This document shows positions 1 through 64,000 of a stretch of DNA of 64,000 bases, one piece after another. The notes under the pieces are model-generated. The model saw nothing but the letters and a program-made list of their open reading frames with translations, did no database searches and was not told the DNA's origin. The DNA comes from Halococcus saccharolyticus DSM 5350 (GTDB lineage: Archaea; Halobacteriota; Halobacteria; Halobacteriales; Halococcaceae): assembly GCF_000336915.1 (NCBI RefSeq), contig NZ_AOMD01000030.1:262980-326979 (forward strand), in the 5' to 3' direction. The position numbers and the translations under genes are program-made. Numbering within the stretch: position 1 is the stretch's first letter; each line of letters opens with the position of its first letter.

Positions 1-1
1 T

Positions 2-92
2 ATGGCGAAACGCGTGTTGGTGCCGATCGACGGCTCGGACGGAGCGTGGGACGCGCTGGAGCACGCCGTCGCGGAACATCCGGACGCACATC
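2..92 (+). pseudogene. Truncated 5' copy of a universal stress protein gene
   Basis: These 91 bases are identical to the first 30 codons of the intact universal stress gene that lies in the opposite orientation (846 down to 756). After base 92 the match stops at once and the reading frame runs into unrelated, repeat-like sequence, closing at 187 after 61 codons. The first Usp beta strand (KRVLVPIDGSDGA) is kept but the ATP-binding C-terminal half is absent, so a working Usp fold is not expected. Perfect identity over synonymous sites implies a recent duplication or gene conversion. The sequence left of base 1 is not visible, so any promoter or longer copy upstream is unknown. Confidence 0.8.
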
Positions 93-423
93 ACCTTTCA
101 CTTACTCCCGCCGGGCAAAAACCGCGTGGTCCGCGGGCTGTGCGGCGGCGGTGGCGGGGCGGTAGCGGGGCGGTGCCTGGCGGATGAAGGGCGAGGTGCG
201 CGAACGGGGAGCGAAGCGACCCGTGAGTAGCGAACGGAGTGAGCGCGTGCCGAGGGCTTCGGCGGTGTTGTGCGGTTGCGGAGAGCGTGGCGTCCGGCGA
301 GCGAAGCAAGCGCGGTTCACCGCGAGCGACCGCAGGGAGCGAGCGGGTGTTTTTAGTCCAGGTTTTTGCGAACTCCCTTGCGAGCGCAGCGAGCAACGGG
401 GGTGAAGTAAAAAAGTGGGTGTT
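93..423. repeat. Intergenic repeat region, dispersed element copy R1
   Basis: This 331-base gap holds no credible gene. Four blocks recur in the same order near 55.1-55.3 kb: 176-195 (matches 55107-55126), 252-281 (matches 55141-55170 with one mismatch), 341-370 (T-rich, GTCCAGGTTTTT) and 404-421 (GAAGTAAAAAAGTGGGTG). On the strand of the stress gene the element begins a few bases after the stop codon with a run of six T, which would suit an archaeal transcription terminator. The start of the gap (93-135) looks like a degenerate short copy of the same element in inverted orientation. Confidence 0.75.
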
Positions 424-846
424 TCAGCGAACGACCGTCACCGGCACCGGCGAGCGCCGAACGGTGGTCTCGGCGACGCTGCCGAGCAAGATGCGGGAGA
501 CACCTTCGCGGCCGTGGCTCCCCATCACGATGGCGTCGATCGGCTGTTCGTCGGCGAACTCCACGATCGCCCGAGAGGGGCGACCGACCACGATCTCGCT
601 GTCGAACGCACGACCGCCGAGACGATCGGCGGCGACGTTGAACAGTTCCTCGGCCCGCCGCTCGGCGGTCTCGTACCACTCCTCGGCGTACCCGACGTCG
701 CCGACCTGGCCGCCCGCGCCCGCCCCGACCGGGTTGATGACGTACAGCAGCGTGAGATGTGCGTCCGGATGTTCCGCGACGGCGTGCTCCAGCGCGTCCC
801 ACGCTCCGTCCGAGCCGTCGATCGGCACCAACACGCGTTTCGCCAT
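424..846 (-). CDS. Universal stress protein (UspA family)
   Basis: A 140-residue single-domain Usp, the usual size. The N-terminal strand KRVLVPIDGSDGA and the C-terminal nucleotide-binding signature GSHG, nine residues, then GS (GSHGREGVSRILLGS) are both complete, so ATP binding is expected. Family members act in the cytoplasm in stress adaptation; the exact partner cannot be told. A TATA-like ATTTAA at 872-877 lies 26-31 bases before the ATG, which suggests a leaderless transcript. Its first 91 bases are duplicated at the left edge of the window, and a dispersed repeat begins directly after its stop codon. Confidence 0.93.
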   Translation of the reverse strand: MAKRVLVPIDGSDGAWDALEHAVAEHPDAHLTLLYVINPVGAGAGGQVGDVGYAEEWYETAERRAEELFNVAADRLGGRAFDSEIVVGRPSRAIVEFADEQPIDAIVMGSHGREGVSRILLGSVAETTVRRSPVPVTVVR

Positions 847-871
847 GTGTGAAAGTACCACACCGACCGAG

Positions 872-877
872 TTAAAT
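872..877 (-). promoter_or_regulatory. TATA box for the first usp gene
   Basis: ATTTAA on the minus strand, 26-31 bases before the ATG at 846, the spacing of a leaderless haloarchaeal promoter. Confidence 0.5.
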
Positions 878-966
878 CCACGGCTTGTTGCCGCCGAGGG
901 TATCGACCACCGCCGACTGCCGCCGACGAACACCGAGGTTTTGACCGCTCGGCACCGACGACGAGT

Positions 967-1323
967 ATGCTTCTGATCTACGGGCGGGCTGGCGGAACCG
1001 ATCTGACCGGGACGCTCTACGAGCGTGGTGAGGACGCTCCCTCCTTCAGCGGTGCGCCCGACGAGGACGCTCCCTACGTCTGGGTCTGTGACTCCTTTTA
1101 CGAGGTCGAGAGCGGTGGCCAGCGCCAGCGCGTCGACGGTGAAACGGTGAACGTCGCCTTCGAGTCCCCGGTGGCTCACGGGTTCGAAACCCGCGAGCGC
1201 GCAGTCGACGGGGCACGCGAGCATCTCCGAACCCAGTTCGCCCGGATCGGCGTGTCCGAGGACGATGTCGAGATCGAGGTCGTCGAGCGCGACCCCGATA
1301 CCTACGACGGATCGGTCCCCTGA
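967..1323 (+). CDS. Conserved haloarchaeal protein, DUF7113-like
   Basis: A 118-residue acidic soluble protein with no signal peptide, membrane segment or metal motif. The opening MLLIYGRAGGTDLTGTLYERG followed by a single small alpha/beta domain resembles, from memory, the haloarchaeal family DUF7113; no function is known for it. A weak T-rich element at about 938-945 precedes the ATG by about 27 bases. It stands alone, divergent from the neighbouring stress gene. Confidence 0.7.
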   Translation: MLLIYGRAGGTDLTGTLYERGEDAPSFSGAPDEDAPYVWVCDSFYEVESGGQRQRVDGETVNVAFESPVAHGFETRERAVDGAREHLRTQFARIGVSEDDVEIEVVERDPDTYDGSVP

Positions 1324-1421
1324 ATCCGGTGACATCGACACGGTTGCCCTTCTCCCACGACCGCGACACGCCCGGCGCTCGAAAGCCAGTCGACTATCCG
1401 GCTTCGGGTACTGTCGACTGC

Positions 1422-1547
1422 ATGGTTAAAACCAGTACGCTGGTGATCGCGATCGGCATCGTCATGTTGTTTCTCCCTGAGCCGATCACGTCGGTTCTCG
1501 GGCTCGTCGTGATCGCCGTCGGCGTCGGCCTTCGACTGTTCGGCTGA
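1422..1547 (+). CDS. Small hydrophobic membrane protein, 41 residues
   Basis: Starts MVKTSTLVIAIGIVMLF and is made almost wholly of two short hydrophobic stretches (about residues 5-18 and 24-37) joined by a PEPITS turn, so a membrane hairpin is likely. A longer frame open from 1329 begins in non-hydrophobic sequence and is less likely. Tiny two-helix membrane proteins of this type are common and mostly uncharacterised in haloarchaea. Function unknown. Confidence 0.55.
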   Translation: MVKTSTLVIAIGIVMLFLPEPITSVLGLVVIAVGVGLRLFG

Positions 1548-1632
1548 TTCGGTGTCGAAACCGCCCGTCCAACGAACCACCGGACGGCTGGGAGTGCGAA
1601 GGATAGTTACCCACCGACGATGAGTGGCGTGT

Positions 1633-3261
1633 ATGCGAGCGGCGCTCGTCGTGCTCGACGGCTGGGGGATCGGCGACCACGATCGGCTCGACGCGGTCCG
1701 GGCGGCCGACACGCCCACGATGGACCGCCTCGCTGATCAGGGAGCGACGGGCACTCTCGACACCTCGGGGCGGTCGGTCGGCCTCCCCGACGGACAGATG
1801 GGCAACAGCGAAGTCGGCCATCTCACCATCGGCGCAGGGAGAGTGATCGATCAGAGCTACACCCGGATCACGCGCGCCATCGAGGCGGGCGATCTCCTGA
1901 AAAACGACGCTATCGCGTCGGCGTTCGCTCACGCCGAGTCGAACGGCGGTCGGGTCCACTTCATGGGTTTGGTGAGCGACGGTGGCGTTCACTCCGATCA
2001 GCGTCACCTTCACGCGCTGATCGCAGCCGCCGCCGACCGCGGCGTCGACGCGGTCACCCACGCGTTCACCGACGGTCGAGACACACCTCCCAAGAGCGGC
2101 GCGGGTTACCTCGCCGATCTCGAAGCCGCGGTCGATGAGCACGGTACCGGCAACGTGGTCACCGTCACCGGCCGGTACTACGCGATGGACCGGGATCGAA
2201 ACTGGGAGCGCACCCGCCGAGCCTACGACGCGATCGTCGAGCGTGACGCCGACCACACGGCCGGGACAGCGGTCGAAGCGGTCGAGGAGTCGTACGACCG
2301 CGGCGAGACCGACGAGTTCGTCGAGCCGACGCTGGTCGACGGCGAGGCGCAACGCACTCCGGAGATCGAACGGTGGAGTCGTGAGCAGGGCGGCCCGGCG
2401 CTCACCGACGGCGATAGCGTCGTCTTCTTCAACTTCCGGGCGGACCGCGCGCGCCAACTCGTCCGGATGCTCACTAACACTCGCCGCGAGTGGGAGTTCG
2501 ACCTCGACCAGCCCGCGATCGAACTGGTAACGATGACCGAGTACGACGAGACCTTCGATTTTCCCGTGGCGTTCGCGCCCCACGAACCCGAAGACAGCCT
2601 CGGTGAGACTCTCGCTGCCAACGGCCTGACTCAGCTCCGGATCGCCGAGTCCGAGAAGTACCCCCACGTCACCTACTTCCTCAACGGCGGACGCGAGGTG
2701 GAGTTCGAGGGCGAAATCCGAGAGATCGTCGACAGCCCGGACGTGCCGACTTACGATCAGCGACCCGAGATGAGCGCCGAAGCGATGACCGACACGGCCA
2801 TCGGAGTGATCGAGACGGACGATCCCGATGTGATGGTTCTCAACTACGCGAACCCTGACATGGTGGGTCACACCGGCGACTTCGACGCGGCGGTCGCGGC
2901 GGTCGAAGCCGTCGACACCCAGCTGGCGCGTCTCGTCGCGGCCTGTCACCGGGCAGGGGCGCACGTACTGGTGACCGCCGATCACGGCAACGCAGACGAC
3001 ATGGGCACGCCGGACGACCCGGACACGGCCCACACGCTGAATCCGGTCCCCGTGGTCTATCTCGCACCCGGTGGGTCCGACGACCCTGCGGTAGCGAACG
3101 GCAACGCTGCGGCCGGGAGCACCGATGGTGGGAAGCGAATTCGCGACGGCGGCACGCTCGCCGACCTCGCCCCGACGGTGCTCACGCTCTGCGGGGTCGT
3201 GGTGCCCGATGCGATGACCGGCGAATCGCTGCTCGTCGAGACCGGTCGCCGAACGCATTAG
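1633..3261 (+). CDS. gpmI: 2,3-bisphosphoglycerate-independent phosphoglycerate mutase
   Basis: Interconverts 3- and 2-phosphoglycerate in the cytoplasmic lower glycolytic pathway. The 542-residue product carries the alkaline-phosphatase-superfamily metal sites: VVLDGWGIGD at the N-terminus (D9), the phosphoserine motif MGNSEVGH (S59), FNFRADRARQ in the middle and ADHGNADDM near the C-terminus. Length is normal for the bacterial-type iPGM. An in-frame GTG lies at 1624, but the ATG at 1633 places the N-terminus as in homologues. A TATA-like ATAGTTA near 1603-1609 lies about 27 bases upstream. Confidence 0.95.
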   Translation: MRAALVVLDGWGIGDHDRLDAVRAADTPTMDRLADQGATGTLDTSGRSVGLPDGQMGNSEVGHLTIGAGRVIDQSYTRITRAIEAGDLLKNDAIASAFAHAESNGGRVHFMGLVSDGGVHSDQRHLHALIAAAADRGVDAVTHAFTDGRDTPPKSGAGYLADLEAAVDEHGTGNVVTVTGRYYAMDRDRNWERTRRAYDAIVERDADHTAGTAVEAVEESYDRGETDEFVEPTLVDGEAQRTPEIERWSREQGGPALTDGDSVVFFNFRADRARQLVRMLTNTRREWEFDLDQPAIELVTMTEYDETFDFPVAFAPHEPEDSLGETLAANGLTQLRIAESEKYPHVTYFLNGGREVEFEGEIREIVDSPDVPTYDQRPEMSAEAMTDTAIGVIETDDPDVMVLNYANPDMVGHTGDFDAAVAAVEAVDTQLARLVAACHRAGAHVLVTADHGNADDMGTPDDPDTAHTLNPVPVVYLAPGGSDDPAVANGNAAAGSTDGGKRIRDGGTLADLAPTVLTLCGVVVPDAMTGESLLVETGRRTH

Positions 3262-3285
3262 CCGCCGGGAACCGTAGCGGAAGCT

Positions 3286-4353
3286 ATGGCGAATCTCGAT
3301 GGTTACTTCGCGGCGTTCACACAGCGCGACTGGCAGACGATCGACGAGGGGAGCGTTCGGATCGCCGTGATCGGCCTCGGTGGGTTCGCCCGCGAGCGCG
3401 CCCTACCCGCGATCCGCGACGCGGAGTTCTGTGAGACCACGGTACTGGTGAGTGGGTCACCCGAAACGGCAGGGAATCTCGCCGAAACGTTCGGCGTCGG
3501 GCAGGTGCTCGACTACGAGGCGTTCCACGACGGAGAAGAAAGCGACGCGTACGACGCGGTCTACGTCGCGACCCCGCCGGCGTTCCACGAGGAGTACGCG
3601 ACGACCGCCGCCGAGCGCGGCAAACACGTCCTCTGCGAAAAGCCGCTCGCTGCGGATCTCGCGGCGGCCGAGCGGATCGTCGACGCCTGCGCCGACGCTG
3701 GCGTGGTGTGTATGACTGCCTACCGGCTCCGTACCGAACCGGCGGTCAGGCGGATGCGCGAGCTGATCGCCGACGGCGCGATCGGCGAGCCGGTCCAGGT
3801 CCATGGTGGGTTCTCCGCGAGGCTGCTCGACGAGATGAGTCCCGACACGTGGCGGCTCGACCCCCATGTCGCGGGTGGCGGCGCGCTGATGGATCTCGGG
3901 GTGTACCCGCTCAATACCACCCGTTTCCTGCTCGACGCCGATCCCGTGTCGGTCGTAGCCGAAACCACATCCGGCGAAGCCCCGTTCGATCGCGTCGACG
4001 AGCATGTCGTCTTCCAACTTTCCTTCCCGGGTGGTGTGACCGCCTCGTGTACGGCGAGCTTCGACGCCCATCCCGATAGCCGGCTCCAGATCCTCGGCAC
4101 CGACGGCCAGGTGCTCATCACCGATCCCTTCGGCGGTGACGTCTCCCAAGAGATCGTGGTCGAGCGCGGCGACACCCACACCCGCTACGCCGGCCCCTCG
4201 GTCGACGAGGTCCGTGAGGAGTTCGATTACTTCGCCCACTGCGTGCTCACCGGCGAGGACTGTGAGACCGATGGCGAAGACGGACTCACCGACCTCCGGA
4301 TCATCGAGGCGGCCTACGAATCTGCCGAGACCGGCGAGCGCATCGAACTGTAG
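3286..4353 (+). CDS. Gfo/Idh/MocA oxidoreductase, Gfo6-type sugar dehydrogenase
   Basis: A 355-residue NAD(P)-dependent dehydrogenase. The N-terminal extension with RDWQ followed by a Rossmann segment (IAVIGLGGFARERALP, residues 26-41), the catalytic-lysine motif CEKP (K119) and the C-terminal MDLGVYPLN define the Gfo/Idh/MocA fold. The pattern recalls the haloarchaeal NADP-dependent D-xylose 1-dehydrogenase Gfo6, but no pentose pathway genes lie nearby, so the substrate is uncertain. A TATA-like ATTAG at the very end of gpmI (3256-3260) is 26-30 bases before the ATG, suggesting its own promoter. Confidence 0.85.
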   Translation: MANLDGYFAAFTQRDWQTIDEGSVRIAVIGLGGFARERALPAIRDAEFCETTVLVSGSPETAGNLAETFGVGQVLDYEAFHDGEESDAYDAVYVATPPAFHEEYATTAAERGKHVLCEKPLAADLAAAERIVDACADAGVVCMTAYRLRTEPAVRRMRELIADGAIGEPVQVHGGFSARLLDEMSPDTWRLDPHVAGGGALMDLGVYPLNTTRFLLDADPVSVVAETTSGEAPFDRVDEHVVFQLSFPGGVTASCTASFDAHPDSRLQILGTDGQVLITDPFGGDVSQEIVVERGDTHTRYAGPSVDEVREEFDYFAHCVLTGEDCETDGEDGLTDLRIIEAAYESAETGERIEL

Positions 4354-4390
4354 CCGGCCGGCAGCCGCCGAGAGACGCGACGGGACTCCC

Positions 4391-5200
4391 TCAGCCAGTG
4401 CGAAAGGAGTAATCGAGCGCTGGAGCCGAATGAGTGAGTGCCCCCAACGAAATCACGTCGACCCCGGTGGCGGCGTACGCCGGCACGGTGTCGAGCGTGA
4501 TCCCGCCGCTGGCCTCCGCGAGCACGCCCGCAGGCAGCCCCTCGACGCCCTCTTCGACCGCTGCGGGCGCGAGATTGTCGAACAGCACGATGTCCGCACC
4601 AGCTTCGGCAGCTCGCCGACCGTCCGCTGGGCGTTCGACCTCGACTTCGATCTTTGTGGCGAAAGAGGCGCGCTTGCGGAAGTGCGAGACGGCGTCTTCG
4701 AGGCCCATCTCGGCGACGTGGTTGTCCTTCACCATCACCATGTGCGAGAGGTCGAGCCGGTGGGAGTCGCCGCCGCCCGCGACGATCGCGCGTTTCTCGA
4801 CGCCACGGAGGCCGGGCGTGGTCTTGCGTGTGCCCGCGATCCGCACCGTATCAGTCACCTCGCGGGCGGCGTCGACGGCCTCCCGCGTGCGGGTTGCGAC
4901 GCCGGAGGCGTGGCCTGCGATGTTGACCGCGACGCGCTCGCCACGGAGCACCGCGCGTGCCGCACCGTCGACGGTCAGAACTGCCTCGCCCGACTCGACC
5001 CGATCACCCGAATCGACGTGCGTCTCGACCGCGACCCCGAGGTGCTCGAACACCGCGACGGCGGCCTCCAGCCCGGCCACGACGCCCGATTCTTTGGCGA
5101 CCAGTCGTCCCGTCGTCTCACCCGGCACGTCGTTGGTCACGTCGTGGTGGCCGAGGTCCTCGCGGAGCCACCGCTCGACCTGGCTACGGGCGACCGGCAT
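4391..5200 (-). CDS. nadC: Nicotinate-nucleotide pyrophosphorylase (carboxylating)
   Basis: Third step of de novo NAD synthesis: quinolinate plus PRPP to nicotinate mononucleotide and CO2. The 269-residue protein has the QPRTase signature GTRKTTPGLR (R125, K126), the HR pair near residue 147 and the KDNH motif at 158-161, and is of standard length. It is last in nadA-nadB-nadC; its first 17 bases overlap the end of nadB, so translation is probably coupled. Confidence 0.95.
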   Translation of the reverse strand: MPVARSQVERWLREDLGHHDVTNDVPGETTGRLVAKESGVVAGLEAAVAVFEHLGVAVETHVDSGDRVESGEAVLTVDGAARAVLRGERVAVNIAGHASGVATRTREAVDAAREVTDTVRIAGTRKTTPGLRGVEKRAIVAGGGDSHRLDLSHMVMVKDNHVAEMGLEDAVSHFRKRASFATKIEVEVERPADGRRAAEAGADIVLFDNLAPAAVEEGVEGLPAGVLAEASGGITLDTVPAYAATGVDVISLGALTHSAPALDYSFRTG

Positions 5201-6758
5201 GGGCCTCGTTCTCCTCGTCGGCGTCGGTCGTATCGGCGCTCTCGCCGACGAGGCGGTGACAGCCGCGCGACTCGGCGTTCTCGCTCGCTGCCCGAACGAT
5301 CAGGAGTCCCGTCACGGTCGCGGCCCGGAGTTCGTAGAGGTCCCGCGAGGTACGCGTCCGGACGTAGGCGTCGACCTCGCCCTTCAGTCGCCGAATCGCC
5401 GCGCCCGCACGCCGGAGGCCGTCGGGAGTCCGGGCGAGCCCGACGTACTCGTCCATCACTCGCCGGAGTCGGTCGAACTTTTCCGCGGCGAACGCCTCGG
5501 GGAGCGCGGGATCGCTGTCGCGGAGGTCGGGAGCCTCGACCACTACGGGATCGGCCCCATCCGCGGCAGTGGCCTGGCCCGCGCGCAGGCCCCACACGAG
5601 CCCTTCGAGCAGGCTGGTCGAGGCGAGGCGGTTCGCACCGTGGACCCCCGTCCGAGAGCACTCCCCGACTGCGAACAGCTGATCGAGGCTCGTCCGGCCA
5701 CGCGAGTCGACGTCGACCCCACCACAGACGAAGTGCTCGGCGGGAGACACCGGAATCCCCGCCTCAACATCAACTCCGCGTTCTTCGCACTTCGCGGCGA
5801 GGTCCGGGAACTCAGACTCGAAGTCGAGCGGCGAGACGTCGAGCACCACATCGCCGGTCCGCTTGCGCTCGCTCGCCACGGCGCGGGCGACCACGTCCCG
5901 CGGCGCAAGTTCGGCGTCAGGGTGATATTCCGGCATGAATCGTTCCTTGTCGTCGTTGCGAAGAAGCGCACCCTCGCCTCTGACAGCCTCACTAAGGAGG
6001 AATGGTTCATCTCCAGCGTACGCGGTCGGATGGAACTGGACGTACTCCATATCCGTGACGTCGGCTCCGGCGAGCGCTGCCATCGCGATCCCGTCGCCGG
6101 TCGCACCCTCCGGGTTGGTCGAACGATCGTAGAGCGCACCGATCCCACCGGTGGCGAGCACGGTCGCCCCTGCGTGGATCGGTTCGATCTCCCCGTCGGA
6201 CTCACAGAGCGCGCCGTGGACCCGGCCCTCGCGGGTGAGGAGTTCGAGCGCCGCGGTGTCCTCGCGGATCGCCACGTTCGGATGGTCGTCGAGATGTGAG
6301 AGGAACGGGCCGAGGACGTGGCGGCCGGTGCTCGCGTTGACGTGGAGGATCCGTCGCTCGCCGTGGGCGGCCTCGTGGCCGTACGCAAACCCGTCGTCCC
6401 CATGGGTGTCGAACGGCACGTCGAGCGTCTCGACGAGCACGTCCTCGACGGCGTCGTTCGCGTTCTCGACGAGCACATCGACCGCGTCGGGATCCGCTGC
6501 GCCGTCGCTCGCCGCGATGACGTCGCGCTTGAACCCCTCGGCGTCGGCCCGGGAGACCGCGACACCGCCCTGTGCCCACCAGCTTGTCGCGTCCTCCGGG
6601 CGCTCGGCCTTCGTCACGAGCAACACCTCTTGGCCTGCTCGCGCGGCCGCGAGCGCCGCCGCACAGCCCGCGACGCCGCTGCCGATCACCATCGTCTCGG
6701 CCGTCGTTTCGTCTGTCTCGTCCGCCGTCTCGCTGTCGTTTGCTTCGGTGCCAGGCAC
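5184..6758 (-). CDS. nadB: L-aspartate oxidase
   Basis: FAD-dependent oxidation of L-aspartate to iminoaspartate, the substrate of NadA. The 524-residue product has the dinucleotide motif GSGVAG (residues 26-31), the succinate-dehydrogenase-like HPTAY region, and the C-terminal helical domain. It begins at a GTG two bases after the nadA stop; the first roughly 20 residues are an acidic tail before MVIGSG, where an internal ATG could also serve as start. It is the middle gene of the NAD operon. Confidence 0.94.
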   Translation of the reverse strand: MPGTEANDSETADETDETTAETMVIGSGVAGCAAALAAARAGQEVLLVTKAERPEDATSWWAQGGVAVSRADAEGFKRDVIAASDGAADPDAVDVLVENANDAVEDVLVETLDVPFDTHGDDGFAYGHEAAHGERRILHVNASTGRHVLGPFLSHLDDHPNVAIREDTAALELLTREGRVHGALCESDGEIEPIHAGATVLATGGIGALYDRSTNPEGATGDGIAMAALAGADVTDMEYVQFHPTAYAGDEPFLLSEAVRGEGALLRNDDKERFMPEYHPDAELAPRDVVARAVASERKRTGDVVLDVSPLDFESEFPDLAAKCEERGVDVEAGIPVSPAEHFVCGGVDVDSRGRTSLDQLFAVGECSRTGVHGANRLASTSLLEGLVWGLRAGQATAADGADPVVVEAPDLRDSDPALPEAFAAEKFDRLRRVMDEYVGLARTPDGLRRAGAAIRRLKGEVDAYVRTRTSRDLYELRAATVTGLLIVRAASENAESRGCHRLVGESADTTDADEENEAHAGRP

Positions 6759-6760
6759 GG

Positions 6761-7894
6761 TCAGATCTCCAGCATCCTGTCGAGCGCCACGCCGGCGAGC
6801 TCCTTCTCTTCAGGACTGACCTCGATCACGTTGCGTTCGCGGCCCTCGACCAGCTCTTCGAGCACCCACGTCAGGTAGTTGGGGTCGATCTGGCGCATCG
6901 CGTTGCAGTCCATGCACGCGTCGCCACACAGTGGGAGGACCTCGACTTCGGGATGCCACCGCGCGAGGTGGTTGGCGAGGTGGATTTCCGTCCCGATCGC
7001 CCACGTCTCGCCCGGCTCGGCCTCGGCCACCGTATCGGTGATCGTGCTGGTCGAGCCCACCACGTCCGCAGCCTCGACAACCTCGCGGCGGCACTCGGGG
7101 TGGACGACGACGTTCGCGTCGGGATGGTCCTCGCGGACCTGCTCGACGTGGCTCTCCCGAAAGCGCTCGTGGACTTGGCAGTACCCCTCCCAGAGCACGA
7201 TGTCGGCCTCTGCGACCTCGCTCGCGTCCTTGCCCTCGGGGTCCCACGGGTCCCAGACGGCCGTGTTGTCTTCCATTCCCAGTCGATGGGCAGTGTTCTC
7301 GCCGAGGTGTTTGTCGGGGAGGAACAGCACCTTGTCGCCGCGCTCGAAGGCGTACTCGAAGGCCTTGTGGGCGTTCGAGGACGTGCAGACAAGTCCGCCC
7401 TGCTCGGCACAGAAGGCCTTCAGGTCGGCGTATGAGTTCATGTAGGTTACGGGGACGATGTTCTCGTCGGGCGCGGCGTCGGTGATCTCCGCCCACGCGG
7501 CGTCGACCTGGAGAGCTTCGGCCATCCCTGCCATCGGGCAGGAGGCTTCCATCGAGGGGAGGATCACCGTTTGGGAGTCGTCGGTGATGATGTCGGCCGA
7601 TTCGGCCATGAACGTCACCCCACAGAACACGACGTGATCGGCGTCAGCCTCGGCGGCGCGCTTCGAGAGAGCGTAGGAGTCACCGATGAAGTCGGCGTGT
7701 GCGACGATCTCCTCGCGCTGGTAGTTGTGCCCGAGCACGAGGACATCGTCACCGAGTTCGTCGAGCGCCCGCTCGATGCGCTCCGTGCGCTCGGATTCGT
7801 CCAACTTCCGGTATCGTGGCGGAAGCTGTTCCAGGTTGTCGTACTTGAACAGGCTGAGGTCGGTTTCGAGGTCCGTCGTTTCCAGTTCTGGCAT
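6761..7894 (-). CDS. nadA: Quinolinate synthase
   Basis: Condenses iminoaspartate with dihydroxyacetone phosphate to quinolinate using an oxygen-sensitive [4Fe-4S] cluster. The 377-residue protein shows GHNYQREEI, the FCGVTFMAE cysteine, HPEC, and a C-terminal cluster motif beginning CGDACMDC. The ATG giving MPELETTDLE is chosen because the longer frame upstream (to 8107) is arginine-rich and antisense to the amidohydrolase gene. First gene of the nadABC operon, with an inverted repeat 20-35 bases upstream. Confidence 0.95.
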   Translation of the reverse strand: MPELETTDLETDLSLFKYDNLEQLPPRYRKLDESERTERIERALDELGDDVLVLGHNYQREEIVAHADFIGDSYALSKRAAEADADHVVFCGVTFMAESADIITDDSQTVILPSMEASCPMAGMAEALQVDAAWAEITDAAPDENIVPVTYMNSYADLKAFCAEQGGLVCTSSNAHKAFEYAFERGDKVLFLPDKHLGENTAHRLGMEDNTAVWDPWDPEGKDASEVAEADIVLWEGYCQVHERFRESHVEQVREDHPDANVVVHPECRREVVEAADVVGSTSTITDTVAEAEPGETWAIGTEIHLANHLARWHPEVEVLPLCGDACMDCNAMRQIDPNYLTWVLEELVEGRERNVIEVSPEEKELAGVALDRMLEI

Positions 7895-7914
7895 GTGTTT
7901 CGATACTCCGGTAG

Positions 7915-7929
7915 CACTGGCCAACAGTG
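7915..7929 (-). promoter_or_regulatory. Inverted repeat before nadA, candidate operator
   Basis: The palindrome CACTG, five bases, CAGTG sits 21-35 bases before the nadA start. A T/A-rich stretch AAAACGTTTT lies just upstream (7940-7949) and could be the TATA region, placing the palindrome over the transcription start. A role in NAD-responsive repression is an inference only. Confidence 0.35.
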
Positions 7930-8025
7930 GCCTTCGTTGAAAACGTTTTGTCTTCAAACCGTAGCTGCCGGAACCACGAGCTATCGATTTCGATGATAGG
8001 AGAATCCGATCGCTCCGAGTCGCAA

Positions 8026-9594
8026 TCAGCGTGCGTCGTGGACGATCTCGCCGTCGACGATCGTCGCTGCGACGTCGATGTCTTCGACCTCGCCTGGCTG
8101 ATCCCACGGCGAGCGGTCGAGTGCGACGAGGTCGGCGCGCTTGCCTGGTTCGATCGTTCCTAACCGATCCTCGTCGAAGCCGGCGTACGCCGCGCCGTGG
8201 GTGTACGCCCGGAGTGCGTCGGTCACGGGGAGTCGTTGGGCGTCGACGGGGGCGTTCACGGCGTGGTGGACGCCCAACAGCGGATCGAGCGGCATGCAGT
8301 CGCTGCCGAAGGCGAGTCGAACCCCGGCGTCGTGAAGCTCTCTGAGCGGGTTCGAGCGCCGCCGGCGGTTGTCACCGAGCTTGGTGTCGTAGAGCCCCCC
8401 TTCGTCCGCCCACTTCAGGAAGTTCGGCTGGACCGACGCCACGATCCCGGTGTCCGCAAAACGGTCGATAGCTCCATTGAAGGGGAGTTCGGCGTGCTCG
8501 ATCCGGTGACGCGCGCTGCCGGGATCGTCGGTCGCCGCGTAGGTGTCGAGCACTTCGTCGACCGCCCTGTCGCCAATAGCGTGGGCCGTCACCTGAAAGC
8601 CAGCGTCGTCGGCGCGCTCGACGAGTTCGTGGAGTTCGGCTGGCGGAACGACCCACTGGCCCGTGGTCTTGCCGTCCGCATCCCCGCCGCTGGCGTCGGC
8701 GTATGGCTCGGTCAGCTTCGCGGTCCGTGCGCCGATGCTCCCGTCGGTGAAGGTCTTGATCGCGCCCGTCCGCACGAACTCGCTGCCGTGGTTGGTCGCG
8801 AGGCCCGTCTCGATCGTGGCGTCGAGATGATCGCTCCAGTAGTTGATCCGGACTCTGAGCGTGATTTCTCCCGCGGAATCGAGGTCGCGGTAGACGCGGG
8901 GCGCGTGAGAGCCCCGAACCATGTCGTGGACGCCGGTGACGCCGAGTTCGTTGGCGTATTCTTGGGCGGCGAGGAGGAGATCACGGGTTGCGGCGCGGCC
9001 TGGCGCGGTCGCTGCTCGAACCGGACCGAGCGCGTCCTCGACGAGCACCCCGGTAGGGTCGCCGTTCTCCGTCCGAACGTCTCCCTGGGGGAGTCTATCG
9101 CCGAGGCGATCGAGCGTGACGCCGTTCACGCTCGCGGTGTGCATGTCCTCGCGGAACGCGACCACCGGCCGTGTCTCGCTCACCCGATCGAGATCCGTCC
9201 GATCGAGGTAGCGCGACTCGTCCCACGCGCTCTCGTCGTAGCCGAAGCCCAGTATCCACCCGCGGTTCTCTTCATCGCTATCGAGTTCGTCGGCGCGCTC
9301 GCCGAGTGCCTCGATTGCCTCGTCGGGCGAGGTGGCGTCGGCGAGGTCGGCGTGGACGAGGCGCTTGCCGAGTTCCTCCATGTGCGTGTGGGCGTCGATG
9401 AATCCCGGGAGGAGGACGTGGCCGTCGAGATCGATCGTCCGAGTGTCGACGCCCGCGAGGAAGTCGATCTCGTAGGCCGACCCCACACGGACGATCTCGC
9501 CGTCGCGGACGGCAATCGCCTCGGCGGTCTCGTCGGGATCTGTGAGCGTGTGGACCTCACCATTCGTGAGCACCAGGTCCGCAGCGTCGGTCAT
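8026..9594 (-). CDS. Amidohydrolase family 3 (YtcJ-like) metal-dependent hydrolase
   Basis: A 522-residue cytoplasmic hydrolase. It has the N-terminal beta-sandwich half, the metal-binding DAHTHM (H69, H71), later HAIGDRAVDE and HRIEHAEL histidine motifs, and an FGSD aspartate near the C-terminus, all typical of the YtcJ/amidohydrolase-3 group that attacks amide or related C-N bonds. The physiological substrate is not predictable. A minus-strand GTTTTATC at 9618-9625 lies 24-31 bases before the ATG. It is separated from nadA by 131 bases and probably transcribed alone. Confidence 0.88.
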   Translation of the reverse strand: MTDAADLVLTNGEVHTLTDPDETAEAIAVRDGEIVRVGSAYEIDFLAGVDTRTIDLDGHVLLPGFIDAHTHMEELGKRLVHADLADATSPDEAIEALGERADELDSDEENRGWILGFGYDESAWDESRYLDRTDLDRVSETRPVVAFREDMHTASVNGVTLDRLGDRLPQGDVRTENGDPTGVLVEDALGPVRAATAPGRAATRDLLLAAQEYANELGVTGVHDMVRGSHAPRVYRDLDSAGEITLRVRINYWSDHLDATIETGLATNHGSEFVRTGAIKTFTDGSIGARTAKLTEPYADASGGDADGKTTGQWVVPPAELHELVERADDAGFQVTAHAIGDRAVDEVLDTYAATDDPGSARHRIEHAELPFNGAIDRFADTGIVASVQPNFLKWADEGGLYDTKLGDNRRRRSNPLRELHDAGVRLAFGSDCMPLDPLLGVHHAVNAPVDAQRLPVTDALRAYTHGAAYAGFDEDRLGTIEPGKRADLVALDRSPWDQPGEVEDIDVAATIVDGEIVHDAR

Positions 9595-9617
9595 GGCGTC
9601 GAATATGCTGGGGTAGC

Positions 9618-9625
9618 GATAAAAC
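9618..9625 (-). promoter_or_regulatory. TATA box for the amidohydrolase gene
   Basis: GTTTTATC on the minus strand, 24-31 bases upstream of the start codon, consistent with a leaderless transcript. Confidence 0.5.
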
Positions 9626-9706
9626 TGCGGTCATCGGCGACCGCACATGGCCGCCGCAACAGCGCGGGAGGACAACGCTTAGGCAGCGGCCACCCCCTGT
9701 CGAGAT

Positions 9707-10921
9707 ATGAGCGACGCCACGGACCTCGCCGAGCGCGTTCGATCGGGCGACCTCGCGCTCCACGACCTCGACGATCACGCCGATCCCGCGACGGCGACCG
9801 AAGCTCGACGCTTGGTCGTCGCACGCGAGACAGACACCGACCTCGACGGGGTGGGAGCAACTGCCCTCGATCCCGCTGACGCCGTTGGAACGGCCGTCGA
9901 GAACATGATCGGTGCAATCGAGATCCCGCTCGGCGTCGCCGGGCCCCTTCCCGTGGCGGGCGGCGCGACCGACGACGAGCACTACCTCCCGATCGCGACC
10001 ACCGAAGGAGCGCTGGTCGCTTCGGTCAATCGGGGCTGTTCGATTCTCCGCGCGGCGGACGGCGCGAACGCCCGGGTCACGAAACGATCGATGACCCGCG
10101 CGCCGGTGTTCCGTGTGGCCGATGTCGTCGAGGCCGAGGCGGTCGTCTCGTGGGTGCGCGAGAACCGTGACGCCCTCCGGAACGCTGCCGAAGAAACCAC
10201 GAGCCACGGCGAACTCACCGAGGTGACGCCCTACGTCGTGGGCGACTCGGTGTTCCTCCGCTTCGGCTACGACACCAAGGACGCGATGGGGATGAACATG
10301 GCGACCATCGCCACCCGAGCGGCCTCCGAGGTGGTCGAAGAGCAGACTACCGCCGACCTCGTGGCACTGTCGGGCAACCTCTGTACCGACAAGAAGCCTG
10401 CCGCGATCAACGCCGTGGAGGGCAGAGGCAGAAGCGTCGTCGCCGATGTGACGATCCCGAACGAAGTGGTCGAGGATCGACTCCACGCCACGTCCGACGC
10501 GATCGCCGAGGTCAACACTCGGAAGAACCTCGTCGGGTCGGCGAAAGCGGGTAGTTTGGGATTCAATGCCCACGCCGCGAACGTGGTGGCAGGCGTCTTC
10601 CTCGCCACCGGTCAGGACGCCGCCCAGGTGGTCGAGGGGGCAAACGCGATCACGACCGTCGAAGCCAGGGAAGACGAACTCTACGCCAGCGTCTCGCTCG
10701 CGAGCCTCGAAGTGGGGACCGTCGGCGGCGGGACGAAACTGCCCACCCAGTCGGCAGCGCTCTCGCTGCTCGGTGTCCTCGGGGGTGGCGATCCGCCTGG
10801 CGCGAACGCCGACCGCCTCGCGGAGGTGATCGCCGCGGGCGCGCTCGCGGGCGAACTCTCGCTGCTCGGCGCGCTCGCCTCGCGGAACCTGTCGAGCGCT
10901 CACGAGGAGCTCGGGCGGTGA
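9707..10921 (+). CDS. hmgA: 3-hydroxy-3-methylglutaryl-CoA reductase (NADPH), class I
   Basis: Makes mevalonate for isoprenoid membrane lipids, the target of statins in haloarchaea. The 404-residue soluble enzyme has ENMIGAIEIPLG, the catalytic glutamate in ATTEGAL (E100), the aspartate in DTKDAMGMN (D192), the lysine in CTDKKPAAIN (K229/K230) and the C-terminal catalytic histidine (H399, SSAHEE). It lacks the eukaryotic membrane domain, as expected in archaea. A GCTTAGGC element at 9677-9684 precedes the ATG by about 27 bases. Confidence 0.96.
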   Translation: MSDATDLAERVRSGDLALHDLDDHADPATATEARRLVVARETDTDLDGVGATALDPADAVGTAVENMIGAIEIPLGVAGPLPVAGGATDDEHYLPIATTEGALVASVNRGCSILRAADGANARVTKRSMTRAPVFRVADVVEAEAVVSWVRENRDALRNAAEETTSHGELTEVTPYVVGDSVFLRFGYDTKDAMGMNMATIATRAASEVVEEQTTADLVALSGNLCTDKKPAAINAVEGRGRSVVADVTIPNEVVEDRLHATSDAIAEVNTRKNLVGSAKAGSLGFNAHAANVVAGVFLATGQDAAQVVEGANAITTVEAREDELYASVSLASLEVGTVGGGTKLPTQSAALSLLGVLGGGDPPGANADRLAEVIAAGALAGELSLLGALASRNLSSAHEELGR

Positions 10922-10987
10922 GTACCGATCGGCGCTGCCGTCACCGGAGACCGGTGCCGACATAACCCACGAACGAGTAGACGAGCC

Positions 10988-11362
10988 ATGTCCGAGATCG
11001 AGCGTATCCATGCCGAGCCGGACCTCGTTGTGACGGCGCTCCAGCAGAAGTTCCTCGAACCCGATCCCGTCGGCGAGCCCGTGATCCGGGTCGCACCCGA
11101 CGGCGAGGCGGAGCTGTTCGTCCACGAGGACGGGTTCGAACAGCCTGCTGAGGGCGTCGATCTCCATCCCGAACGGTTCGTCGGCGACGGGATCGATCTC
11201 CCCGCCCCCGACGCCGACCTCGACGATGAAGCGATCGAGACCCTCGGCGAGCGTCTCGGCTCGGAGGTTCGACCGGCGCTGAAGAACGAAGTCGATCTCA
11301 ATGCCGACCGCGACGAGGCCGAACGCATCGTCCCGGTCGACTACGACTCCAACGACCCGTAG
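10988..11362 (+). CDS. Conserved hypothetical acidic protein, 124 residues
   Basis: Family not recognised. The product is acidic and soluble, with a Val/Glu-rich first half (EPDLVVTALQQKFLEPDP, GEAELFVHEDGF) and a C-terminal half rich in Asp and Glu. No cysteine, metal motif, signal or membrane segment is seen. It follows hmgA by 66 bases on the same strand but has an AT-poor TATA-like ATAAC near 10962, so co-transcription is uncertain. Codon use is like its neighbours, so it is likely a real haloarchaeal gene. Confidence 0.7.
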   Translation: MSEIERIHAEPDLVVTALQQKFLEPDPVGEPVIRVAPDGEAELFVHEDGFEQPAEGVDLHPERFVGDGIDLPAPDADLDDEAIETLGERLGSEVRPALKNEVDLNADRDEAERIVPVDYDSNDP

Positions 11363-11402
11363 ATCGGGCTCGCAGTTCATCCAGCGTCGATCGGTACGAT
11401 TT

Positions 11403-11753
11403 CTACCGGGACACCTGACTCACGAGAAACGCACAGCCGCCGGCGAGTACCGCGACGCCAGCGACCAACACCGTGCCGCTGCCAAGCGCGGTCGCGCCGA
11501 CCAGCAGTCCGAAGCCGCCCGCGCCGACCGCGTGAGCGAGCCCGATCAGCCGCCGACCGCGCCGGAGGTACACCGCCGCACCGAGCCCGAACCCGATCGT
11601 CAACACCGCGCCGGAGAGGACGAACGGCGGAGTCGGGGTCCCGAGAACCGGAATCGGGTCGACGACGGGCTCGAGGAGGAAGAGCAGGCCGGCGAGCCCG
11701 ACCAACGCGCCGACCGCGAGCGGCGCTGGATCGACGTCGCGTTCGCCCGTCAC
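11403..11753 (-). CDS. Four-helix integral membrane protein, unknown function
   Basis: The 116-residue product has four hydrophobic segments at about 11-30, 46-64, 71-90 and 94-113, with a short acidic N-terminus. The GTG start overlaps the stop of the upstream zinc-ribbon gene in a GTGA junction, so the two are translationally coupled and probably work or are regulated together. No catalytic motif is seen. Confidence 0.7.
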   Translation of the reverse strand: MTGERDVDPAPLAVGALVGLAGLLFLLEPVVDPIPVLGTPTPPFVLSGAVLTIGFGLGAAVYLRRGRRLIGLAHAVGAGGFGLLVGATALGSGTVLVAGVAVLAGGCAFLVSQVSR

Positions 11754-12271
11754 AGGAGTCGGTACACGCCGTCGTTCCGGCTCGCTTCACCCTGTCGGAC
11801 GAGTCGATCGAGCGTGCGTTCGGCGAACTCGGCGGACACGTCGCGCGCGGTCGCGTACGCGATGACGTCTTCCTCGGTCGGCCGCTTGAGTTCGTCGACG
11901 GCGTTTCGAACCGTGTCGAGCCGGCTCGCGCTCCCCGCGTTCGTCCCGCTCGTCGCACCCTCGCCCGCTTCGGTGACTGCCTCGGCGTCGACGCCCGATT
12001 CTCGGAGGTACGCCGTCTCGTCCATCCGTTCGCTCTCGGCGCGGGTTTCGAGAGTCGTGAACGAGTCGAGATCGTCGGGTGCGTGATCGCTCCGGTCGGC
12101 GAGCAGCGCGGTACGGGCTTCACGCGCGGCGTCGGCGGCGTCGGTCTCGGCGAACTTCGTGAGCCGCTCGTACCGATGGCGCGCACCACACGAGGGGCAG
12201 GTCGTGGTCTCGGGACGGCTCTCGACCACCCACAGCGCGCTGCACTCGCCGCAGCCGACCACCGCGTACAT
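11750..12271 (-). CDS. Zinc-ribbon and helix-turn-helix-like protein, DUF5817-like
   Basis: The 173-residue protein opens with a zinc ribbon, CGEC at residues 7-10 and CPSC around 25-28, followed by an acidic, variable linker and a C-terminal domain of about 60 residues (VRNAVDELKRPTEEDVIAYA onward) that reads as a winged helix. This architecture matches what I remember as haloarchaeal DUF5817. A nucleic-acid-binding role is plausible but unproven. Operon partner: the overlapping membrane protein downstream. Confidence 0.72.
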   Translation of the reverse strand: MYAVVGCGECSALWVVESRPETTTCPSCGARHRYERLTKFAETDAADAAREARTALLADRSDHAPDDLDSFTTLETRAESERMDETAYLRESGVDAEAVTEAGEGATSGTNAGSASRLDTVRNAVDELKRPTEEDVIAYATARDVSAEFAERTLDRLVRQGEASRNDGVYRLL

Positions 12272-12332
12272 ATTCGTTTCTCGGGTCCGCGATCGGTTGA
12301 ACCTTTAGGTACACCGGCCGTATGGCATCTCT

Positions 12333-12671
12333 ATGGATACTGTTGCGACGGCCGATCGCGAAACCATCGAGGCGGTCGAGGGCGTTTCGGTCACGGTGCT
12401 CGCGAGCGGCGAGGCGATGAACGTCCAGGCGTTCACGATCGAGCCAGGCGCGACCGTCCCGTCACACAGCCACCACCACGAACAGGCAGGCTACCTGTTC
12501 GCGGGCCACGCGACGTTCGTCCTCGACGACGAGGAACACGAAGTCGGCCCAGAGGGGTCGTACGCCATCCCCGCCGACGAGGCGCACGCGGTCGAGAACC
12601 GTGGCGACGAGACCATTCACGGCGTCGAGTGTTTCAGCCCGCCCAGACCGCGCCCCGACTGGATGGACTGA
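12333..12671 (+). CDS. Cupin-domain protein
   Basis: A 112-residue single cupin barrel. The first metal-binding motif is PSHSHHHEQAGYLFAG and the second, shorter motif is around PADEAHAVEN, so a metal site is likely. Small stand-alone cupins may be enzymes or sugar or metabolite binders; the substrate cannot be inferred. TATA-like TTTAGG at 12304-12309 lies 24-29 bases before the ATG. Divergent from the DUF5817-like gene. Confidence 0.85.
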   Translation: MDTVATADRETIEAVEGVSVTVLASGEAMNVQAFTIEPGATVPSHSHHHEQAGYLFAGHATFVLDDEEHEVGPEGSYAIPADEAHAVENRGDETIHGVECFSPPRPRPDWMD

Positions 12672-12763
12672 GCTCGGGAGCGAATCATGGGGCTGTCGGT
12701 GATGGCAGCTGTCGGACTCGATCACCTGTTGTCGATCGATCGACGGCGGGCCGACTGGCTCCG

Positions 12764-13114
12764 TTATACGGTGTCTGACTCCTCGGCCTCGTCGAGCGCC
12801 GCGAGATCTCGCTCGTCGTTGTACTCGTTGGGTCCACCCGCCTCACCCGAGAGTTCGTCGTAGAGCGACTCCCGAACCTCTTCGGGCGTGTCGTACTCGT
12901 CGTCGAGCCGGTCGAAAACGCTGCCCATCGACTCGGTCTCGTTCGGGAGATCGAGCGGCTGGTCGGCGTACTCGGTGGCGAGCTCCTCGCTTCTGACGGG
13001 GTACTTCCGGTCGCGAACGTCGGTCTCGACCTCGTCGAGGATGTTCTCGACGTGTTCGGCACGTTCGTGCTGGCGATCGCGTGCGCGCTCGTCGGTTCGA
13101 TCGTCGCTCGGCAT
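12764..13114 (-). CDS. DUF5789 family haloarchaeal protein
   Basis: The 116-residue, very acidic and soluble product has a central segment (YPVRSEELATEYADQPLDLP, then a VFDRLDD segment and EEVRESLYDEL) that fits the DUF5789 pattern as I remember it; function unknown. The ATG at 13114 (MPSDDRTDER) is preferred to a longer frame that begins in Arg/Cys-rich sequence. A TATA-like GTTTTTT on the minus strand (about 13137-13143) is 25-30 bases upstream, and the CGTAAGACGCG site at 13121-13131 lies between it and the start codon, matching sites near cdrS. Confidence 0.72.
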   Translation of the reverse strand: MPSDDRTDERARDRQHERAEHVENILDEVETDVRDRKYPVRSEELATEYADQPLDLPNETESMGSVFDRLDDEYDTPEEVRESLYDELSGEAGGPNEYNDERDLAALDEAEESDTV

Positions 13115-13120
13115 ACGCTC

Positions 13121-13133
13121 CGTAAGACGCGCG
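13121..13133. promoter_or_regulatory. GTAAGAC site in the DUF5789 promoter
   Basis: CGTAAGACGCGCG lies between the TATA-like element and the start codon. Twelve bases (GTAAGACGCGCG) are identical to the site at 14477-14488 in front of cdrS. Candidate binding site for the ribbon-helix-helix regulators CdrL or CdrS. Confidence 0.4.
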
Positions 13134-13239
13134 AAGGAAAAAACGTACCACCGTCGTGTGCAACCCTTGGTGGGCGCGCGGAGGGTGCAGAGCACGCGAT
13201 CCGCGCGAGCGAAGGAATCGGCTGGAGAGGGAGTAGTCC

Positions 13240-13452
13240 TGCAGTTGCGGCGCGGGAAAGTAGCAATTGTACCGCGAACGAGCGAAGCGAGTGAGCGGGC
13301 CGACGACTGACCATCGTTCTCGTGAGCTAGAGGCGAACGAGAGCACGGAAGAGCTTCGCTCTTCCGGAGGGAAGAAGGAGGCTTTTGGCCCAGATTTTGC
13401 CAGCGAGTGAGCGACCGTAGGGAGCGAACGAGCGCAGCAAAAGGTGGGAACG
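13240..13452. repeat. Intergenic repeat region, dispersed element copy R2
   Basis: This non-coding stretch is made of GAGCGAAGCGAGTGAGCG-type repeats, an inverted repeat (GGAAGAGCTTCGCTCTTCC near 13347-13365), and a version of the dispersed element: AGGCTTTTGGCCCAGATTTTGCC at about 13379-13401 and GCAGCAAAAGGTGGG at about 13433-13447. It lies on the 3' side of tRNA-Tyr, as copies R1 and R3 lie 3' of protein genes. No gene is visible between 13115 and 13591. Confidence 0.6.
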
Positions 13453-13473
13453 TCCGCCCTCCCCGATTTGAAC
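13453..13473 (-). repeat. Displaced copy of the tRNA-Tyr 3' end
   Basis: These 21 bases are identical to 13592-13612, the last 21 bases of tRNA-Tyr (T-arm and acceptor strand). The match ends inside the T stem, and the copy lies 139 bases downstream of the tRNA on its strand, the geometry of an attachment-site scar left by an integrase that targets tRNA 3' ends. Confidence 0.6.
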
Positions 13474-13591
13474 TCCGGAAGACGGTCGCGCTCGCTTCGC
13501 TCGCGCGCTGCGACTTCCGTGCTCAAATCGTGTCGGTTGGATTTTCGGTCCTCATCGCGCTCGCTCCGCTCGCTGATTCGGACACGGAAAA

Positions 13592-13665
13592 TCCGCCCTC
13601 CCCGATTTGAACGGGGGACAAGCCGATCTACAGTCGGCTGCTCTACCAGTCTGAGCTAAGGGCGG
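13592..13665 (-). tRNA. tRNA-Tyr (GTA)
   Basis: The 74-base gene folds into a normal cloverleaf. The acceptor stem is CCGCCCT/AGGGCGG with discriminator A; the C1-G72 pair is the archaeal tyrosine identity element. The anticodon stem-loop is CCGA CTGTAGA TCGG with anticodon GTA, and the T arm carries GTTCAAATC. CCA is not encoded and no intron is seen. A CTTAAG TATA box at 13692-13697 lies 27-32 bases upstream. Confidence 0.96.
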
Positions 13666-13691
13666 ACATGCCGACTAATCCGACTGTCGGA

Positions 13692-13697
13692 CTTAAG
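13692..13697 (-). promoter_or_regulatory. TATA box for tRNA-Tyr
   Basis: CTTAAG, palindromic, 27-32 bases upstream of the mature 5' end of tRNA-Tyr; cdrL starts in the other direction 95 bases away. Confidence 0.5.
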
Positions 13698-13791
13698 AAT
13701 TGCCATCCCGCCCGCCGTCCGACACGCACCACCCTACCGTCCGACACCCGGGAAGATTCAAGTGGTCCCGTGTCGTTCGGTCGCACGACGG

Positions 13792-14307
13792 ATGAGCAAA
13801 ATCACGTTCCGCGCCGACGACGAGCTCATCGACGAGCTCGAGTCGCTCGACGCCTCGAAGAGCGAGGCGATGCGCGAGGCGCTCCGGGCATACCTCGAGA
13901 GCGCGCGGGACGCGGACCCCGACAGCCTCGACGATCTCGTCAGACAGCGCGTCGACGCGATCGTCGACGAACGCCTCGGCGCGTTTACGCCGTCGGAGCC
14001 ACAGGACATCAACGTAAACATCGCTCTCGAAGGCGCGTCCGACGCATCCGCATCCACCGACGCGCCGGCGCGTAAGACGGAGACGGCCGAAGCGGAAACG
14101 GACGTGCAAACGGGCTCTGACGCGCGTAAAACATGTGCCCAATGTGGCGAAGAAGTCGGTTCAGAACACGTTTACTGTCCGAACTGTGGGGAGAAGGCGA
14201 CCCGCCGGGTGTTCTGTGACTGCGGCGACGAGCTCCGCTCGGACTGGGTGTTCTGCCCGAGCTGTGGCCGACGAACCCCCGCTGCGGACGTTCTCGATGG
14301 TGCGTAA
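13792..14307 (+). CDS. cdrL: Ribbon-helix-helix / double zinc-ribbon regulator CdrL
   Basis: The 171-residue protein opens with a ribbon-helix-helix DNA-binding domain (ITFRADDELIDELESL, then SKSEAMREAL) within residues 1-45. An acidic linker follows, then two C-terminal zinc ribbons: CAQCG...CPNCG and CDCG...CPSCG. This layout and its place directly before cdrS-ftsZ2 match CdrL, the long cell-division regulator described in Halobacterium salinarum, which acts on the cdrS-ftsZ2 promoter. The ATG at 13792 is chosen since residues upstream are not part of the RHH fold. Several GTAAAC/GTAAGAC sites occur inside and after the gene. Confidence 0.9.
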   Translation: MSKITFRADDELIDELESLDASKSEAMREALRAYLESARDADPDSLDDLVRQRVDAIVDERLGAFTPSEPQDINVNIALEGASDASASTDAPARKTETAEAETDVQTGSDARKTCAQCGEEVGSEHVYCPNCGEKATRRVFCDCGDELRSDWVFCPSCGRRTPAADVLDGA

Positions 14308-14340
14308 ACGTTCACACAGCCTCCAAAACGCCGTTTACGC
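14302..14340. promoter_or_regulatory. Inverted pair of GCGTAAACG sites after cdrL
   Basis: GCGTAAACG at 14302-14310 overlaps the cdrL stop codon; its reverse complement CGTTTACGC lies at 14332-14340. Center-to-center spacing is 30 bases, about three helical turns, suiting dimers bound on one face of the DNA. Candidate CdrL/CdrS operator. Confidence 0.45.
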
Positions 14341-14355
14341 GGCGATCCGGACGTT

Positions 14356-14427
14356 CGTCTTACGCTGGCCGGAAGTTTTATTACATCTGGGCTGATTGCA
14401 TACGCCTGCGTAAGACGGCCGTCTTAC
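14356..14427 (+). promoter_or_regulatory. cdrS-ftsZ2 promoter with GTAAGAC operators
   Basis: A half-site CGTCTTACG (14356-14364) precedes a TATA-like TTTTATTA (14376-14383), and a perfect 18-base palindrome, GTAAGAC GGCC GTCTTAC (14410-14427), falls where transcription should start, about 27 bases downstream. A further GTAAGACG lies at 14477-14484. A ribbon-helix-helix dimer bound at the palindrome would block initiation, consistent with autoregulation of cdrS-ftsZ2. Confidence 0.55.
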
Positions 14428-14512
14428 ACCGACGCCGATCGATGCCGACGGTGTCCACGTCGTGCGGTTTCGGCGTGTAAGACGCGCGGTCGCCTAAACG
14501 GAGGACCCACCC

Positions 14513-14686
14513 ATGGAGCGTGTGACACTACGGATCCCGAAACAGCAGATCGCGGAGGTCGAACAGATGGTCGAACACGGCGAGTACCCGAATCGTAGCG
14601 AGGCGATCCGGGCGGCGGTCAGGGAGATGGTCGCCGAGGAGGGTCGGGACGAACCCCCGACCAAGCGGCCGTTCGCGAGGGCCTGA
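14513..14686 (+). CDS. cdrS: Short ribbon-helix-helix cell-division regulator CdrS
   Basis: A 57-residue protein that is almost wholly one ribbon-helix-helix domain ([20 protein letters not shown], then [15 protein letters not shown]) with a short basic tail. It matches the haloarchaeal cell-division regulator CdrS, known in Halobacterium to control ftsZ2 and other division genes. Its stop is two bases before the ftsZ2 ATG, so the two form one operon. The leader from the inferred start site is about 100 bases. Confidence 0.93.
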
Positions 14687-14688
14687 CA

Positions 14689-15840
14689 ATGCAGGACATC
14701 GTGGAATCGGCGCTCGAAAACGCGGAGAAAGAGCAACGGCAACGCGACGAGTCCGATCTCGACGAGTTCGGCGACCCCCGGATCGTGGTGGTCGGCTGTG
14801 GCGGTGCGGGCAACAACACCGTCAACCGGCTCCACAACATTGAGGTCGAGGGTGCCGAGACCATCGCGATCAACACCGACAAGCAGCATCTCCAAATGAT
14901 CCGGGCCGACACCCGGATCCTCGTCGGCAAATCGCTCACCCAGGGGCTCGGTGCGGGCGGCGACCCCGAGATGGGCGAGCGCGCGACCGAGATGGCCCAG
15001 TCCACGATCCGCGAGGTGCTCTCCGGCGCGGACCTCGTGTTCGTCACCGCGGGGATGGGCGGCGGCACCGGCACCGGAGCCGCGCCCGTGGTCTCGAAGA
15101 TCGCGAGCGACGAGGGCGCGATCGTGGTCGGGATGGTCTCGACACCGTTCAACGTCGAGCGCGCGCGAACAGTGAAGGCCGAGGAGGGGCTCGAAGAGCT
15201 CCGCAACGAGGCCGACTCGATCATCGTGCTCGACAACAACCGCCTGCTCGATTACGTTCCGAACCTCCCGGTCGGCAAGGCGTTCTCGGTGATGGATCAG
15301 CTCATCGCGGAGACGGTGAAGGGGATCGCCGAGACGATCACCCAGCCCTCGCTGATCAACCTCGACTACGCCGACATGACCGCGATCATGAATCAGGGTG
15401 GTGTGGCGGTCATGCTGGTCGGCGAGACCCAGGACAAGAACAAAACCGAGGAGGTCGTGAAGGACGCGATGAGCCATCCGCTCCTCGACGTCGATTACCG
15501 GGGAGCGTCCGGCGGCTTGGTCCACATCACCGGCGGCCCCGACCTCACTCTGAAGGAGGCCGAGGCGATCGCCGAGCGCATCACCGACCGGCTCGAACCT
15601 AGCGCGAACGTCATCTGGGGCTCGCGCATCCGCGAGGAGTACAAGGGCAAGGTCCGAGTGATGGCGATCATGACCGGCGTCCAGAGCGCTCAAGTCCTCG
15701 GTCCCGACGCCCAACAGCAGGCTGATCGGTCGCGCGAGGCGCTCGCAGCCGAATCGTTCGACACGAGCTACGCCGAGAGCGACGGCGGCCGCGACGTGCC
15801 GGACCACGACACCAACGACGATCTCGACGTCATCCGCTGA
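14689..15840 (+). CDS. ftsZ2: Cell division protein FtsZ2
   Basis: Tubulin-superfamily GTPase that, with FtsZ1, builds the mid-cell division ring; FtsZ2 is needed for constriction in Haloferax. The 383-residue product has GCGGAGNNT at the N-terminal phosphate loop, the tubulin signature GGGTGTG (124-130), and the T7 loop NLDYADM that supplies the catalytic aspartates. The start [16 protein letters not shown] and the short acidic C-terminus ending LDVIR are FtsZ2 features rather than FtsZ1. Confidence 0.96.
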
Positions 15841-15884
15841 GCTGCGCTTCGGCCCTCCATCCACACGGTCCGTTACTATCGAAA

Positions 15885-15955
15885 ACAGATATATAATTCT
15901 ACTGTCTGTATCTATCGCGTTTCCTGATGGCGTTTTCAGACAAATATATCGCAGT
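15885..15955. other. AT-rich island between convergent genes
   Basis: Within the 162-base gap between ftsZ2 and ncsA lies a strongly AT-rich stretch with ACAGATATATAATTC and CAAATATATC, unlike the high-GC surroundings. Two TATA-like elements are visible although both flanking genes point toward it. It may hold terminators for both genes or a small RNA; no reading frame is convincing. Confidence 0.35.
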
Positions 15956-16002
15956 GGATGTACTGATACGACTGGCTACAACCTCGCGTAGTACACCGAT
16001 GA

Positions 16003-16965
16003 TTACGCCGCGTGAACGGCCTCGGTGAGCTGGCACGTCCGACAGATCTCGCGCGTGGTGGTGCCGCCGCAGCGTTCACACTCGCCGAGGTCCGGACCAT
16101 CGCCGCGGTAGGCTTCGGCGGCGAGTTTGGCGAACTCCTCGTAGCCCGCCATGATCGAGTGGCGCGTGCCGGGATGGCGTTCTTCGAGATCGAACAGGAG
16201 TTGCTGAATCTCGCCGCGGTAGGCCTCGCTGGAGTGAGGACACTCCGCCATGTGAACCGGAAGGTCGGCGAGGTGGGCGTAGAGCGCGACCTCCTTCTCG
16301 GGGACGTCTCTGAGGGGTTTCGCTCGGGGAACGAACTCCGTGGACTCGGACCGTTCGGGGAAGGGGCCGAGGCTCGCATCGAAGTGTTTCGCCATCTGGG
16401 CGACGTCGCCTTCGAGGAAGTTCATCATCGCGGTCTGGGCCTCGTCGTCGAGGTTGTGGCCCGTCAGGAGCTTGTCGGCACCGTACGCCTCGGCGTACTC
16501 GGCGAGCAGTTCGCGCCGGAAGACTCCACAGTACGCGCAGGCGGCCATGTTCTCGGGGTCCTTCTCGACCACGCGATCCATTTCGAGATCGAACTCGTCG
16601 GCGTAGGTGACGACCTCGTGGGAAATCTCCTGTTCGTCGGCGAACGCGCTCGCGGCGTCGAGACTCTCGTCGCGGTAGCCCTTGATCCCCTCGTGGATCG
16701 TGAGTGCAACCAGCTCGATCCGTGGATCTTCGGCGAACGTGTCGGCGAGGATCGATCCGAGCACGACGCTGTCCTTCCCGCCCGAGAGACCGAGCAGCCA
16801 CGTCTCGGGGTTTTGGGGGGTGGCGTCGTCACCGATGAGGCCGTCCTCGCGGATTCGTCGACGGACTCGCTTCTCGACCGACGCACGGAGATGGTGCTCG
16901 CAGAGATGCGCGCCCGAGTACGCCGCGTGCAGCACCGCCTCGCGGTCGCACTTGGTGCAGTCCAT
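16003..16965 (-). CDS. ncsA: tRNA 2-thiolation adenylyltransferase NcsA (TtuA/Ncs6 family)
   Basis: Activates U34 of selected tRNAs for 2-thiolation, using sulfur delivered by ubiquitin-like SAMP2 in haloarchaea. The 320-residue protein has an N-terminal zinc finger (CTKC...CEHH), the PP-loop SGGKDS (61-66), central active-site CAYC, and a C-terminal zinc ribbon (CERCGG...CRTC). Its place beside ftsZ2 is conserved in other haloarchaea such as Haloferax. Confidence 0.93.
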   Translation of the reverse strand: MDCTKCDREAVLHAAYSGAHLCEHHLRASVEKRVRRRIREDGLIGDDATPQNPETWLLGLSGGKDSVVLGSILADTFAEDPRIELVALTIHEGIKGYRDESLDAASAFADEQEISHEVVTYADEFDLEMDRVVEKDPENMAACAYCGVFRRELLAEYAEAYGADKLLTGHNLDDEAQTAMMNFLEGDVAQMAKHFDASLGPFPERSESTEFVPRAKPLRDVPEKEVALYAHLADLPVHMAECPHSSEAYRGEIQQLLFDLEERHPGTRHSIMAGYEEFAKLAAEAYRGDGPDLGECERCGGTTTREICRTCQLTEAVHAA

Positions 16966-17280
16966 GTCTCGACTGGGGTACTCCGGCGTTTGACGGTTTC
17001 GCCTTCAGCGAGCAGCGCGAGAGGCCAACCACGGTGAGTCGATCCACAGCAGTGGTATGGAGATCGATCACGAATGGTGGAGCGAACACCGCGAATACCG
17101 ATACAAATGAGAGACCGCAGGCCACACCCTCCCCAACCGATTCACTCGCTTCGCTCGTTCATCCCTCGCACGAGTCGCGTGCCTCCGGCACGCTCCCGCG
17201 CGCCATCCACCCCGTGGAAATCCGGAACTGCAAATCCAAGTCCGGAAACCGTTTTCCATCGCGGGCGGCTACCCTCTCCA
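16966..17280. other. Intergenic region without a supported gene
   Basis: The 315-base gap between the divergent ncsA and DUF7095-like genes contains a GATTCACTCGCTTCGCTCG type repeat (about 17141-17159) and an inverted repeat around GCACGAGTCGCGTGCCTCC. A 17-codon frame at 17057-17110 rich in Trp and Tyr is seen but is not supported as a gene. No clear TATA box is found for either flanking gene. Confidence 0.5.
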
Positions 17281-17934
17281 ATGACCGAGTTCGCCCGCGC
17301 CGAGGCCGTCGACCGGATCGAGCGCCTCGTCGAGACGGTCGCGACCGAGACGATGCCCGTCCCGATTCGCGAGATCTGGGTGTACGGCGACCTCGTGCTC
17401 GGGCTCGATCCCGTCGAGCGCCTCGACATCTATCTCACGAAAGACCTACTCTTTCACGGCGACGACGAACGAGAGGCGGAGTTCCGCGACTCGCACGGCG
17501 TCGAGGGGATCGGCAAGACGGTGAGCGCCGAGTGGGCCGACGAACACCCCGAGTTCATCCGTGCGAACCCGAACGGGTACGCCGCCCCCGAGAAGTGTCT
17601 CGCGGCCCACCTCGTCGGGGAGAGCGAGCCGATTCACCTCGAAGTCTGCAACGCGAGTTTCGAGGACAACGTGACCCAGCGACTGAAGGGCGCGATGGCG
17701 CGCGAGAACTACGAACAGGTCCTCGATCCCCGGGGAGCCTGTCTCTGGCTCGACGGCCAGCGCTCGACGGACGCCTTCGAAAAACTCCGCAACGGCGAGT
17801 TCGTCTTTCCCACCCTCGCCGAGGCGCTCTCGATGATCGGGATGGGTGGTGACGAAGCCGACCGCGCGGCCGACGCGGTGCGGGACTACCGCGAGCGCCA
17901 GGCGGGCGCGACCGTTCGCGGCGACGTGGTCTGA
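17281..17934 (+). CDS. Conserved haloarchaeal protein, DUF7095-like
   Basis: A 217-residue soluble acidic protein. The opening (RAEAVDRIERLVETV, then PVPIREIWVYGDLVLGLDP and RLDIYLTKDLL) resembles a degenerate nucleotidyltransferase-like core, and I recall the family as DUF7095. The Gly-Asp pair expected in a true nucleotidyltransferase is not clearly followed by the metal aspartates, so activity is doubtful. No operon partner. Confidence 0.72.
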   Translation: MTEFARAEAVDRIERLVETVATETMPVPIREIWVYGDLVLGLDPVERLDIYLTKDLLFHGDDEREAEFRDSHGVEGIGKTVSAEWADEHPEFIRANPNGYAAPEKCLAAHLVGESEPIHLEVCNASFEDNVTQRLKGAMARENYEQVLDPRGACLWLDGQRSTDAFEKLRNGEFVFPTLAEALSMIGMGGDEADRAADAVRDYRERQAGATVRGDVV

Positions 17935-18011
17935 CACTCGATCGCCGGTCTCGATCGACCGCCGCGCGCCGACGGAAACGACTATTGTGACAGGCGTGAT
18001 CTATCGATCCT

Positions 18012-18338
18012 ATGCGCGATCGCACGATGACGCGACGACGGGTAGTAACGCTCTCGGGAACTGCGGCGGCGCTCGGTCTCGCGGGCTGTTCGGAGATCGG
18101 TCTCGGCGGCGGCGAAGACGGTGAAGGTGGCGGCGACGGTGAGGGCGGAGAGGGTGGCGACGGTGGGGGCGGCGAAGGAGGGGAGGGCGGTGGAGACGGC
18201 GAAGATGGAGGAGGACAGGAAGGCGACGGCGGCGAGGGCGGCCAGAACGGTGGCGAAAACGGCGGCGAAGGTGGAGAAGATGGGGAAGACGGTGGTGGTG
18301 GAGAAGACGGTGAGGGTGGCGGCGACGAAGACGGCTGA
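18012..18338 (+). CDS. Tat-type lipoprotein with a Gly/Asp/Glu low-complexity mature chain
   Basis: The 108-residue precursor has a twin-arginine signal (TRRRVVTLSG), a hydrophobic core, and a lipobox LAGC with the lipidated cysteine at residue 26. Almost everything after residue 33 is Gly, Glu and Asp with a few Gln and Asn, arranged as GGE/GDG-like repeats. It has no hydrophobic residues and should be an extended polyanion anchored outside the membrane. A TATA-like CTATTG near 17981 is about 28 bases upstream. Function unknown; a charged spacer or cation-binding surface peptide is an inference. Confidence 0.7.
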   Translation: MRDRTMTRRRVVTLSGTAAALGLAGCSEIGLGGGEDGEGGGDGEGGEGGDGGGGEGGEGGGDGEDGGGQEGDGGEGGQNGGENGGEGGEDGEDGGGGEDGEGGGDEDG

Positions 18339-18363
18339 CGAGGCCGACGCCCAACGGCTAACC

Positions 18364-19188
18364 TTACTCCCCGCGCAGTTCTCGGACGCGGTCGACGTTC
18401 CACGCGAAGCCGCGGCCGTCCTCGGTCGGTGTTTCGAGGACGAACGGCACCTCGCCGAGCGAAGCGTGGTTGACGATCGCGTCCATGCCGTCGTCGCCGA
18501 TCTCGCCCTCGCCGATGTGGGCGTGTTCGTCCTTGTTGGTACCACAGGCGTGCTTCGAGTCGTTGAGGTGGATGCAGTGGAGGGTGTCGAGGCCCACTCG
18601 CTCGTCGAACTCTCCGAGCACGTCGTCGACCCCCTCGGGTGTCGAGAGATCGTAGCCGGCGGCGAAGGCGTGGGCCGTGTCGAGACAGGTGCCGAGGTCG
18701 GTGTCGGCGCGATCGAGGACGCCCGCGAGGTGGGCAAACTCGCCGCCGAGTTTGGTCCCGCTGCCGGCGTCGCTCTCGATCAGGAGAGTGACGTCCGCGG
18801 GGATGTCGAGTTCGTCGACCGCGCTCGCGGCGTTGTCGAGGCCGGTCTCGACCCCTGCACCGGTGTGCGCGCCGAGGTGGACGTTGACGAACTCGATTCC
18901 CAAGCGATGGGCGGCGTCGCACTCGGCCTGGAGGCTTTGGATCGACTTCTCGCGGAGATCGTCCTTCGGCGTAGCGAGGTTGACGAGATACGAGGCGTGG
19001 ATCACCCACGGACCGAGGTCGGCACCCGACTCGCGGAACGCGGCTGCCTCGTCGTCTCCGATGTCGGGGCCGGCCCAGACTTGGGGCGACGTCGTGAATA
19101 TCTGTCCGCAGTTCCCGCCGATGTCACGCTGGCGACCCACGGCGTTGTCGACACCGCCGGCAACCGAGACGTGTGCTCCGACGTGCAT
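18364..19188 (-). CDS. nfo: Endonuclease IV (AP endonuclease)
   Basis: Cuts DNA 5' of abasic sites in base excision repair. The 274-residue TIM-barrel protein has the trinuclear zinc ligands: GAHVSVAGG at the N-terminus, [38 protein letters not shown], and [20 protein letters not shown] followed by ETP. The ATG at 19188 (MHVGAHVSV) is chosen because homologues begin there. Lies tail-to-tail with the low-complexity lipoprotein gene. Confidence 0.94.
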
Positions 19189-19294
19189 GGTCCTGCCTCG
19201 CTGCCGGCGGGCAAAGGGGCTTCGAAGCCGGATAGGGCGAATGTGGCCCCGCGACCGCCGGCCACTCGATTGGATCCTCGCGGTCGGTTGCACT

Positions 19295-20107
19295 TCACGC
19301 TGCGGTGGGATCCTCGCGATCGCGGTTCCACGCCGCGGCGTCGTACTTCGCGCGGGCGCGCTCGCGGGCGCGGTCAAGCTCGTCGTCGGTCCACTCGCCC
19401 GTCTCGGCGTCGGCCCACTCTGCGAGCGACGCCTCGAACGCGTCCACCGCCGTCTCCCGGGCCACGTCCGCGTGCTCACCGATCGTCGTCACCCGCTCGC
19501 GGAACCGCTCGGTGGTGACCCCATCGACGAACGTCGCGAGATGGCGGTCGGATGTATCGTCGAACATGACCGACCCGTGTTGGATCACGCTATCGCGTCG
19601 GCGGTACTGGGCGTTCCCGCTGATCTTCCGTCCGTCGACGACGACGTCGTGAGCCGGATGGAGCGCACGCAGGTAACACGCCGGCTCGAACAGTTCGGGA
19701 CGCTCCTCCTCGGCGAACGTTGCCGAAACCCCGAGCCGATCGAATCCCGAGAAGAGTGGCTCGCAGAGACGTTCGTACGTATCCATCAGATCGCCCGGAA
19801 GTTCGTCGGCGGGCGCGACGATCGAATAGGAGATGTCGGCGTGGGTGTCGTGATAGATCGCCCCGCCGCCGGTCGGCCGCCGAACCACGTCGATCCCCTC
19901 GCGTTCGCAGAACTCCCAATCCACTGTCTCGGGGTCCTGGTGGTAGCCGAGCGAGAGCGTCGCAGGGTCCCAGCGGTAGACCCGAAGCGTGCGTGGGCCA
20001 CCCTCGGCGGCGGTCTCGGCGGCGATCTCGTCGAGCGCCATGTTCATCGCGCCCCGTCGTCGGTCCTCGCGGATCAGCCGCCACTCCCGATCGGAGATAT
20101 CGGTCAT
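19295..20107 (-). CDS. Lipoate-protein ligase A family (BPL_LplA_LipB fold)
   Basis: The 270-residue protein has the lipoyl/biotinyl transferase motifs [12 protein letters not shown] around residue 76 and the lysine motif [10 protein letters not shown] around residue 160, so ligation of lipoate or octanoate to acyl-carrier domains is expected. Substrate could also be another acyl chain; no dehydrogenase complex genes are near. Start MTDISDREW at 20107 is preferred over a GTG-like extension. Confidence 0.87.
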
Positions 20108-20244
20108 ACCGTCCGAACACAGCGCCGGAACAAATCGATTTGGAGAGCGGAGCGACAACCGGCCATCAGATTCTATATCGCTGTATGATGTTTATCGAAG
20201 TCCACGCGCGATGCTTTTGTCCGTCGCGGGGGTACGCGAGAGCG

Positions 20245-21159
20245 ATGGTTCGCAACGTCGCGAGCGAAATGGCCGCCCTCGAACCCGAGGATTTCCACCT
20301 CCTCTCGGGCGTCGAGCAAGGGATGCGGTTCAGCGAGTGGGTCAATCGGGGGACGTTGCCCGATTTTGCGGGACTCACGAGCGAGAACGTCGATTACCGT
20401 CTGGATCGGTGTGCGGACCGCGGACTGCTCGAACGCCGGACGATACAGTACGAGGGCTACAAGCTCACCTTCGAGGGGTACGACGCGCTCGCGCTCCATA
20501 CCTTCGCCGAGCGAGGCACCATCGAAGGCGTCGGCGCACCCCTCGGGGTCGGCAAGGAAAGCGACGTCTACGAAGTCCAATCCTACACCCCGTTCGCGCT
20601 CAAGTTCCACCGCGAGGGGTACACCAACTTTCGGGAGGTCATGCGCGAGCGTGAGTACACCGCCGACCGGGATCACGTCTCGTGGCTCTACACCGCGCGG
20701 AAGGCCGCCGAACGCGAGTACGACGCGCTCGAAACGCTCTATCCCGACGTGTCGGTACCTCGCCCGATCGATCACAACCGCCATGCGATCGTGATGGAGA
20801 AGATCGACGGTGTCGAACTGTCGAGAGCTGACCTTGACGACGATCAGGTGCTCGGCGTCTGCGATCTCGTGCTTCGGGAGGTCGCGCGTGCGTTCGATGC
20901 GGGCTACGTCCACGCCGACATGAGCGAGTATAACGTCTTCGTCGGCACAGACGGAGTCACTATCTTCGACTGGCCCCAGGCGGTCCCGACCGATCACGAG
21001 AACGCCGTCGACCTCCTCGAACGTGATGTCGAGAACGTCCTCGGGTACTTCCACCGGAAATATCCTCGACGGATGGCAGAAACACCCGATAGCGACGCTA
21101 TCGCCGATGCGATTGCCGACGCGGAGTTCGAATCGATCGACGACGTAACACCGCTATAA
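20245..21159 (+). CDS. rio2: Rio2-family serine/threonine protein kinase
   Basis: Atypical kinase/ATPase needed for small-subunit ribosome maturation. The 304-residue protein has an N-terminal winged helix (residues 1-85), the Rio2 phosphate loop GVGKESDVYEV, the ATP-contacting lysine in ALKFHREG, the catalytic loop HADMSEYNVFV and the metal-binding IFDWPQAV. A T-rich TTTTGT at 20215-20220 precedes the ATG by 25-30 bases. Confidence 0.93.
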   Translation: MVRNVASEMAALEPEDFHLLSGVEQGMRFSEWVNRGTLPDFAGLTSENVDYRLDRCADRGLLERRTIQYEGYKLTFEGYDALALHTFAERGTIEGVGAPLGVGKESDVYEVQSYTPFALKFHREGYTNFREVMREREYTADRDHVSWLYTARKAAEREYDALETLYPDVSVPRPIDHNRHAIVMEKIDGVELSRADLDDDQVLGVCDLVLREVARAFDAGYVHADMSEYNVFVGTDGVTIFDWPQAVPTDHENAVDLLERDVENVLGYFHRKYPRRMAETPDSDAIADAIADAEFESIDDVTPL

Positions 21160-21339
21160 ACTCTATCCCGATACATCAAACTGCCTGGTGACGGTTCGCT
21201 TGATGGCTGAAACTCGGCCGAGTTCGCTGTTCGTCGCCCACCGCCTGACATCACTGGCGCTCCGGCGGTTTCCTCGATCGTAACAAAGAAACTACGTTAA
21301 TTCATATCAGCGAACGATTTTGCCCTGGCCACTCGAGCG

Positions 21340-22590
21340 ATGGGTCGTGCAGCCGACCACGCTCGCGGATCGGGTGAGGCGATGAGATTCAGCGGACGGC
21401 TCCCCTCTCGATTGATCCTGAAGTATTACATCTACCAGGCCACGACGACCTTCGGCTTTTTCTGGCCGGTGTTCACGCTGTTCTTGCTCTCGCGAGGGCT
21501 CTCCTATACCGAGATCGGACTGCTGTCGAGCCTTTCGGCTGGGGCGACCGTGGTCGGCGAGGTGCCGACCGGGTACGTCGGGGATCGACTCGGGCGACGC
21601 AATAGCCTCGTGATCGGGGCGGCTCTCCTCACGGTGTCACTGCTCGGGTTCGTCGTGGTGCACACCTTCTGGGGGTTCGCGGTTCTGTGGGTACTCTGGG
21701 GTCTCGGCGGCGCGTTCCAGTCTGGGAGTGCGGATGCGTGGCTCTACGACGCGCTCGAAACTCACCTCGACGAGGGTGAGTACACCCGGATTCGCGGGCG
21801 TGGTGGGTCGGTCAACCAGTGGGTGAGTGCGGCGACGATGCTGACCGCCGGCGGGCTGTACAGTATCGACCATCGGCTCCCGTTTCTCGCCGGCGGGCTC
21901 CTGCTCGCACTTTCGATCCCCGTCGTGCTCTCCTTCCCCCGGACGGCGACCGACACCGACGAGGACGAGTTGACGGTGCTCGACGCGCTGCCGGTCATCC
22001 AAGAGCGGTTGACTGCACCGCCGCTTCGATCACTGGTACTCTATGTGGCGCTGTTCTTCGCGATCATCGGCGCGGCCGACGAGTTCATTCAGCCGATCGC
22101 GACTCGCACTCTCGGACTCCCCGAGACTGGGCTGGGGCCGCTGTACGCGAGCTTTACCGTGGTCGCTGCGATCGCGAGCTACTTCGCCGGCGACATCGAA
22201 GACCGACTCTCGACTAGCGGGGCCGTGTTCGTCGTATCAGTGACGACCACGATTCTCTTCGTGGTTCCCGCATTCGCCCCGCTCGCCGCGTTCCCGCTGT
22301 TCTTCGGGATGAAGGCGAGCCAGGCGGTGCTCCGGCCGATCGTGAGTGGCTACATCAACGATCACGTCGCGTCACTCGGCCGGGCGACGGTACTCAGCGC
22401 CGCCTCGCTCGTCTACGCCGTCGTCCGGCTCCCGCTCCGTCCGATGGTGGGCTGGATCGCCGATCTCACAGCCCCGATCCCGACGACTGCGCTGCTCGGC
22501 GGTGTCTTCCTCGCCAGCGCGGCCGTGATCTATAGCTGGGAGACGCCCGCGGGGAACGCCGACGCGTCGCCGGGGCAAACGGCGGACTGA
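21340..22590 (+). CDS. Major facilitator superfamily transporter
   Basis: The 416-residue protein has about twelve hydrophobic segments and the MFS loop-2/3 motif GYVGDRLGRRNS. The segment order (YYIYQATTTFGFFWPVF then LSRGLSYTEIG) is typical of the haloarchaeal drug or metabolite efflux group; substrate unknown. An alternative start at 21382 (MRFSGRLPSR) removes a 14-residue tail and is equally possible. An AT-rich GTTAATTCATA element near 21296-21306 is the likely promoter. Confidence 0.88.
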   Translation: MGRAADHARGSGEAMRFSGRLPSRLILKYYIYQATTTFGFFWPVFTLFLLSRGLSYTEIGLLSSLSAGATVVGEVPTGYVGDRLGRRNSLVIGAALLTVSLLGFVVVHTFWGFAVLWVLWGLGGAFQSGSADAWLYDALETHLDEGEYTRIRGRGGSVNQWVSAATMLTAGGLYSIDHRLPFLAGGLLLALSIPVVLSFPRTATDTDEDELTVLDALPVIQERLTAPPLRSLVLYVALFFAIIGAADEFIQPIATRTLGLPETGLGPLYASFTVVAAIASYFAGDIEDRLSTSGAVFVVSVTTTILFVVPAFAPLAAFPLFFGMKASQAVLRPIVSGYINDHVASLGRATVLSAASLVYAVVRLPLRPMVGWIADLTAPIPTTALLGGVFLASAAVIYSWETPAGNADASPGQTAD

Positions 22591-22618
22591 GACGATCGGC
22601 TCGTCGACGTTCGTCGGT

Positions 22619-23071
22619 TCACTCGTCGCTCGACGGGGACTCGTCGTCCGGTCGAGCGACGAGGACGGAGACCGAGGCGAGCCGGACGACGCGTTCGGCG
22701 ACGCTACCGAGGACGAGTCCTTCGAGACCGGTGCGGCCGTGGGTGGCCATCACGATCAGGTCGGCGGCGTGATCGTCTGCCGCAGCGATGATCTCTTCGT
22801 GGGCCGCGCCGTGACGGACCTCGCCCGTGGCCGCGACGTCGCACCCTTCGGCCGCCGACACGAGGTCGTCGACGTAGCGCTCGCCGATGCGCTCCATGTC
22901 GTCGCGGACCTGGTCGTCGTACTCGTGGACCGTCACTCCCGAATCGGGGTCTTCGATGACGTGGACGATCCGGACGGCCGCACCGTACGTCGCAGCGAGG
23001 TCGAAGCCGCGTTCTGCTGCCTGGCGCGCGTGGTCGCTGCCGTCGGTCGGGATCAGGAGGGTCTCGTACAT
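22619..23071 (-). CDS. Universal stress protein (UspA family)
   Basis: A 150-residue Usp with LLIPTDGSDHARQ at the N-terminus and the binding loop ATHGRTGLEGLVLGSVAE, in which alanine replaces the first glycine of the ATP motif; this variant is common in haloarchaea and nucleotide binding is still plausible. The C-terminus has an acidic tail. A TATA-like CATATA at 23095-23100 lies 24-29 bases before the ATG. Confidence 0.92.
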   Translation of the reverse strand: MYETLLIPTDGSDHARQAAERGFDLAATYGAAVRIVHVIEDPDSGVTVHEYDDQVRDDMERIGERYVDDLVSAAEGCDVAATGEVRHGAAHEEIIAAADDHAADLIVMATHGRTGLEGLVLGSVAERVVRLASVSVLVARPDDESPSSDE

Positions 23072-23094
23072 GGGTCGAATACGTCCAGCAGTCA

Positions 23095-23100
23095 CATATA
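23095..23100 (-). promoter_or_regulatory. TATA box for the second usp gene
   Basis: TATATG on the minus strand, 24-29 bases before the start codon at 23071. Confidence 0.5.
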
Positions 23101-23186
23101 CTGCCGGTGGGACGGCGTGACCGGCCTCGGTGTTTTGGGTACTAGTGCGGTGCAGGCCGGACAGCGGGCCTGCGCCGATTCACCGA

Positions 23187-23378
23187 TCAGAGGAAAAAGG
23201 AGATGATCGCGAGGATGATGAAGACGATGACGAGAATCCGCGCGATCTCCATCGAGATGCCGGCGATGCCCTGTGCACCGACCACGTACGCGATCAGTGC
23301 GAGGACCAGAAACGCGATCGCGAGCTCAATGAACCCGCCGCCAAGCTGGAGCGCCGTCCCGGTGAGCGTCGCGAGCAT
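23187..23378 (-). CDS. DUF1328 family small membrane protein
   Basis: The 63-residue product has two hydrophobic helices (about 13-33 and 42-62) joined by the [14 protein letters not shown] segment, the pattern of the YtjA/DUF1328 family of small inner-membrane proteins found in many bacteria and haloarchaea. Function unknown. It diverges from the rpl15e transcription unit. Confidence 0.85.
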
Positions 23379-23514
23379 TTTAGACCCTCCTTCCAGTGGG
23401 TGATTTCGGCGCGCGCGTCTCGGTCCGGATCATCGTCGGCGGACAAGTCTGTTGCATCACGCCAGAGCAAGTGGTTCCTCGAAGATTCAACCCGAGGCTT
23501 GCAACAGCCGGTCG

Positions 23515-23522
23515 TATAAAAA
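23515..23522 (+). promoter_or_regulatory. TATA box upstream of the rpl15e leader
   Basis: A consensus TATAAAAA on the plus strand. The transcript should begin near 23541-23547, leaving a leader of about 160 bases before the rpl15e ATG, unusual in a genome where most mRNAs appear leaderless. Confidence 0.55.
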
Positions 23523-23540
23523 CAACGCCTACGAGTCGGC

Positions 23541-23704
23541 CAAGGACCGTGGCGTTCCGAAGCGCTTAACAGCGCCACTGGCGGAGATCCAGTGACTCGC
23601 TGGGACGGGCACCGGCGGGCACCTGCGTGATACTGCAGGTCGGAATGTGGCCAGCGTGGTCCCCCGGACCACGCGGCTGAACCATCAACGCCCGCAAACA
23701 ACAC
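23541..23704 (+). promoter_or_regulatory. Hairpin-rich leader RNA of rpl15e
   Basis: Between the TATA box and rpl15e there are three perfect stem-loops: CACTGG/CCAGTG (23576-23594, seven-base loop), ACCTGC/GCAGGT (23621-23640, eight-base loop) and GCGTGGTCC/GGACCACGC (23654-23674, three-base loop). An 11-codon frame (MWPAWSPGPRG) runs over the last hairpin at 23645-23680. The arrangement suggests a regulatory 5' UTR or a small RNA; ribosomal-protein autoregulation is an inference. Confidence 0.4.
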
Positions 23705-24295
23705 ATGGCACGAAGTTTCTACTCCCACATCGGCGACGCGTGGCACGACGCGGACAACGAGATGCACGAGGAGCTCCAGTGGCAGCGCCTCCAGGAGTGG
23801 CGCGACCAGGGCGCGATCGAGCGGATCGAGCGCCCCACCCGACTCGATCGGGCGCGCTCGCTCGGCTACAAGGCGAAACAGGGTATCGTTCTCGCCCGGA
23901 TCGCGGTCCGGAAGGGCACGGCCCGAAAGCAGCGCCACGACGCGGGCCGGCGGACGAAGCGCCAGGGCGTCAACAAGGTCACCCGCCGGAAGTCGATCCA
24001 GCGGATCGCGGAGGAACGATCCAGCCGGAAGTTCACGAACCTCCGCGTGCTGAACTCCTACCCGGTCGGCGAGGACGGCTCGCAGAAGTGGTTCGAGGCG
24101 ATCCTCGTCGATCCCGAGCATCCCGCGATCGAGAACGACGACGACCTGAGCTGGATCTGTGCGGACGACCAGCGCGGCCGGGCGTTCCGCGGGCTGACGA
24201 GCGCCGGCACCCAGGGCCGTGGTCTCGGCACGAAGGGCAAGGGCACGGAGCACACCCGCCCGAGCGTCCACGGCGGCAAGGGCCGCGGGAAGTAA
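23705..24295 (+). CDS. rpl15e: 50S ribosomal protein L15e
   Basis: Archaeal/eukaryotic large-subunit protein. The 196-residue basic product starts MARSFYSHIGDAW and contains the conserved core around SLGYKAKQGIVLARIAVRKG and RRKSIQRIAEERSSRKFTNL, ending in a Gly-rich basic tail (HGGKGRGK). Length is standard. Preceded by a structured leader and followed by a separately promoted nucleotidyltransferase-like gene. Confidence 0.97.
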   Translation: MARSFYSHIGDAWHDADNEMHEELQWQRLQEWRDQGAIERIERPTRLDRARSLGYKAKQGIVLARIAVRKGTARKQRHDAGRRTKRQGVNKVTRRKSIQRIAEERSSRKFTNLRVLNSYPVGEDGSQKWFEAILVDPEHPAIENDDDLSWICADDQRGRAFRGLTSAGTQGRGLGTKGKGTEHTRPSVHGGKGRGK

Positions 24296-24354
24296 GTCCG
24301 CTCCGAAGCGACGACGAAGTCCGATTTCTGGACGAGAGGTCCGACGAGGCGAAG

Positions 24355-24360
24355 TTATAC
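24355..24360 (+). promoter_or_regulatory. TATA box for the nucleotidyltransferase-like gene
   Basis: TTATAC, 26-31 bases before the GTG at 24386, which supports that GTG as a leaderless start. Confidence 0.5.
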
Positions 24361-24385
24361 GGCCAGTCGGTGTCGACAGGCACCC

Positions 24386-24979
24386 GTGGAGTTCCGAGAC
24401 GACGCGCTGATACTCGACAAACCGCCGAACGGCCTCGACGAACTCGTCCTCGATGTCACTGGCATTCTGGATCGTGTCGGCATCGAGTACGTCGTCGTCA
24501 GCGGGTACGTCGCCGTGTTGCTCGGTCGAGCGCGTGCCACCGAGGACATCGATGTCATCACGGACCGGTTCGACGAATCGACGGCCGACGACCTGGTCGA
24601 TGGGCTGCAGGACGCCGGTTACTGGGGGTCGGCAATGTCGCTCGATCGGCTGTACGAAACGCTCAGCGACGGACTCCCGGTTCGGATCGCCGAAGAGGGC
24701 CATCGCGTGCCGAGCGTCGAGTGCAAGTTCGCCGCGGACGAGTACGACAAGGCATCCCTGCACGACACGCTCGCCGTCCGGCTTGGCGGCGAGGAGTTCG
24801 TGATCGGCTCGCTCGAACTCCAGATCGCGTACAAGCTCGACATGGGTGCGGAGCGGGACTACGAGGACGCGCTCTATCTCCACGAACTGCTGGAGCCAAC
24901 GCTTAACACCAGCAAGCTCGAATCGTACGTCGAGAGGTTGGGTGTCGAAGCCGAATATGACGAACTCAAGCGGACGTGA
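24386..24979 (+). CDS. Nucleotidyltransferase-fold protein (AbiEii/MNT-like)
   Basis: The 197-residue acidic product has the core YVVVSGYVAVLLGRARATED followed by IDVI, which fits the degenerate nucleotidyltransferase motif (G-x-A-v...G-R-x-T-x-D-I-D) seen in AbiEii-like and MNT toxin or antitoxin proteins; the usual first glycine pair is SG here. The C-terminal half includes SLELQIAYKLDMGAERDYEDALYL, a helical segment typical of these proteins. It begins with GTG. Its last 23 bases overlap the next gene, suggesting a two-gene unit. A toxin-antitoxin role is possible but unproven. Confidence 0.7.
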   Translation: MEFRDDALILDKPPNGLDELVLDVTGILDRVGIEYVVVSGYVAVLLGRARATEDIDVITDRFDESTADDLVDGLQDAGYWGSAMSLDRLYETLSDGLPVRIAEEGHRVPSVECKFAADEYDKASLHDTLAVRLGGEEFVIGSLELQIAYKLDMGAERDYEDALYLHELLEPTLNTSKLESYVERLGVEAEYDELKRT

Positions 24980-25178
24980 CGACCCTCCCCGCAACCGCGA
25001 GGCACGCCACGAGGAGATCACGGCGTGGGCCGAATACGTCCGGACACATCCCGACAGCGACTGGGGCGACCAGGTGAACAAGTTGGTGAACGCACAGCTC
25101 CAGTCGGCGCGTCACTTCGAGCACGATCGCCCGGACATGGACGACCTCCGCGACTCGCCCCTGTTCGATCGATCGTAG
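24957..25178 (+). CDS. Small protein paired with the nucleotidyltransferase
   Basis: A 73-residue charged protein beginning MTNSSGRDDPPRNREARHEE, with helical segment EITAWAEYVRTHPDSDWGDQVNKL and ending PLFDRS. It is not part of a family I can name. The start lies inside the end of the upstream gene in another frame, so expression is likely coupled. By position it could be the partner (antitoxin or toxin) of the nucleotidyltransferase; that is inference from arrangement only. Confidence 0.6.
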   Translation: MTNSSGRDDPPRNREARHEEITAWAEYVRTHPDSDWGDQVNKLVNAQLQSARHFEHDRPDMDDLRDSPLFDRS

Positions 25179-25256
25179 CCGATCGAGTATCCCCGGCGGC
25201 AAGGGTTGCAAGAAGTAAGCCGACCACTCTTTGCTCGCGAGGACGTACCGCTCTCG

Positions 25257-25925
25257 ATGAGTCACGACACCGTCGCAAGCGACGCCGATCCGAACGCCGA
25301 CACGCTCACGATGTACGCGGACTACGTCTGCCCGTTCTGTTATCTCGGGGAGGCCTCGCTGGCACAGTACCGCGAGGAGCGCGACGAACCCCTCAACGTC
25401 GAGTGGCACCCCTTCGACCTCCGGAGCCGCGAGCGAGGGCCGGACGGTGAGATCGATCCAGCGGCCGACAGCGGTAAGGACGACGAGTATTACGAGCAGG
25501 CCAGGGAGAACGTCCGGCGACTCCAGGAGGAGTACGACGTCGAGATGAGTCTCGAGATCGCCGAGGACGTCGACTCGAAGAACGCCCAGCAGGCGGCGCT
25601 GTTCGTCCGGGAGGAGTATCCCGAGGCGTTCGCAACGTTCCACGAACGAGTGTTCGACGCGCTCTGGCAGGACGAACGCGACATCGGCGACCCCGATGTA
25701 CTCGCCGAGATCGCGGCCGACGTCGGATCGGCCGACGGCGAGGGGATCGATCCGGATGCCCTCCGGGCAGCGATCGACGATCCCGAGCGCGAGACGGCGC
25801 TCGAAAAGCGATTTCGGGAGGCCCAGCAGACGGGAATCACAGGAGTCCCGACGTTCGCCTACGACGGCCACGCCGCTCGCGGGGCCGTCCCGCCCGAGCA
25901 TCTCCGGCGGCTCATCGAGGGCTGA
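25257..25925 (+). CDS. DsbA/FrnE-family thioredoxin-fold oxidoreductase
   Basis: The 222-residue protein has the active site CPFC (residues 25-28) in the DYVCPFCYLG context, a long helical insert and the cis-proline loop GITGVPTF, the pattern of FrnE-like 2-hydroxychromene isomerase/DsbA family members. No signal peptide, so it acts in the cytoplasm, probably on disulfides or a glutathione-like thiol. The ATG at 25257 is preferred over 25206. Its last 14 bases overlap the end of the convergent flavoprotein gene. Confidence 0.87.
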   Translation: MSHDTVASDADPNADTLTMYADYVCPFCYLGEASLAQYREERDEPLNVEWHPFDLRSRERGPDGEIDPAADSGKDDEYYEQARENVRRLQEEYDVEMSLEIAEDVDSKNAQQAALFVREEYPEAFATFHERVFDALWQDERDIGDPDVLAEIAADVGSADGEGIDPDALRAAIDDPERETALEKRFREAQQTGITGVPTFAYDGHAARGAVPPEHLRRLIEG

Positions 25926-27615
25926 GCCACGACACGATCGACGGCACCTGAGGAGCGAACCGCCGGCCAGCACGGGCGACCGTCCGGCCGGCCTCACCGG
26001 GATGATCCTGTCCGAGTTGATAACCGATCTCGTCCTGGCGCTTCGGAGCGTCGAAGACCGACGGTTCGTCGAACGCGAACAGTTCGCACAGTTCGGCGTC
26101 GACGTCCGCATCGGCGAGGATCGCGTTGGTGGCGCGCCGTGCGGCCTCGTTCGCGCCCTCCATGCTGGCGAGGTCAGTGGTTGTCCGGACGTAATCGGCA
26201 GCGAGAACGAAGTTGTCGGCCGCCGTCCGCGCGTCGGGCCGATGGCGGAGCGAGCGGACAGTGTTGAGCAGCAGCGGTTCGTGGTTCGCTGCGACGGTTC
26301 CTGCCGAACCGAACTCGATCGCGGGATCGAGAAACCAGTCCACGAGGTCGGTCTCGTCGAGGCTGCCGGTTTCGAGGTGGTCGTCGAGCTGGGCGAGCAC
26401 CTCGGTTTTGATCTCCTCGGCGGTACACTCGCGAGCCGGCTTGTCGTAGACGATTCCAGGGGAGTTCCAATCGGAGATGCAGATCGAGAGGATTCCTTCC
26501 ACCTGACCGTCGCCGTAGTCGTCGGGATCGAACTCGCTCCAGAACTGGCGCTGGGAGATCGAGGTGAGCGACCACGGCGCGTCGAGGTAAACACCGTGAC
26601 CGTGGACGTCGGTCGAATCCTCGGCGAGGTAGAACTGGATCCCGTTCATCCACGCGGTGTCGAGCCCGTCGAGCCGGGAGAGCGACGGTGCGGCCGCCAC
26701 GAGATCGGGCGTGCGGAGATCGACCATCACCTCGACCGGGACCGCACCGATGTAGTAGTCCGCCGCGATCCGTTCGGTCTCGCCATCGCGGCCGACTGTC
26801 ACGCCGGTCACCCGGTCGGTGTCGGTGTGGATCTCGCGGACGGGGGTTTCGGGACGGAGCGCCACGCCGAGATCGTCGAGATACGTGACCCAGGGATCGA
26901 TCCAGACCTCGCTCGACGGGCCGTCGAGCAGCGAGTCGGCGTCGACGGTCGAATCGACCAGGCCCCGAAACAGCTGGAGGTAGATCCGGCCGATGGTTCT
27001 CGTCGAACTCTTCTCGGGTCGCATCGCCACCAGCGACTGGGTGACGCCGTAGCCGAGGCGTTTCTGGTACGCTGGCGACATGTTCTCCGCGTCGATGAAC
27101 TCCCACCACGAGATTTTGTCGTACTCCTCGCGCCGGCGGCGCTCGCACGAGGTCGCGAACTGGAGCAGTCGACTCGCGAAGAAGGCTTGCTCGTGTTCGG
27201 AGATGAGCTCGCGCGCGAAGAGGTTGCCGAGCAGCCGTCGCCAGCCCGCGATCGACTCCGGAGTTTCGGTCGGGAACACCTCCGGCCGGCCAGTTTCGGC
27301 CATCAGCATCTGGGTCGTGGGTTCGAGGTTGTCGTAGACGCCCTCGGGATTGTCGCCGTAGGGAATCCGCTTCATCGAGTCGGTGAGGTGGCGATAAAAG
27401 CCCGGAAAGAACCGGAAACCGTGTTCTCCGGGTAGCGGTTTCCGATCGGCGGTCGCGGAGCCGGGAACCGGAATGGAACGGGCCTTGCCGCCGAAACGCT
27501 CGCGCGCCTCGTACACCGTGACGTCGAAGCCGCGCTCGCCGAGTTCTTGGGCCGCGCTCAGCCCGCCGACGCCCCCGCCGAGTACCGCAACGGTCGGTGT
27601 CGTTGAACCCCCCAT
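25912..27615 (-). CDS. FAD-dependent amine oxidase / phytoene desaturase-like oxidoreductase
   Basis: The 567-residue protein begins with an ADP-binding fold AVLGGGVGGLSAAQ (GxGxxG at 13-18) and EARERFGGKARS, followed by GEHGFRFFPGFYRH, typical of the NAD(P)-binding Rossmann amine-oxidase/phytoene-desaturase superfamily. The substrate is unclear; carotenoid or hopanoid-type desaturation/dehydroxylation enzymes share the fold, but no carotenoid genes are near. The ATG at 27615 is preferred over an upstream extension to 27693. Confidence 0.83.
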   Translation of the reverse strand: MGGSTTPTVAVLGGGVGGLSAAQELGERGFDVTVYEARERFGGKARSIPVPGSATADRKPLPGEHGFRFFPGFYRHLTDSMKRIPYGDNPEGVYDNLEPTTQMLMAETGRPEVFPTETPESIAGWRRLLGNLFARELISEHEQAFFASRLLQFATSCERRRREEYDKISWWEFIDAENMSPAYQKRLGYGVTQSLVAMRPEKSSTRTIGRIYLQLFRGLVDSTVDADSLLDGPSSEVWIDPWVTYLDDLGVALRPETPVREIHTDTDRVTGVTVGRDGETERIAADYYIGAVPVEVMVDLRTPDLVAAAPSLSRLDGLDTAWMNGIQFYLAEDSTDVHGHGVYLDAPWSLTSISQRQFWSEFDPDDYGDGQVEGILSICISDWNSPGIVYDKPARECTAEEIKTEVLAQLDDHLETGSLDETDLVDWFLDPAIEFGSAGTVAANHEPLLLNTVRSLRHRPDARTAADNFVLAADYVRTTTDLASMEGANEAARRATNAILADADVDAELCELFAFDEPSVFDAPKRQDEIGYQLGQDHPGEAGRTVARAGRRFAPQVPSIVSWLSPR

Positions 27616-27711
27616 TGGTGACTCATCCGATAACGGGGTTCCGGCCCGTAAAACGTTGTGCTGGCGGCTATCGCTACCGAATTCGTGGCTCACGACGATC
27701 GAACGCCAGCG

Positions 27712-27718
27712 CTAAGTA
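27712..27718 (+). promoter_or_regulatory. TATA box for the HypE-like/thiDN operon
   Basis: CTAAGTA, 22-28 bases before the ATG at 27740. The spacing supports the second ATG (27740) rather than 27734 as start. Confidence 0.4.
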
Positions 27719-27739
27719 TCACTCGGTGGTATCATGAGT

Positions 27740-28768
27740 ATGAGCGAACTGGGCAAGGTCGACCGCGAGTTCTTCGATTCGCACATCTATCCACGTCTCG
27801 GGGCCGATCGCGACGACGTGCGGCTCGGTCCCCAGCACGGCGTCGACTTCGCGGTGATCGATGTCGGCGATCGGACCGTCGTCACCGCGACCGACCCCGT
27901 GTTCGTGATGCCCTCGCTCGGGTTCGAGCGCGCGGCGTGGTTCGCCTTCCATGTCCTCATGAGCGACGTCGCGGTCTCGGGCATCCAGCCGACGCACCTC
28001 TCGATCGATCTGAACCTTCCGCCGGAGATCACCGACGAGGAGTTCGAACAGGTGTGGAAGACGTTCGACGCCGAGGCAACGGAACTGGGTGTGAACGTCG
28101 TCACCGGCCACACCGGTAGGTACGCGGGTTGTACGTATCCGATGGTGGGCGGCGGAACGGTACTCGGCGTCGGCGATCCCGCTGATCTCGTGCGACCGGA
28201 CGGCGCGCGACCGGGCGACAGAGTGCTCGTCACGAAGGGACCGGCGATCGAGGCTACCGGCCTCCTCTCGATCCAGTTCGAGGAACTCATGCGCCACGAC
28301 CTCGCTGCCGACGAGATCGCGGCCGCCACCGACCGCTTCGACGACATGAGTCCGGTCCGGGACGCGCTGACCGCGGCCGCCGCCGGGCCGGTGACCGCGA
28401 TGCACGACGCGACCGAGTGTGGCGTCTTCGGCGGGCTCTACGAGATGGCGCGTGCGGGCGGGGTCCACCTCGATGTCGAGACCGATTCGATCCCCGTCCA
28501 GCCAGGCGTCGAGGCGGCATGCGAATTCTTCGACATCGATCCGTGGATCGCGATCAGCGAGGGGACCCTCCTCCTCACGGTGGCTCCCGAGGGCGTCGAT
28601 AGCGTGCTCGCCGCACTCGATGACGAGGGAATCCCGGCAGCTGAGGCCGGAGTGGTCTCCGAGGGCTCAGGTGTCACGGTCGACGGCGAGGAAATCAACC
28701 ACCCCGAACGCGATCCGTTCTGGGCCACCTTCGAGGAGTACATGGGGAAGCTGGAGGACGAGACATGA
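27740..28768 (+). CDS. AIR synthase-related protein (PurM/HypE superfamily)
   Basis: The 342-residue protein has the PurM-like ATP-binding N-domain (DRTVVTATDPVFVMPSLGF, VLMSDVAVSGIQP) and C-domain (GPVTAMHDATECGVFGGLYE, EGTLLLTV). It resembles HypE and related ATP-using enzymes, but no hydrogenase genes occur here and the C-terminal PRIC-type cysteine of HypE is missing, so classic HypE function is excluded. Its stop overlaps the thiDN start (ATGA), which points to a role near thiamine metabolism. Precise reaction unknown. Confidence 0.82.
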   Translation: MSELGKVDREFFDSHIYPRLGADRDDVRLGPQHGVDFAVIDVGDRTVVTATDPVFVMPSLGFERAAWFAFHVLMSDVAVSGIQPTHLSIDLNLPPEITDEEFEQVWKTFDAEATELGVNVVTGHTGRYAGCTYPMVGGGTVLGVGDPADLVRPDGARPGDRVLVTKGPAIEATGLLSIQFEELMRHDLAADEIAAATDRFDDMSPVRDALTAAAAGPVTAMHDATECGVFGGLYEMARAGGVHLDVETDSIPVQPGVEAACEFFDIDPWIAISEGTLLLTVAPEGVDSVLAALDDEGIPAAEAGVVSEGSGVTVDGEEINHPERDPFWATFEEYMGKLEDET

Positions 28769-30129
28769 CCCGCGAGCCGGCACCCGTCTCGCGCCCGGTC
28801 GGGCTCACGATCGCGAGCAGCGATTCTGGGGGTGGGGCGGGAATTCAAGCCGACCTGAAGACGATGGAGGCTTGCGGCGCGTTCGGGACGAGCGTGATCG
28901 TCGCCACGACGGCCCAGAACACCCGGGGCGTCGACTCGGTCCACGTCCTCCCGATCGACGAGATCGACGCCCAGTACGCGGCCATCACGACCGACTTCGA
29001 TCTCGGAGGGGTGAAGACCGGAATGCTCGCCACGGCCGATGTCGTCGAGACCGTGACCGGCTACGCCCGCGACCTCGACGCGCCGCTCGTGGTCGATCCA
29101 GTGATGGTGGCGGCCTCGGGCGATCGGTTGCTCGAACCCGAGGGCGAGAATGCCTACGAGGACTTGGTCGGTGAGGCGGCGCTGGTGACGCCGAACGCGG
29201 ACGAGTGCGCGGTGCTCACCGGAACCGAACCTGAGGACGAGGTGAGCGCACGCGAAGCGGGCGAGCAGTTGGTCGAGATGGGTGCGGACGCGGCGCTGAT
29301 CAAGGGTGGACACGTTCCTGGCGAGACGGCAATGGACGTGCTCGTGACCGGCGATGGAGCGACGGTCTACGAGCACCCACGAGTCGAGACCGACGCGACC
29401 CACGGATCGGGCTGTACGCTCGCCAGCGCGATCACCGCGCGTCTGGCCCACGACGATACGCTCGATGCGGCCGTCGAAGACGGATTGGCGCTCATGGAGC
29501 GCGCGATCCGGTACCCGCTCGACGTCGGCAAAGGGCCCGGCGCGGTCCACCACTACGCCGATCTCCGCAATCGTGCGGCGCGCGAACCCACCGCCGAGAC
29601 CGTCGCTGGCGTGGTCGAGGCGCTGGTCGAGCGCGACGTCAGCCCGCTCGTTCCCGAGGTCGGGATGAACGTCGTCGGCGCGACACCGTACGCCGAACGG
29701 GTGAACGAGACCGCCGCGGTCGAGGGCCGGATCACGCGGACGCTGTCGGGCGTGAACCCGAATCGCGGGGTGCGCTTCGGCGCGTCGAGCCACGTCGCAC
29801 GATTTCTGCTCGCCGCCCGCGAGTTCGACAGTGAATTGCGGTTCGCCGTCAACTGCCGATTCGACGACGACGTGGAGGCATCGCTCGACGCGCTCGACTG
29901 GTCGGTCGCCAAGTACGATCGGAGCGAGGAACCCGAGCAGGTGAAAGCAGCCGACGAAGGCACGATGGGATGGGGCGCGCGCCAGGCGTTCGATCGCTCC
30001 GAGACGCCGGCTGCGGTGATCGACCGCGGCGAGGTGGGGAAGGAAGCGATCGTCAAACTCGTCGCGGCGAATGGGGAAACGCTGACCGAGCGGGCGCTTT
30101 CGTTGCTCGACGTGCTCGAAAACGCCTAA
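28765..30129 (+). CDS. thiDN: Bifunctional HMP-P kinase / thiamine-phosphate synthase (ThiD-ThiN)
   Basis: The 454-residue fusion carries an N-terminal ThiD kinase (SDSGGGAGIQADLK near the start, VDPVMVAASGDRL, and the C-terminal THGSGCTLASAI motif) in about residues 1-265, and a ThiN domain from about residue 275 (SPLVPEVGMNVVGATPYA, RFGASSHVARFLL). ThiD phosphorylates hydroxymethylpyrimidine and its phosphate; ThiN joins the product with thiazole phosphate and replaces ThiE in archaea. Overlaps the AIR-synthase-like gene by four bases. Confidence 0.93.
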   Translation: MTREPAPVSRPVGLTIASSDSGGGAGIQADLKTMEACGAFGTSVIVATTAQNTRGVDSVHVLPIDEIDAQYAAITTDFDLGGVKTGMLATADVVETVTGYARDLDAPLVVDPVMVAASGDRLLEPEGENAYEDLVGEAALVTPNADECAVLTGTEPEDEVSAREAGEQLVEMGADAALIKGGHVPGETAMDVLVTGDGATVYEHPRVETDATHGSGCTLASAITARLAHDDTLDAAVEDGLALMERAIRYPLDVGKGPGAVHHYADLRNRAAREPTAETVAGVVEALVERDVSPLVPEVGMNVVGATPYAERVNETAAVEGRITRTLSGVNPNRGVRFGASSHVARFLLAAREFDSELRFAVNCRFDDDVEASLDALDWSVAKYDRSEEPEQVKAADEGTMGWGARQAFDRSETPAAVIDRGEVGKEAIVKLVAANGETLTERALSLLDVLENA

Positions 30130-30147
30130 GCGTCCCCCGTCTCGTCA

Positions 30148-31185
30148 TCAGACCCGCCGGGTGAGCACGAACAGCAACAGCGCCATCAACACCGATCCGA
30201 GGAGTGCTTCGATGCCGGCGATCGCCCGCGCACCCGCCCCGATCGGTTGTATGTCGCCGTAGCTGAGCGTGGAAAACGTGACGACACTGAAGTAGAGGCC
30301 GTTGTAGAACACGCGCACCAGCTGGCCCGGTGTCGCCGCGAGAACGTCCGCGACTGGCTGTTCGAACCCATACGTTCCGGAGTCCGTGCGCAGCCCACCG
30401 GTCAGCGGATACAGGATTCCGGAACATCCCATCACCACGACCGAGCTCGTGACGACCCGCGTAGGGCTGGTTCCGTACCGCATCACCCACCGCGAGCCTT
30501 CGAGTTTGAGCGCACGGAGGTACTCGCCGCTCGCCCACGCCGCCCGTCTCCGAGAGCTCTTCTCGCCGAGATAACACGCCCGCGACCGCTGCGGGAGGGC
30601 GTCCTGCTCGAACAGCCGACGGAGCTCCCGGTAGGTCCAACTCGCCGCTTCGAGCGTTGCGACCCGCGTCTCGCGGTCTTCGATGTCGTCGACGAGGCTC
30701 TCGTAGATCACTCGGTCGCCGAAGTCGGTCGCGCGGTCGAGGCGCACGTCGGTGAAGCTGGCGCGGTAGAGCTTCGTCCCGTCGAGACTCGCCTCCCGGA
30801 GATCGATGTCGTCGAACGTCGCCCCTTCCACGTCGGCCGCGTCGAAGCGCGCTCGGCGGGCGTCAACCCGATCGAACGTCGCCCGCCGACAGTCCGCGCC
30901 GGTGAGATCGGCTCCACGGAGGGTTGCACCGGTGAAGTCCGCCCCGACGAGACTTCGCCCGCGCAACCACGACGCGCCCGTGAGGTCCGCCCCGCGGAGG
31001 TCAGCCCCGTCGAGGCGTTCGTCCGGTTCGGGTCGGTGGGCATCGAGGGCTTCGCGCGTCTTCGGGCCGTTGCCGTGCCAGAAACACCGATCGTCGTCGC
31101 CACGCACTGGCCGCCAGCAACGTGCCGTGCCCCGATTCGTGAGCAGTTCCACGTCCTCGACGTAGCCGCATCGTGTCTCGGACAT
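30148..31185 (-). CDS. Pentapeptide-repeat protein fused to a two-helix ion channel
   Basis: The 345-residue protein has an N-terminal Cys/His segment (CGYVEDVELL, CWRPVRG, CFWHGNG), then pentapeptide repeats from about residue 58 to 150 (LDGADLRGADLTGASW style), a helical basic stretch, and a C-terminal pore module: one hydrophobic helix at about 240-260, a pore loop with the filter-like TLSYGD, and a last helix (ALLGSVLMALLLFVLTRRV). This is the ion-channel (Ion_trans_2) layout of potassium channels, with LSYGD in place of the common TVGYGD. A TATA-like CTATAA at 31210-31216 lies 25-31 bases upstream. Confidence 0.88.
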   Translation of the reverse strand: MSETRCGYVEDVELLTNRGTARCWRPVRGDDDRCFWHGNGPKTREALDAHRPEPDERLDGADLRGADLTGASWLRGRSLVGADFTGATLRGADLTGADCRRATFDRVDARRARFDAADVEGATFDDIDLREASLDGTKLYRASFTDVRLDRATDFGDRVIYESLVDDIEDRETRVATLEAASWTYRELRRLFEQDALPQRSRACYLGEKSSRRRAAWASGEYLRALKLEGSRWVMRYGTSPTRVVTSSVVVMGCSGILYPLTGGLRTDSGTYGFEQPVADVLAATPGQLVRVFYNGLYFSVVTFSTLSYGDIQPIGAGARAIAGIEALLGSVLMALLLFVLTRRV

Positions 31186-31257
31186 CGTTCGGAACTGGCC
31201 TGAGAACCGTTATAGGCTTTTTAGCCGTGACGGGCGAACGTGGCCGGTAGCAGGCAC

Positions 31258-31953
31258 TTACTGGTTCGGAACGTGTCGGGTGAGGGTGTTTCGGACGATC
31301 AGTACGACGAACAGCGCCATGCCGCCCACAGCGATCGCGAACACGAGGTTCGAGAGCGCGGCCGTCACGGCGCGATCGAGCAGCGTCGTCGACCACCGGA
31401 GCAGTAGTTGCGACGGCAGCACCTCCTGGCCGGTGACGACGAGCGCCGCGACGCCCGCGGCGAACAGGCCGCTCCCGATGCCGGAGTAGGCCGCGAACTT
31501 CCCGGCATGCATCCTCGCGATCCCGGCGGGAATCGAGATCACCGAGCGGAGCACTGGGAGGAGGCGACCCCAGAACACCGACGACTCGCCGTACCGGCGG
31601 AACCAGCGCCTGGCGCGCACGAGATCGTCATCGGAGACCCGGACGTAGTTCCCGTACCGGTCGATGACCGGCTGGTGGGCCGCATCGAAGACGTAGTACG
31701 CGAACAGACTGCCGACCGTGGCCCCGGCGGTCGCCGCGAGCACGAACGCGGCGAAGCTCGCGGGGCCATCGACGAGCGTCGCGGCCGCGACGGGGACGAC
31801 GAGTTCGCTCGGGATGAACGGAAAGAGCAGCGAGGTTTCGAGGAACATGAAGACGAACAGCGCGAGGAGCCCATAGCGAGCGACGAGATCGGTCGCCGTT
31901 CGTCCGAGGTCGCCCCAGTCACCGAACCCGTCCCACCAGCCGAGATCGGCCAT
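31258..31953 (-). CDS. DedA family membrane protein
   Basis: The 231-residue protein has the DedA/VTT core: FLETSLLFPFIPSELVVP near residue 38, an amphipathic region with RARRWFRRYGESSVFWGRLLPVLRSVISIPAGI, and four or five membrane segments. DedA proteins act as lipid scramblases/transporters in cell-envelope maintenance. The start MADLGWWDGF at 31953 is chosen; longer frames are Arg-rich. Confidence 0.88.
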   Translation of the reverse strand: MADLGWWDGFGDWGDLGRTATDLVARYGLLALFVFMFLETSLLFPFIPSELVVPVAAATLVDGPASFAAFVLAATAGATVGSLFAYYVFDAAHQPVIDRYGNYVRVSDDDLVRARRWFRRYGESSVFWGRLLPVLRSVISIPAGIARMHAGKFAAYSGIGSGLFAAGVAALVVTGQEVLPSQLLLRWSTTLLDRAVTAALSNLVFAIAVGGMALFVVLIVRNTLTRHVPNQ

Positions 31954-32152
31954 CGCTGGCTCGATGGCCACACGAAGGACACACTCGACGACCATTCGTC
32001 GGCCGTACGCGCATCCGACGTTTCTTCGTTCTGCATTGCGTCGCCTGGTTTCGATCGCTGATGTCTGCGCTCCCCCTACACTCGGTCGACGTGGCTCGAC
32101 ACGCTCGCGGCGAACGCGGGACGGCTCCTGGTCGGCTTCGTCGACGGGACGA

Positions 32153-32509
32153 TCAGTCGTCGTTCGTCGGTCGCCGCTCGCCGGTCGTCCCGTCATCGAC
32201 GTGCTGGCCCCAGAACCCGTCGTGTTTCTCGACGACGAGATCGCCCTCGACACGGGTCCGGCAGGCGAGTCGGAGGCCGGAATCGGGCGAATGCGGCGGG
32301 AAAGAGAGTCGGCGACGCTCGCGGTCGTCCATGTCGCTGACCGGTCCGTCGATCGCGACCGCGCAGGTCCCGCAGGTGGCGTGGCCACCGCAGTTCAGCG
32401 TGCTCGACGCACCGTTGTGTGGTGATTCGCCCGTAACGAGGAGCGCGTCCCGGAGGTTCGCCTCCTCTTCACACTCGATCTCGCGCCCGTCGAACGCGAT
32501 GGTTGGCAT
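32153..32509 (-). CDS. 2Fe-2S ferredoxin
   Basis: The 118-residue plant-type ferredoxin has the four cluster cysteines at residues 40, 46, 49 and 83 (CGGHATCGTC, then a distal LACRTRV). It is shorter than the well-known 128-residue haloarchaeal ferredoxin and lacks its acidic insertion, so it may be an adrenodoxin/Isc-like or dioxygenase-type electron carrier. Stands alone and divergent from mutS. Confidence 0.9.
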   Translation of the reverse strand: MPTIAFDGREIECEEEANLRDALLVTGESPHNGASSTLNCGGHATCGTCAVAIDGPVSDMDDRERRRLSFPPHSPDSGLRLACRTRVEGDLVVEKHDGFWGQHVDDGTTGERRPTNDD

Positions 32510-32601
32510 ACCGTCTCACAGTTCTCGGGAGACAAATCCCTGTCGCGGTCGAGCCACGATTCGACGCGAGCGACGATCAGTTCCACCCCGGAACCCACAG
32601 G

Positions 32602-32607
32602 CTTTAG
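32602..32607 (+). promoter_or_regulatory. TATA box for mutS
   Basis: CTTTAG, 25-30 bases before the mutS ATG, consistent with a leaderless mutS-mutL transcript. Confidence 0.5.
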
Positions 32608-32631
32608 CGCTCGGGTGCGCCGGATACGGAC

Positions 32632-35331
32632 ATGGCAGAGGGGATCGTCGGGGAGTTCCTCGCACTCAAGGAGGAAACGGATGCCGACCTGTTGGCGATG
32701 CAGTGTGGCGATTTCTACGAGTTCTTCGGCGACGACGCCGAGTTCGTAGGCGAGGAGCTCGATCTCAAAATTTCCGAGAAGTCCTCACACGGCTCGGCCT
32801 ACCCGATGGCCGGCGTTCCCCTCACCGAACTCACGCCCTACCTGAAAGCCCTCGTCGAGCGTGGCTACCGCGTCGCCGTGGCCGACCAGTACGAGGTCGA
32901 TGGCGGCCACGAGCGCGCGATCGAACGAGTCGTCACGCCTGGGACGCTGCTCGAAACCACCGACAGCGAGGCACGCTATCTCGCGGCGATCGTCCGCGAG
33001 GGTGGCGGAAACGGCGGGGAGGACGAGAGCCGCTACGGCCTCGCGTTCGCGGACGTGACCACCGGCCGATTTCACGCCACCGAAATCGTGGGCGGCAGCG
33101 AGGACGTGCTGACCGAGTGCTACCGATTCGCACCCGCCGAAATACTCCCGGGTCCCGCGGTGCGGACCGACGACGACCTCCTCGGACGGCTCCGCGATCG
33201 CACCGACGGGACGCTCTCGCTCCACACCACTGACGCGTTCGCACCGGATACCGCACGCGCGACCGTCGACGAGCAGTTCGGATCCGAGGCGCTCGCGAGC
33301 GTCGGTCTCGACGAGGCCACCGGTGCGATCCGTGCGGCCGGTGGGGTGCTCGATTACGTCGACACGACCGGGGTCGGCACGCTCGCGTCGATGACCAGGC
33401 TCCAGCCCTCACAATCGAAGGAGGGCGTCGCGCTCGACGCGACCACCCAGCGCAACCTCGAACTCGTCGAGCCGATGGGCGATGGCGGGCGGACGCTGCT
33501 CGACACCATCGACCACACCGTGACGAGCGCCGGTGGGCGACTCCTCCGCGAGTGGCTCTGTCGGCCGATCCGGGCGCGCGAGGAACTCACCCGCCGAGCC
33601 GACGGCGTTGAGGCGCTCGCCGCGGCGGCGCTCGCACGCGAAGAGCTTCGCGAGGAACTCGGCGCGGCGTACGATGTCGAACGGCTGTCGAGCAAGACGG
33701 TGTCGGGCAGCGCCGACGCACGCGACCTGCTCCGGGTGCGCGACACGCTCGCCGTGCTGCCGCGGCTCGTCGACGCCATCGAAGGCTCGCCGGACCTCCA
33801 GAATTCGCCGATCGCCGACGTGCTCGCGCGGCCGGACCGCGCCGCTGCCGAGGAGCTTCGAGGAGCGCTCGACGAGGCACTCGCCGAGGACCCGCCAGGA
33901 GGTGTCCGCGAGGGCGACCTCATCCGGCGGGGCTACGACGACGATCTGGACGAACTGATCGACGGTCACGAAGCGGCGCTCGACTGGATCGACGGCCTCG
34001 CCGACCGCGAGAAGCGTCGCCACTCGATCACCCACCTCTCGACCGGGCGGAACAAGACGGACGGGTACTACATCCAGGTCGGCAACTCCGAGACCGACGA
34101 GGTCCCCGAAGAGTACGACCAGATCAAGTCGCTGAAGAACGCGAATCGGTACACCACCGACGAACTCGACGAGCGCGAGCGCGAGGTGTTCCGGTTCGAG
34201 GAGCGCCGGAGTGACCTGGAGTACGAGCTGTTCTGCGAGCTCCGCGAGCGGGTCGCGGACGCGGCGGAACTCCTCCAAGACGTGGGCCGCGCGCTCGCCG
34301 AGTGCGACTGCCTGGCGAGCCTCGCGGTCCACGCCGTGAGTCACGACTGGACCCGGCCCGAGCTGGTCGATTCGGGCCTCGACATCGACGGCGGCCGTCA
34401 CCCGGTGGTCGAACAGGAGGTCGAGTTCGTCCCGAACGACCTCGCACTCACCGAGGATCGCGCGTTCCTCGTGGTGACGGGGCCGAACATGAGCGGAAAA
34501 TCCACCTATATGCGCCAGACCGCGCTCATCACGCTGCTCGCCCAGATCGGGAGCTTCGTGCCCGCCCGGAGTGCGCAGGTCGCGCCCGTCGACGGCATCT
34601 ACACCCGAGTCGGCGCGCTCGACGAACTCGCCCAGGGCCGGTCGACGTTCATGGTGGAGATGGCCGAACTCGCCAACATCCTCCACTCCGCGACCGACGA
34701 GTCGTTGGTGATCCTCGACGAGGTTGGTCGAGGAACCGCAACGTACGACGGCATCTCGATCGCGTGGGCCGCGACCGAGTATCTCCACAACGAGGTGCGC
34801 GCGAAGACGCTGTTCGCGACTCACTACCACGAACTTACAGGCCTCGCCGAACACCTCGACCGGGTGGCGAACGTCCACGTCGCAGCGGACGAACGAGGGG
34901 ACGAAGTCACGTTCCTCCGAACCGTCGAGGAGGGGCCGACCGACCGCTCCTACGGGATCCACGTCGCGGACCTCGCCGGGGTGCCCGAGCCTGTGGTCGG
35001 ACGCTCACGAGACGTGCTCTCGAAGCTCCGGGCAGAGAAGGCGATCGAGGCGCGCGGGTCGTCTTCGGACGAGTCGGTCCAGGCCGTGTTCGATCTCGAC
35101 TCGGGGTCGTTCCGCGGCTCGGCGAGCGCGGACGGCGGCCGGACGGCGGACGAACTCTCCGAAGGGGAAACGACCGAGAACGAAACCGTTGACGGCTCGC
35201 TCGACCCCGACGCCGAATCGGTGCTCGACGCGGTACAGGAAACGAACATCGGCGAGACGTCGCCGATCGAACTCATGAGTCGGGTCGAAGAGTGGCAACG
35301 GCGACTCGACGACACGGAGGACGACGAATGA
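32632..35331 (+). CDS. mutS: DNA mismatch repair protein MutS
   Basis: Recognises mispairs and recruits MutL. The 899-residue protein has the mismatch-reading F-Y-E triplet in QCGDFYEFF (residues 28-30), the connector, lever and clamp domains, the Walker A GPNMSGKST near residue 620, VILDEVGRGTATYDG as Walker B/signature, and a long acidic C-terminal linker ending in a helix-turn-helix. Slightly longer than bacterial MutS because of the acidic tail. Its stop overlaps the mutL start. Confidence 0.96.
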   Translation: MAEGIVGEFLALKEETDADLLAMQCGDFYEFFGDDAEFVGEELDLKISEKSSHGSAYPMAGVPLTELTPYLKALVERGYRVAVADQYEVDGGHERAIERVVTPGTLLETTDSEARYLAAIVREGGGNGGEDESRYGLAFADVTTGRFHATEIVGGSEDVLTECYRFAPAEILPGPAVRTDDDLLGRLRDRTDGTLSLHTTDAFAPDTARATVDEQFGSEALASVGLDEATGAIRAAGGVLDYVDTTGVGTLASMTRLQPSQSKEGVALDATTQRNLELVEPMGDGGRTLLDTIDHTVTSAGGRLLREWLCRPIRAREELTRRADGVEALAAAALAREELREELGAAYDVERLSSKTVSGSADARDLLRVRDTLAVLPRLVDAIEGSPDLQNSPIADVLARPDRAAAEELRGALDEALAEDPPGGVREGDLIRRGYDDDLDELIDGHEAALDWIDGLADREKRRHSITHLSTGRNKTDGYYIQVGNSETDEVPEEYDQIKSLKNANRYTTDELDEREREVFRFEERRSDLEYELFCELRERVADAAELLQDVGRALAECDCLASLAVHAVSHDWTRPELVDSGLDIDGGRHPVVEQEVEFVPNDLALTEDRAFLVVTGPNMSGKSTYMRQTALITLLAQIGSFVPARSAQVAPVDGIYTRVGALDELAQGRSTFMVEMAELANILHSATDESLVILDEVGRGTATYDGISIAWAATEYLHNEVRAKTLFATHYHELTGLAEHLDRVANVHVAADERGDEVTFLRTVEEGPTDRSYGIHVADLAGVPEPVVGRSRDVLSKLRAEKAIEARGSSSDESVQAVFDLDSGSFRGSASADGGRTADELSEGETTENETVDGSLDPDAESVLDAVQETNIGETSPIELMSRVEEWQRRLDDTEDDE

Positions 35332-37499
35332 GCGACGGAGCGGACGGAGACGAGCAGGTCGACGAAATCCACCGACTCGACGAGGCGACGATCGAGCGTA
35401 TCGCCGCCGGCGAGGTGGTCGAGCGACCCGCCTCCGCGGTGAAGGAGCTAGTCGAGAACAGCCTCGACGCCGACGCCTCGCGGGTGCGGGTCGTGGTCGA
35501 GGCGGGCGGCACCGACGGGATCCGCGTGACGGACGACGGCCGCGGGATGAGCGCCGAGGCGGTCGAGCGCGCGGTTGAGAAACACACCACGAGCAAGATC
35601 GCGGACATCGACGATCTGGAAGCCGGTGTGGGGAGTCTCGGCTTCCGGGGGGAGGCGCTCGCGGCCATCGGCGCGGTCTCGCGGCTGACCATCCGGACCA
35701 AACCTCGGGGAGCGAACCGTGGTACCGAACTCCGGATGGCCGGCGGCGAGATCGAAAGCGTCAAACCTGCGGGCTGCCCCGAAGGCACCACCGTCGAGGT
35801 CGACGATCTCTTCTACAACGTCCCCGCGCGCCGGAAGTACCTCAAGCAGGACGCGACCGAGTTCACCCACGTCAACCGGGTGGCGACGGGCTACGCGCTC
35901 TCGAACCCCGAGGTGGCGCTCGCGCTCGAGCACGACGGTCGCGAGGTGTTCTCGACCACCGGCCAGGGCAGTCTGGAGGCGACAGTTCTGGCGGTCTATG
36001 GCCGCGATGTCGCGACGGCCATGCTGCCGATCGGCGCGCGCGCGGAGAGTGGGGCCGACGATGCGGACGAAGCTGCGATCGAGGCGGGCGGACCGCTCGA
36101 CGAACTCTCCGGCATCGTCAGTCATCCCGAGACGACCCGCGCGAGCCCGGAGTACTGCTCGGTGTTCGTCAATGGCCGGTACGTGAGCGCGACCGCAGTT
36201 CGGGACGCGATCGTGGCGGCCTACGGCAGCCAGCTCGCGCCCGATCGGTACCCGTTCGCGGTCCTCTTTCTCTCGCTGCCGGCAGACCAGATCGACGTGA
36301 ACGTCCATCCCAGAAAGCGCGAGGTCCGTTTTGCCGACGAGGCGGGCGTGCGCGATCAAGTCCGGACGGCGGTCGAGAGCGCACTCATGCGTGAGGGGGT
36401 AGTCCGCTCCGGCGCGCCACGCGGGCGATCGGCACCGGATCAGACCGAGATCGAACCAGAGAGCGGGGACGCAGGATCGGCAGACGACGGGGGAGCGTCG
36501 GCGAGACCGGACCGATCGACTGACGCCGACGAACCGGCGTCCCGTCCGGCAGAACCATCCGACGCGACGGACACGACGAGGGCGGATCCCGACGACTCCG
36601 GAACCGAAACGACGGGGACCGGGTCCACCGACGCCGAGCCCGAACAGCCTCCAGCGAGCGGATCGCACACGGCGATCTCGTCGGAGCCGACGGAGGTCGA
36701 GAATGGGGCGACGACATCTGACCAGACCACTCGAACAGCCGACGATGCGCCCCACGAACCGAACGGCGAGCCATCCGCCGCCGATGACAACGACCGACAG
36801 CGCGCTCCGGCGGACGCAGGGAAGTTCACCGACACGGCCGAACAGACCACGCTCGCCGGCGATCGGGTGCCGGACGATCACGCGTTCGATCGGCTCCCGC
36901 GACTCCGGGTGCTCGGCCAGCTCCACGACACCTACATCATCTGCGAATCGTCCGACGGCCTCGTCCTGATCGACCAGCACGCCGCCGACGAGCGAGTCAA
37001 CTACGAGCGCCTCCGCGAGCGCACTGCGGACGGGACGACGGTACAGCAGCTCGCCGACCCGGTTGAAATCGAGCTCACGGCGGCGGAGACCGAGCTGTTC
37101 GAGACGTTCGCCGACGCGCTCGCCGAACTCGGGTTCGAGGCGTCGCGGGCCGACGATCGATCCATCGTGATCCACGCGGTGCCGGCGGTGCTCGACGGCG
37201 CGGCCGATCCCGACCGGCTCCGGGACGTGCTTTCGGGGTTCGTCGGCGACGGGGAGCCAGGCGAGTCGATCGAACGCGACGCCGACGCGCTGCTTGCCGA
37301 TCTCGCGTGTTATCCTTCGATCACGGGCAACACCTCGCTCGCCGAGGGCAGCGTGATCGACCTCCTCCGGACGCTCGACGACTGTGAGAACCCCTACGCC
37401 TGTCCGCACGGCCGCCCGGTCGTGATCGAGGTTGGGAGCGACGAACTCGACGACCGCTTCGAGCGCGATTACCCTGGCCACGCCGGTCGACGGGAGTGA
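35328..37499 (+). CDS. mutL: DNA mismatch repair protein MutL
   Basis: The 723-residue protein has the GHKL ATPase N-domain (KELVENSLDADAS, TDDGRGM, GSLGFRGEALAAI), then a Thr/Ser/Glu/Asp-rich disordered linker of about 140 residues (roughly 365-505), and a C-terminal domain with DQHAADERVNYE. That matches the DQHA(X)2E(X)4E nicking-endonuclease motif of MutL proteins from organisms lacking MutH, together with CPHGRP. Overlaps mutS by four bases (ATGA). The ATG at 35328 is chosen for that overlap. Confidence 0.95.
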   Translation: MSDGADGDEQVDEIHRLDEATIERIAAGEVVERPASAVKELVENSLDADASRVRVVVEAGGTDGIRVTDDGRGMSAEAVERAVEKHTTSKIADIDDLEAGVGSLGFRGEALAAIGAVSRLTIRTKPRGANRGTELRMAGGEIESVKPAGCPEGTTVEVDDLFYNVPARRKYLKQDATEFTHVNRVATGYALSNPEVALALEHDGREVFSTTGQGSLEATVLAVYGRDVATAMLPIGARAESGADDADEAAIEAGGPLDELSGIVSHPETTRASPEYCSVFVNGRYVSATAVRDAIVAAYGSQLAPDRYPFAVLFLSLPADQIDVNVHPRKREVRFADEAGVRDQVRTAVESALMREGVVRSGAPRGRSAPDQTEIEPESGDAGSADDGGASARPDRSTDADEPASRPAEPSDATDTTRADPDDSGTETTGTGSTDAEPEQPPASGSHTAISSEPTEVENGATTSDQTTRTADDAPHEPNGEPSAADDNDRQRAPADAGKFTDTAEQTTLAGDRVPDDHAFDRLPRLRVLGQLHDTYIICESSDGLVLIDQHAADERVNYERLRERTADGTTVQQLADPVEIELTAAETELFETFADALAELGFEASRADDRSIVIHAVPAVLDGAADPDRLRDVLSGFVGDGEPGESIERDADALLADLACYPSITGNTSLAEGSVIDLLRTLDDCENPYACPHGRPVVIEVGSDELDDRFERDYPGHAGRRE

Positions 37500-37528
37500 G
37501 CCTCTCTCGGGCGTGCATCGATCCCGAG

Positions 37529-37536
37529 AATTAATG
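37529..37536 (+). promoter_or_regulatory. TATA box for the PfkB-family kinase
   Basis: AATTAATG, 24-31 bases before the ATG at 37560. Confidence 0.45.
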
Positions 37537-37559
37537 TAGGCGGTCTCGATGGCGAAACG

Positions 37560-38504
37560 ATGGCTGATCTTCTCACGTTCGGTGCAGCGATCATCGAACT
37601 CACCACACCCGGCCGCGAGCGCCTCGTAACCGCCGATCGGCTGGATGTCGCAGCGACGGGGCCGGCGGCGAACGCCGCAATGACTGCCGCCCGGATCGGT
37701 AGCGATGCGACGTGGCTCTCGAAATTGCCCGACACCCACCTCGGCCGGCGCGCTGCCGCCGGGATCGCCTCTCATGGCGTCGAAACCGCGATCCGCTGGA
37801 CCGACGAGGGACGTCAGGGTCTCGCGTTCGCCGAGCGGGCGGGACCGCCGCGCGGGAACGCTCGTATCGACGATCGGACGGCGAGTGCGGTCGCGTCGGC
37901 GACGCCCGACGACCTCCCACTGTCGGCGGTCGGCGATCCGGAACTGGTGTTCGTCGACGCCGCGCTCCCGACGCGCTCGGCGACGCTCGCCGACACCACC
38001 GCGACCCTCTTCGCCGAGCTCGCGGCTCGTGGAACGTCCACTGTGCTCGGACTCGGTTCCCGGGAGCCGTCGGCAGCGACGGTCGAAGCGACCAAGGATC
38101 TTCTCCCAGCGGTCGACACCCTGATTGCGACGGAGGCGGGCGCTGCGGCGCTCGGCGACCGTGCGAACTCGGCCGAAACCGCTCACACGCTGGCTGCCGA
38201 GAACGGCCTCGAAACGGTCGTGATCGTGCGCGACGAGCGTGGCGGCGTGGTCTGGGACGACCGGACCGTCCACGAGCGCGCGCCGCCCGTGACCGAGACG
38301 GTCGACGAGCGTGGCGCGTTCGACGCGTTCTGTGGGGGATTTCTCGCTCGCCGAACCGCCGGAGCCGGGGCCGACACGGCGCTCGAAGCTGGGGTTGCGA
38401 GCGAGGCGCTCGCGCGGACCGTCCCCGGCCCTGTCCCCGCGATCACCGTCGAGGAGGTCGAGCGCTGTACCGCGTCGATGACCGAACCCGGGATGGACGA
38501 GTGA
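37560..38504 (+). CDS. PfkB-family sugar kinase with altered active-site loop
   Basis: The 314-residue protein opens like haloarchaeal 2-keto-3-deoxygluconate kinases (DLLTFGAAIIELT, ATGPAANAA, DATWLSKLPD). The usual anion-hole/catalytic motif GAGDAFxGGF is changed to RGAFDAFCGGF: the catalytic aspartate is kept but the glycine before it is a phenylalanine. Activity is therefore uncertain; it could be a divergent kinase or a non-catalytic homologue. Substrate unknown. Confidence 0.8.
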   Translation: MADLLTFGAAIIELTTPGRERLVTADRLDVAATGPAANAAMTAARIGSDATWLSKLPDTHLGRRAAAGIASHGVETAIRWTDEGRQGLAFAERAGPPRGNARIDDRTASAVASATPDDLPLSAVGDPELVFVDAALPTRSATLADTTATLFAELAARGTSTVLGLGSREPSAATVEATKDLLPAVDTLIATEAGAAALGDRANSAETAHTLAAENGLETVVIVRDERGGVVWDDRTVHERAPPVTETVDERGAFDAFCGGFLARRTAGAGADTALEAGVASEALARTVPGPVPAITVEEVERCTASMTEPGMDE

Positions 38505-38575
38505 CGCGCCGCCGAGCGTGTGCTGCCGCGGCCAGCACGGACAACGGCTAAGCCGGTCGGCGGCGTGGAGGCCCC

Positions 38576-40033
38576 ATGCACGTGGTGATCGTCGGCGCGT
38601 ACGGCAGCGCGGGAGTCGCGGTCGCACAGGAACTCGTCGAGCGACGCGAGGAGCATCCCGAAGACGTCGAACTCACGCTCGTCGACGACGGCGATCCGGG
38701 CGGCGGGCTCTGCATCCTCCGCGGATGTATGCCCTCGAAGGAGGTGCTCTCGGCGGGCGCACACCGGTTCCAGGCCCGTCACGACCACCGACTCTCGGGA
38801 GCGCTCCCCGACGTCGACCTCGATTCAGTCGTCGAAACCAAGAACGACCACACGTCGAACTTCGCGGCGCACCGCCGGAGTGCAGTCCACGACCTCGCCG
38901 AGCGCGCGAACGTCGAGTTCCTCCACGAGACCGCACGGTTCGTCGACGATCACACGGTCGCCGTCGGCGATCGGACGATCGAGGCCGATTACGTCGTGAT
39001 CGCCACCGGCTCGACGGTGAACGTGCCCGCTATTCCGGGGATCGACGAGGTGGAGTACATGACCAGCGCGGACGTGCTCGACAGCACGGAATTCCCCGAC
39101 AGCGGGATCGTGATGGGCTTTGGCTACGTCGGGATCGAGATGGTCCCCTACCTGAGTGAGGCGGCGGGGATGGATCTCACCGTGATCGAACACGACGCGC
39201 GCCCGCTCGACGAGGCCGATCCCGAATTCGGCGACGCGCTCCTCGACATCTACCGCGAGGAGTTCGGGATCGAGGTCCTGACACACACCACAGAGCAGTC
39301 GATCGAGCCGACGGCCGACGGCGGCGTGCGCCTCCACGTCGAGCGCGACGGACAGGACGAACGGGTGGACGCAGACGAACTGTTCCTCTTCACGGGCCGC
39401 CGGCCGACGCTCGACGGGCTCGGTATCGAGAACACGACACACTCGCTCGCCACCACGACGGTCGGCGACCGCAACGAGCCGGTGCCGCGACCCGAACCGG
39501 GCTGGGTCGGGCCGACGATGCAGGCCGCCGACGATCCCCGAACCTTCGTGGTCGGCGATGTCAACGCCCGCGAGCCGATCCTCCATGTCGCCAAGGAGCA
39601 GGGGTTCACCGCCGGGCGAAACCTCCTCTCCCACGCCGCCGGCGAAGAGCTCGAAGAGTACGAGAACGTCCATCACCACGTGATGTTCTCGGGACTCGGA
39701 GTGTACCCGTTCGCGCGGGTGGGCCACTCGCAGGCCACGGCCGAAGAGGCGGGTTTGGATGTCGTGACCGCGACTCGCCAGTCATCTGACGACGGCGTAT
39801 TCAAGACCAAGGACGTTCCCGAGGGACTCGCACGCCTCGTGGTCGACGCCGACGACGGCACGGTGCTCGGCTATCAGGGTCTCCACTACCACGCCGACGT
39901 GATGGCGAAGACGATGCAGGTGATCGTCGAGCGCGGGATGGACGTCCGCGAGATCCCCGACCGGGCGTACCACCCGACCACGCCCGAGATCCTGGATGGA
40001 TTGTTCCGCGAGACGAGCGATCGGGTGAATTGA
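38576..40033 (+). CDS. Pyridine nucleotide-disulfide oxidoreductase (dihydrolipoyl dehydrogenase-like)
   Basis: The 485-residue flavoprotein has an N-terminal FAD site (VVIVGAYGSAGVAVAQE), the redox-active disulfide CILRGC near residue 45 followed by MPSKE, an NAD-binding GFGYVGIEM, the FAD-contacting VVGDVNAR, and a C-terminal dimer domain with YHPTTPEIL in place of the catalytic HPT-E. It is not next to lipoate-dependent dehydrogenase genes, so the partner is unknown; it may be a mercuric-reductase-like or free lipoamide/thiol reductase. A GGCTAAGC element near 38546 precedes the ATG by 23-30 bases. Confidence 0.86.
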   Translation: MHVVIVGAYGSAGVAVAQELVERREEHPEDVELTLVDDGDPGGGLCILRGCMPSKEVLSAGAHRFQARHDHRLSGALPDVDLDSVVETKNDHTSNFAAHRRSAVHDLAERANVEFLHETARFVDDHTVAVGDRTIEADYVVIATGSTVNVPAIPGIDEVEYMTSADVLDSTEFPDSGIVMGFGYVGIEMVPYLSEAAGMDLTVIEHDARPLDEADPEFGDALLDIYREEFGIEVLTHTTEQSIEPTADGGVRLHVERDGQDERVDADELFLFTGRRPTLDGLGIENTTHSLATTTVGDRNEPVPRPEPGWVGPTMQAADDPRTFVVGDVNAREPILHVAKEQGFTAGRNLLSHAAGEELEEYENVHHHVMFSGLGVYPFARVGHSQATAEEAGLDVVTATRQSSDDGVFKTKDVPEGLARLVVDADDGTVLGYQGLHYHADVMAKTMQVIVERGMDVREIPDRAYHPTTPEILDGLFRETSDRVN

Positions 40034-40105
40034 CGGGACTGTCGGTTCGGTTTCGTACCCGCTTCCGTGTGGTACGTAGCCGAACGGAGCCCTCGTCAGG
40101 GATGA

Positions 40106-40110
40106 TTTAT
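40106..40110 (+). promoter_or_regulatory. TATA box for the MFS gene at 40.1 kb
   Basis: TTTAT within GATTTATCC, 26-30 bases before the ATG at 40136. Confidence 0.45.
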
Positions 40111-40135
40111 CCGGGCGGGCGATACAGTTCCGGGT

Positions 40136-41491
40136 ATGGCGAGCGAACCCGCGAGCGTTCGCGATCGTGTTCGGGAGCTGTTCGCGCTCGAACGCGACGT
40201 GCTCGTGCTCTCGGTCGCGATGTTCGCGTTCAGCCTCGGGTTCCAGATGACGAGCCGGTATCTCGGGGAGTACATGGTCGCACTCGGCGCGAGCGCGTTC
40301 GTCGTCGGCCTCTACGGCACCTTTTCCAATGTGATCAGCGCGGTTTACCCCTACCCCGGCGGTGCGATCTCCGATCGGATCGGCTCGCGGTACGCGCTCA
40401 CCGTCTTCGGACTCCTCTCGGTAGTCGGCTTCGTGGTGTGGCTGGTCGCACCCGTGTTCGGCGCGCTCGCCGTTCCCCTAATCTTCGTCGGTCTCGTCTT
40501 CGCCCAGGCGTGGAAGTCCTTCGGGCTGGGCGCGACGTTCGCTATCGTCAAACAGAGCGTCCCGCCCGCGCGGCTCGCAGAGGGATTCGCCAGCACCGAG
40601 ACCTTTCGGCGGACTGCCTTTCTGGTGGGACCGTTGCTCGCGGCTGGCGTGTTTGCCACGTTCGCTACGACCGACGCCGGGTCGATGACCGATCCGCAGG
40701 TGGTCGACGCGTTCGTCTACGTCCTCGCGATCGCGGTCGTCTTCGCCATCCTGGGAACGCTCGCCCAGCACGTTCTCTACGACTCCGCCGGCGACGACTT
40801 CGGCAAGAAGTTCGAAGGGGTCTCGCAGGTCGCCAACGACCTCCGGAACCTCCCGCCGGAGCTCCGTCCGTTGCTGATCGGCGACACGCTGGTCCGATTC
40901 GCCAACGGGATGGTGTACGTTTTCTTCGTGATCGTCGTCACGCGCTTTCTGGACGTCGGCCTCTCGACGACCGTTCCTGTCGTTGGAACCATCGACCTCT
41001 CACCCCAGGCGTATTTTGGAATTCTCCTCGGGATCGAGATGGCGGTCGCGCTCCTGACGATGATCCCCATCGCGAAGCTCACCAGGCGAGTGGGGCTCAA
41101 ACCCGTGGTCGGGCTCGGATTCGCGGTGTACGCGATCTTCCCCACGTTGCTCATCGTCGCGCCGCCGGATGCGGGGGTGCTTGCGGCGTTATTCGCCTTC
41201 TCTGGCCTGCGGTTTGCAGGACTGCCGGCGCACAAGGCGCTCATCGTCGGCCCCGCAGAGCGCGGTGCGGGCGGCCGGGTCACCGGCTCGTACTACCTCG
41301 TTCGCAACGTCGCCGTGATCCCGAGCGCGGCGCTCGGTGGCGTGCTCTACGGCGGGCTAGCGTTGCCAGGCGTCGGACAGGTGCTCGCCGGAAGCCCGCC
41401 GCTCGCGTTCGGCGCAGCGACCGTCGTCGGCCTCCTCGGCACGGGCTACTTCCTCGTCTTCGGCGAGGAGTTCGCGGCTATCAACGAATGA
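40136..41491 (+). CDS. Major facilitator superfamily transporter
   Basis: The 451-residue protein has about twelve membrane segments. Loop motifs AISDRIGSRYALT (between helices 2 and 3) and a second-half AKLTRRVGLKP fit MFS. An ordered cytoplasmic insertion around residues 215-245 (DDFGKKFEGVSQVANDLRNL) separates the two halves. Substrate unknown; drug or metabolite efflux is possible. Confidence 0.88.
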   Translation: MASEPASVRDRVRELFALERDVLVLSVAMFAFSLGFQMTSRYLGEYMVALGASAFVVGLYGTFSNVISAVYPYPGGAISDRIGSRYALTVFGLLSVVGFVVWLVAPVFGALAVPLIFVGLVFAQAWKSFGLGATFAIVKQSVPPARLAEGFASTETFRRTAFLVGPLLAAGVFATFATTDAGSMTDPQVVDAFVYVLAIAVVFAILGTLAQHVLYDSAGDDFGKKFEGVSQVANDLRNLPPELRPLLIGDTLVRFANGMVYVFFVIVVTRFLDVGLSTTVPVVGTIDLSPQAYFGILLGIEMAVALLTMIPIAKLTRRVGLKPVVGLGFAVYAIFPTLLIVAPPDAGVLAALFAFSGLRFAGLPAHKALIVGPAERGAGGRVTGSYYLVRNVAVIPSAALGGVLYGGLALPGVGQVLAGSPPLAFGAATVVGLLGTGYFLVFGEEFAAINE

Positions 41492-41509
41492 CTGGAACCG
41501 GAACGTCCA

Positions 41510-42271
41510 CTACTGCGCGGAGTAGCCCCCGTCGACGACGAGCCCGTGGCCGGTCACGTAGGAGGACTCGTCGCTGGCGAGGAACGCGATACAGTCGGCG
41601 ATCTCCTCGGGTTCGCCGAGCCGCCGGAGGGGGTACTGGGCCGTCATCCGCTCGCGGGCGGTCTCGGGGTCGCCCCGTGACTCGAAGTACTCCCGCCCGA
41701 GTGCGGTGTCGGTGAAGCCGGGACAGACGGCGTTCGCGCGCACTCCGTGTGGCCCCGCCTCGGCCGCCACCGCGCGGGTGAAGTTGAGCACCGCGCCCTT
41801 CGTGAGCGAGTACACCGACTGTTTTGGGAGGCCGAGCACGCTCGCCAGCGACCCGACGTTCACGATCGCACCCGATCCCTGTGCTTTCATCGCCGGTAGG
41901 GCGGCGTGACAGCCGTTCCACACCCCTCGAAGGTTGATGTCGAGGACTCGATCGAACGTCTCGGTGTCGGTTTCCTCGACGACCGCTGGCGGCTGACCGA
42001 TCCCGGCGTTGTTGACCAGCGCGTCGAGACCGTCCTCGGCGGCGATGGACTCGACGAGATCCGCGAACGCCGCCTCGTCACGCACGTCGAGTTCGTGGAA
42101 CGTCGCGTCGCCGTCCGCCGCTTCGATCCGCTCGACGGTCTCCTTGCCGCCCTCGCAGTCGACATCGGTCACGATCACCCGAGCGCCCTCCGCGGCGCAG
42201 CGCTCCGCGGTCGCACGTCCGATTCCCGCTCCTGCACCCGTCACGAACACCGTTCGATCGTCGAATCGCAT
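41510..42271 (-). CDS. Short-chain dehydrogenase/reductase (FabG-like)
   Basis: The 253-residue classical SDR has TGAGAGIGRATA, NNAG, the active-site serine in VNVGSLASVLG, YSLTKGA (Y-x-x-x-K) and a C-terminus typical of FabG-like enzymes. Expected to reduce or oxidise an alcohol/ketone with NAD(P); the substrate is unknown. It lies on the opposite strand to the next SDR gene, with a shared 160-base promoter region. Confidence 0.9.
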   Translation of the reverse strand: MRFDDRTVFVTGAGAGIGRATAERCAAEGARVIVTDVDCEGGKETVERIEAADGDATFHELDVRDEAAFADLVESIAAEDGLDALVNNAGIGQPPAVVEETDTETFDRVLDINLRGVWNGCHAALPAMKAQGSGAIVNVGSLASVLGLPKQSVYSLTKGAVLNFTRAVAAEAGPHGVRANAVCPGFTDTALGREYFESRGDPETARERMTAQYPLRRLGEPEEIADCIAFLASDESSYVTGHGLVVDGGYSAQ

Positions 42272-42431
42272 GGAACGATCACCACAGGCCGGTGATATAA
42301 ACCCGATCGATCGTGGACGAACGATCGTCACCTTCGAGCGGACCGTCGGCGATCGGGAGCACGACGGATCGACATCGAGCGCGATCGCGAGCCGCCGAAA
42401 GAACGAACCACACCGCCGACCATCGGGCGGT

Positions 42432-43169
42432 ATGGCAGCCGACCAGCCACTCGCCGGCCACGCGGCGATCGTCACTGGAGCCAGTTCGGGGATCGGGAGT
42501 GCGACGGCACACGCGCTCGCGCGCGATGGGGCGGACGTCGCACTCGCTGCACGACGGGAGGCGAAGTTGGAAGAACTCGCCGACGACCTCGAAACCGATC
42601 ACGGCGCTACGACCCTCGTCGCGCCGACCGACGTGACCGAGGAGGACGCGGTCGCGGAGCTGATCGACGGGACGGTCGACGCGTTCGGCGGCCTCGATAT
42701 CCTCGTCAACAACGCCGGCCTCGCGCGCGGATCGGCTGTCGAAGAGCTCTCGACCGAGGAGTACCGCACCATGATGGGCGTCAACGTCGACGGGTGTTTC
42801 TTCACGACGCGCGCGGCGCTCCCACATCTCCGGGCATCCGAGGGAAACCTGATCTTCGTCGGGAGCTTCGCGGGACAGTACCCCCGTCCGTTCAACCCGG
42901 TCTACGCAGCCACGAAGTGGTGGGTCCGTGGGTTCGCCCATAGCGTCGCCGGCGCGGTCGGGGAGGCGGGCGTCGGCGTCACTGTGGTCAACCCCTCGGA
43001 GGTGCGGACGGAGTTCGGCGACGACGAGAGTTTCGAAGAGCGGTTCGACGAGGGTGAGGTCACCGAACCCGACGAGATCGCCGACGCGATCGCGTTCGCC
43101 GCGCGCCAGGATCGCTCGACGGTGAGCGAACTCGACCTCTTCCGACGCGACAAGCTCAGCGACTTCTGA
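42432..43169 (+). CDS. Short-chain dehydrogenase/reductase
   Basis: The 245-residue SDR has TGASSGIGSATA, NNAGLARG, a serine in VGSFAGQYPRP and YAATKWW (Y-x-x-x-K), so the catalytic residues are present. It differs from its divergent neighbour enough to be a separate subfamily (NADP-dependent, like YdfG-type). Last 14 bases overlap the end of the convergent small gene. Confidence 0.89.
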   Translation: MAADQPLAGHAAIVTGASSGIGSATAHALARDGADVALAARREAKLEELADDLETDHGATTLVAPTDVTEEDAVAELIDGTVDAFGGLDILVNNAGLARGSAVEELSTEEYRTMMGVNVDGCFFTTRAALPHLRASEGNLIFVGSFAGQYPRPFNPVYAATKWWVRGFAHSVAGAVGEAGVGVTVVNPSEVRTEFGDDESFEERFDEGEVTEPDEIADAIAFAARQDRSTVSELDLFRRDKLSDF

Positions 43170-43575
43170 GTTCGACTGCGAGCGCGGCGGCGGGGTCGGC
43201 CGGTCCGCGGACGTATCTCGTGGGATCGCGCTCGACCGCGAAAGCGTGGATCGTGACCACCAGCCGCTCGGAATCGAGCGTCGCGCGCAGGACGGGACCG
43301 ACGCTCGTGACCGCGACGTACGGCGGCGCGGCGACCGGCTGTGCCGGGAGTTCCTCGTCGAGCGCGTCGACGGCCCCTGCAAGCGCCGCCGGCAGACGAT
43401 CGAGCACACCCGCACGATCGAGCGCACGTTGGAACGGATCGACCACCGCCGCCCGGTCGGTCGTCACCGCACCGTCCCACGAGTCGGCGACGGCGTCGGC
43501 ACACGCTAGGACGGTGTCGAGCAGGTCGGCGTGCGCGTCGAGGAGATACTCGCGAACGGTGACCGCCCCGGACAT
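43156..43575 (-). CDS. Conserved hypothetical protein, 139 residues
   Basis: A soluble helical N-terminal half (VREYLLDAHADLLDTVLACA) and a beta-rich C-terminal half (APPYVAVTSVGPVLRATLDS, RLVVTIHAFAVERD). I do not recognise the family, though it looks like a common haloarchaeal gene. An alternative GTG start at 43590 would form a GTGA overlap with the upstream rhodanese/MBL gene and add five residues. Likely in operon with it. Confidence 0.68.
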   Translation of the reverse strand: MSGAVTVREYLLDAHADLLDTVLACADAVADSWDGAVTTDRAAVVDPFQRALDRAGVLDRLPAALAGAVDALDEELPAQPVAAPPYVAVTSVGPVLRATLDSERLVVTIHAFAVERDPTRYVRGPADPAAALAVELRSR

Positions 43576-43586
43576 CGCTCGCTGGC

Positions 43587-44768
43587 TCACTCCGTGGACG
43601 CAGCGGCGCAGTTGTTCGGCCCGAGTTCGAGTTCGAACGCGGTCTCGTCGTCGGTTTGTTCCCGTCCGCGGTTGATCGCGACGATGCGTTCGTGGTTCGC
43701 CGGCCGCGGCCCCATCCGGTCGAGCACCCGCTCGACGAACCGCTCGCGATCGAGTGAGAACACGGGAAGTCGATCGCGGAGGTCACCGAGCCGCGCGGTG
43801 TACGCACCGCCAGCTTCCGGCTGCTCAGACGGACCGTGGTGGCCTGGCGCGACGAGCAAGTCGTCGTCGAGCGCGTCGAATCGCTCAGTCAGCGTGTCGT
43901 GGAGCGTCCCCGCGAGGTCATGCGCGCCGTCGGCACCGGCTTCGAGGTCCGGCCGCGGAACGCCGTCGAGAAACAGCGAGTCGCCAGTCAGCAGGGCGTC
44001 GCCGGCCCGGAACGCGAACGCGCCCGAGGTGTGGCCCGGTGCGGCGATCGCTTCGATCACCGTGTCGCCGAACGCGAGTGCTTCGCCGTCGGCGACCGTC
44101 GTGACGCCGTCGACGCCGCGTGCGGCGGCAGGCTCGGGAAGGATCGGCTCCGCCCCGGTTTCGGCTGCGAGCCGTCGAACGCCGCTCACGTGATCGGCGT
44201 GGAGATGGGTGTCGATCGCGTAGCGGAGGTCGACCCTGCGGTCCGCCGCATCCGCGGCGTACCGATCGACGAACGTCCGGAGCGGGTCGATCACTGCCGC
44301 CTCGCCGCCGGCGTGGACGAGATACGCAAGGCAGCCGCTGGAGGGGCGGCGGTACTGGACGACCGTCGCGGGCCCCTCGACATCGATCTCGTCCGCGTGA
44401 TAGACCCGCGCCCAGCCCGTCATCCCCTCGACGAGGTTGCGGGCCGCGACGCCCGCCTCGGCGAGCAGGTCGGCAACGTGATCGCTCGCCTCGCCGCGGC
44501 CACAGACCACCGTGATCGGCTCGTCGAGTTCGAGATCGGCGGCGAGGTCGTCGACTCCGCCGGTGACCTCGGCCTGAAGGAATCGGGCGTAGGGAACGTG
44601 CTCGCGCTCGATCGACGGCCCCTCGATGGCCCACGACGCGACTTCGTCGCGGTCGCGGACGTCGAGTAGCGCCACCGGCTCCCCGGCGTCGATGGCGCGC
44701 GCGAGTGCAGCGGGGGCGATCGCGTCCGTCTCCGGTGTGGAGTCGGACTCGGACGTGGCGTCGCTCAT
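43587..44768 (-). CDS. Rhodanese domain fused to metallo-beta-lactamase domain
   Basis: The 393-residue protein has an N-terminal rhodanese domain (ALLDVRDRDEVASW, active-site cysteine in VVCGRGEASD, residues about 20-125) and a C-terminal metallo-beta-lactamase domain with THLHADHVSG, PGHTSGA, GDSLF and APGHHG. The MBL half resembles persulfide dioxygenase/ETHE1-like enzymes, so the pair probably handles sulfane sulfur or glutathione-like persulfides. Divergent TATA-like GGATAAGC at about 44790-44797 is 22-29 bases upstream. Confidence 0.9.
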   Translation of the reverse strand: MSDATSESDSTPETDAIAPAALARAIDAGEPVALLDVRDRDEVASWAIEGPSIEREHVPYARFLQAEVTGGVDDLAADLELDEPITVVCGRGEASDHVADLLAEAGVAARNLVEGMTGWARVYHADEIDVEGPATVVQYRRPSSGCLAYLVHAGGEAAVIDPLRTFVDRYAADAADRRVDLRYAIDTHLHADHVSGVRRLAAETGAEPILPEPAAARGVDGVTTVADGEALAFGDTVIEAIAAPGHTSGAFAFRAGDALLTGDSLFLDGVPRPDLEAGADGAHDLAGTLHDTLTERFDALDDDLLVAPGHHGPSEQPEAGGAYTARLGDLRDRLPVFSLDRERFVERVLDRMGPRPANHERIVAINRGREQTDDETAFELELGPNNCAAASTE

Positions 44769-44813
44769 GGATACGGTACGCACTCGTCGGGGATAAGCGC
44801 ACCCGGGACAGCA

Positions 44814-44819
44814 CTAAGT
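44814..44819 (+). promoter_or_regulatory. TATA box for the rubrerythrin-like gene
   Basis: CTAAGT, 23-28 bases before the ATG at 44842; sits opposite the promoter of the rhodanese/MBL gene in a 73-base divergent gap. Confidence 0.4.
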
Positions 44820-44841
44820 GTCAGCCGAAGGATGGTGATGC

Positions 44842-45495
44842 ATGGACGGCGAGACCCTGATCGACGACGTGCGGGACGCGAAGGCGACCCGGCTCGATCG
44901 GCTCGGCGGGACCAAGTGGCTGCTCGCGGCGACGGGGGCCGACCTCGAAACCGAGCGCGTCCTCCGGGTGGCGGCAGCGAGCGAGGCGGCCGCGGCTACG
45001 ACGTTCGAGCAGTGGGCCGACGACGAGGGAAGCGATCGGGCGCGCGAGGCGTTCGCATCGGTCGCGGCGCTCGAACGCGACCACGCGGCCCGGGTCACGG
45101 ACCACCTCGACGAAGATCCCGAGTCGGGGGCCGACCCCGAACCGGACGCCGCGCCTAGCGCGCTCCACGAGCACCTCCGAAGCCTCGACGACACCTCCAA
45201 GCGCGTCGGTGCGGGCCTCGTCGGACGGCCGCTCGTGAGCGATCGTACCACCGTCCAGATCGTGAGCTTCTTCGTCAACGAGGCGGACGAGCGCCGTGCC
45301 GATCTCTTTCGAGAACTCCGAACCGAAACCGGCGAACTTCTCGACGAGGGGGCGACGGTGCTCGATGCGGTCTGCACCACGGACGACGACTGGGAGCGCG
45401 CCTGCGAGGCCGCCACGGGGACGATCGACGTCGCGTACGACGAGTTCGCGGGTGATCTCGACGCGATGGGGCTCGATCCACGCTCGATCTGCTGA
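44842..45495 (+). CDS. Ferritin-like/rubrerythrin-family haloarchaeal protein
   Basis: The 217-residue, almost all-helical acidic protein has the haloarchaeal rubrerythrin-like opening (ETLIDDVRDAKATRLDRLGG) and Glu-rich helices with E-x-x-H-like spacing (ALERDHAARV), but not the full di-iron EExxH set of true rubrerythrin, and no rubredoxin cysteines. Possibly a four-helix bundle with a modified or absent metal site. Function unknown. Confidence 0.72.
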   Translation: MDGETLIDDVRDAKATRLDRLGGTKWLLAATGADLETERVLRVAAASEAAAATTFEQWADDEGSDRAREAFASVAALERDHAARVTDHLDEDPESGADPEPDAAPSALHEHLRSLDDTSKRVGAGLVGRPLVSDRTTVQIVSFFVNEADERRADLFRELRTETGELLDEGATVLDAVCTTDDDWERACEAATGTIDVAYDEFAGDLDAMGLDPRSIC

Positions 45496-45541
45496 GTCGT
45501 GCCGTCGCAGGCGCGGAGGACTGCCGAGAGCGGAGCGTGTC

Positions 45542-46021
45542 TCAGATCGAAAACTCGTAGAGGTCGTCGCCGACGTGGTGGACCGACGCGACGACCTTCC
45601 CCGAATCCCCGTCCATCTCGGTGCCGTCGACGAGCGCACGTCCGATCGCGAGCGCTTTGCCATGGGCCTCTTCGACGATCACGACGTGCTGGTTCGCCTC
45701 GATTCCGGGATCGGCTTCGGTGATGCCTGGCCGCATCACGTCCGCACCGTCGGAGACGAACGAGATCGCGCCGGTGTCGACGGTGACGACGCCCGTCTCG
45801 GGCGGGTGGGCGTTCGCGCCGCGCACCGTGAGAAAGGGGTCGTCGTCGAGATAGATCACGAGCGGCTCGCCGTCGACGAGGACGAGGTCACGATCGCTTT
45901 CGGCGAACTCGACGCGCTCGTAGGTGTCACCAGCGAGATCGACGCCGAGCCGATCGGCGAGCGTCCGCTCGATCTCGTCGACCGCGTCGCTTCTGAGGTG
46001 GTGTCGGGATCTGACCTGCAT
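45542..46021 (-). CDS. PUA-domain RNA-binding protein (Tma20/MCT-1-like)
   Basis: The 159-residue protein has an N-terminal alpha/beta pre-PUA region (MQVRSRHHLRSDAVDEIERT) and a C-terminal PUA domain (VMRPGITEADPGIEANQHVVIV, then GKALAIGRALV), the layout of archaeal MCT-1/Tma20 homologues, which relate to tRNA or ribosome recycling. A TATA-like ATTTATC at 46045-46051 is 24-30 bases before the ATG. Confidence 0.88.
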   Translation of the reverse strand: MQVRSRHHLRSDAVDEIERTLADRLGVDLAGDTYERVEFAESDRDLVLVDGEPLVIYLDDDPFLTVRGANAHPPETGVVTVDTGAISFVSDGADVMRPGITEADPGIEANQHVVIVEEAHGKALAIGRALVDGTEMDGDSGKVVASVHHVGDDLYEFSI

Positions 46022-46044
46022 ACCCTCCCCTGCCGACCGGCGGG

Positions 46045-46051
46045 GATAAAT
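46045..46051 (-). promoter_or_regulatory. TATA box for the PUA-domain gene
   Basis: ATTTATC on the minus strand, 24-30 bases upstream of the start codon at 46021. Confidence 0.45.
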
Positions 46052-46135
46052 CGTGCGCCAGCGACGCGGACACAACTCGGATACGACAGCGTACCGACGC
46101 GAAGAGGTAAGTGCGCGGGCGTCGAAGACGATCGT

Positions 46136-46444
46136 ATGTGGGGGTCCCGGCGCACCCGGGAGAGCAAGACGGTCACCTGTATTGCGTGCGGCGGCTCGGT
46201 CCGGCGCTCGGAGGCGCGCGAGTACGACAAGCACGGCGACCGATGGGAACGCACAGGAAAAGAGTTCGAACACCTCTGCAAGGACTGTTATCGGGATCTC
46301 TGCCACCAGCCGCGCGACGATCTCGAAGCCCTGCTCGTCGAGATCCACGCCATCGAGGGGACCGCGTCGCAGACCGCGTTCCTCCGGCGATACGACGAGA
46401 TCGTTGAGGAACGCTACGGCCCGCTCGAAGAGCGCGAGCGCTGA
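46136..46444 (+). CDS. Small zinc-finger-like haloarchaeal protein
   Basis: The 102-residue protein begins MWGSRRTRESKTVTCIACGG and has paired cysteines CIAC (about residues 15-18) and CKDCYRDLC (about 49-57), consistent with a zinc finger, then a helical acidic tail. I do not recall a firm family name. TATA-like AGGTAAG near 46105 lies about 28 bases before the ATG. A role in nucleic-acid binding is only inferred from the zinc-ribbon look. Confidence 0.68.
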   Translation: MWGSRRTRESKTVTCIACGGSVRRSEAREYDKHGDRWERTGKEFEHLCKDCYRDLCHQPRDDLEALLVEIHAIEGTASQTAFLRRYDEIVEERYGPLEERER

Positions 46445-46534
46445 TCGCGGCTCGCCGTTCTCTCCCCTGTCGTGCACGCGTCCCTGCAACCGCGCTGCCA
46501 GAACGACTAATTGTTGGCTTCCCGTAGCCCGGTC

Positions 46535-47821
46535 ATGAGCGATCAAGCAGCCGCCGGCACCACCGAGGGCCAGGGACCGGTCGAGATCGACGAGGAACTC
46601 GCCCGCCACCTCGAGAACAAGCGTGAGGAGCTGTTCGAGAAGTTCGAGATCCGCGACGAGTTCCCCGACGCGGTGCTCGAAGAGGCCGAAGCCCGCACCG
46701 AGGGCGTCGAGAGCGAAATCGACGCCGAACTCGACGATCGCCGGGATCTCCGCGATCTGACGACGTGGACCACCGACCCGGTCGACGCACGCGACTTCGA
46801 CGACGCACTCAGTATCGAGAAGGGTGAGGAGGAGTTCGTACTCCACGTCCACATCGCGGACGTGACCCACTACGTCCACCCCGAGAGCGAGATGTGGGCC
46901 GAGGCGGTCGAGCGTGCCAACACGGTGTATCTGCCCGATCACACCGTCCACATGCTGCCCGCGACGCTCGCCGAAACGGTTTGTTCGCTCGTGCCCGACG
47001 AGGACAGATTAGCTCACACCGTCGAGATGCATCTCGATCGCGAGACCCTCTCCTTCGAGTCGATCGACATCTACAAATCGGTGATCCGGAGCGACGAACG
47101 ACTCACGTATACGCAGGCCGAGCGCCGGCTCGACGATCCCGAGAGTGCGCTTCACGAGGAGAGTTCTCTAGTGTTCGAACTCGCCGACCGCCTCCACGAG
47201 CAGCGCAAGGAGGACGGTTCCCTCGTTCTCAATCCGCGCCGGGACCGCGCCCACACCATCATCGAAGAATGCATGCTGAAGGCGAACAAGGCCGTGACTC
47301 ACGAGCTGATGTGGAACCGAGGGGTCGAGGCGATGTACCGCGTCCATCCCCAGCCCTCGCCCGACCAGTGGGACGACGCGCTCCAAGAGATCCAGGAGCT
47401 CGACGGTGTGTCGATCCCTGGCGACGCGTGGGGCGACGATCCCCGGATCGCGGTGAATGCCACCCTGGAGGAGGCCCCCGAGCGACAGTTGGGAAAGATC
47501 CAGTATGCCGTGATGAAGGTAATGCCCCGTGCCCGCTATATGAACGACCCCTTCGGCGGGCATCACGCGCTCAACTTCGATATTTATGGGCACTTCACCA
47601 GCCCGATCCGGCGACTCTCGGATCTCGTGAACCACTGGATCGTCCACGCGAACGACGTGCCCGAGAACCTGTTACAGCTGTGTGATCACGCCTCCGACCA
47701 GCAACAGGCCGGCGAGAAGTGCGAACGCGAGTACAAGCAGTTCCTGGAGGAAGTCGGGCTGGATGCGGACGCGGTGAACAATCGGGGTATCGAAGTCGTG
47801 GAGGAGACTGATGCAGAATGA
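46535..47821 (+). CDS. RNB-domain ribonuclease (RNase II/R family), short form
   Basis: The 428-residue protein is built around the RNB catalytic domain, with the metal-binding PVDARDFDDALSIE (aspartates near residue 90), HIADVTHYV, and the downstream ECMLKANKAV and FTSPIRRLSDL motifs. It lacks the cold-shock and S1 RNA-binding domains of bacterial RNase R (about 800 residues) and has an extra acidic N-terminus. It is expected to degrade RNA 3' to 5'. A TATA-like CTAATTG near 46508 is 20-27 bases upstream of the ATG at 46535. Confidence 0.92.
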   Translation: MSDQAAAGTTEGQGPVEIDEELARHLENKREELFEKFEIRDEFPDAVLEEAEARTEGVESEIDAELDDRRDLRDLTTWTTDPVDARDFDDALSIEKGEEEFVLHVHIADVTHYVHPESEMWAEAVERANTVYLPDHTVHMLPATLAETVCSLVPDEDRLAHTVEMHLDRETLSFESIDIYKSVIRSDERLTYTQAERRLDDPESALHEESSLVFELADRLHEQRKEDGSLVLNPRRDRAHTIIEECMLKANKAVTHELMWNRGVEAMYRVHPQPSPDQWDDALQEIQELDGVSIPGDAWGDDPRIAVNATLEEAPERQLGKIQYAVMKVMPRARYMNDPFGGHHALNFDIYGHFTSPIRRLSDLVNHWIVHANDVPENLLQLCDHASDQQQAGEKCEREYKQFLEEVGLDADAVNNRGIEVVEETDAE

Positions 47822-47950
47822 AGGAAATCTCTGCGTCGTCGATCCCGGCGACATCGAAACGAAGTGACTGAGCCCGAAACCGTAGAAGACAGTCGGGATA
47901 GGTGAGTTCTCGACGAGGCCGGTCGATGAACGAGAGTGATACGCCAGACG

Positions 47951-49237
47951 TCAGTCGGTCGCCGTCTCTGTGGCGCTCGGAGCACGACTCGCGCTCTGGA
48001 GCTTGCCGATCCGCCAGCGAAGGACGACGACCGTCACGAGGCCCACGACGAGAGCACCGTTCATGACGTACAGCGCGCTCGTGTAGTTCCCCGTCGATTC
48101 GAGGATCGTCGAGGCGAGCTGTGGGCCGGCCACGCCGGCGACGCCCCACGCCGTGAGCGCGTAGCCGTGGATCGCGCTGACCTCCTCCGTGCCGAAGAGG
48201 TCGCTGAGGTACGCCGGCAGGCAGGCGAACCCGCCGCCGTAGCACGTGATGACGAGGAAGATGATCCCCGCGAGGAGCCAGACGCCCGTAACCTGTGGCA
48301 TCACGAAGAAAGCGACGATCTGAATGGCGAAAAACGCCGCGTACGTCGTCGTCCGCCCGATGTAGTCCGAGAGGGAGGCCCACGCGATGCGACCGCCGCC
48401 GTTGAAAATGCCGATGTAGCCGGTGATGAACGCGGCAGTCGTCGCGCTCGCGCCGGCGATCTGCTGGAGCATCGGCGAGGCAAAGGCGAGCAGCATGATC
48501 CCCGCCGAGACGTTGATGAAGACGATGAGCCACACCATCCAGAAGCGCGGCGACGTGCGTGCTTCCTTCGCGGTGAGGTTGGCGAGTCCCGACAGCGCAC
48601 TCCTCGCTTCCTCCTGGTTTTCCGGTGTGTCCTCCATTCCTTCGGGGAGCCATCCGTCCGGTGGCTTGGCGAGATAGCTCGATCCCGCCGCCATCAGAAC
48701 GAAGTACAACGCTCCGAGAGCGAAAAAGGCCGTTGCGACGCCGTAGCCCTGGATCAAGAAGTTCCCGAGCGGGCCGGTCAGCAGCGCGCCGGCACCGAAC
48801 CCCATCACCGCGAGGCCGGTGGCCATCCCGCGGCGGTCGGGGAACCACTCGACGAGCGTCCCGATCGGTGTGATGTATCCGAGTCCGATCCCCATCCCGC
48901 CGACGACCCCGAAGGTGGCGAGAAAGAGTGGGAGGCTTCCCAGAAGGACACTCACGCCGGAACCGACCATCCCGAGGCCGTACAGGACGGCCGCAGCCAG
49001 CCCGGATTTCCGTGGGCCGTACTTCTCGACGTAGCTACCGAGGAAGGCGGCCGTGATCCCGAGGACGAACACCGCGATGGAGAACGCGGTCGTCACGCTC
49101 GACGTGCTCCAGCCCAGCGTCTCGTTCAGCGGTATCTGGTAGATACTGTACGCGTAAATACTGCCGATCGACAGGTGGATCGCGACGGCCGACGCCGCGA
49201 TCAACCATCGGTTCTTGTCCGTGCCTGTGGCTGACAT
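47951..49237 (-). CDS. OFA (oxalate/formate antiporter) family MFS transporter
   Basis: The 428-residue protein has twelve membrane segments and OFA features: SIGSIYAYSIYQIPL at helix 1, WSTSSVTTAF, and GGMGIGLGYITPIGTLVEWFP at helix 4-5. OFA members exchange small carboxylates such as oxalate and formate; the substrate here is not certain. A TTATTAA element on the minus strand (about 49258-49265) lies 21-28 bases upstream of the ATG. The 259-base gap beyond it has no gene. Confidence 0.9.
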   Translation of the reverse strand: MSATGTDKNRWLIAASAVAIHLSIGSIYAYSIYQIPLNETLGWSTSSVTTAFSIAVFVLGITAAFLGSYVEKYGPRKSGLAAAVLYGLGMVGSGVSVLLGSLPLFLATFGVVGGMGIGLGYITPIGTLVEWFPDRRGMATGLAVMGFGAGALLTGPLGNFLIQGYGVATAFFALGALYFVLMAAGSSYLAKPPDGWLPEGMEDTPENQEEARSALSGLANLTAKEARTSPRFWMVWLIVFINVSAGIMLLAFASPMLQQIAGASATTAAFITGYIGIFNGGGRIAWASLSDYIGRTTTYAAFFAIQIVAFFVMPQVTGVWLLAGIIFLVITCYGGGFACLPAYLSDLFGTEEVSAIHGYALTAWGVAGVAGPQLASTILESTGNYTSALYVMNGALVVGLVTVVVLRWRIGKLQSASRAPSATETATD

Positions 49238-49496
49238 CCTCTAACAGCACGTTCTATCGTTAATAACAAGTTTTGGTTAGCGAAACGGTTGCCGATTCTT
49301 GCGCGCAGGCGAAAGAAGTTTTTCCTTGCACTAACTACCAACCGTTCCGTTGTCCAAGACGGGCTCCGCATCGGGTCAGTCACGACGTACAGCTCCGCGG
49401 TCCGAACGCGTTCGTCGCGATGGGCCACCGGCGGCAGTGCAGATTTCCGATGGCGCGAAACGTCACGACGGCGGTCGTCCGAACGCGCCACGCCGA

Positions 49497-50246
49497 TCAC
49501 TTGCCCATCGAAGCGGGGACGGTCGGGACGACCGGCATTCGCGACGTGGCGAGATAGGTCGCTTTCCGGAGCGCACCCTTCGTATACTGACGCGCGCTGC
49601 GGTGGATCGGCGTTCGTTTACCTTTGATCTCGGTCGCGCCCGCACGCATTGCCTCGACGACCGCCTCGCCGTCGATGGCCTCGGAACGAAGCGACGCCGC
49701 GTCGAGATCGATCCGGATCTCGGTGTAGGCTCGGCCGACGTTCGGGAGGGTATGAGCGTCGCTCGCGCCGACCTTTGGGTAGTCGTGTGCGGCCGCGAAC
49801 GCTCGTGCTCGACGGTTCCGGTAGCCCGTGAAGACCATCGAGTTGTAGACTTCGATCGCATCACAGTCGGAGAGGTTCCGCTTTCTAACGCCGTGACGGC
49901 TCCGCTGGAAGGGATGGGGGACGACTGCGACACCGCCGAGATCACGCACTCGTTCGACCGTTTCAGTGAGCGACCGTCCCCGTTTCGGACGGGTTTCGAC
50001 CCCGATGGCGAGCAGGTGGCCATGGCTGGTCGAGACCTCGACACCTGGAATCCCGAGCAGGCCGTACTCGGGTGCGAGCTCGGCCGCCCGGAGCGACTCC
50101 TCGATGGCGTCGTGGTCGGTGACGACGATCCCGTCGAGTTCGAGGTCGGCCACGTGTTCGAGGAGGAGCTCGACCGGCTCCCGGCCGTCGTACGAGCCCT
50201 CCGAGTGGACGTGCGGATCGATGGCGACCGTGGCCGTCTCGGTCAT
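49497..50246 (-). CDS. PHP-domain metal-dependent phosphoesterase
   Basis: The 249-residue protein has the PHP metal sites DPHVHSEGS, TDHDAIEE, GIPGVEVSTSHGH, HPFQRSRHG and GASDAHT, so a trinuclear-metal phosphatase fold is clear. Stand-alone PHP proteins include histidinol-phosphatases and nucleotide phosphoesterases; nothing near suggests which. The C-terminus ends in a basic segment. A TAATAAAC element at 50273-50280 lies 27-34 bases upstream. Confidence 0.9.
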   Translation of the reverse strand: MTETATVAIDPHVHSEGSYDGREPVELLLEHVADLELDGIVVTDHDAIEESLRAAELAPEYGLLGIPGVEVSTSHGHLLAIGVETRPKRGRSLTETVERVRDLGGVAVVPHPFQRSRHGVRKRNLSDCDAIEVYNSMVFTGYRNRRARAFAAAHDYPKVGASDAHTLPNVGRAYTEIRIDLDAASLRSEAIDGEAVVEAMRAGATEIKGKRTPIHRSARQYTKGALRKATYLATSRMPVVPTVPASMGK

Positions 50247-50272
50247 CGATACAACACCATCTCCCGGATCGG

Positions 50273-50280
50273 TAATAAAC
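50273..50280 (-). promoter_or_regulatory. TATA box for the PHP-domain gene
   Basis: GTTTATTA on the minus strand, 27-34 bases before the ATG at 50246. Confidence 0.45.
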
Positions 50281-50428
50281 GCTCCCTCTAAGGAGTGTGA
50301 ACAGTAGCTGTGCGGCGACGAGTGGTCGTGTCGTGATCCGAGTTCGTGGATAGTGGCTTCGAGACGTCAGAATCGCCCACCATCGCTGGCATGCACCGAG
50401 ATTATCCGAGTGCAACGAGATCTACGAC

Positions 50429-50520
50429 GGACTCGCCGGGACCGAGCAAACGCTTCGCGTTTGCGAGGGTCGGCGAGTCCACGACTGAACGAGCGAAGCG
50501 AGTGAAGGAGTGGACTCGCC
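50429..50520. repeat. Inverted repeats carrying the tRNA-Ala 3' end
   Basis: GGACTCGCCGGGA from the tRNA-Ala acceptor/T arm recurs at about 50429-50442; the reverse complement GGCGAGTCCA appears at 50472-50481 opposite TGGACTCGCC (50511-50520) of the tRNA itself. Between them is a hairpin (GCAAACGC TTC GCGTTTGC) and a GAACGAGCGAAGCGAGTGA repeat. The whole segment follows the tRNA on its strand. Confidence 0.55.
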
Positions 50521-50582
50521 GGGATTCGAACCCGGGGCCTCTTCCTTGCGAAGGAAGCGATCTACCACTGATCTACGAGCCC
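50511..50582 (-). tRNA. tRNA-Ala (CGC)
   Basis: The 72-base gene folds normally: acceptor GGGCTCG/CGAGTCC (G-T wobble allowed) with discriminator A, anticodon arm CTTCC TTCGCAA GGAAG giving anticodon CGC, and T arm CCGGGTTCGAATCCCGG. CCA is not encoded, no intron. Its 5' end is ten bases after the rhomboid stop codon, so it is probably processed from the rhomboid transcript or has an internal promoter. Confidence 0.95.
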
Positions 50583-50592
50583 GCACCCACTC

Positions 50593-51210
50593 CTATCCGG
50601 GCGGCCCGCTTGTAACTTGCGTTCTGTCCCGCGGTTCGCCGACCGCCAACAGCCCCATTCGCCCGGCGAGCAACCCGAGCAAGAACCCGGTGAAGTGCGC
50701 GACCAGCGCGACGCCGGGAGCGCCGGTCAGTACCGTGACCACGATCGCGAGCACCGCGAACAGCGCGATCTGAGCCCGCCGACTCAGTCGAAGGACGTCG
50801 AGCACCGACCCCGACACCGGATTGCCGGCGACGACGTACCCCAGTAAGGCGAAGATCGCGCCACTCGCACCGAGCACTCGACTGCCCGGTAGTAGCATCA
50901 CTTGGGCGAGGCCCGCGAGCACACCCGTCGTGATGAAGAAGACGTGATATCGAAACCACGTGGTCGAACGCTCGACGATCAGCCCGACGAGGACGAGCAT
51001 GATCGCGTTGCTCACGAGGTGTGCGGGGCCGGCGTGGGCGTACACACTGGTGATCAGCGACCACGGTCGGAGCGGGAAGGTCGGACCGAGAACGAACAGG
51101 AACTGCGACAGACCGAGCAAACCGAGCAGCTTGGTGGCCTCGTTGACGACGAACACGACGGCCATGATCGCGAGCGTCTGGACCGTCGGACTTCCCGCGA
51201 GGCGACCCAT
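50593..51210 (-). CDS. Rhomboid-family intramembrane serine protease
   Basis: The 205-residue membrane protein has six hydrophobic segments. The catalytic serine lies in GASGAIFALLG, the histidine in VAHFTGFLLGLL, and an upstream HLVSNAIML motif is present, so both catalytic residues are intact. It should cleave membrane-spanning substrates. A TATA-like GTTTTCTATC near 51230-51239 lies about 25 bases upstream of the ATG. Confidence 0.92.
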   Translation of the reverse strand: MGRLAGSPTVQTLAIMAVVFVVNEATKLLGLLGLSQFLFVLGPTFPLRPWSLITSVYAHAGPAHLVSNAIMLVLVGLIVERSTTWFRYHVFFITTGVLAGLAQVMLLPGSRVLGASGAIFALLGYVVAGNPVSGSVLDVLRLSRRAQIALFAVLAIVVTVLTGAPGVALVAHFTGFLLGLLAGRMGLLAVGEPRDRTQVTSGPPG

Positions 51211-51352
51211 ACACGCCGTTGTGGCTCGTGATAGAAAACTGCACGGGTGGTGCGAGCCGAGCGCGTGAGCGATCAGTTCCGGCGAACGCCACCCGTCGAC
51301 CCGGGCGAAGCGCCGAGTCGTTCAGTTCCAGGAGATGGTGTCCTCGATTTTC

Positions 51353-51369
51353 GTAAACCGTCGGTTTAC
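51353..51369 (-). terminator. Hairpin downstream of rpsJ
   Basis: GTAAACCG T CGGTTTAC, eight-base arms around one base, with a second stem CGGAACC/GGTTCCG at about 51404-51420, lies after the rpsJ stop. This may end the tuf-rpsJ transcript, though archaeal terminators usually need only a T-tract, so the role is uncertain. The rest of the 262-base gap to the rhomboid gene has no gene. Confidence 0.3.
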
Positions 51370-51472
51370 TCAGTTACGAAGGACAACTCCTCCGATCCCC
51401 GCGGAACCTGCGGTTCCGTTCAGTCCCGAAAGACAAACTGCGTCTTCCGACCTTCGCCTCGTTGCACTCGGT

Positions 51473-51781
51473 TCAGTCCTCGAGGACGATCTCGATCGAG
51501 ACGTCGTTCGGCACCTGGATCCGCATGAGCTGGCGGAGTGCGCGCTCGTCGGCGTCGAGGTCGATCAGCCGCTTGTGGACTCGCATCTCCCAGTGCTCCC
51601 ACGTGGCGGTCCCCTCGCCGTCGGGGGATTTTCGGATCGGGACTTCGAGCTCCTTCGTCGGCAGCGGGATCGGCCCGCTGAGATTGACCCCCGTTTTGGT
51701 GGCGATCTCGCGGACATCGTCGCAGATGTCGTCCAAGTCCTCCGGGCTAGTGCCGGCGAGGCGGACGCGCGCCTGCTGCAT
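51473..51781 (-). CDS. rpsJ: 30S ribosomal protein S10
   Basis: The 102-residue small-subunit protein has the S10 core ([60 protein letters not shown]). Its start overlaps the tuf stop by one base, so it is in the tuf operon, as in other archaea. Confidence 0.96.
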
Positions 51782-53046
51782 TATTTCTGGTCGACCGAGA
51801 GGACCTTGCCAGCGGCGATGGTCTGACCCATGTCGCGGATGGCGAAGCTCCCGAGTTCGGGGATCTCGCTCGACGGCTCGATGCTCAGCGGCTTCTGCGG
51901 GCGCACGGTCACGACGGCGGCGTCACCCGACTGGATGAAGTCGGGGTTCTCCTCGTCGACCTCGCCGCTGGAGGGGTCGATCTTCGAGTCGATGGACTCG
52001 ATGGTGCAGGCGACCTGTGCAGTGTGAGCGTGGAAGACCGGGGTGTAGCCCGCGGTGATCACGCTCGGGTGCTGCATCACGACGACCTGCGCCTGGAAGG
52101 TTTCGGCGACCTTTGGCGGGTCCTCGGCGGGACCACAGACGTCGCCCCGGCGGATGTCGTCCTTGCCGATGCCGCGGACGTTGAACCCGACGTTGTCACC
52201 GGGTTCTGCCTTGGGGACCTCCTCGTGGTGCATCTCGACGGTCTTGACCTCGCCGCCGACATCGCTCGGCTGGAAGGAGACGTTGTTTCCGGTCTCGAGG
52301 ATGCCGGTCTCGACACGCCCGACAGGGACAGTGCCGATGCCCGAGATGGTGTAGACGTCCTGGATCGGGAGCCGGAGCGGGGCGTCGGTCGGCGGCTGGG
52401 GCTCCGGAAGGGTGTTGAGCGCTTCGAGCACCGTCTCGCCGTCGTACCACGGAGTGTCGTCGCTCTCCTCGGCGATGTTGGTACCCTCGAACGCCGAGAT
52501 CGGGATGAAGCTCGCGTCCTCGGTGTCGAAGTTGACCTGTCCGAGGAGCTCTTTGACCTCCTCGACGGTCTGCTTGTAGTCGGTCTCGGAGTTATCGACG
52601 AGGTCCATCTTGTTGACCCCGACGATCAGCTCCTGAATGCCCAGCGTTCGGGCGAGGAAGACGTGCTCCTGGGTCTGCGGCTGGACGCCGTCGTCCGCCG
52701 CGACCACGAGCACGGCGTGGTCGGCCTGGCTCGCGCCCGTGATCATGTTCTTCACGAAGTCGCGGTGGCCAGGGGTGTCGACGATGGTGAAGTAGTACTC
52801 GTCGGTGTCGAACTCCTGGTGGGCGATGTCGATGGTGACACCTCGCTCTCGCTCCTCCGCGAGGTTGTCCATCACGTAGGCGAACTCGAAGCCGCCCTTG
52901 CCCTTCTCCTCGGCTTCCTCTTTGTGCTGCTCGATGACGTGCTCGGGGACGTTGCCTGTCTCGTACAGGAGGCGTCCGACGAGCGTGCTCTTGCCGTGGT
53001 CGACGTGGCCGATAATGGCCAAGTTCTGGTGCGGTTTGTCTGCCAT
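51781..53046 (-). CDS. tuf: Translation elongation factor EF-1 alpha (EF-Tu)
   Basis: Delivers aminoacyl-tRNA to the ribosome. The 421-residue GTPase has GHVDHGKST, the switch region and DTPGH, NKMD and SAFEG motifs, then the two beta-barrel domains. Haloarchaeal length. A TATA-like GTTTTAACC at about 53095-53103 lies about 50 bases before the ATG, so the mRNA has a short leader. Upstream is the hom gene on the same strand after a 145-base gap. Confidence 0.97.
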
Positions 53047-53191
53047 AGGTGTCTCACGCGCAGGGTGCGCTGTACCGGGAGCGTTCGGTAGTTCCGGTTA
53101 AAACGATTACGATACAGGGCCCGAGAACGCCAGCCTCGGCCGGTTTGGGACGCCTGCGCACGGCCTCGTCGCTGCGGATGACGGAGTTCGA

Positions 53192-54145
53192 TCAGGGGAG
53201 TCGACCCACGTCCCCGAGCACCGCGGTCGCGGTCGCCCGACCGCCCGCACCGCGCCCGCTCAGGTTCAACTGGCCGGCGTGGCGGGTTTCGAGCTGGACG
53301 ATGTTCTGGGTCCCAGTCACGGCAAGCGTCCCGTTTTCCGGCACGAGGCGGGGACCGACCCGTACTTCCGGAGCCCCGTCGCCGTCGACGACCTCGCCGA
53401 CGAGTCGGACGGTGCGGCCGTCGTCGGTGGCGAGATCGAGTGCGCTCGGGGTGAGGTCGGTGATCCCAGTGACGTTCGCATCCGCGAGCGTCGTCTCGCC
53501 GTCCCCGAGAACGTTCGCGAGGATGACACACTTGAGCGCCGCGTCGGTGCCCTCGACGTCGAAGGTGGGGTCGGCCTCCGCGACGCCGAGATCCTGGGCT
53601 TCCGCGAGCACGTGGCCGTAGTCGAGCCCCTCGGCGCTCATCCGCGAGAGGATGAAATTCGCGGTACCATTGAGGACGCCCCGGACGGCGGTCACGTTCG
53701 TCGGGCCGAGGTCCGCGATCGTCGAGAGCACCGGGATCGCGCCGCCGACGGCGGCCTCGAATAAGACCTCGCCCTCGCTCTCGCGTTCGGCCGCGCGGAG
53801 ATCGGCGTACCGCTCGGCGACCGGGCCCTTGTTCGCGAGCACGGCGTGGGCGTCGCGATCGAGCGCGTGGCGGACGTGCGCGAATCCAGGCTTGGCGTCG
53901 CCGAGCGTCGTCGGCGTGGCTTCAACGAGGGCGTCGTACTCCGCATCGAGCGCGCGATCGATTCCGTCGGTGCCGACGCCCCGGCCCTCGGCCTTCCGAT
54001 CGAGTGCGGTCCCGACATCGATACCGTCGGGGTCGACCGTCGCGCTCGTCGAGTCGGCGAGCGCCGTCACGCGGTGGCCGTACTCGCCAGCAAGCTCGGC
54101 GACCGCGCTCCCGACCGCGCCACAGCCGACGATCGCGAGTTTCAT
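53192..54145 (-). CDS. hom: Homoserine dehydrogenase
   Basis: NAD(P)-dependent reduction of aspartate semialdehyde to homoserine for threonine and methionine. The 317-residue short form has AIVGCGAVGSAVAELAG, catalytic lysine in VLANKGPVA, and GVLNGTANFILSRM; it lacks a C-terminal ACT domain. That domain is supplied instead by the separate overlapping gene upstream (ATGA junction). Confidence 0.93.
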   Translation of the reverse strand: MKLAIVGCGAVGSAVAELAGEYGHRVTALADSTSATVDPDGIDVGTALDRKAEGRGVGTDGIDRALDAEYDALVEATPTTLGDAKPGFAHVRHALDRDAHAVLANKGPVAERYADLRAAERESEGEVLFEAAVGGAIPVLSTIADLGPTNVTAVRGVLNGTANFILSRMSAEGLDYGHVLAEAQDLGVAEADPTFDVEGTDAALKCVILANVLGDGETTLADANVTGITDLTPSALDLATDDGRTVRLVGEVVDGDGAPEVRVGPRLVPENGTLAVTGTQNIVQLETRHAGQLNLSGRGAGGRATATAVLGDVGRLP

Positions 54146-54672
54146 CGATCGGCCCCCACGAGCGGCTCGACGAGGAGGAGGTCCTTCTCGTCGGCAACCG
54201 CGCGAACGGTGTCGAGCGCTTGGTCGCGCTCGCCGGCCTGGGTTGCCAGCCGGAGGCGGGCGCTCGCGGGTTCGTCGGTGCCTTCCGGGGCCGAGAGCGC
54301 GATGTCCGCCACCGAGGCGCTCGTACATTCGAGCCGCGAGAGCGTGTCCGAGAGATCGGTCTCGACGAGGTCGCCGACGAGCACGACCGAGAGCTCCTCA
54401 CCGTAGCGTTCCGCGCCGGCCTGGATGACGTTCACGCCTGCTTCGCGGAGCGCGGTCACGATCGACTCGAAGCGTTCGGGTGTCGCCTCCAGATCGACCT
54501 CGACTGGGATGTGGCCCCGGGGGGTGAGCGAGCCGCGCTCGTGGAAGATCGAGAGGAGGTTGCCGCCGTTGTCGGCGATGGGTTCGAGCGCGCGGAGGAG
54601 TTCGCCAGGCTCGTCGACGAGCTCGAGCCGTACCGTGTACGCCGAGACCGCGCTGTCGGTCGACTCGCTCAC
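54142..54672 (-). CDS. ACT-domain regulatory protein paired with homoserine dehydrogenase
   Basis: The 176-residue protein has an ACT domain at the N-terminus (YTVRLELVDEPGELLRALEP, then GGNLLSIFHERG) and a second, diverged ACT-like half. Its stop overlaps the hom ATG, so it probably binds an amino acid and modulates Hom. I choose the GTG at 54672 (MSESTDSAV) because the stop of a 13-codon upstream frame overlaps it (GTGA); another GTG lies at 54681. Confidence 0.85.
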   Translation of the reverse strand: MSESTDSAVSAYTVRLELVDEPGELLRALEPIADNGGNLLSIFHERGSLTPRGHIPVEVDLEATPERFESIVTALREAGVNVIQAGAERYGEELSVVLVGDLVETDLSDTLSRLECTSASVADIALSAPEGTDEPASARLRLATQAGERDQALDTVRAVADEKDLLLVEPLVGADR

Positions 54673-54710
54673 GGCGACCACCGCAGGGTGTGTGCGTCAG
54701 TTGGGTTCAT
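54669..54710 (-). CDS. Possible 13-residue leader peptide before the ACT-hom operon
   Basis: A short frame starts at an ATG 25-30 bases after a TATA-like CTTAAA (54735-54740), the position of a leaderless start, and encodes MNPTDAHTLRWSP. Its TGA overlaps the GTG start of the ACT gene, so translation may be coupled. Two threonines occur in 13 residues. Whether it is translated, or senses an amino acid, is unproven; it may be chance. Confidence 0.4.
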   Translation of the reverse strand: MNPTDAHTLRWSP

Positions 54711-54734
54711 ACCCCCTGCTCGCGGGCCGTCGGG

Positions 54735-54740
54735 CTTAAA
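54735..54740 (-). promoter_or_regulatory. TATA box for the ACT-hom operon
   Basis: CTTAAA (TTTAAG on the minus strand), 25-30 bases before the leader-peptide ATG at 54710 and 63-68 bases before the ACT start. Confidence 0.5.
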
Positions 54741-54852
54741 CACTCACTTCTGTGTCGCGTTCGTCGACGCCGTGACTGTAACTCGGCTGCTCGGTCCGAA
54801 CCATCCCGCCGCCAGTCGAACCGCTTAGGGTCGCGCCGTCCCAACACTGTGC

Positions 54853-55071
54853 ATGTCGGTCGCCCATCAAATCGTGGATGTCTTCATCTCGGGATTGATC
54901 GCGGGGCTCTCGTCGTTCATGCTCAGTGCGTTCGCGCCGCGGCTCGCGGTGACGATCGGGGTCATCCTCGCCAGCATGTACTACTTCTCGCGCAACCCGT
55001 GGGGCAGTCAGAGCGGCGACGAGATCAACGATCGGTTGGACGATCTCTACGAACGGTATCTTCCGTTCTGA
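54853..55071 (+). CDS. Small membrane protein, 72 residues
   Basis: Two hydrophobic helices (about residues 9-25 and 31-45) followed by an acidic C-terminal tail (GDEINDRLDDLYERYLPF). Family not recognised. A CGCTTAGGG element near 54822-54830 precedes the ATG by about 27 bases. It sits divergently between the ACT-hom operon and fusA. Confidence 0.6.
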   Translation: MSVAHQIVDVFISGLIAGLSSFMLSAFAPRLAVTIGVILASMYYFSRNPWGSQSGDEINDRLDDLYERYLPF

Positions 55072-55106
55072 GCGGCTGCCGTGGTGCGGTTGCGGTGTGG
55101 TGCGAT

Positions 55107-55289
55107 CCTGGCGGATGAAGGGCGAGCGAACGAAGTGAGCGAGGGCTTCGGCGGTGCTGTGCGGTTGCGGCGAGCACCAGTGATTCCACCGCGAACGAGC
55201 GAAGCGAGTGAGCGGGTGTTTTTAGTCCAGGTTTTTACGAGGAGTGGTGGGCGAGCGAAGCGAGCGCACCCGACGAAGTAAAAAAGTGG
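55107..55289. repeat. Dispersed element copy R3 after fusA
   Basis: This copy shares ordered blocks with 176-421: CCTGGCGGATGAAGGGCGAG (55107-55126), GAGGGCTTCGGCGGTG block (55141-55170), the T-rich GTTTTTAGTCCAGG segment (about 55217-55240) and GAAGTAAAAAAGTGGGTG (about 55273-55290). Read on the fusA strand it starts a few bases after the stop with a T6 tract. The spacer between the last two blocks differs from R1. Confidence 0.7.
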
Positions 55290-55293
55290 GTGC

Positions 55294-57477
55294 TTAGAAG
55301 TAGTCGACGCCGGGCGGGAGTTCGAGTTTCATCCCCTTGCGCTCGCGGATCTCCTTGATCGTCTCGGGCTGGAGGTTGTCGGCCATCACTTGGAAGCCGG
55401 CATTCTCGGTGTTCCACGAGGCACGGCCCTCGGTCGCCGAGCGGATGTCGGAGGCGAACCCGATCATCTCATCGACCGGGGCGACGCCCTCGACCACCAT
55501 GAGGTCGCCCTCCTGGTACATGTCGTCGACCTGGCCACGGCGGCCCTGGATCTCGCCCGAGGCGGGGCCCATGTGTTCGCTCGGCACGTCGATCCGGACG
55601 TTCTGGATGGGTTCGAGCATCGAGATCCGACCGTCGATCAGCGCGCGATGGACCGCCTGGCGGACGGCGGGGATGACCTGGGCGGGCCCACGGTGGATGG
55701 CGTCCTCGTGGAGTCGGGCGTCGTCGAGTCGGATGAGGGTGCCCTGGACCGGCTCCGCAGCGAGAGGCCCGTCGTCGAGCGCTTCTTCCCAGCCTTCGAC
55801 GACGAGTTCCATCGTCTCGTTGAGGTGCTGGATCCCCTTCGTGTCGTCGACGAGGATGTTGGTGCCGTGGATGGTCTCGACCTCTTGAGAGGTGTCCTTG
55901 TCCATTCCTGCTTCTTGGAGCGCCTCGCGGCGTTCCTGCTCGGGCATGTCCATCGACGCCTCGCCGCGCTTGATCGTCTCGACGACATCCGCCGAAAGGG
56001 GTTCGACGGTCAGATAGAACCGGTTGTGGCGGTTCGGCGACTGACCCTCGACCATGTCGGAGGGCTGCTGGACGGCTTCGCGGAAGACCACGATGGGCTC
56101 TCCCGTGGTGACCGGGATACCCTGGTTGCGCTCGATGCGCTGGGTGATGACTTCGAGGTGGAGCTCGCCCTGGCCCGAGATGAGGTGTTCGCCGGTGTCC
56201 TCGTTGATCTCGATTCGGATGGTGGGGTCCTCTTTCGAGACCTGCTGGAGCGTCTCGATCAGCTTCGGGAGGTCGTCCATGCTCTGGGCCTCGACGGACT
56301 TCGTGATCACCGGCTCGGAGATGTGCTCGATCGACTCGAACGGCGTCATCTCCACGCTCGATACCGTCGAACCCGCGATCGCGTCCCGAAGGCCGGTGAC
56401 GGCGGCGATGTTCCCGGCGGGAACGCGCTCGACCTCCTCGCGCTCGCCGCCCATGAAGATCCCGACCGATTGGATGCGGTTGGTGCCGGCCGTCCCGGAG
56501 ACGTAGAGGTCCTGGCCGCGTTCGAGCGTACCGGAGAACAGTCTCCCGGAGGCGATCTCGCCGGCGTGGGGGTCCATCCCGATATCGGTCACCATGAACA
56601 CGACTTCGCCCTCGTCGTCGACGAGGCGCATCCCCTCAGCGAGATCGGAATCGTCGTCGCCACGCCACACGGTGGGAACCCGTTCCGGCTGGGCCTTGAC
56701 GGGGTTCGGGAAGTGTTCGGCCACCATGTCGAGCACGACGTTCGAGAGCGGCGAGTGCTTGCGGAGTTCGTCGATCTCGTCGTTGCGATTGTACTCGATG
56801 ATGTCGGCGAAGTCGATCCCGGTCGCCTGCATCTGTGGGAGACTGGTGGCCCAGTTGTACAGCGCCGAGCCAAAGGCCACGGTGCCGTCCTGGACCGAGA
56901 CCTTCCAGCCGTCCTCGTAGCGCTCCTCGTCCATCCCGCGGATGAGCTCGTTGACGTCGCCGATCACGGCCTGGAGACGCTCCTGCATCTCCTCGGGGCC
57001 CTCCTGAAGCTCGTTGATCAGGCGGTCGACTTTGTTGATGAACAGCGCAGGCTTGACGTTCTCGCGGAGCGCCTGGCGGAGAACGGTTTCGGTCTGGGGC
57101 ATTGTGCCCTCGACTGCGTCGACCACCACGAGCGCGCCGTCGACTGCGCGCATCGCCCGGGTGACGTCGCCGCCGAAGTCGACGTGGCCCGGCGTGTCGA
57201 TGAGGTTGACGAGGTGGTTGGTGTCCTCGTACTCGTGGGTCATCGAGACGTTCGCCGCGTCGATGGTGATCCCGCGTTCCTGCTCGTCCTCCTCGGTGTC
57301 CATCGCGAGCTGCTCGCCCGCGAGGTCCTCGGAGATCATTCCCGCGCCGGCGAGCAGGTTGTCCGTCAGCGTCGTCTTGCCGTGATCGATGTGTGCGGCG
57401 ATCGCGATGTTCCGGATGTTCTCCGGCTTGTCCATCAGCCGCTCGCACTCCTGTACGATCTTTCTACGTCGGCCCAT
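55294..57477 (-). CDS. fusA: Translation elongation factor EF-2
   Basis: Drives ribosome translocation. The 727-residue GTPase has [17 protein letters not shown] and NKVD near the N-terminus and the diphthamide site in the C-terminal domain, [12 protein letters not shown] (the histidine modified in archaeal EF-2). The ATG at 57477 gives [10 protein letters not shown], the normal haloarchaeal start. Upstream lies a hairpin array; the dispersed repeat R3 follows the stop. Confidence 0.97.
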
Positions 57478-57511
57478 TATGCAGATTCGTACCGGAAGCA
57501 GGGTCAAAAGG

Positions 57512-57689
57512 GTGCTGTTTCGCCGGAGTGACCGGAGGGAACGACGGCGAAGCTCGATAGACGAACGGAGTGAGTCTATCGGTGTTTCCGCCGAGCGACA
57601 GCGAGGCGGAAGCTCGTCAGGGAGTGAGCGCCAGCGAACGGACTGATGGTGTTTCGTGTGACGAGCGTAGCGAGTGAACACGAAGCTCG
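57512..57689. repeat. Modular hairpin array upstream of fusA
   Basis: Five short hairpins are joined by alternating linkers. AAGCTCG occurs at 57550-57556, 57610-57616 and 57683-57689; GGTGTTT at 57581-57587 and 57648-57654, with GTGCTGTTT at 57512-57520. Arms: CGCCG/CGGCG (57521-57549), CGATAGAC/GTCTATCG (57555-57581), CCGCC/GGCGG (57588-57609), TCAG/CTGA (57617-57646), CGTGT/ACACG (57655-57682). Loops are GAGCGA/GAGTGA-rich. No reading frame is supported in 57478-57786. Confidence 0.7.
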
Positions 57690-57786
57690 TTGCGAGCGAG
57701 ACGACACCAGTACTTCAACTGGAGCACGCGGCTGTGATATTCGCCGGCACAAGAGTCATACCTGCCCCGCCCTGTGATGAATACAC

Positions 57787-58536
57787 ATGGACGTTCGCGT
57801 GCAGTCTGCCGGCCCGACCGAACCGTTCCTCGGCGCGCGCGACCTCTTCACGACCGAACACGACCTCGATCTCCCGGTCAACGTCCACGTTCGCGACAAC
57901 CCCGACTCGCGGACGTGGACCGCCCATTACGACGACCATCACGTACTCAACATCTCTCGTCAGGCGGCAAACTCCGCGATGGCGCGCCCGCTCGCGCTCC
58001 ACGAGTATTCGCACATGCGCCGCCACGAAACCGACCACCCCTCACACGTCCAGTCGACGCGGGAAGCGCTCTATCTCGCGCTCGCGGGCCACTCGGTCGA
58101 GCGGCGGACCCTCTCACACTGCTATCAGATCGCCAACCACATGAAGGACATCTACGCCGACGATATCACGCTCACAGTGGCTCCCGCCGACCGCTTGGTG
58201 GCGTTTCTGGAATCGAGCCTCGCGGCCGCGCTCGCGGATCGTCCGGCGGACCCCCCGTCGTGGACGCGACTCACGCCGGCGGCCGACCCGGAGATCACCG
58301 CAGTCAACGCGGCGTTCGCGCTCGCGCTCCTCGAACGCCACGACTGTATCGACGACGATCACCGATTGTACGACCTCGCTCACGCCGCCGCGAACGACGC
58401 CGTCGGGATCGAACTCGCGGCGTTCAAGCGCCGCTTCCGGGACCTCGGGACCGATCCCGACGCGGGCGAGTACCGACGCGCACTGGTTGAAGCAACCCGT
58501 GAGTACGCGACTCGGTCGAACTACGCTGCCGACTGA
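57787..58536 (+). CDS. DUF5781 family zincin-like protein
   Basis: The 249-residue soluble protein has a metalloprotease-like HEYSHMRRHE (HExxH near residue 78), suggesting a zinc-binding peptidase fold; the family is known to me as DUF5781 and has no assigned function. No signal peptide. It sits alone on the plus strand between fusA and rps7, inside the translation operon region. A TATA-like TCATAC element lies about 30 bases before the ATG. Confidence 0.8.
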   Translation: MDVRVQSAGPTEPFLGARDLFTTEHDLDLPVNVHVRDNPDSRTWTAHYDDHHVLNISRQAANSAMARPLALHEYSHMRRHETDHPSHVQSTREALYLALAGHSVERRTLSHCYQIANHMKDIYADDITLTVAPADRLVAFLESSLAAALADRPADPPSWTRLTPAADPEITAVNAAFALALLERHDCIDDDHRLYDLAHAAANDAVGIELAAFKRRFRDLGTDPDAGEYRRALVEATREYATRSNYAAD

Positions 58537-58604
58537 GACCGTCGCTGTTCGTCAGCCGAAAACAAGAAATCTGACGGCCGAACCGAAATCCGATTCCGAC
58601 CGGA

Positions 58605-59225
58605 TCAGCGAGCCGCGGCCGCGACGCGCTCTTTTTCCTCTTTCTGGTTGACCGCGTACGTCTGGACATCGTAGTTCGCCGCGCCGGTAAGCTGGTCGGC
58701 GAGCGCCTCGTGAGCGTCGGTTGGCGATTTGAACGACGCGTTGTACGCGCCCTCTGCGAGGAACATCAGCGCCTGGTCGACCCGGCGCTGGGGGGCGACG
58801 TCGACGGCTTGGGGCACCGAGATCCCGCCGTACTTCAGCCGGACGGTCTCCTCGCGCGGGGCGGCGTTCTCGACAGCGGTGACGAGCACCTGGATCGGGT
58901 TCTCGTCGGTCCGGTCGTGGACCTCCTCAAACGCCTTTCGGACGATCCGGGTGGCCTGCTGTTTCTTGCCGGTGTTCGAGTCGGTCTGCATCAGCCGGTT
59001 GATCAGTCGCTCGACGATCGAGACCTCGCTCTTCTGGAACTGTTTGCCGGCGTGGCGACCCATCGTGTGCTCCACAGGAGTGACCGTGATGTAGCGCTTG
59101 GTCGAGGGGTCGTTGTACTCGAATCCCGTGACTTCCCAGCGCTCGAACAGCTTCGCGTCGGTCTCGCTCTCCTCGTCAGTCCCGGCGGGTTTCTCCGGCT
59201 CGGGGGCGTCCTCTTCGGCCGACAT
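58605..59225 (-). CDS. rps7: 30S ribosomal protein S7
   Basis: The 206-residue archaeal S7 has an acidic N-terminal extension (EEDAPEPEKPAGTDEESE) and the core GRHAGKQFQKSEVSIVERLI, FEEVHDRTDENPIQVLVTAVEN and KYGGISVPQAVDVAPQRRVD. Its ATG overlaps the rps12 stop by one base. Confidence 0.96.
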   Translation of the reverse strand: MSAEEDAPEPEKPAGTDEESETDAKLFERWEVTGFEYNDPSTKRYITVTPVEHTMGRHAGKQFQKSEVSIVERLINRLMQTDSNTGKKQQATRIVRKAFEEVHDRTDENPIQVLVTAVENAAPREETVRLKYGGISVPQAVDVAPQRRVDQALMFLAEGAYNASFKSPTDAHEALADQLTGAANYDVQTYAVNQKEEKERVAAAAR

Positions 59226-59653
59226 TATCGCACCGGCTTCTCCGCGTTCCCGCGGACGAGTTCGATCAGGCTCACGCCGTTGACCTTCTCGACTTTGTAG
59301 TTCACGCCCGAGATGTCACCCATCGCACGGCCCTTCGCGCCGCCGATCCCCGCGATCGTGACTTCGTCGTGTTCGTCGATGAAGCTGATCGCGCCATCGC
59401 CGGGACAGAACGCCGAAACCTGCTTGCCGTTCTTGATGAGCTGGACCCGCACACATTTGCGGATCGCGGAGTTCGGCTGCTTTGCCTCGATACCGACCTT
59501 TTCGAGCACGATACCGCGCCCCTGGGGGGCTCCTTCGAGCGGGTCCGACTGCTCGCGCAGCCCGCGCTCCCGCCGGGCGTACTCCGAGTCGGACCACCGG
59601 TGGCTCTGGCGGTCCTTCTTGAGTTTCCGCGCCGCGTACTTGCCGTTGGCCAT
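59225..59653 (-). CDS. rps12: 30S ribosomal protein S12
   Basis: The 142-residue decoding-centre protein has [20 protein letters not shown] and [19 protein letters not shown]; the lysine of the PNSA loop region relevant to streptomycin is present. First gene of the rps12-rps7 pair. A CTTAAG TATA box (59679-59684) lies 26-31 bases before the ATG, so the transcript is probably leaderless. Confidence 0.97.
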
Positions 59654-60009
59654 ATGGGTCGATTATCCGACGGGCACACTTAAGCCTCCCTTTTCGGGGT
59701 TCGAGTGGTCGTGCCGACGCGGCGTGCTCGTCGGTGCGGACACGGTTCGTCAGTAGCGACGTGGTTCGTCGGTATGGATACGGTTGGCGCGCGGCGGGAG
59801 CGCTGCGGTGCAGAGGCGCGCCCGCTCGTGCGAGGGATAAGCGAGTGAGTGTAAACGAACGAGCGAATCAGCTGGGGAGGCGTGTGGTGCAGTCTGTGGA
59901 GCGGTGGCGGTTTCTCATTTGTGCCAGCAGTCGCGTTCGTCTCGCATTTCAGTCCACCACATTCTCCGAGGTCGCCCACCTCGGTCGGATTCTCTTCCAC
60001 AGTACTGTC
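59654..60009. other. Gap between nusA and rps12 with promoter only
   Basis: Besides the CTTAAG box at 59679-59684, this 356-base region holds GAACGAGCGAATC-type repeat fragments and a purine-rich stretch. Two long open frames on either strand have basic, Pro/Arg-rich products unlike halophile proteins and are rejected. No RNA gene is seen. Confidence 0.5.
59679..59684 (-). promoter_or_regulatory. TATA box for rps12-rps7
   Basis: CTTAAG, palindromic, 26-31 bases before the rps12 ATG, standard leaderless spacing. Confidence 0.55.
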
Positions 60010-60435
60010 TCACGCCAGTTCGATGTCGTCGATGTCGAAGTGCCGTTTCGCCAGGCGACGCGCGGTCTCGATCCGTCGGCCGTCCGCGCCGATCGCCACG
60101 CCCCGGTCGGCTCGATCGACCTCCGCATAGGCCACCGTATCCCGATTCTCGCTGATCGTGACGTTGTACACTGCGGCGGGCGCGAGCGCGTTGGCGACGA
60201 ACGCCTCGGGCGTGTCGGCGTTCTCTACGAGAGTGACCTGCCGGCCGAGGCGCTGTTCGACTTTCTCGACCGTTTGGCCGTCGGGGCCGATCGCGTCGGC
60301 TATCTCGCCGGCCGTCACCAGAAAACAGATTCGATCGTTCGTATCGTCGAACAGGCAGTCGACCGCGGTCGCATCCGTGACGTCCTCGAACAGCGCGATG
60401 TGACGGCGCGCCGCGTCCGAGAGCGTCACGCGCAT
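60010..60435 (-). CDS. nusA: NusA-like KH-domain transcription factor
   Basis: The 141-residue archaeal NusA has two KH domains (IADAIGPDGQTVEKVEQRLG and GVAIGADGRRIETARRLAKRH with GxxG loops) but lacks the S1 and N-terminal domains of bacterial NusA, as is normal in archaea. It is downstream of rpoA2 by 100 bases, in the standard archaeal order. Confidence 0.94.
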   Translation of the reverse strand: MRVTLSDAARRHIALFEDVTDATAVDCLFDDTNDRICFLVTAGEIADAIGPDGQTVEKVEQRLGRQVTLVENADTPEAFVANALAPAAVYNVTISENRDTVAYAEVDRADRGVAIGADGRRIETARRLAKRHFDIDDIELA

Positions 60436-60535
60436 TGGTACCCTCGCTCGACGGCCGATGTGGGAAAATCCGTCGTTGACACGCTATCGTCCATGAGTAC
60501 GGCTGGTGAGTCGTCGATACGGTCGACCGAGGGGA

Positions 60536-61729
60536 TCAGTCGGCGCGACTGTCGTCCGCGCCGCCGGCACCGCCGCTCGCGCCACCCATCCGGAGATTGA
60601 CGTCGCCAGTGCCGAGCTTGATCGGCTTGCCGACGATCACGTTCTCGGTCACACCGTTGAGATCGTCGATCTCGCCGTGGACCGCCGCGTCGAGCAGGTG
60701 GTTCACCGTGACCTCGAAGGCGGCGCGGGCGAGCACCGAGTCCTTCGAGCCCGAGATGCCGTGGCGGCCGATCGACTCGATCGTCCCCTCGGTGGTCATG
60801 ATGTCTGCGACCAGCATGAGGTGGCGGATGTTGACGTTGCCGAGCCCCTGCTCTTCGAGCGTGTCCATCGTCTCCTCGATGATGGTCTCGCGCGCGGCCT
60901 CGACCCCGAGGTTCCGGTGGATCTCGTGGATGTTGTTGCACGTCGTCCGCGAGGCGTCGACACCCTCGATGTCGAGCACGTCGCCGAACGCCGATCCTTC
61001 GGTGTAGAGCACGAACTCCTCGCCCTCGTCGAGCTCTTCCTTCCGGATCACGACCCGTGAAACCTCGTCGATCCCCTTGAACACGATCTCGCGCAGCTCC
61101 TCGACGAGCTGGAGCAGATCGCGATAGCTCGGCTGGTCGGGACCGAACTCGACGGTGGTCCCCGACTGGACGACGTCGACGCCGAGACTGTCCTCGATGA
61201 TCTCGGCGACTTCTTCCGGCGTGATCATCCGCTCTTCCAAGGTCTGCTCGTTCAGATCGATCTGCACGAGCATGTCCGCGACGTTGGTCGAGACGTCCCC
61301 GAGCGCGAGGATCCGTGTCGCCTCAATCGCCCATACCACCTCGTGGGCTTTCTCGCGATCGGTCGCGTACTCCCCGTCGAGATGGACCGTCATCATCGGC
61401 GTGTCGGGAGTCTTTCGGGCGTCGACGAGTTCGATCAGCCGCGGCAGCCCCTGGGTGACGTCGATCTCCGCCACGCCCGCGTAGTGGAACGTGTTCATCG
61501 TCATCTGGGTGCCGGGCTCGCCGATCGACTGGGCCGACACGGTGCCGACGGGATCGAGCGGGTCGACCCGGGTGTCGAGATACCGCTCCTCGACAGCGGC
61601 CGCGATCTCGCCGGCCTCCTCGGCCGTCACCTCGCGGTCCTCGATCGTCGCGTACACTTCGTCCTTGAGTCGTTTCGGGAGATCGGTCCCCTCGACCGTC
61701 GACTCGATCCCGCTCGTGATCTCAGTCAT
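60536..61729 (-). CDS. rpoA2: DNA-directed RNA polymerase subunit A''
   Basis: The 397-residue C-terminal part of the largest subunit has [18 protein letters not shown] (the trigger-loop region) and the downstream [14 protein letters not shown] and [17 protein letters not shown] segments. Ends in a Gly-rich acidic tail. Overlaps the end of rpoA1 by eight bases (ATGACTGA), so the two halves of the split subunit are translated together. Confidence 0.97.
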
Positions 61730-64000
61730 CGTTCACCTGTGGCACTTCGATCGGCGTGTCGGTTCGGTCGTCGGCCATCCGGTCGTCGGCAGCCTCCGAG
61801 AGATTGGTCGTCGGCTCGGCGACGAACGCCTCGCCGTCGTCCTCGAACTCCGCGGCGAGCACGTCGTCCGCGATCGCCTCGACGTCGACCTCGTTCTCGG
61901 TATCGGAGGAAACCTTCACCGGGCTGGTGCCGTCCTCGCCGAACTCGAACTGGACGATGTTGTCGTTGGTGTCCCGGACGGTGCCGTCGTACTGGGTTTC
62001 GAGCTCCGAGAGCGCGTTGATCAGCCGGCGCTGAAGGTAGCCCGATTTCGAGGTCCGGACCGCAGTGTCGACCAGCCCCTCGCGGCCACCCATCGCGTGG
62101 AAGAAGAACTCCCGGGGCGTGAGCCCGCCGCGATAGGAGTGCTCGACGAACCCGTGGGCCTCCGCCGAGAGATCGTCGGGTTTGTAGTGACTCAGCGTGC
62201 GGTCCTCGTATCCGCGATTGATCCGTTCGCCACGGACCGCCTGCTGACCGACGCAGGCCGCCATCTGGGTGAGGTTGAGCATCGAGCCACGCGCACCCGA
62301 CTCGGCCATGACGACCGCGGGGTTGTCCTCCGCGAAGTGGTCCTCCGCGATGTCGCCGGCGGAGTCACGAGCCTTCCCGAGCGTCTGCATGATCTTCATC
62401 TCGAGGGTCTCGTCGACCGTCCGTCCGGGCAGCGATTCGAGCTCGTCGTTCTCGTAGGTGGTGATGAGCTCGTCGATCCGCTCGTAAGCGTTGTCGATGC
62501 TCTCGTCGATCTGGGTCTCGGCTGCCGCCGGAATCGACTCGTCGTCGATCCCGATCGAGAACCCGAAGTGCATGATCGCGCGCATCGCGAGCGACGCGAC
62601 CTCGTTGATGAGCACCCGAGCACGGGTCTCACCGTGCTTTTTCACGATGCTGTCGACGACCTCGCCGCCGAACGCTCCGACGGCGTCCTCGTCGACGGTT
62701 CCCTCGATGAGCTGGCCGTCCTCGATCACGACCGTATCGCCGGTCGACGAGCTGAACTCGAGGTCGAGCCCGCCGGGCAGGAGTTCGGAGAAGATCGTCC
62801 GGCCGGTCCAGTACGGCTTTCCGTCCTCCTCGCCGTCGGGGTCGGGCAGCCCGTCGACCGCCGTCGCCCGCAGGAGATCGAGCGCCTGTGTCTCGTTGAA
62901 CCGCGGGAGTCCCCCGGTCTCGGGGTCGTCGTGGGTGAGGAGATAGGTCCCGCTGATGTGATCCTGAATCGCGCCGATGATGTTCTCGCCCATCTTCGGC
63001 GAGAGGATCTGCTCTTGGACCCGCATCAACACGCGGGCCTCCGCACGCGCCTCCTCGTTCTGGAGGGCGTGCATGTTCATCTCGTCGCCGTCGAAGTCGG
63101 CGTTGTACGGCGGACAGACCACCGTGTTGAGCCGGAACGTCTTGTACGGCATCACCACGACCTCGTGGGCCATGATACTCATTCGGTGGAGCGACGGCTG
63201 GCGGTTGAAGATCACGATGTCCCCATCCGAGAGGTGGCGCTGGACCTGCCAGCCGGGTTCGATCCGCTCGGCGAGCTCTTCTTTTGCCTGGTCGAGGATC
63301 TTCATCACCTTGCCGTCGGGTCGGATGACCCGATTCGCGCCGGGATGGGTCTCTGCGCCGTTGCGAACGTACTGGCGCGCCTCTTCGATGTTGCGCTCGT
63401 TGACGTTCATCGTCTGGGTCATCTCGCTGGCGACCCGTTCTGGAACCCCGACCTCGTTCAGACTGAGCGTCGGGTCCGGCGAGATCACCGTCCGCGCCGA
63501 GAAGTTCACGCGCTTGCCCGAGAGACTACCTCGGAACCGGCCGTCCTTGCCCTTCAGCCGCTGGGAGAGGGTCTTGAGTGGCCGACCCGAACGGTGGCGC
63601 GCGGGCGGCGTGCCGGAGATCTCGTTGTCCATGAACGTCGTGACGTGGTACTGGAGCAGCTCCCAGAGGTCCTCGATGATGAGCTGGGGCGCACCGGCCT
63701 CGCGGTTCTCCATGAACCGCTGGTTGATCCGGATGATGTCCACCAGCTTGTGCGTCAGGTCGTCCTCGCTTCGCTGGCCGTTGTCGAGCGTGATCGACGG
63801 CCTGGCGGTGACCGGCGGCACGGGGAGGACAGTCAGGATCATCCACTCCGGGCGCGAGCGCTCGGGGTCGATCCCGAGCACCGCGACGTCCTCGTCCGGG
63901 ATCGCCTCGAACCAGTCCCGGATGTCGCTCGGCATCAGCTTGTTCATGTCCTCCTCGGTGAGGTCGACGTCGAGCGCGCGCTCGATCGCCTCGCGGTCGG
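61722..64000 (-). CDS. rpoA1: DNA-directed RNA polymerase subunit A' (partial)
   Basis: The gene continues past the right edge; about 759 residues of the C-terminal part are visible. The catalytic magnesium site [10 protein letters not shown], the [12 protein letters not shown] motif, and the [18 protein letters not shown]-like bridge-helix region are present. It overlaps rpoA2 by eight bases. The N-terminal zinc-binding and clamp regions lie outside the window. Confidence 0.97.

Follow-up and report, generated by a model that had tools for sequence, protein, structure and literature searches.

A class-wide array of GTAAGAC-type half-sites around cdrL-cdrS-ftsZ2, a candidate operator of the ribbon-helix-helix regulators encoded there in haloarchaea

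The locus and its half-sites

In the window, as we call the whole stretch of 64,000 nucleotides of Halococcus saccharolyticus DNA that was analysed, a tRNA-Tyr gene on the opposite strand precedes three genes of the forward strand, cdrL (13792-14307), cdrS (14513-14686) and ftsZ2 (14689-15840). CdrL combines a ribbon-helix-helix (RHH) N-terminus, a variable linker and a double zinc ribbon, the Pfam families RHH_1, CdrL_M and DZR all being matched above their cut-offs, and it was detected in 111 of the 116 sampled genomes of the class. CdrS is an RHH protein of 57 amino acids (RHH_1, E 2.6e-8), and FtsZ2 carries the Tubulin/FtsZ and FtsZ_C domains. As both cdrL and cdrS match RHH_1, the array described here is encoded beside genes for RHH regulators. 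The inferred TATA box of the cdrS-ftsZ2 promoter, TTTTATTA, lies at 14376-14383 on the forward strand. Scans for bacterial promoters and terminators gave no matches.

The original prediction saw in this region an array of GTAAGAC and GTAAAC sites, and every site that it named exists, with small shifts of coordinates. Within the coding sequence of cdrL are found a GTTTAC half-site (13983-13988, reverse strand), present in all nine of the genus g1 cdrL genes compared; a GTAAAC (14014-14019, forward), which encodes the Val-Asn of an NVN motif; CGTAAGAC (14071-14078, forward; GTAAGAC core 14072-14078), which encodes an Arg-Lys-Thr (RKT) of the linker; and the variant CGTAAAAC (14125-14132, forward), a second RKT-encoded half-site that falls under the Arg-codon test reported below. 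This last one had been noted at 14123-14130, and it is real, its true core being GTAAAAC at 14126-14132, a few bases off. A further GTTTAC, absent from the earlier list, occupies the His-Val-Tyr-Cys codons (14170-14175, reverse); it is present in three of nine g1 genes and may be incidental. A GTAAAC spans the cdrL stop codon (14304-14309, forward), followed by GTTTAC (14333-14338, reverse) and, just 5′ of the BRE/TATA element, by GTCTTAC (14357-14363, reverse). Then comes a palindromic candidate operator, GTAAGAC-GGCC-GTCTTAC or GTAAGACGGCCGTCTTAC, at 14410-14427, exactly the perfect 18-base palindrome that had been claimed. In the leader, a last GTAAGAC (14477-14483, forward) is complementary, as RNA, to the palindrome's right half.

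Ten of the 17 GTAAGAC, GTCTTAC, GTAAAC and GTTTAC cores of the window fall within these 0.6 kb, and seven in the other 63.4 kb. Taken alone, GTAAGAC is weakly enriched over the window (6 occurrences for 2.7 expected, a number reached in 6 of 100 shuffles), so that the argument rests on clustering and on comparison between genomes. A chance origin of the sites was considered and rejected, given the uniqueness of the palindrome in the genome, its once-per-genome recurrence and the clustering of the cores. Elsewhere in the window, at 51353-51369, an inverted pair GTAAAC-CGTCG-GTTTAC has the 11-bp centre spacing of the cdrS operator and could equally be an intergenic hairpin. A pattern search for the spaced same-strand arrangement CGTMTTAC-N6-CGTMTTAC returned no matches.

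A palindrome found once per genome

Genome-wide counts were obtained by pattern searches, the host genome being 3.45 Mb in 36 contigs. The palindrome is present there as a single copy, and just one further position comes within two mismatches of it. Across the class, GTAAGAC-N4/5-GTCTTAC is found exactly once per genome in 112 of 116 haloarchaeal genomes, and a reversed control pattern has zero matches in the 116. The remaining four carry variants at the same place, with a spacer of 2, a spacer of 3, GTGAGAC, or a second half GTATGAC. The palindrome lies 86 to 135 nt 5′ of the cdrS start, and was always upstream of cdrS where this was checked. When a collection of genomes was scanned with a 20-base pattern, at least 120 stretches matched, the listed titles being all haloarchaeal or 'uncultured archaeon' (the 'Actinarchaeum halophilum' of that collection is Halocatena halophila, a haloarchaeon); a cdrS start lies downstream in 119 of 120 stretches among those listed. 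The motif search of homologous intergenic regions that had been proposed as a check finds the palindrome again, and finds it at a nearly fixed distance (126 loci) from the TATA-like block, the strongest conserved block on its 5′ side.

Around this centre the other half-sites take preferred places. At 84 of 126 loci one precedes the palindrome by about 52 nt, which is the position of the window's GTCTTAC at 14357-14363, and at 107 of 126 the leader half-site follows it by about 50 nt; a GTCTTAC or GTTTAC stands beside the Shine-Dalgarno region in 108 of 126 loci and is absent from the window's clade. At equivalent positions GTAAAC, GTAAAAC and GTCATAC substitute for GTAAGAC/GTCTTAC, which bears out the treatment of GTAAGAC and GTAAAC as one type of site. 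The view of the sites as one array surrounding the TATA box is supported as well. Half-sites per kb number 24.7 over the 200 nt that precede cdrS, 3.1 within cdrL and 0.2 within the coding sequence of cdrS-ftsZ2.

Short half-sites about one helical turn apart are what an RHH array displays, and the two halves of the palindrome have a centre spacing of 11 bp. Upstream, the half-sites at -57 to -130 from the palindrome clump about 10.5 bp apart (period 10.3-10.5 bp). For genus-unique sites (n=51) this phasing has p = 2e-4. Since a low p was also obtained with one of the control sets, made of permuted words (n=9), the test was repeated with family-unique sites (n=31, p = 2e-4) and with each distinct position counted once (n=25, p = 0.002). 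Relative to the first half of the palindrome, the window's half-site at the cdrL stop codon is centred at -106.5, a distance of about 10.1 helical turns, and that at 14333-14338 at -77.5, which is off phase in the window's clade. The leader and cdrL-internal sites have no clear helical phase with the palindrome, the best period inside cdrL being an unconvincing 11.3 or 9.8 according to the range considered.

Sites written into the cdrL coding sequence

The extension of the array into the coding region of cdrL, which the original prediction had put forward, is supported by tests on synonymous codons. There are 1.46 sites per cdrL gene, as against 0.32 expected from synonymous codon shuffles. 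In 119 cdrL genes we find 85 GTAAGAC/GTCTTAC words, of which 84 are GTAAGAC in one and the same frame, read as Arg-Lys-Thr; RKT is present in 73 of the 119 proteins. The Arg codon of this RKT (CGT AAG AC) is CGT in 98 cases out of 100, and in 320 of 2102 (15%) of the other CdrL arginines. Among the 170 arginines that precede a lysine in 275 control genes, 3.5% are CGT, and of the eight RKT there not one is written CGTAAGAC. A second collection, the species of which may overlap those of the first, gave CGT in 52 of 53. Likewise, the Val codon of Val-Asn is GTA in 78 of 152 CdrL cases, as compared with 78 of 1274 (6%) for other CdrL valines and 7.8% for Val-Asn in control ORFs.

One could object that a constraint on the protein or on its codons, and not a function of the DNA, created these sites. 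Indeed NVN and HVYC are conserved protein motifs, and the GTAAAC and GTTTAC found there are possibly in part incidental. Against this, RKT sits in a linker that cannot otherwise be aligned and that is modelled with low confidence (pLDDT below 50 at 82-93 and 95-109), its Arg codon is CGT in the proportions just given, and Halocatena halophila, which has no cdrL at this place, retains a GTAAGAC at -347. As a general explanation, such a constraint is highly improbable. The simplest reading of these sequences is that the RKT site embedded in cdrL is under selection at the level of DNA, and the tripeptide appears to exist in the linker on account of the DNA site, which would make it a clear example of regulatory DNA lying within a protein-coding sequence. 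We note that CGCAAAAC is a synonymous recoding of CGTAAGAC that leaves the protein unchanged.

An array apparently older than CdrL

In 20 genomes of the same phylum outside the class, the cdrS leader contains GTCNGAC boxes in a strict 11-bp register: spacings of 11, 22, 33, 44 and 55 bp account for 24, 28, 21, 10 and 16 pairs, other distances for 0 to 2. The 22-bp pair pattern has ten matches in this set of genomes, nine of them at cdrS by coordinates. CdrL is reportedly absent from these lineages (PMC7439475). To judge from sequence comparison, the array therefore appears to be older than CdrL in relatives that have cdrS-ftsZ, and we may see there its likely ancestral form outside haloarchaea.

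A related arrangement is found within haloarchaea at another division gene. In most genomes examined, five of genus g25 among them, the ftsZ1 promoter has GTCNGAC-N4-GTCNGAC, exact or slightly changed, just 5′ of its TATA box; that of the window's own genome has a degenerate form. Some ftsZ1 operators have GTA-type halves (GTATGAC, GTACGAC). As CdrS binds about 50 nt 5′ of the ftsZ1 start in Haloferax volcanii (PMC8406309), we infer that these pairs are the published CdrS motif, the logo of which is given as a figure. The exact pair is rare, four genomes having between 1 and 5 copies each, and consequently it does not reproduce all 18 published CdrS sites. The only exact pair of this type in the host genome, GTCAGACGACCGTCTGAC (C11:84538-84555, at 1501-1518 of stretch L022), precedes a gene of unknown function. 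In two genomes of the Haloferax-like genus g25 another one (1501-1518 in both L227 and L228) separates two conserved, divergent genes of unknown function, and is possibly one of the published CdrS targets.

Which protein binds the array

We consider it fairly probable that the array is an operator array for the paired RHH regulators of the locus. The original prediction had CdrL acting on this promoter, and published work fits: in Halobacterium, ChIP-seq of CdrL gave one reproducible site, upstream of cdrS-ftsZ2, the peak being reported without a motif (PMC7439475). A palindrome that exists once per genome, at cdrS-ftsZ2, matches this single target. A reading that involves CdrL only is nevertheless too simple, because the palindrome persists without CdrL and the array appears to be older than CdrL. 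The site is not confined to genomes that have the protein: cdrL is missing in five of the 116 genomes (three families), where the best profile matches are short zinc-ribbon or RHH stretches, and at two further loci, and the palindrome is kept in all. At the haloarchaeal loci L051, L052, L053, L054, L055, L252 and L258 no cdrL is found between tRNA-Tyr, where it was read, and cdrS, contrary to the published view that CdrL is encoded by all sequenced Halobacteria. As the array survives there, autoregulation by CdrS, or another binder, is needed too.

Hence the possibility, to be held tentatively and as somewhat unlikely, that CdrS alone binds the array and autoregulates the operon, CdrL being an accessory recruited via CdrS or by weaker contacts. 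The 11-bp GTCNGAC arrays of relatives without reported CdrL, the apparent precedence of the array over CdrL, the GTAAGAC array retained by cdrL-less haloarchaea and the GTA-type halves of some ftsZ1 operators all agree with it. It has to face the fact that none of the 18 sites found by ChIP-seq of CdrS in Hfx. volcanii is at cdrS (PMC8406309), the very place where Halobacterium CdrL peaks, and only there (PMC7439475); and nearly all haloarchaeal cdrS operators are made of GTAAGAC rather than GTCNGAC, i.e. their half-sites are GTA-A-GAC and do not have, as at ftsZ1, GTC at both ends. The persistence of the array without CdrL could also point to an unrelated transcription factor. This is very unlikely, for CdrL was located by ChIP-seq at the array region (PMC7439475), the half-sites are close to those at ftsZ1, where CdrS binds (PMC8406309), and relatives with CdrS have the same 11-bp geometry. 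In their DNA-reading strands CdrS (MERVTLR) and CdrL (MSKITFR) are nearly identical: both follow the beta-strand pattern [RK]-x-T-x-R, in which position 3 is Arg or Lys. Such a likeness would be expected of two proteins whose half-sites are one base apart. CdrL is likeliest to be the main binder of the GTAAGAC form, and CdrS is probably the ancestral autoregulator and the binder where CdrL is missing; the difference between GTAAGAC and GTCNGAC may be what separates the targets of the two proteins.

A different possibility is a function of the leader sites as RNA: GUCUUACA, the palindrome's right half, would pair with UGUAAGAC, the leader site, to close a structured hairpin controlling translation or mRNA stability, besides or instead of DNA binding. 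In the window this candidate hairpin would extend from 14417 to 14483, and its flanks covary modestly across genera: within families, the flanks of true arms make 2.6 pairs and those of swapped partners 1.85 (P ~0.001). The segment between the arms also folds more stably than its shuffled versions, with a mean z of -1.87, as against -1.01 for a coding control and -0.32 for an upstream control. Ribo-seq data also suggest a post-transcriptional control of cdrS-ftsZ2 (PMC8303175). Both the hairpin and the control it would exert are doubtful, as half-sites also occur on the 5′ side of the promoter, where they take either orientation and keep helical phase, as the arms are invariant and hence have zero covariation, as other leader pairings lack it too, and as the window's leader taken alone is not significantly stable (z -1.23) and has no Rfam match. 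No consensus fold was found beyond the palindrome. For the upstream sites and the palindrome, an explanation by RNA hairpins alone was rejected; for the leader sites, a dual role in DNA and RNA is possible.

A proposed mechanism

Under the operator reading, each 7-bp half-site, of general form GTMNKAC, would accept one RHH dimer. The palindrome would place two dimers about one helical turn apart, just 3′ of the presumed transcription start, and these would nucleate binding at upstream half-sites on the same face of the DNA. Once filled, the array would hold down or tune the transcription of cdrS-ftsZ2, the sign, taken from position only, presumably being repression. The expression control of archaeal division genes is poorly understood, and a candidate operator is now offered, at the level of bases, for the cdrS-ftsZ2 switch. 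One may also imagine, though this is extremely improbable, a deeply conserved nucleoprotein scaffold built on the plan of a plasmid centromere, with RHH protein, 11-bp repeats and tubulin gene, in which CdrS and CdrL assemble across the control region into the cdrL coding sequence; if true, it would couple the state or the position of the locus to FtsZ2, beyond transcription alone.

Comparison with known systems

Autoregulation by RHH proteins is of a known kind, and what is new here is an unusually well conserved form of it, with sites embedded in coding DNA. In bacteria, MetJ, Arc and omega are RHH autoregulators that fill several half-sites along the DNA. The archaeal viral regulators SvtR and AvtR, with their cooperative operators, do the same (PMC5569661). 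Unlike in all of these, two different RHH proteins of one locus would be involved here, one of which has half-sites within its own coding region, and conservation is class-wide. A resemblance exists with parC, the centromere of the plasmid system ParMRC (PMC9426499), where an RHH protein meets 10- or 11-bp repeats 5′ of its operon, next to the gene of a filament protein; the literature describes CdrS and CdrL as regulators of transcription, and the likeness is of architecture only. With the CdrL region of Halobacterium salinarum the array shares its promoter region and the single reproducible genomic site, and the searched text of that report mentions neither a motif nor sites in cdrL nor an ancestry (PMC7439475). 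Finally, the CdrS motif of Hfx. volcanii (PMC8406309) has, as read at ftsZ1, the same GT-N3-AC RHH half-sites in 11-bp pairs near the TATA boxes of division genes. There, GTCNGAC pairs stand 5′ of the TATA box, whereas at cdrS an inverted GTAAGAC pair stands 3′ of it, accompanied by many single sites.
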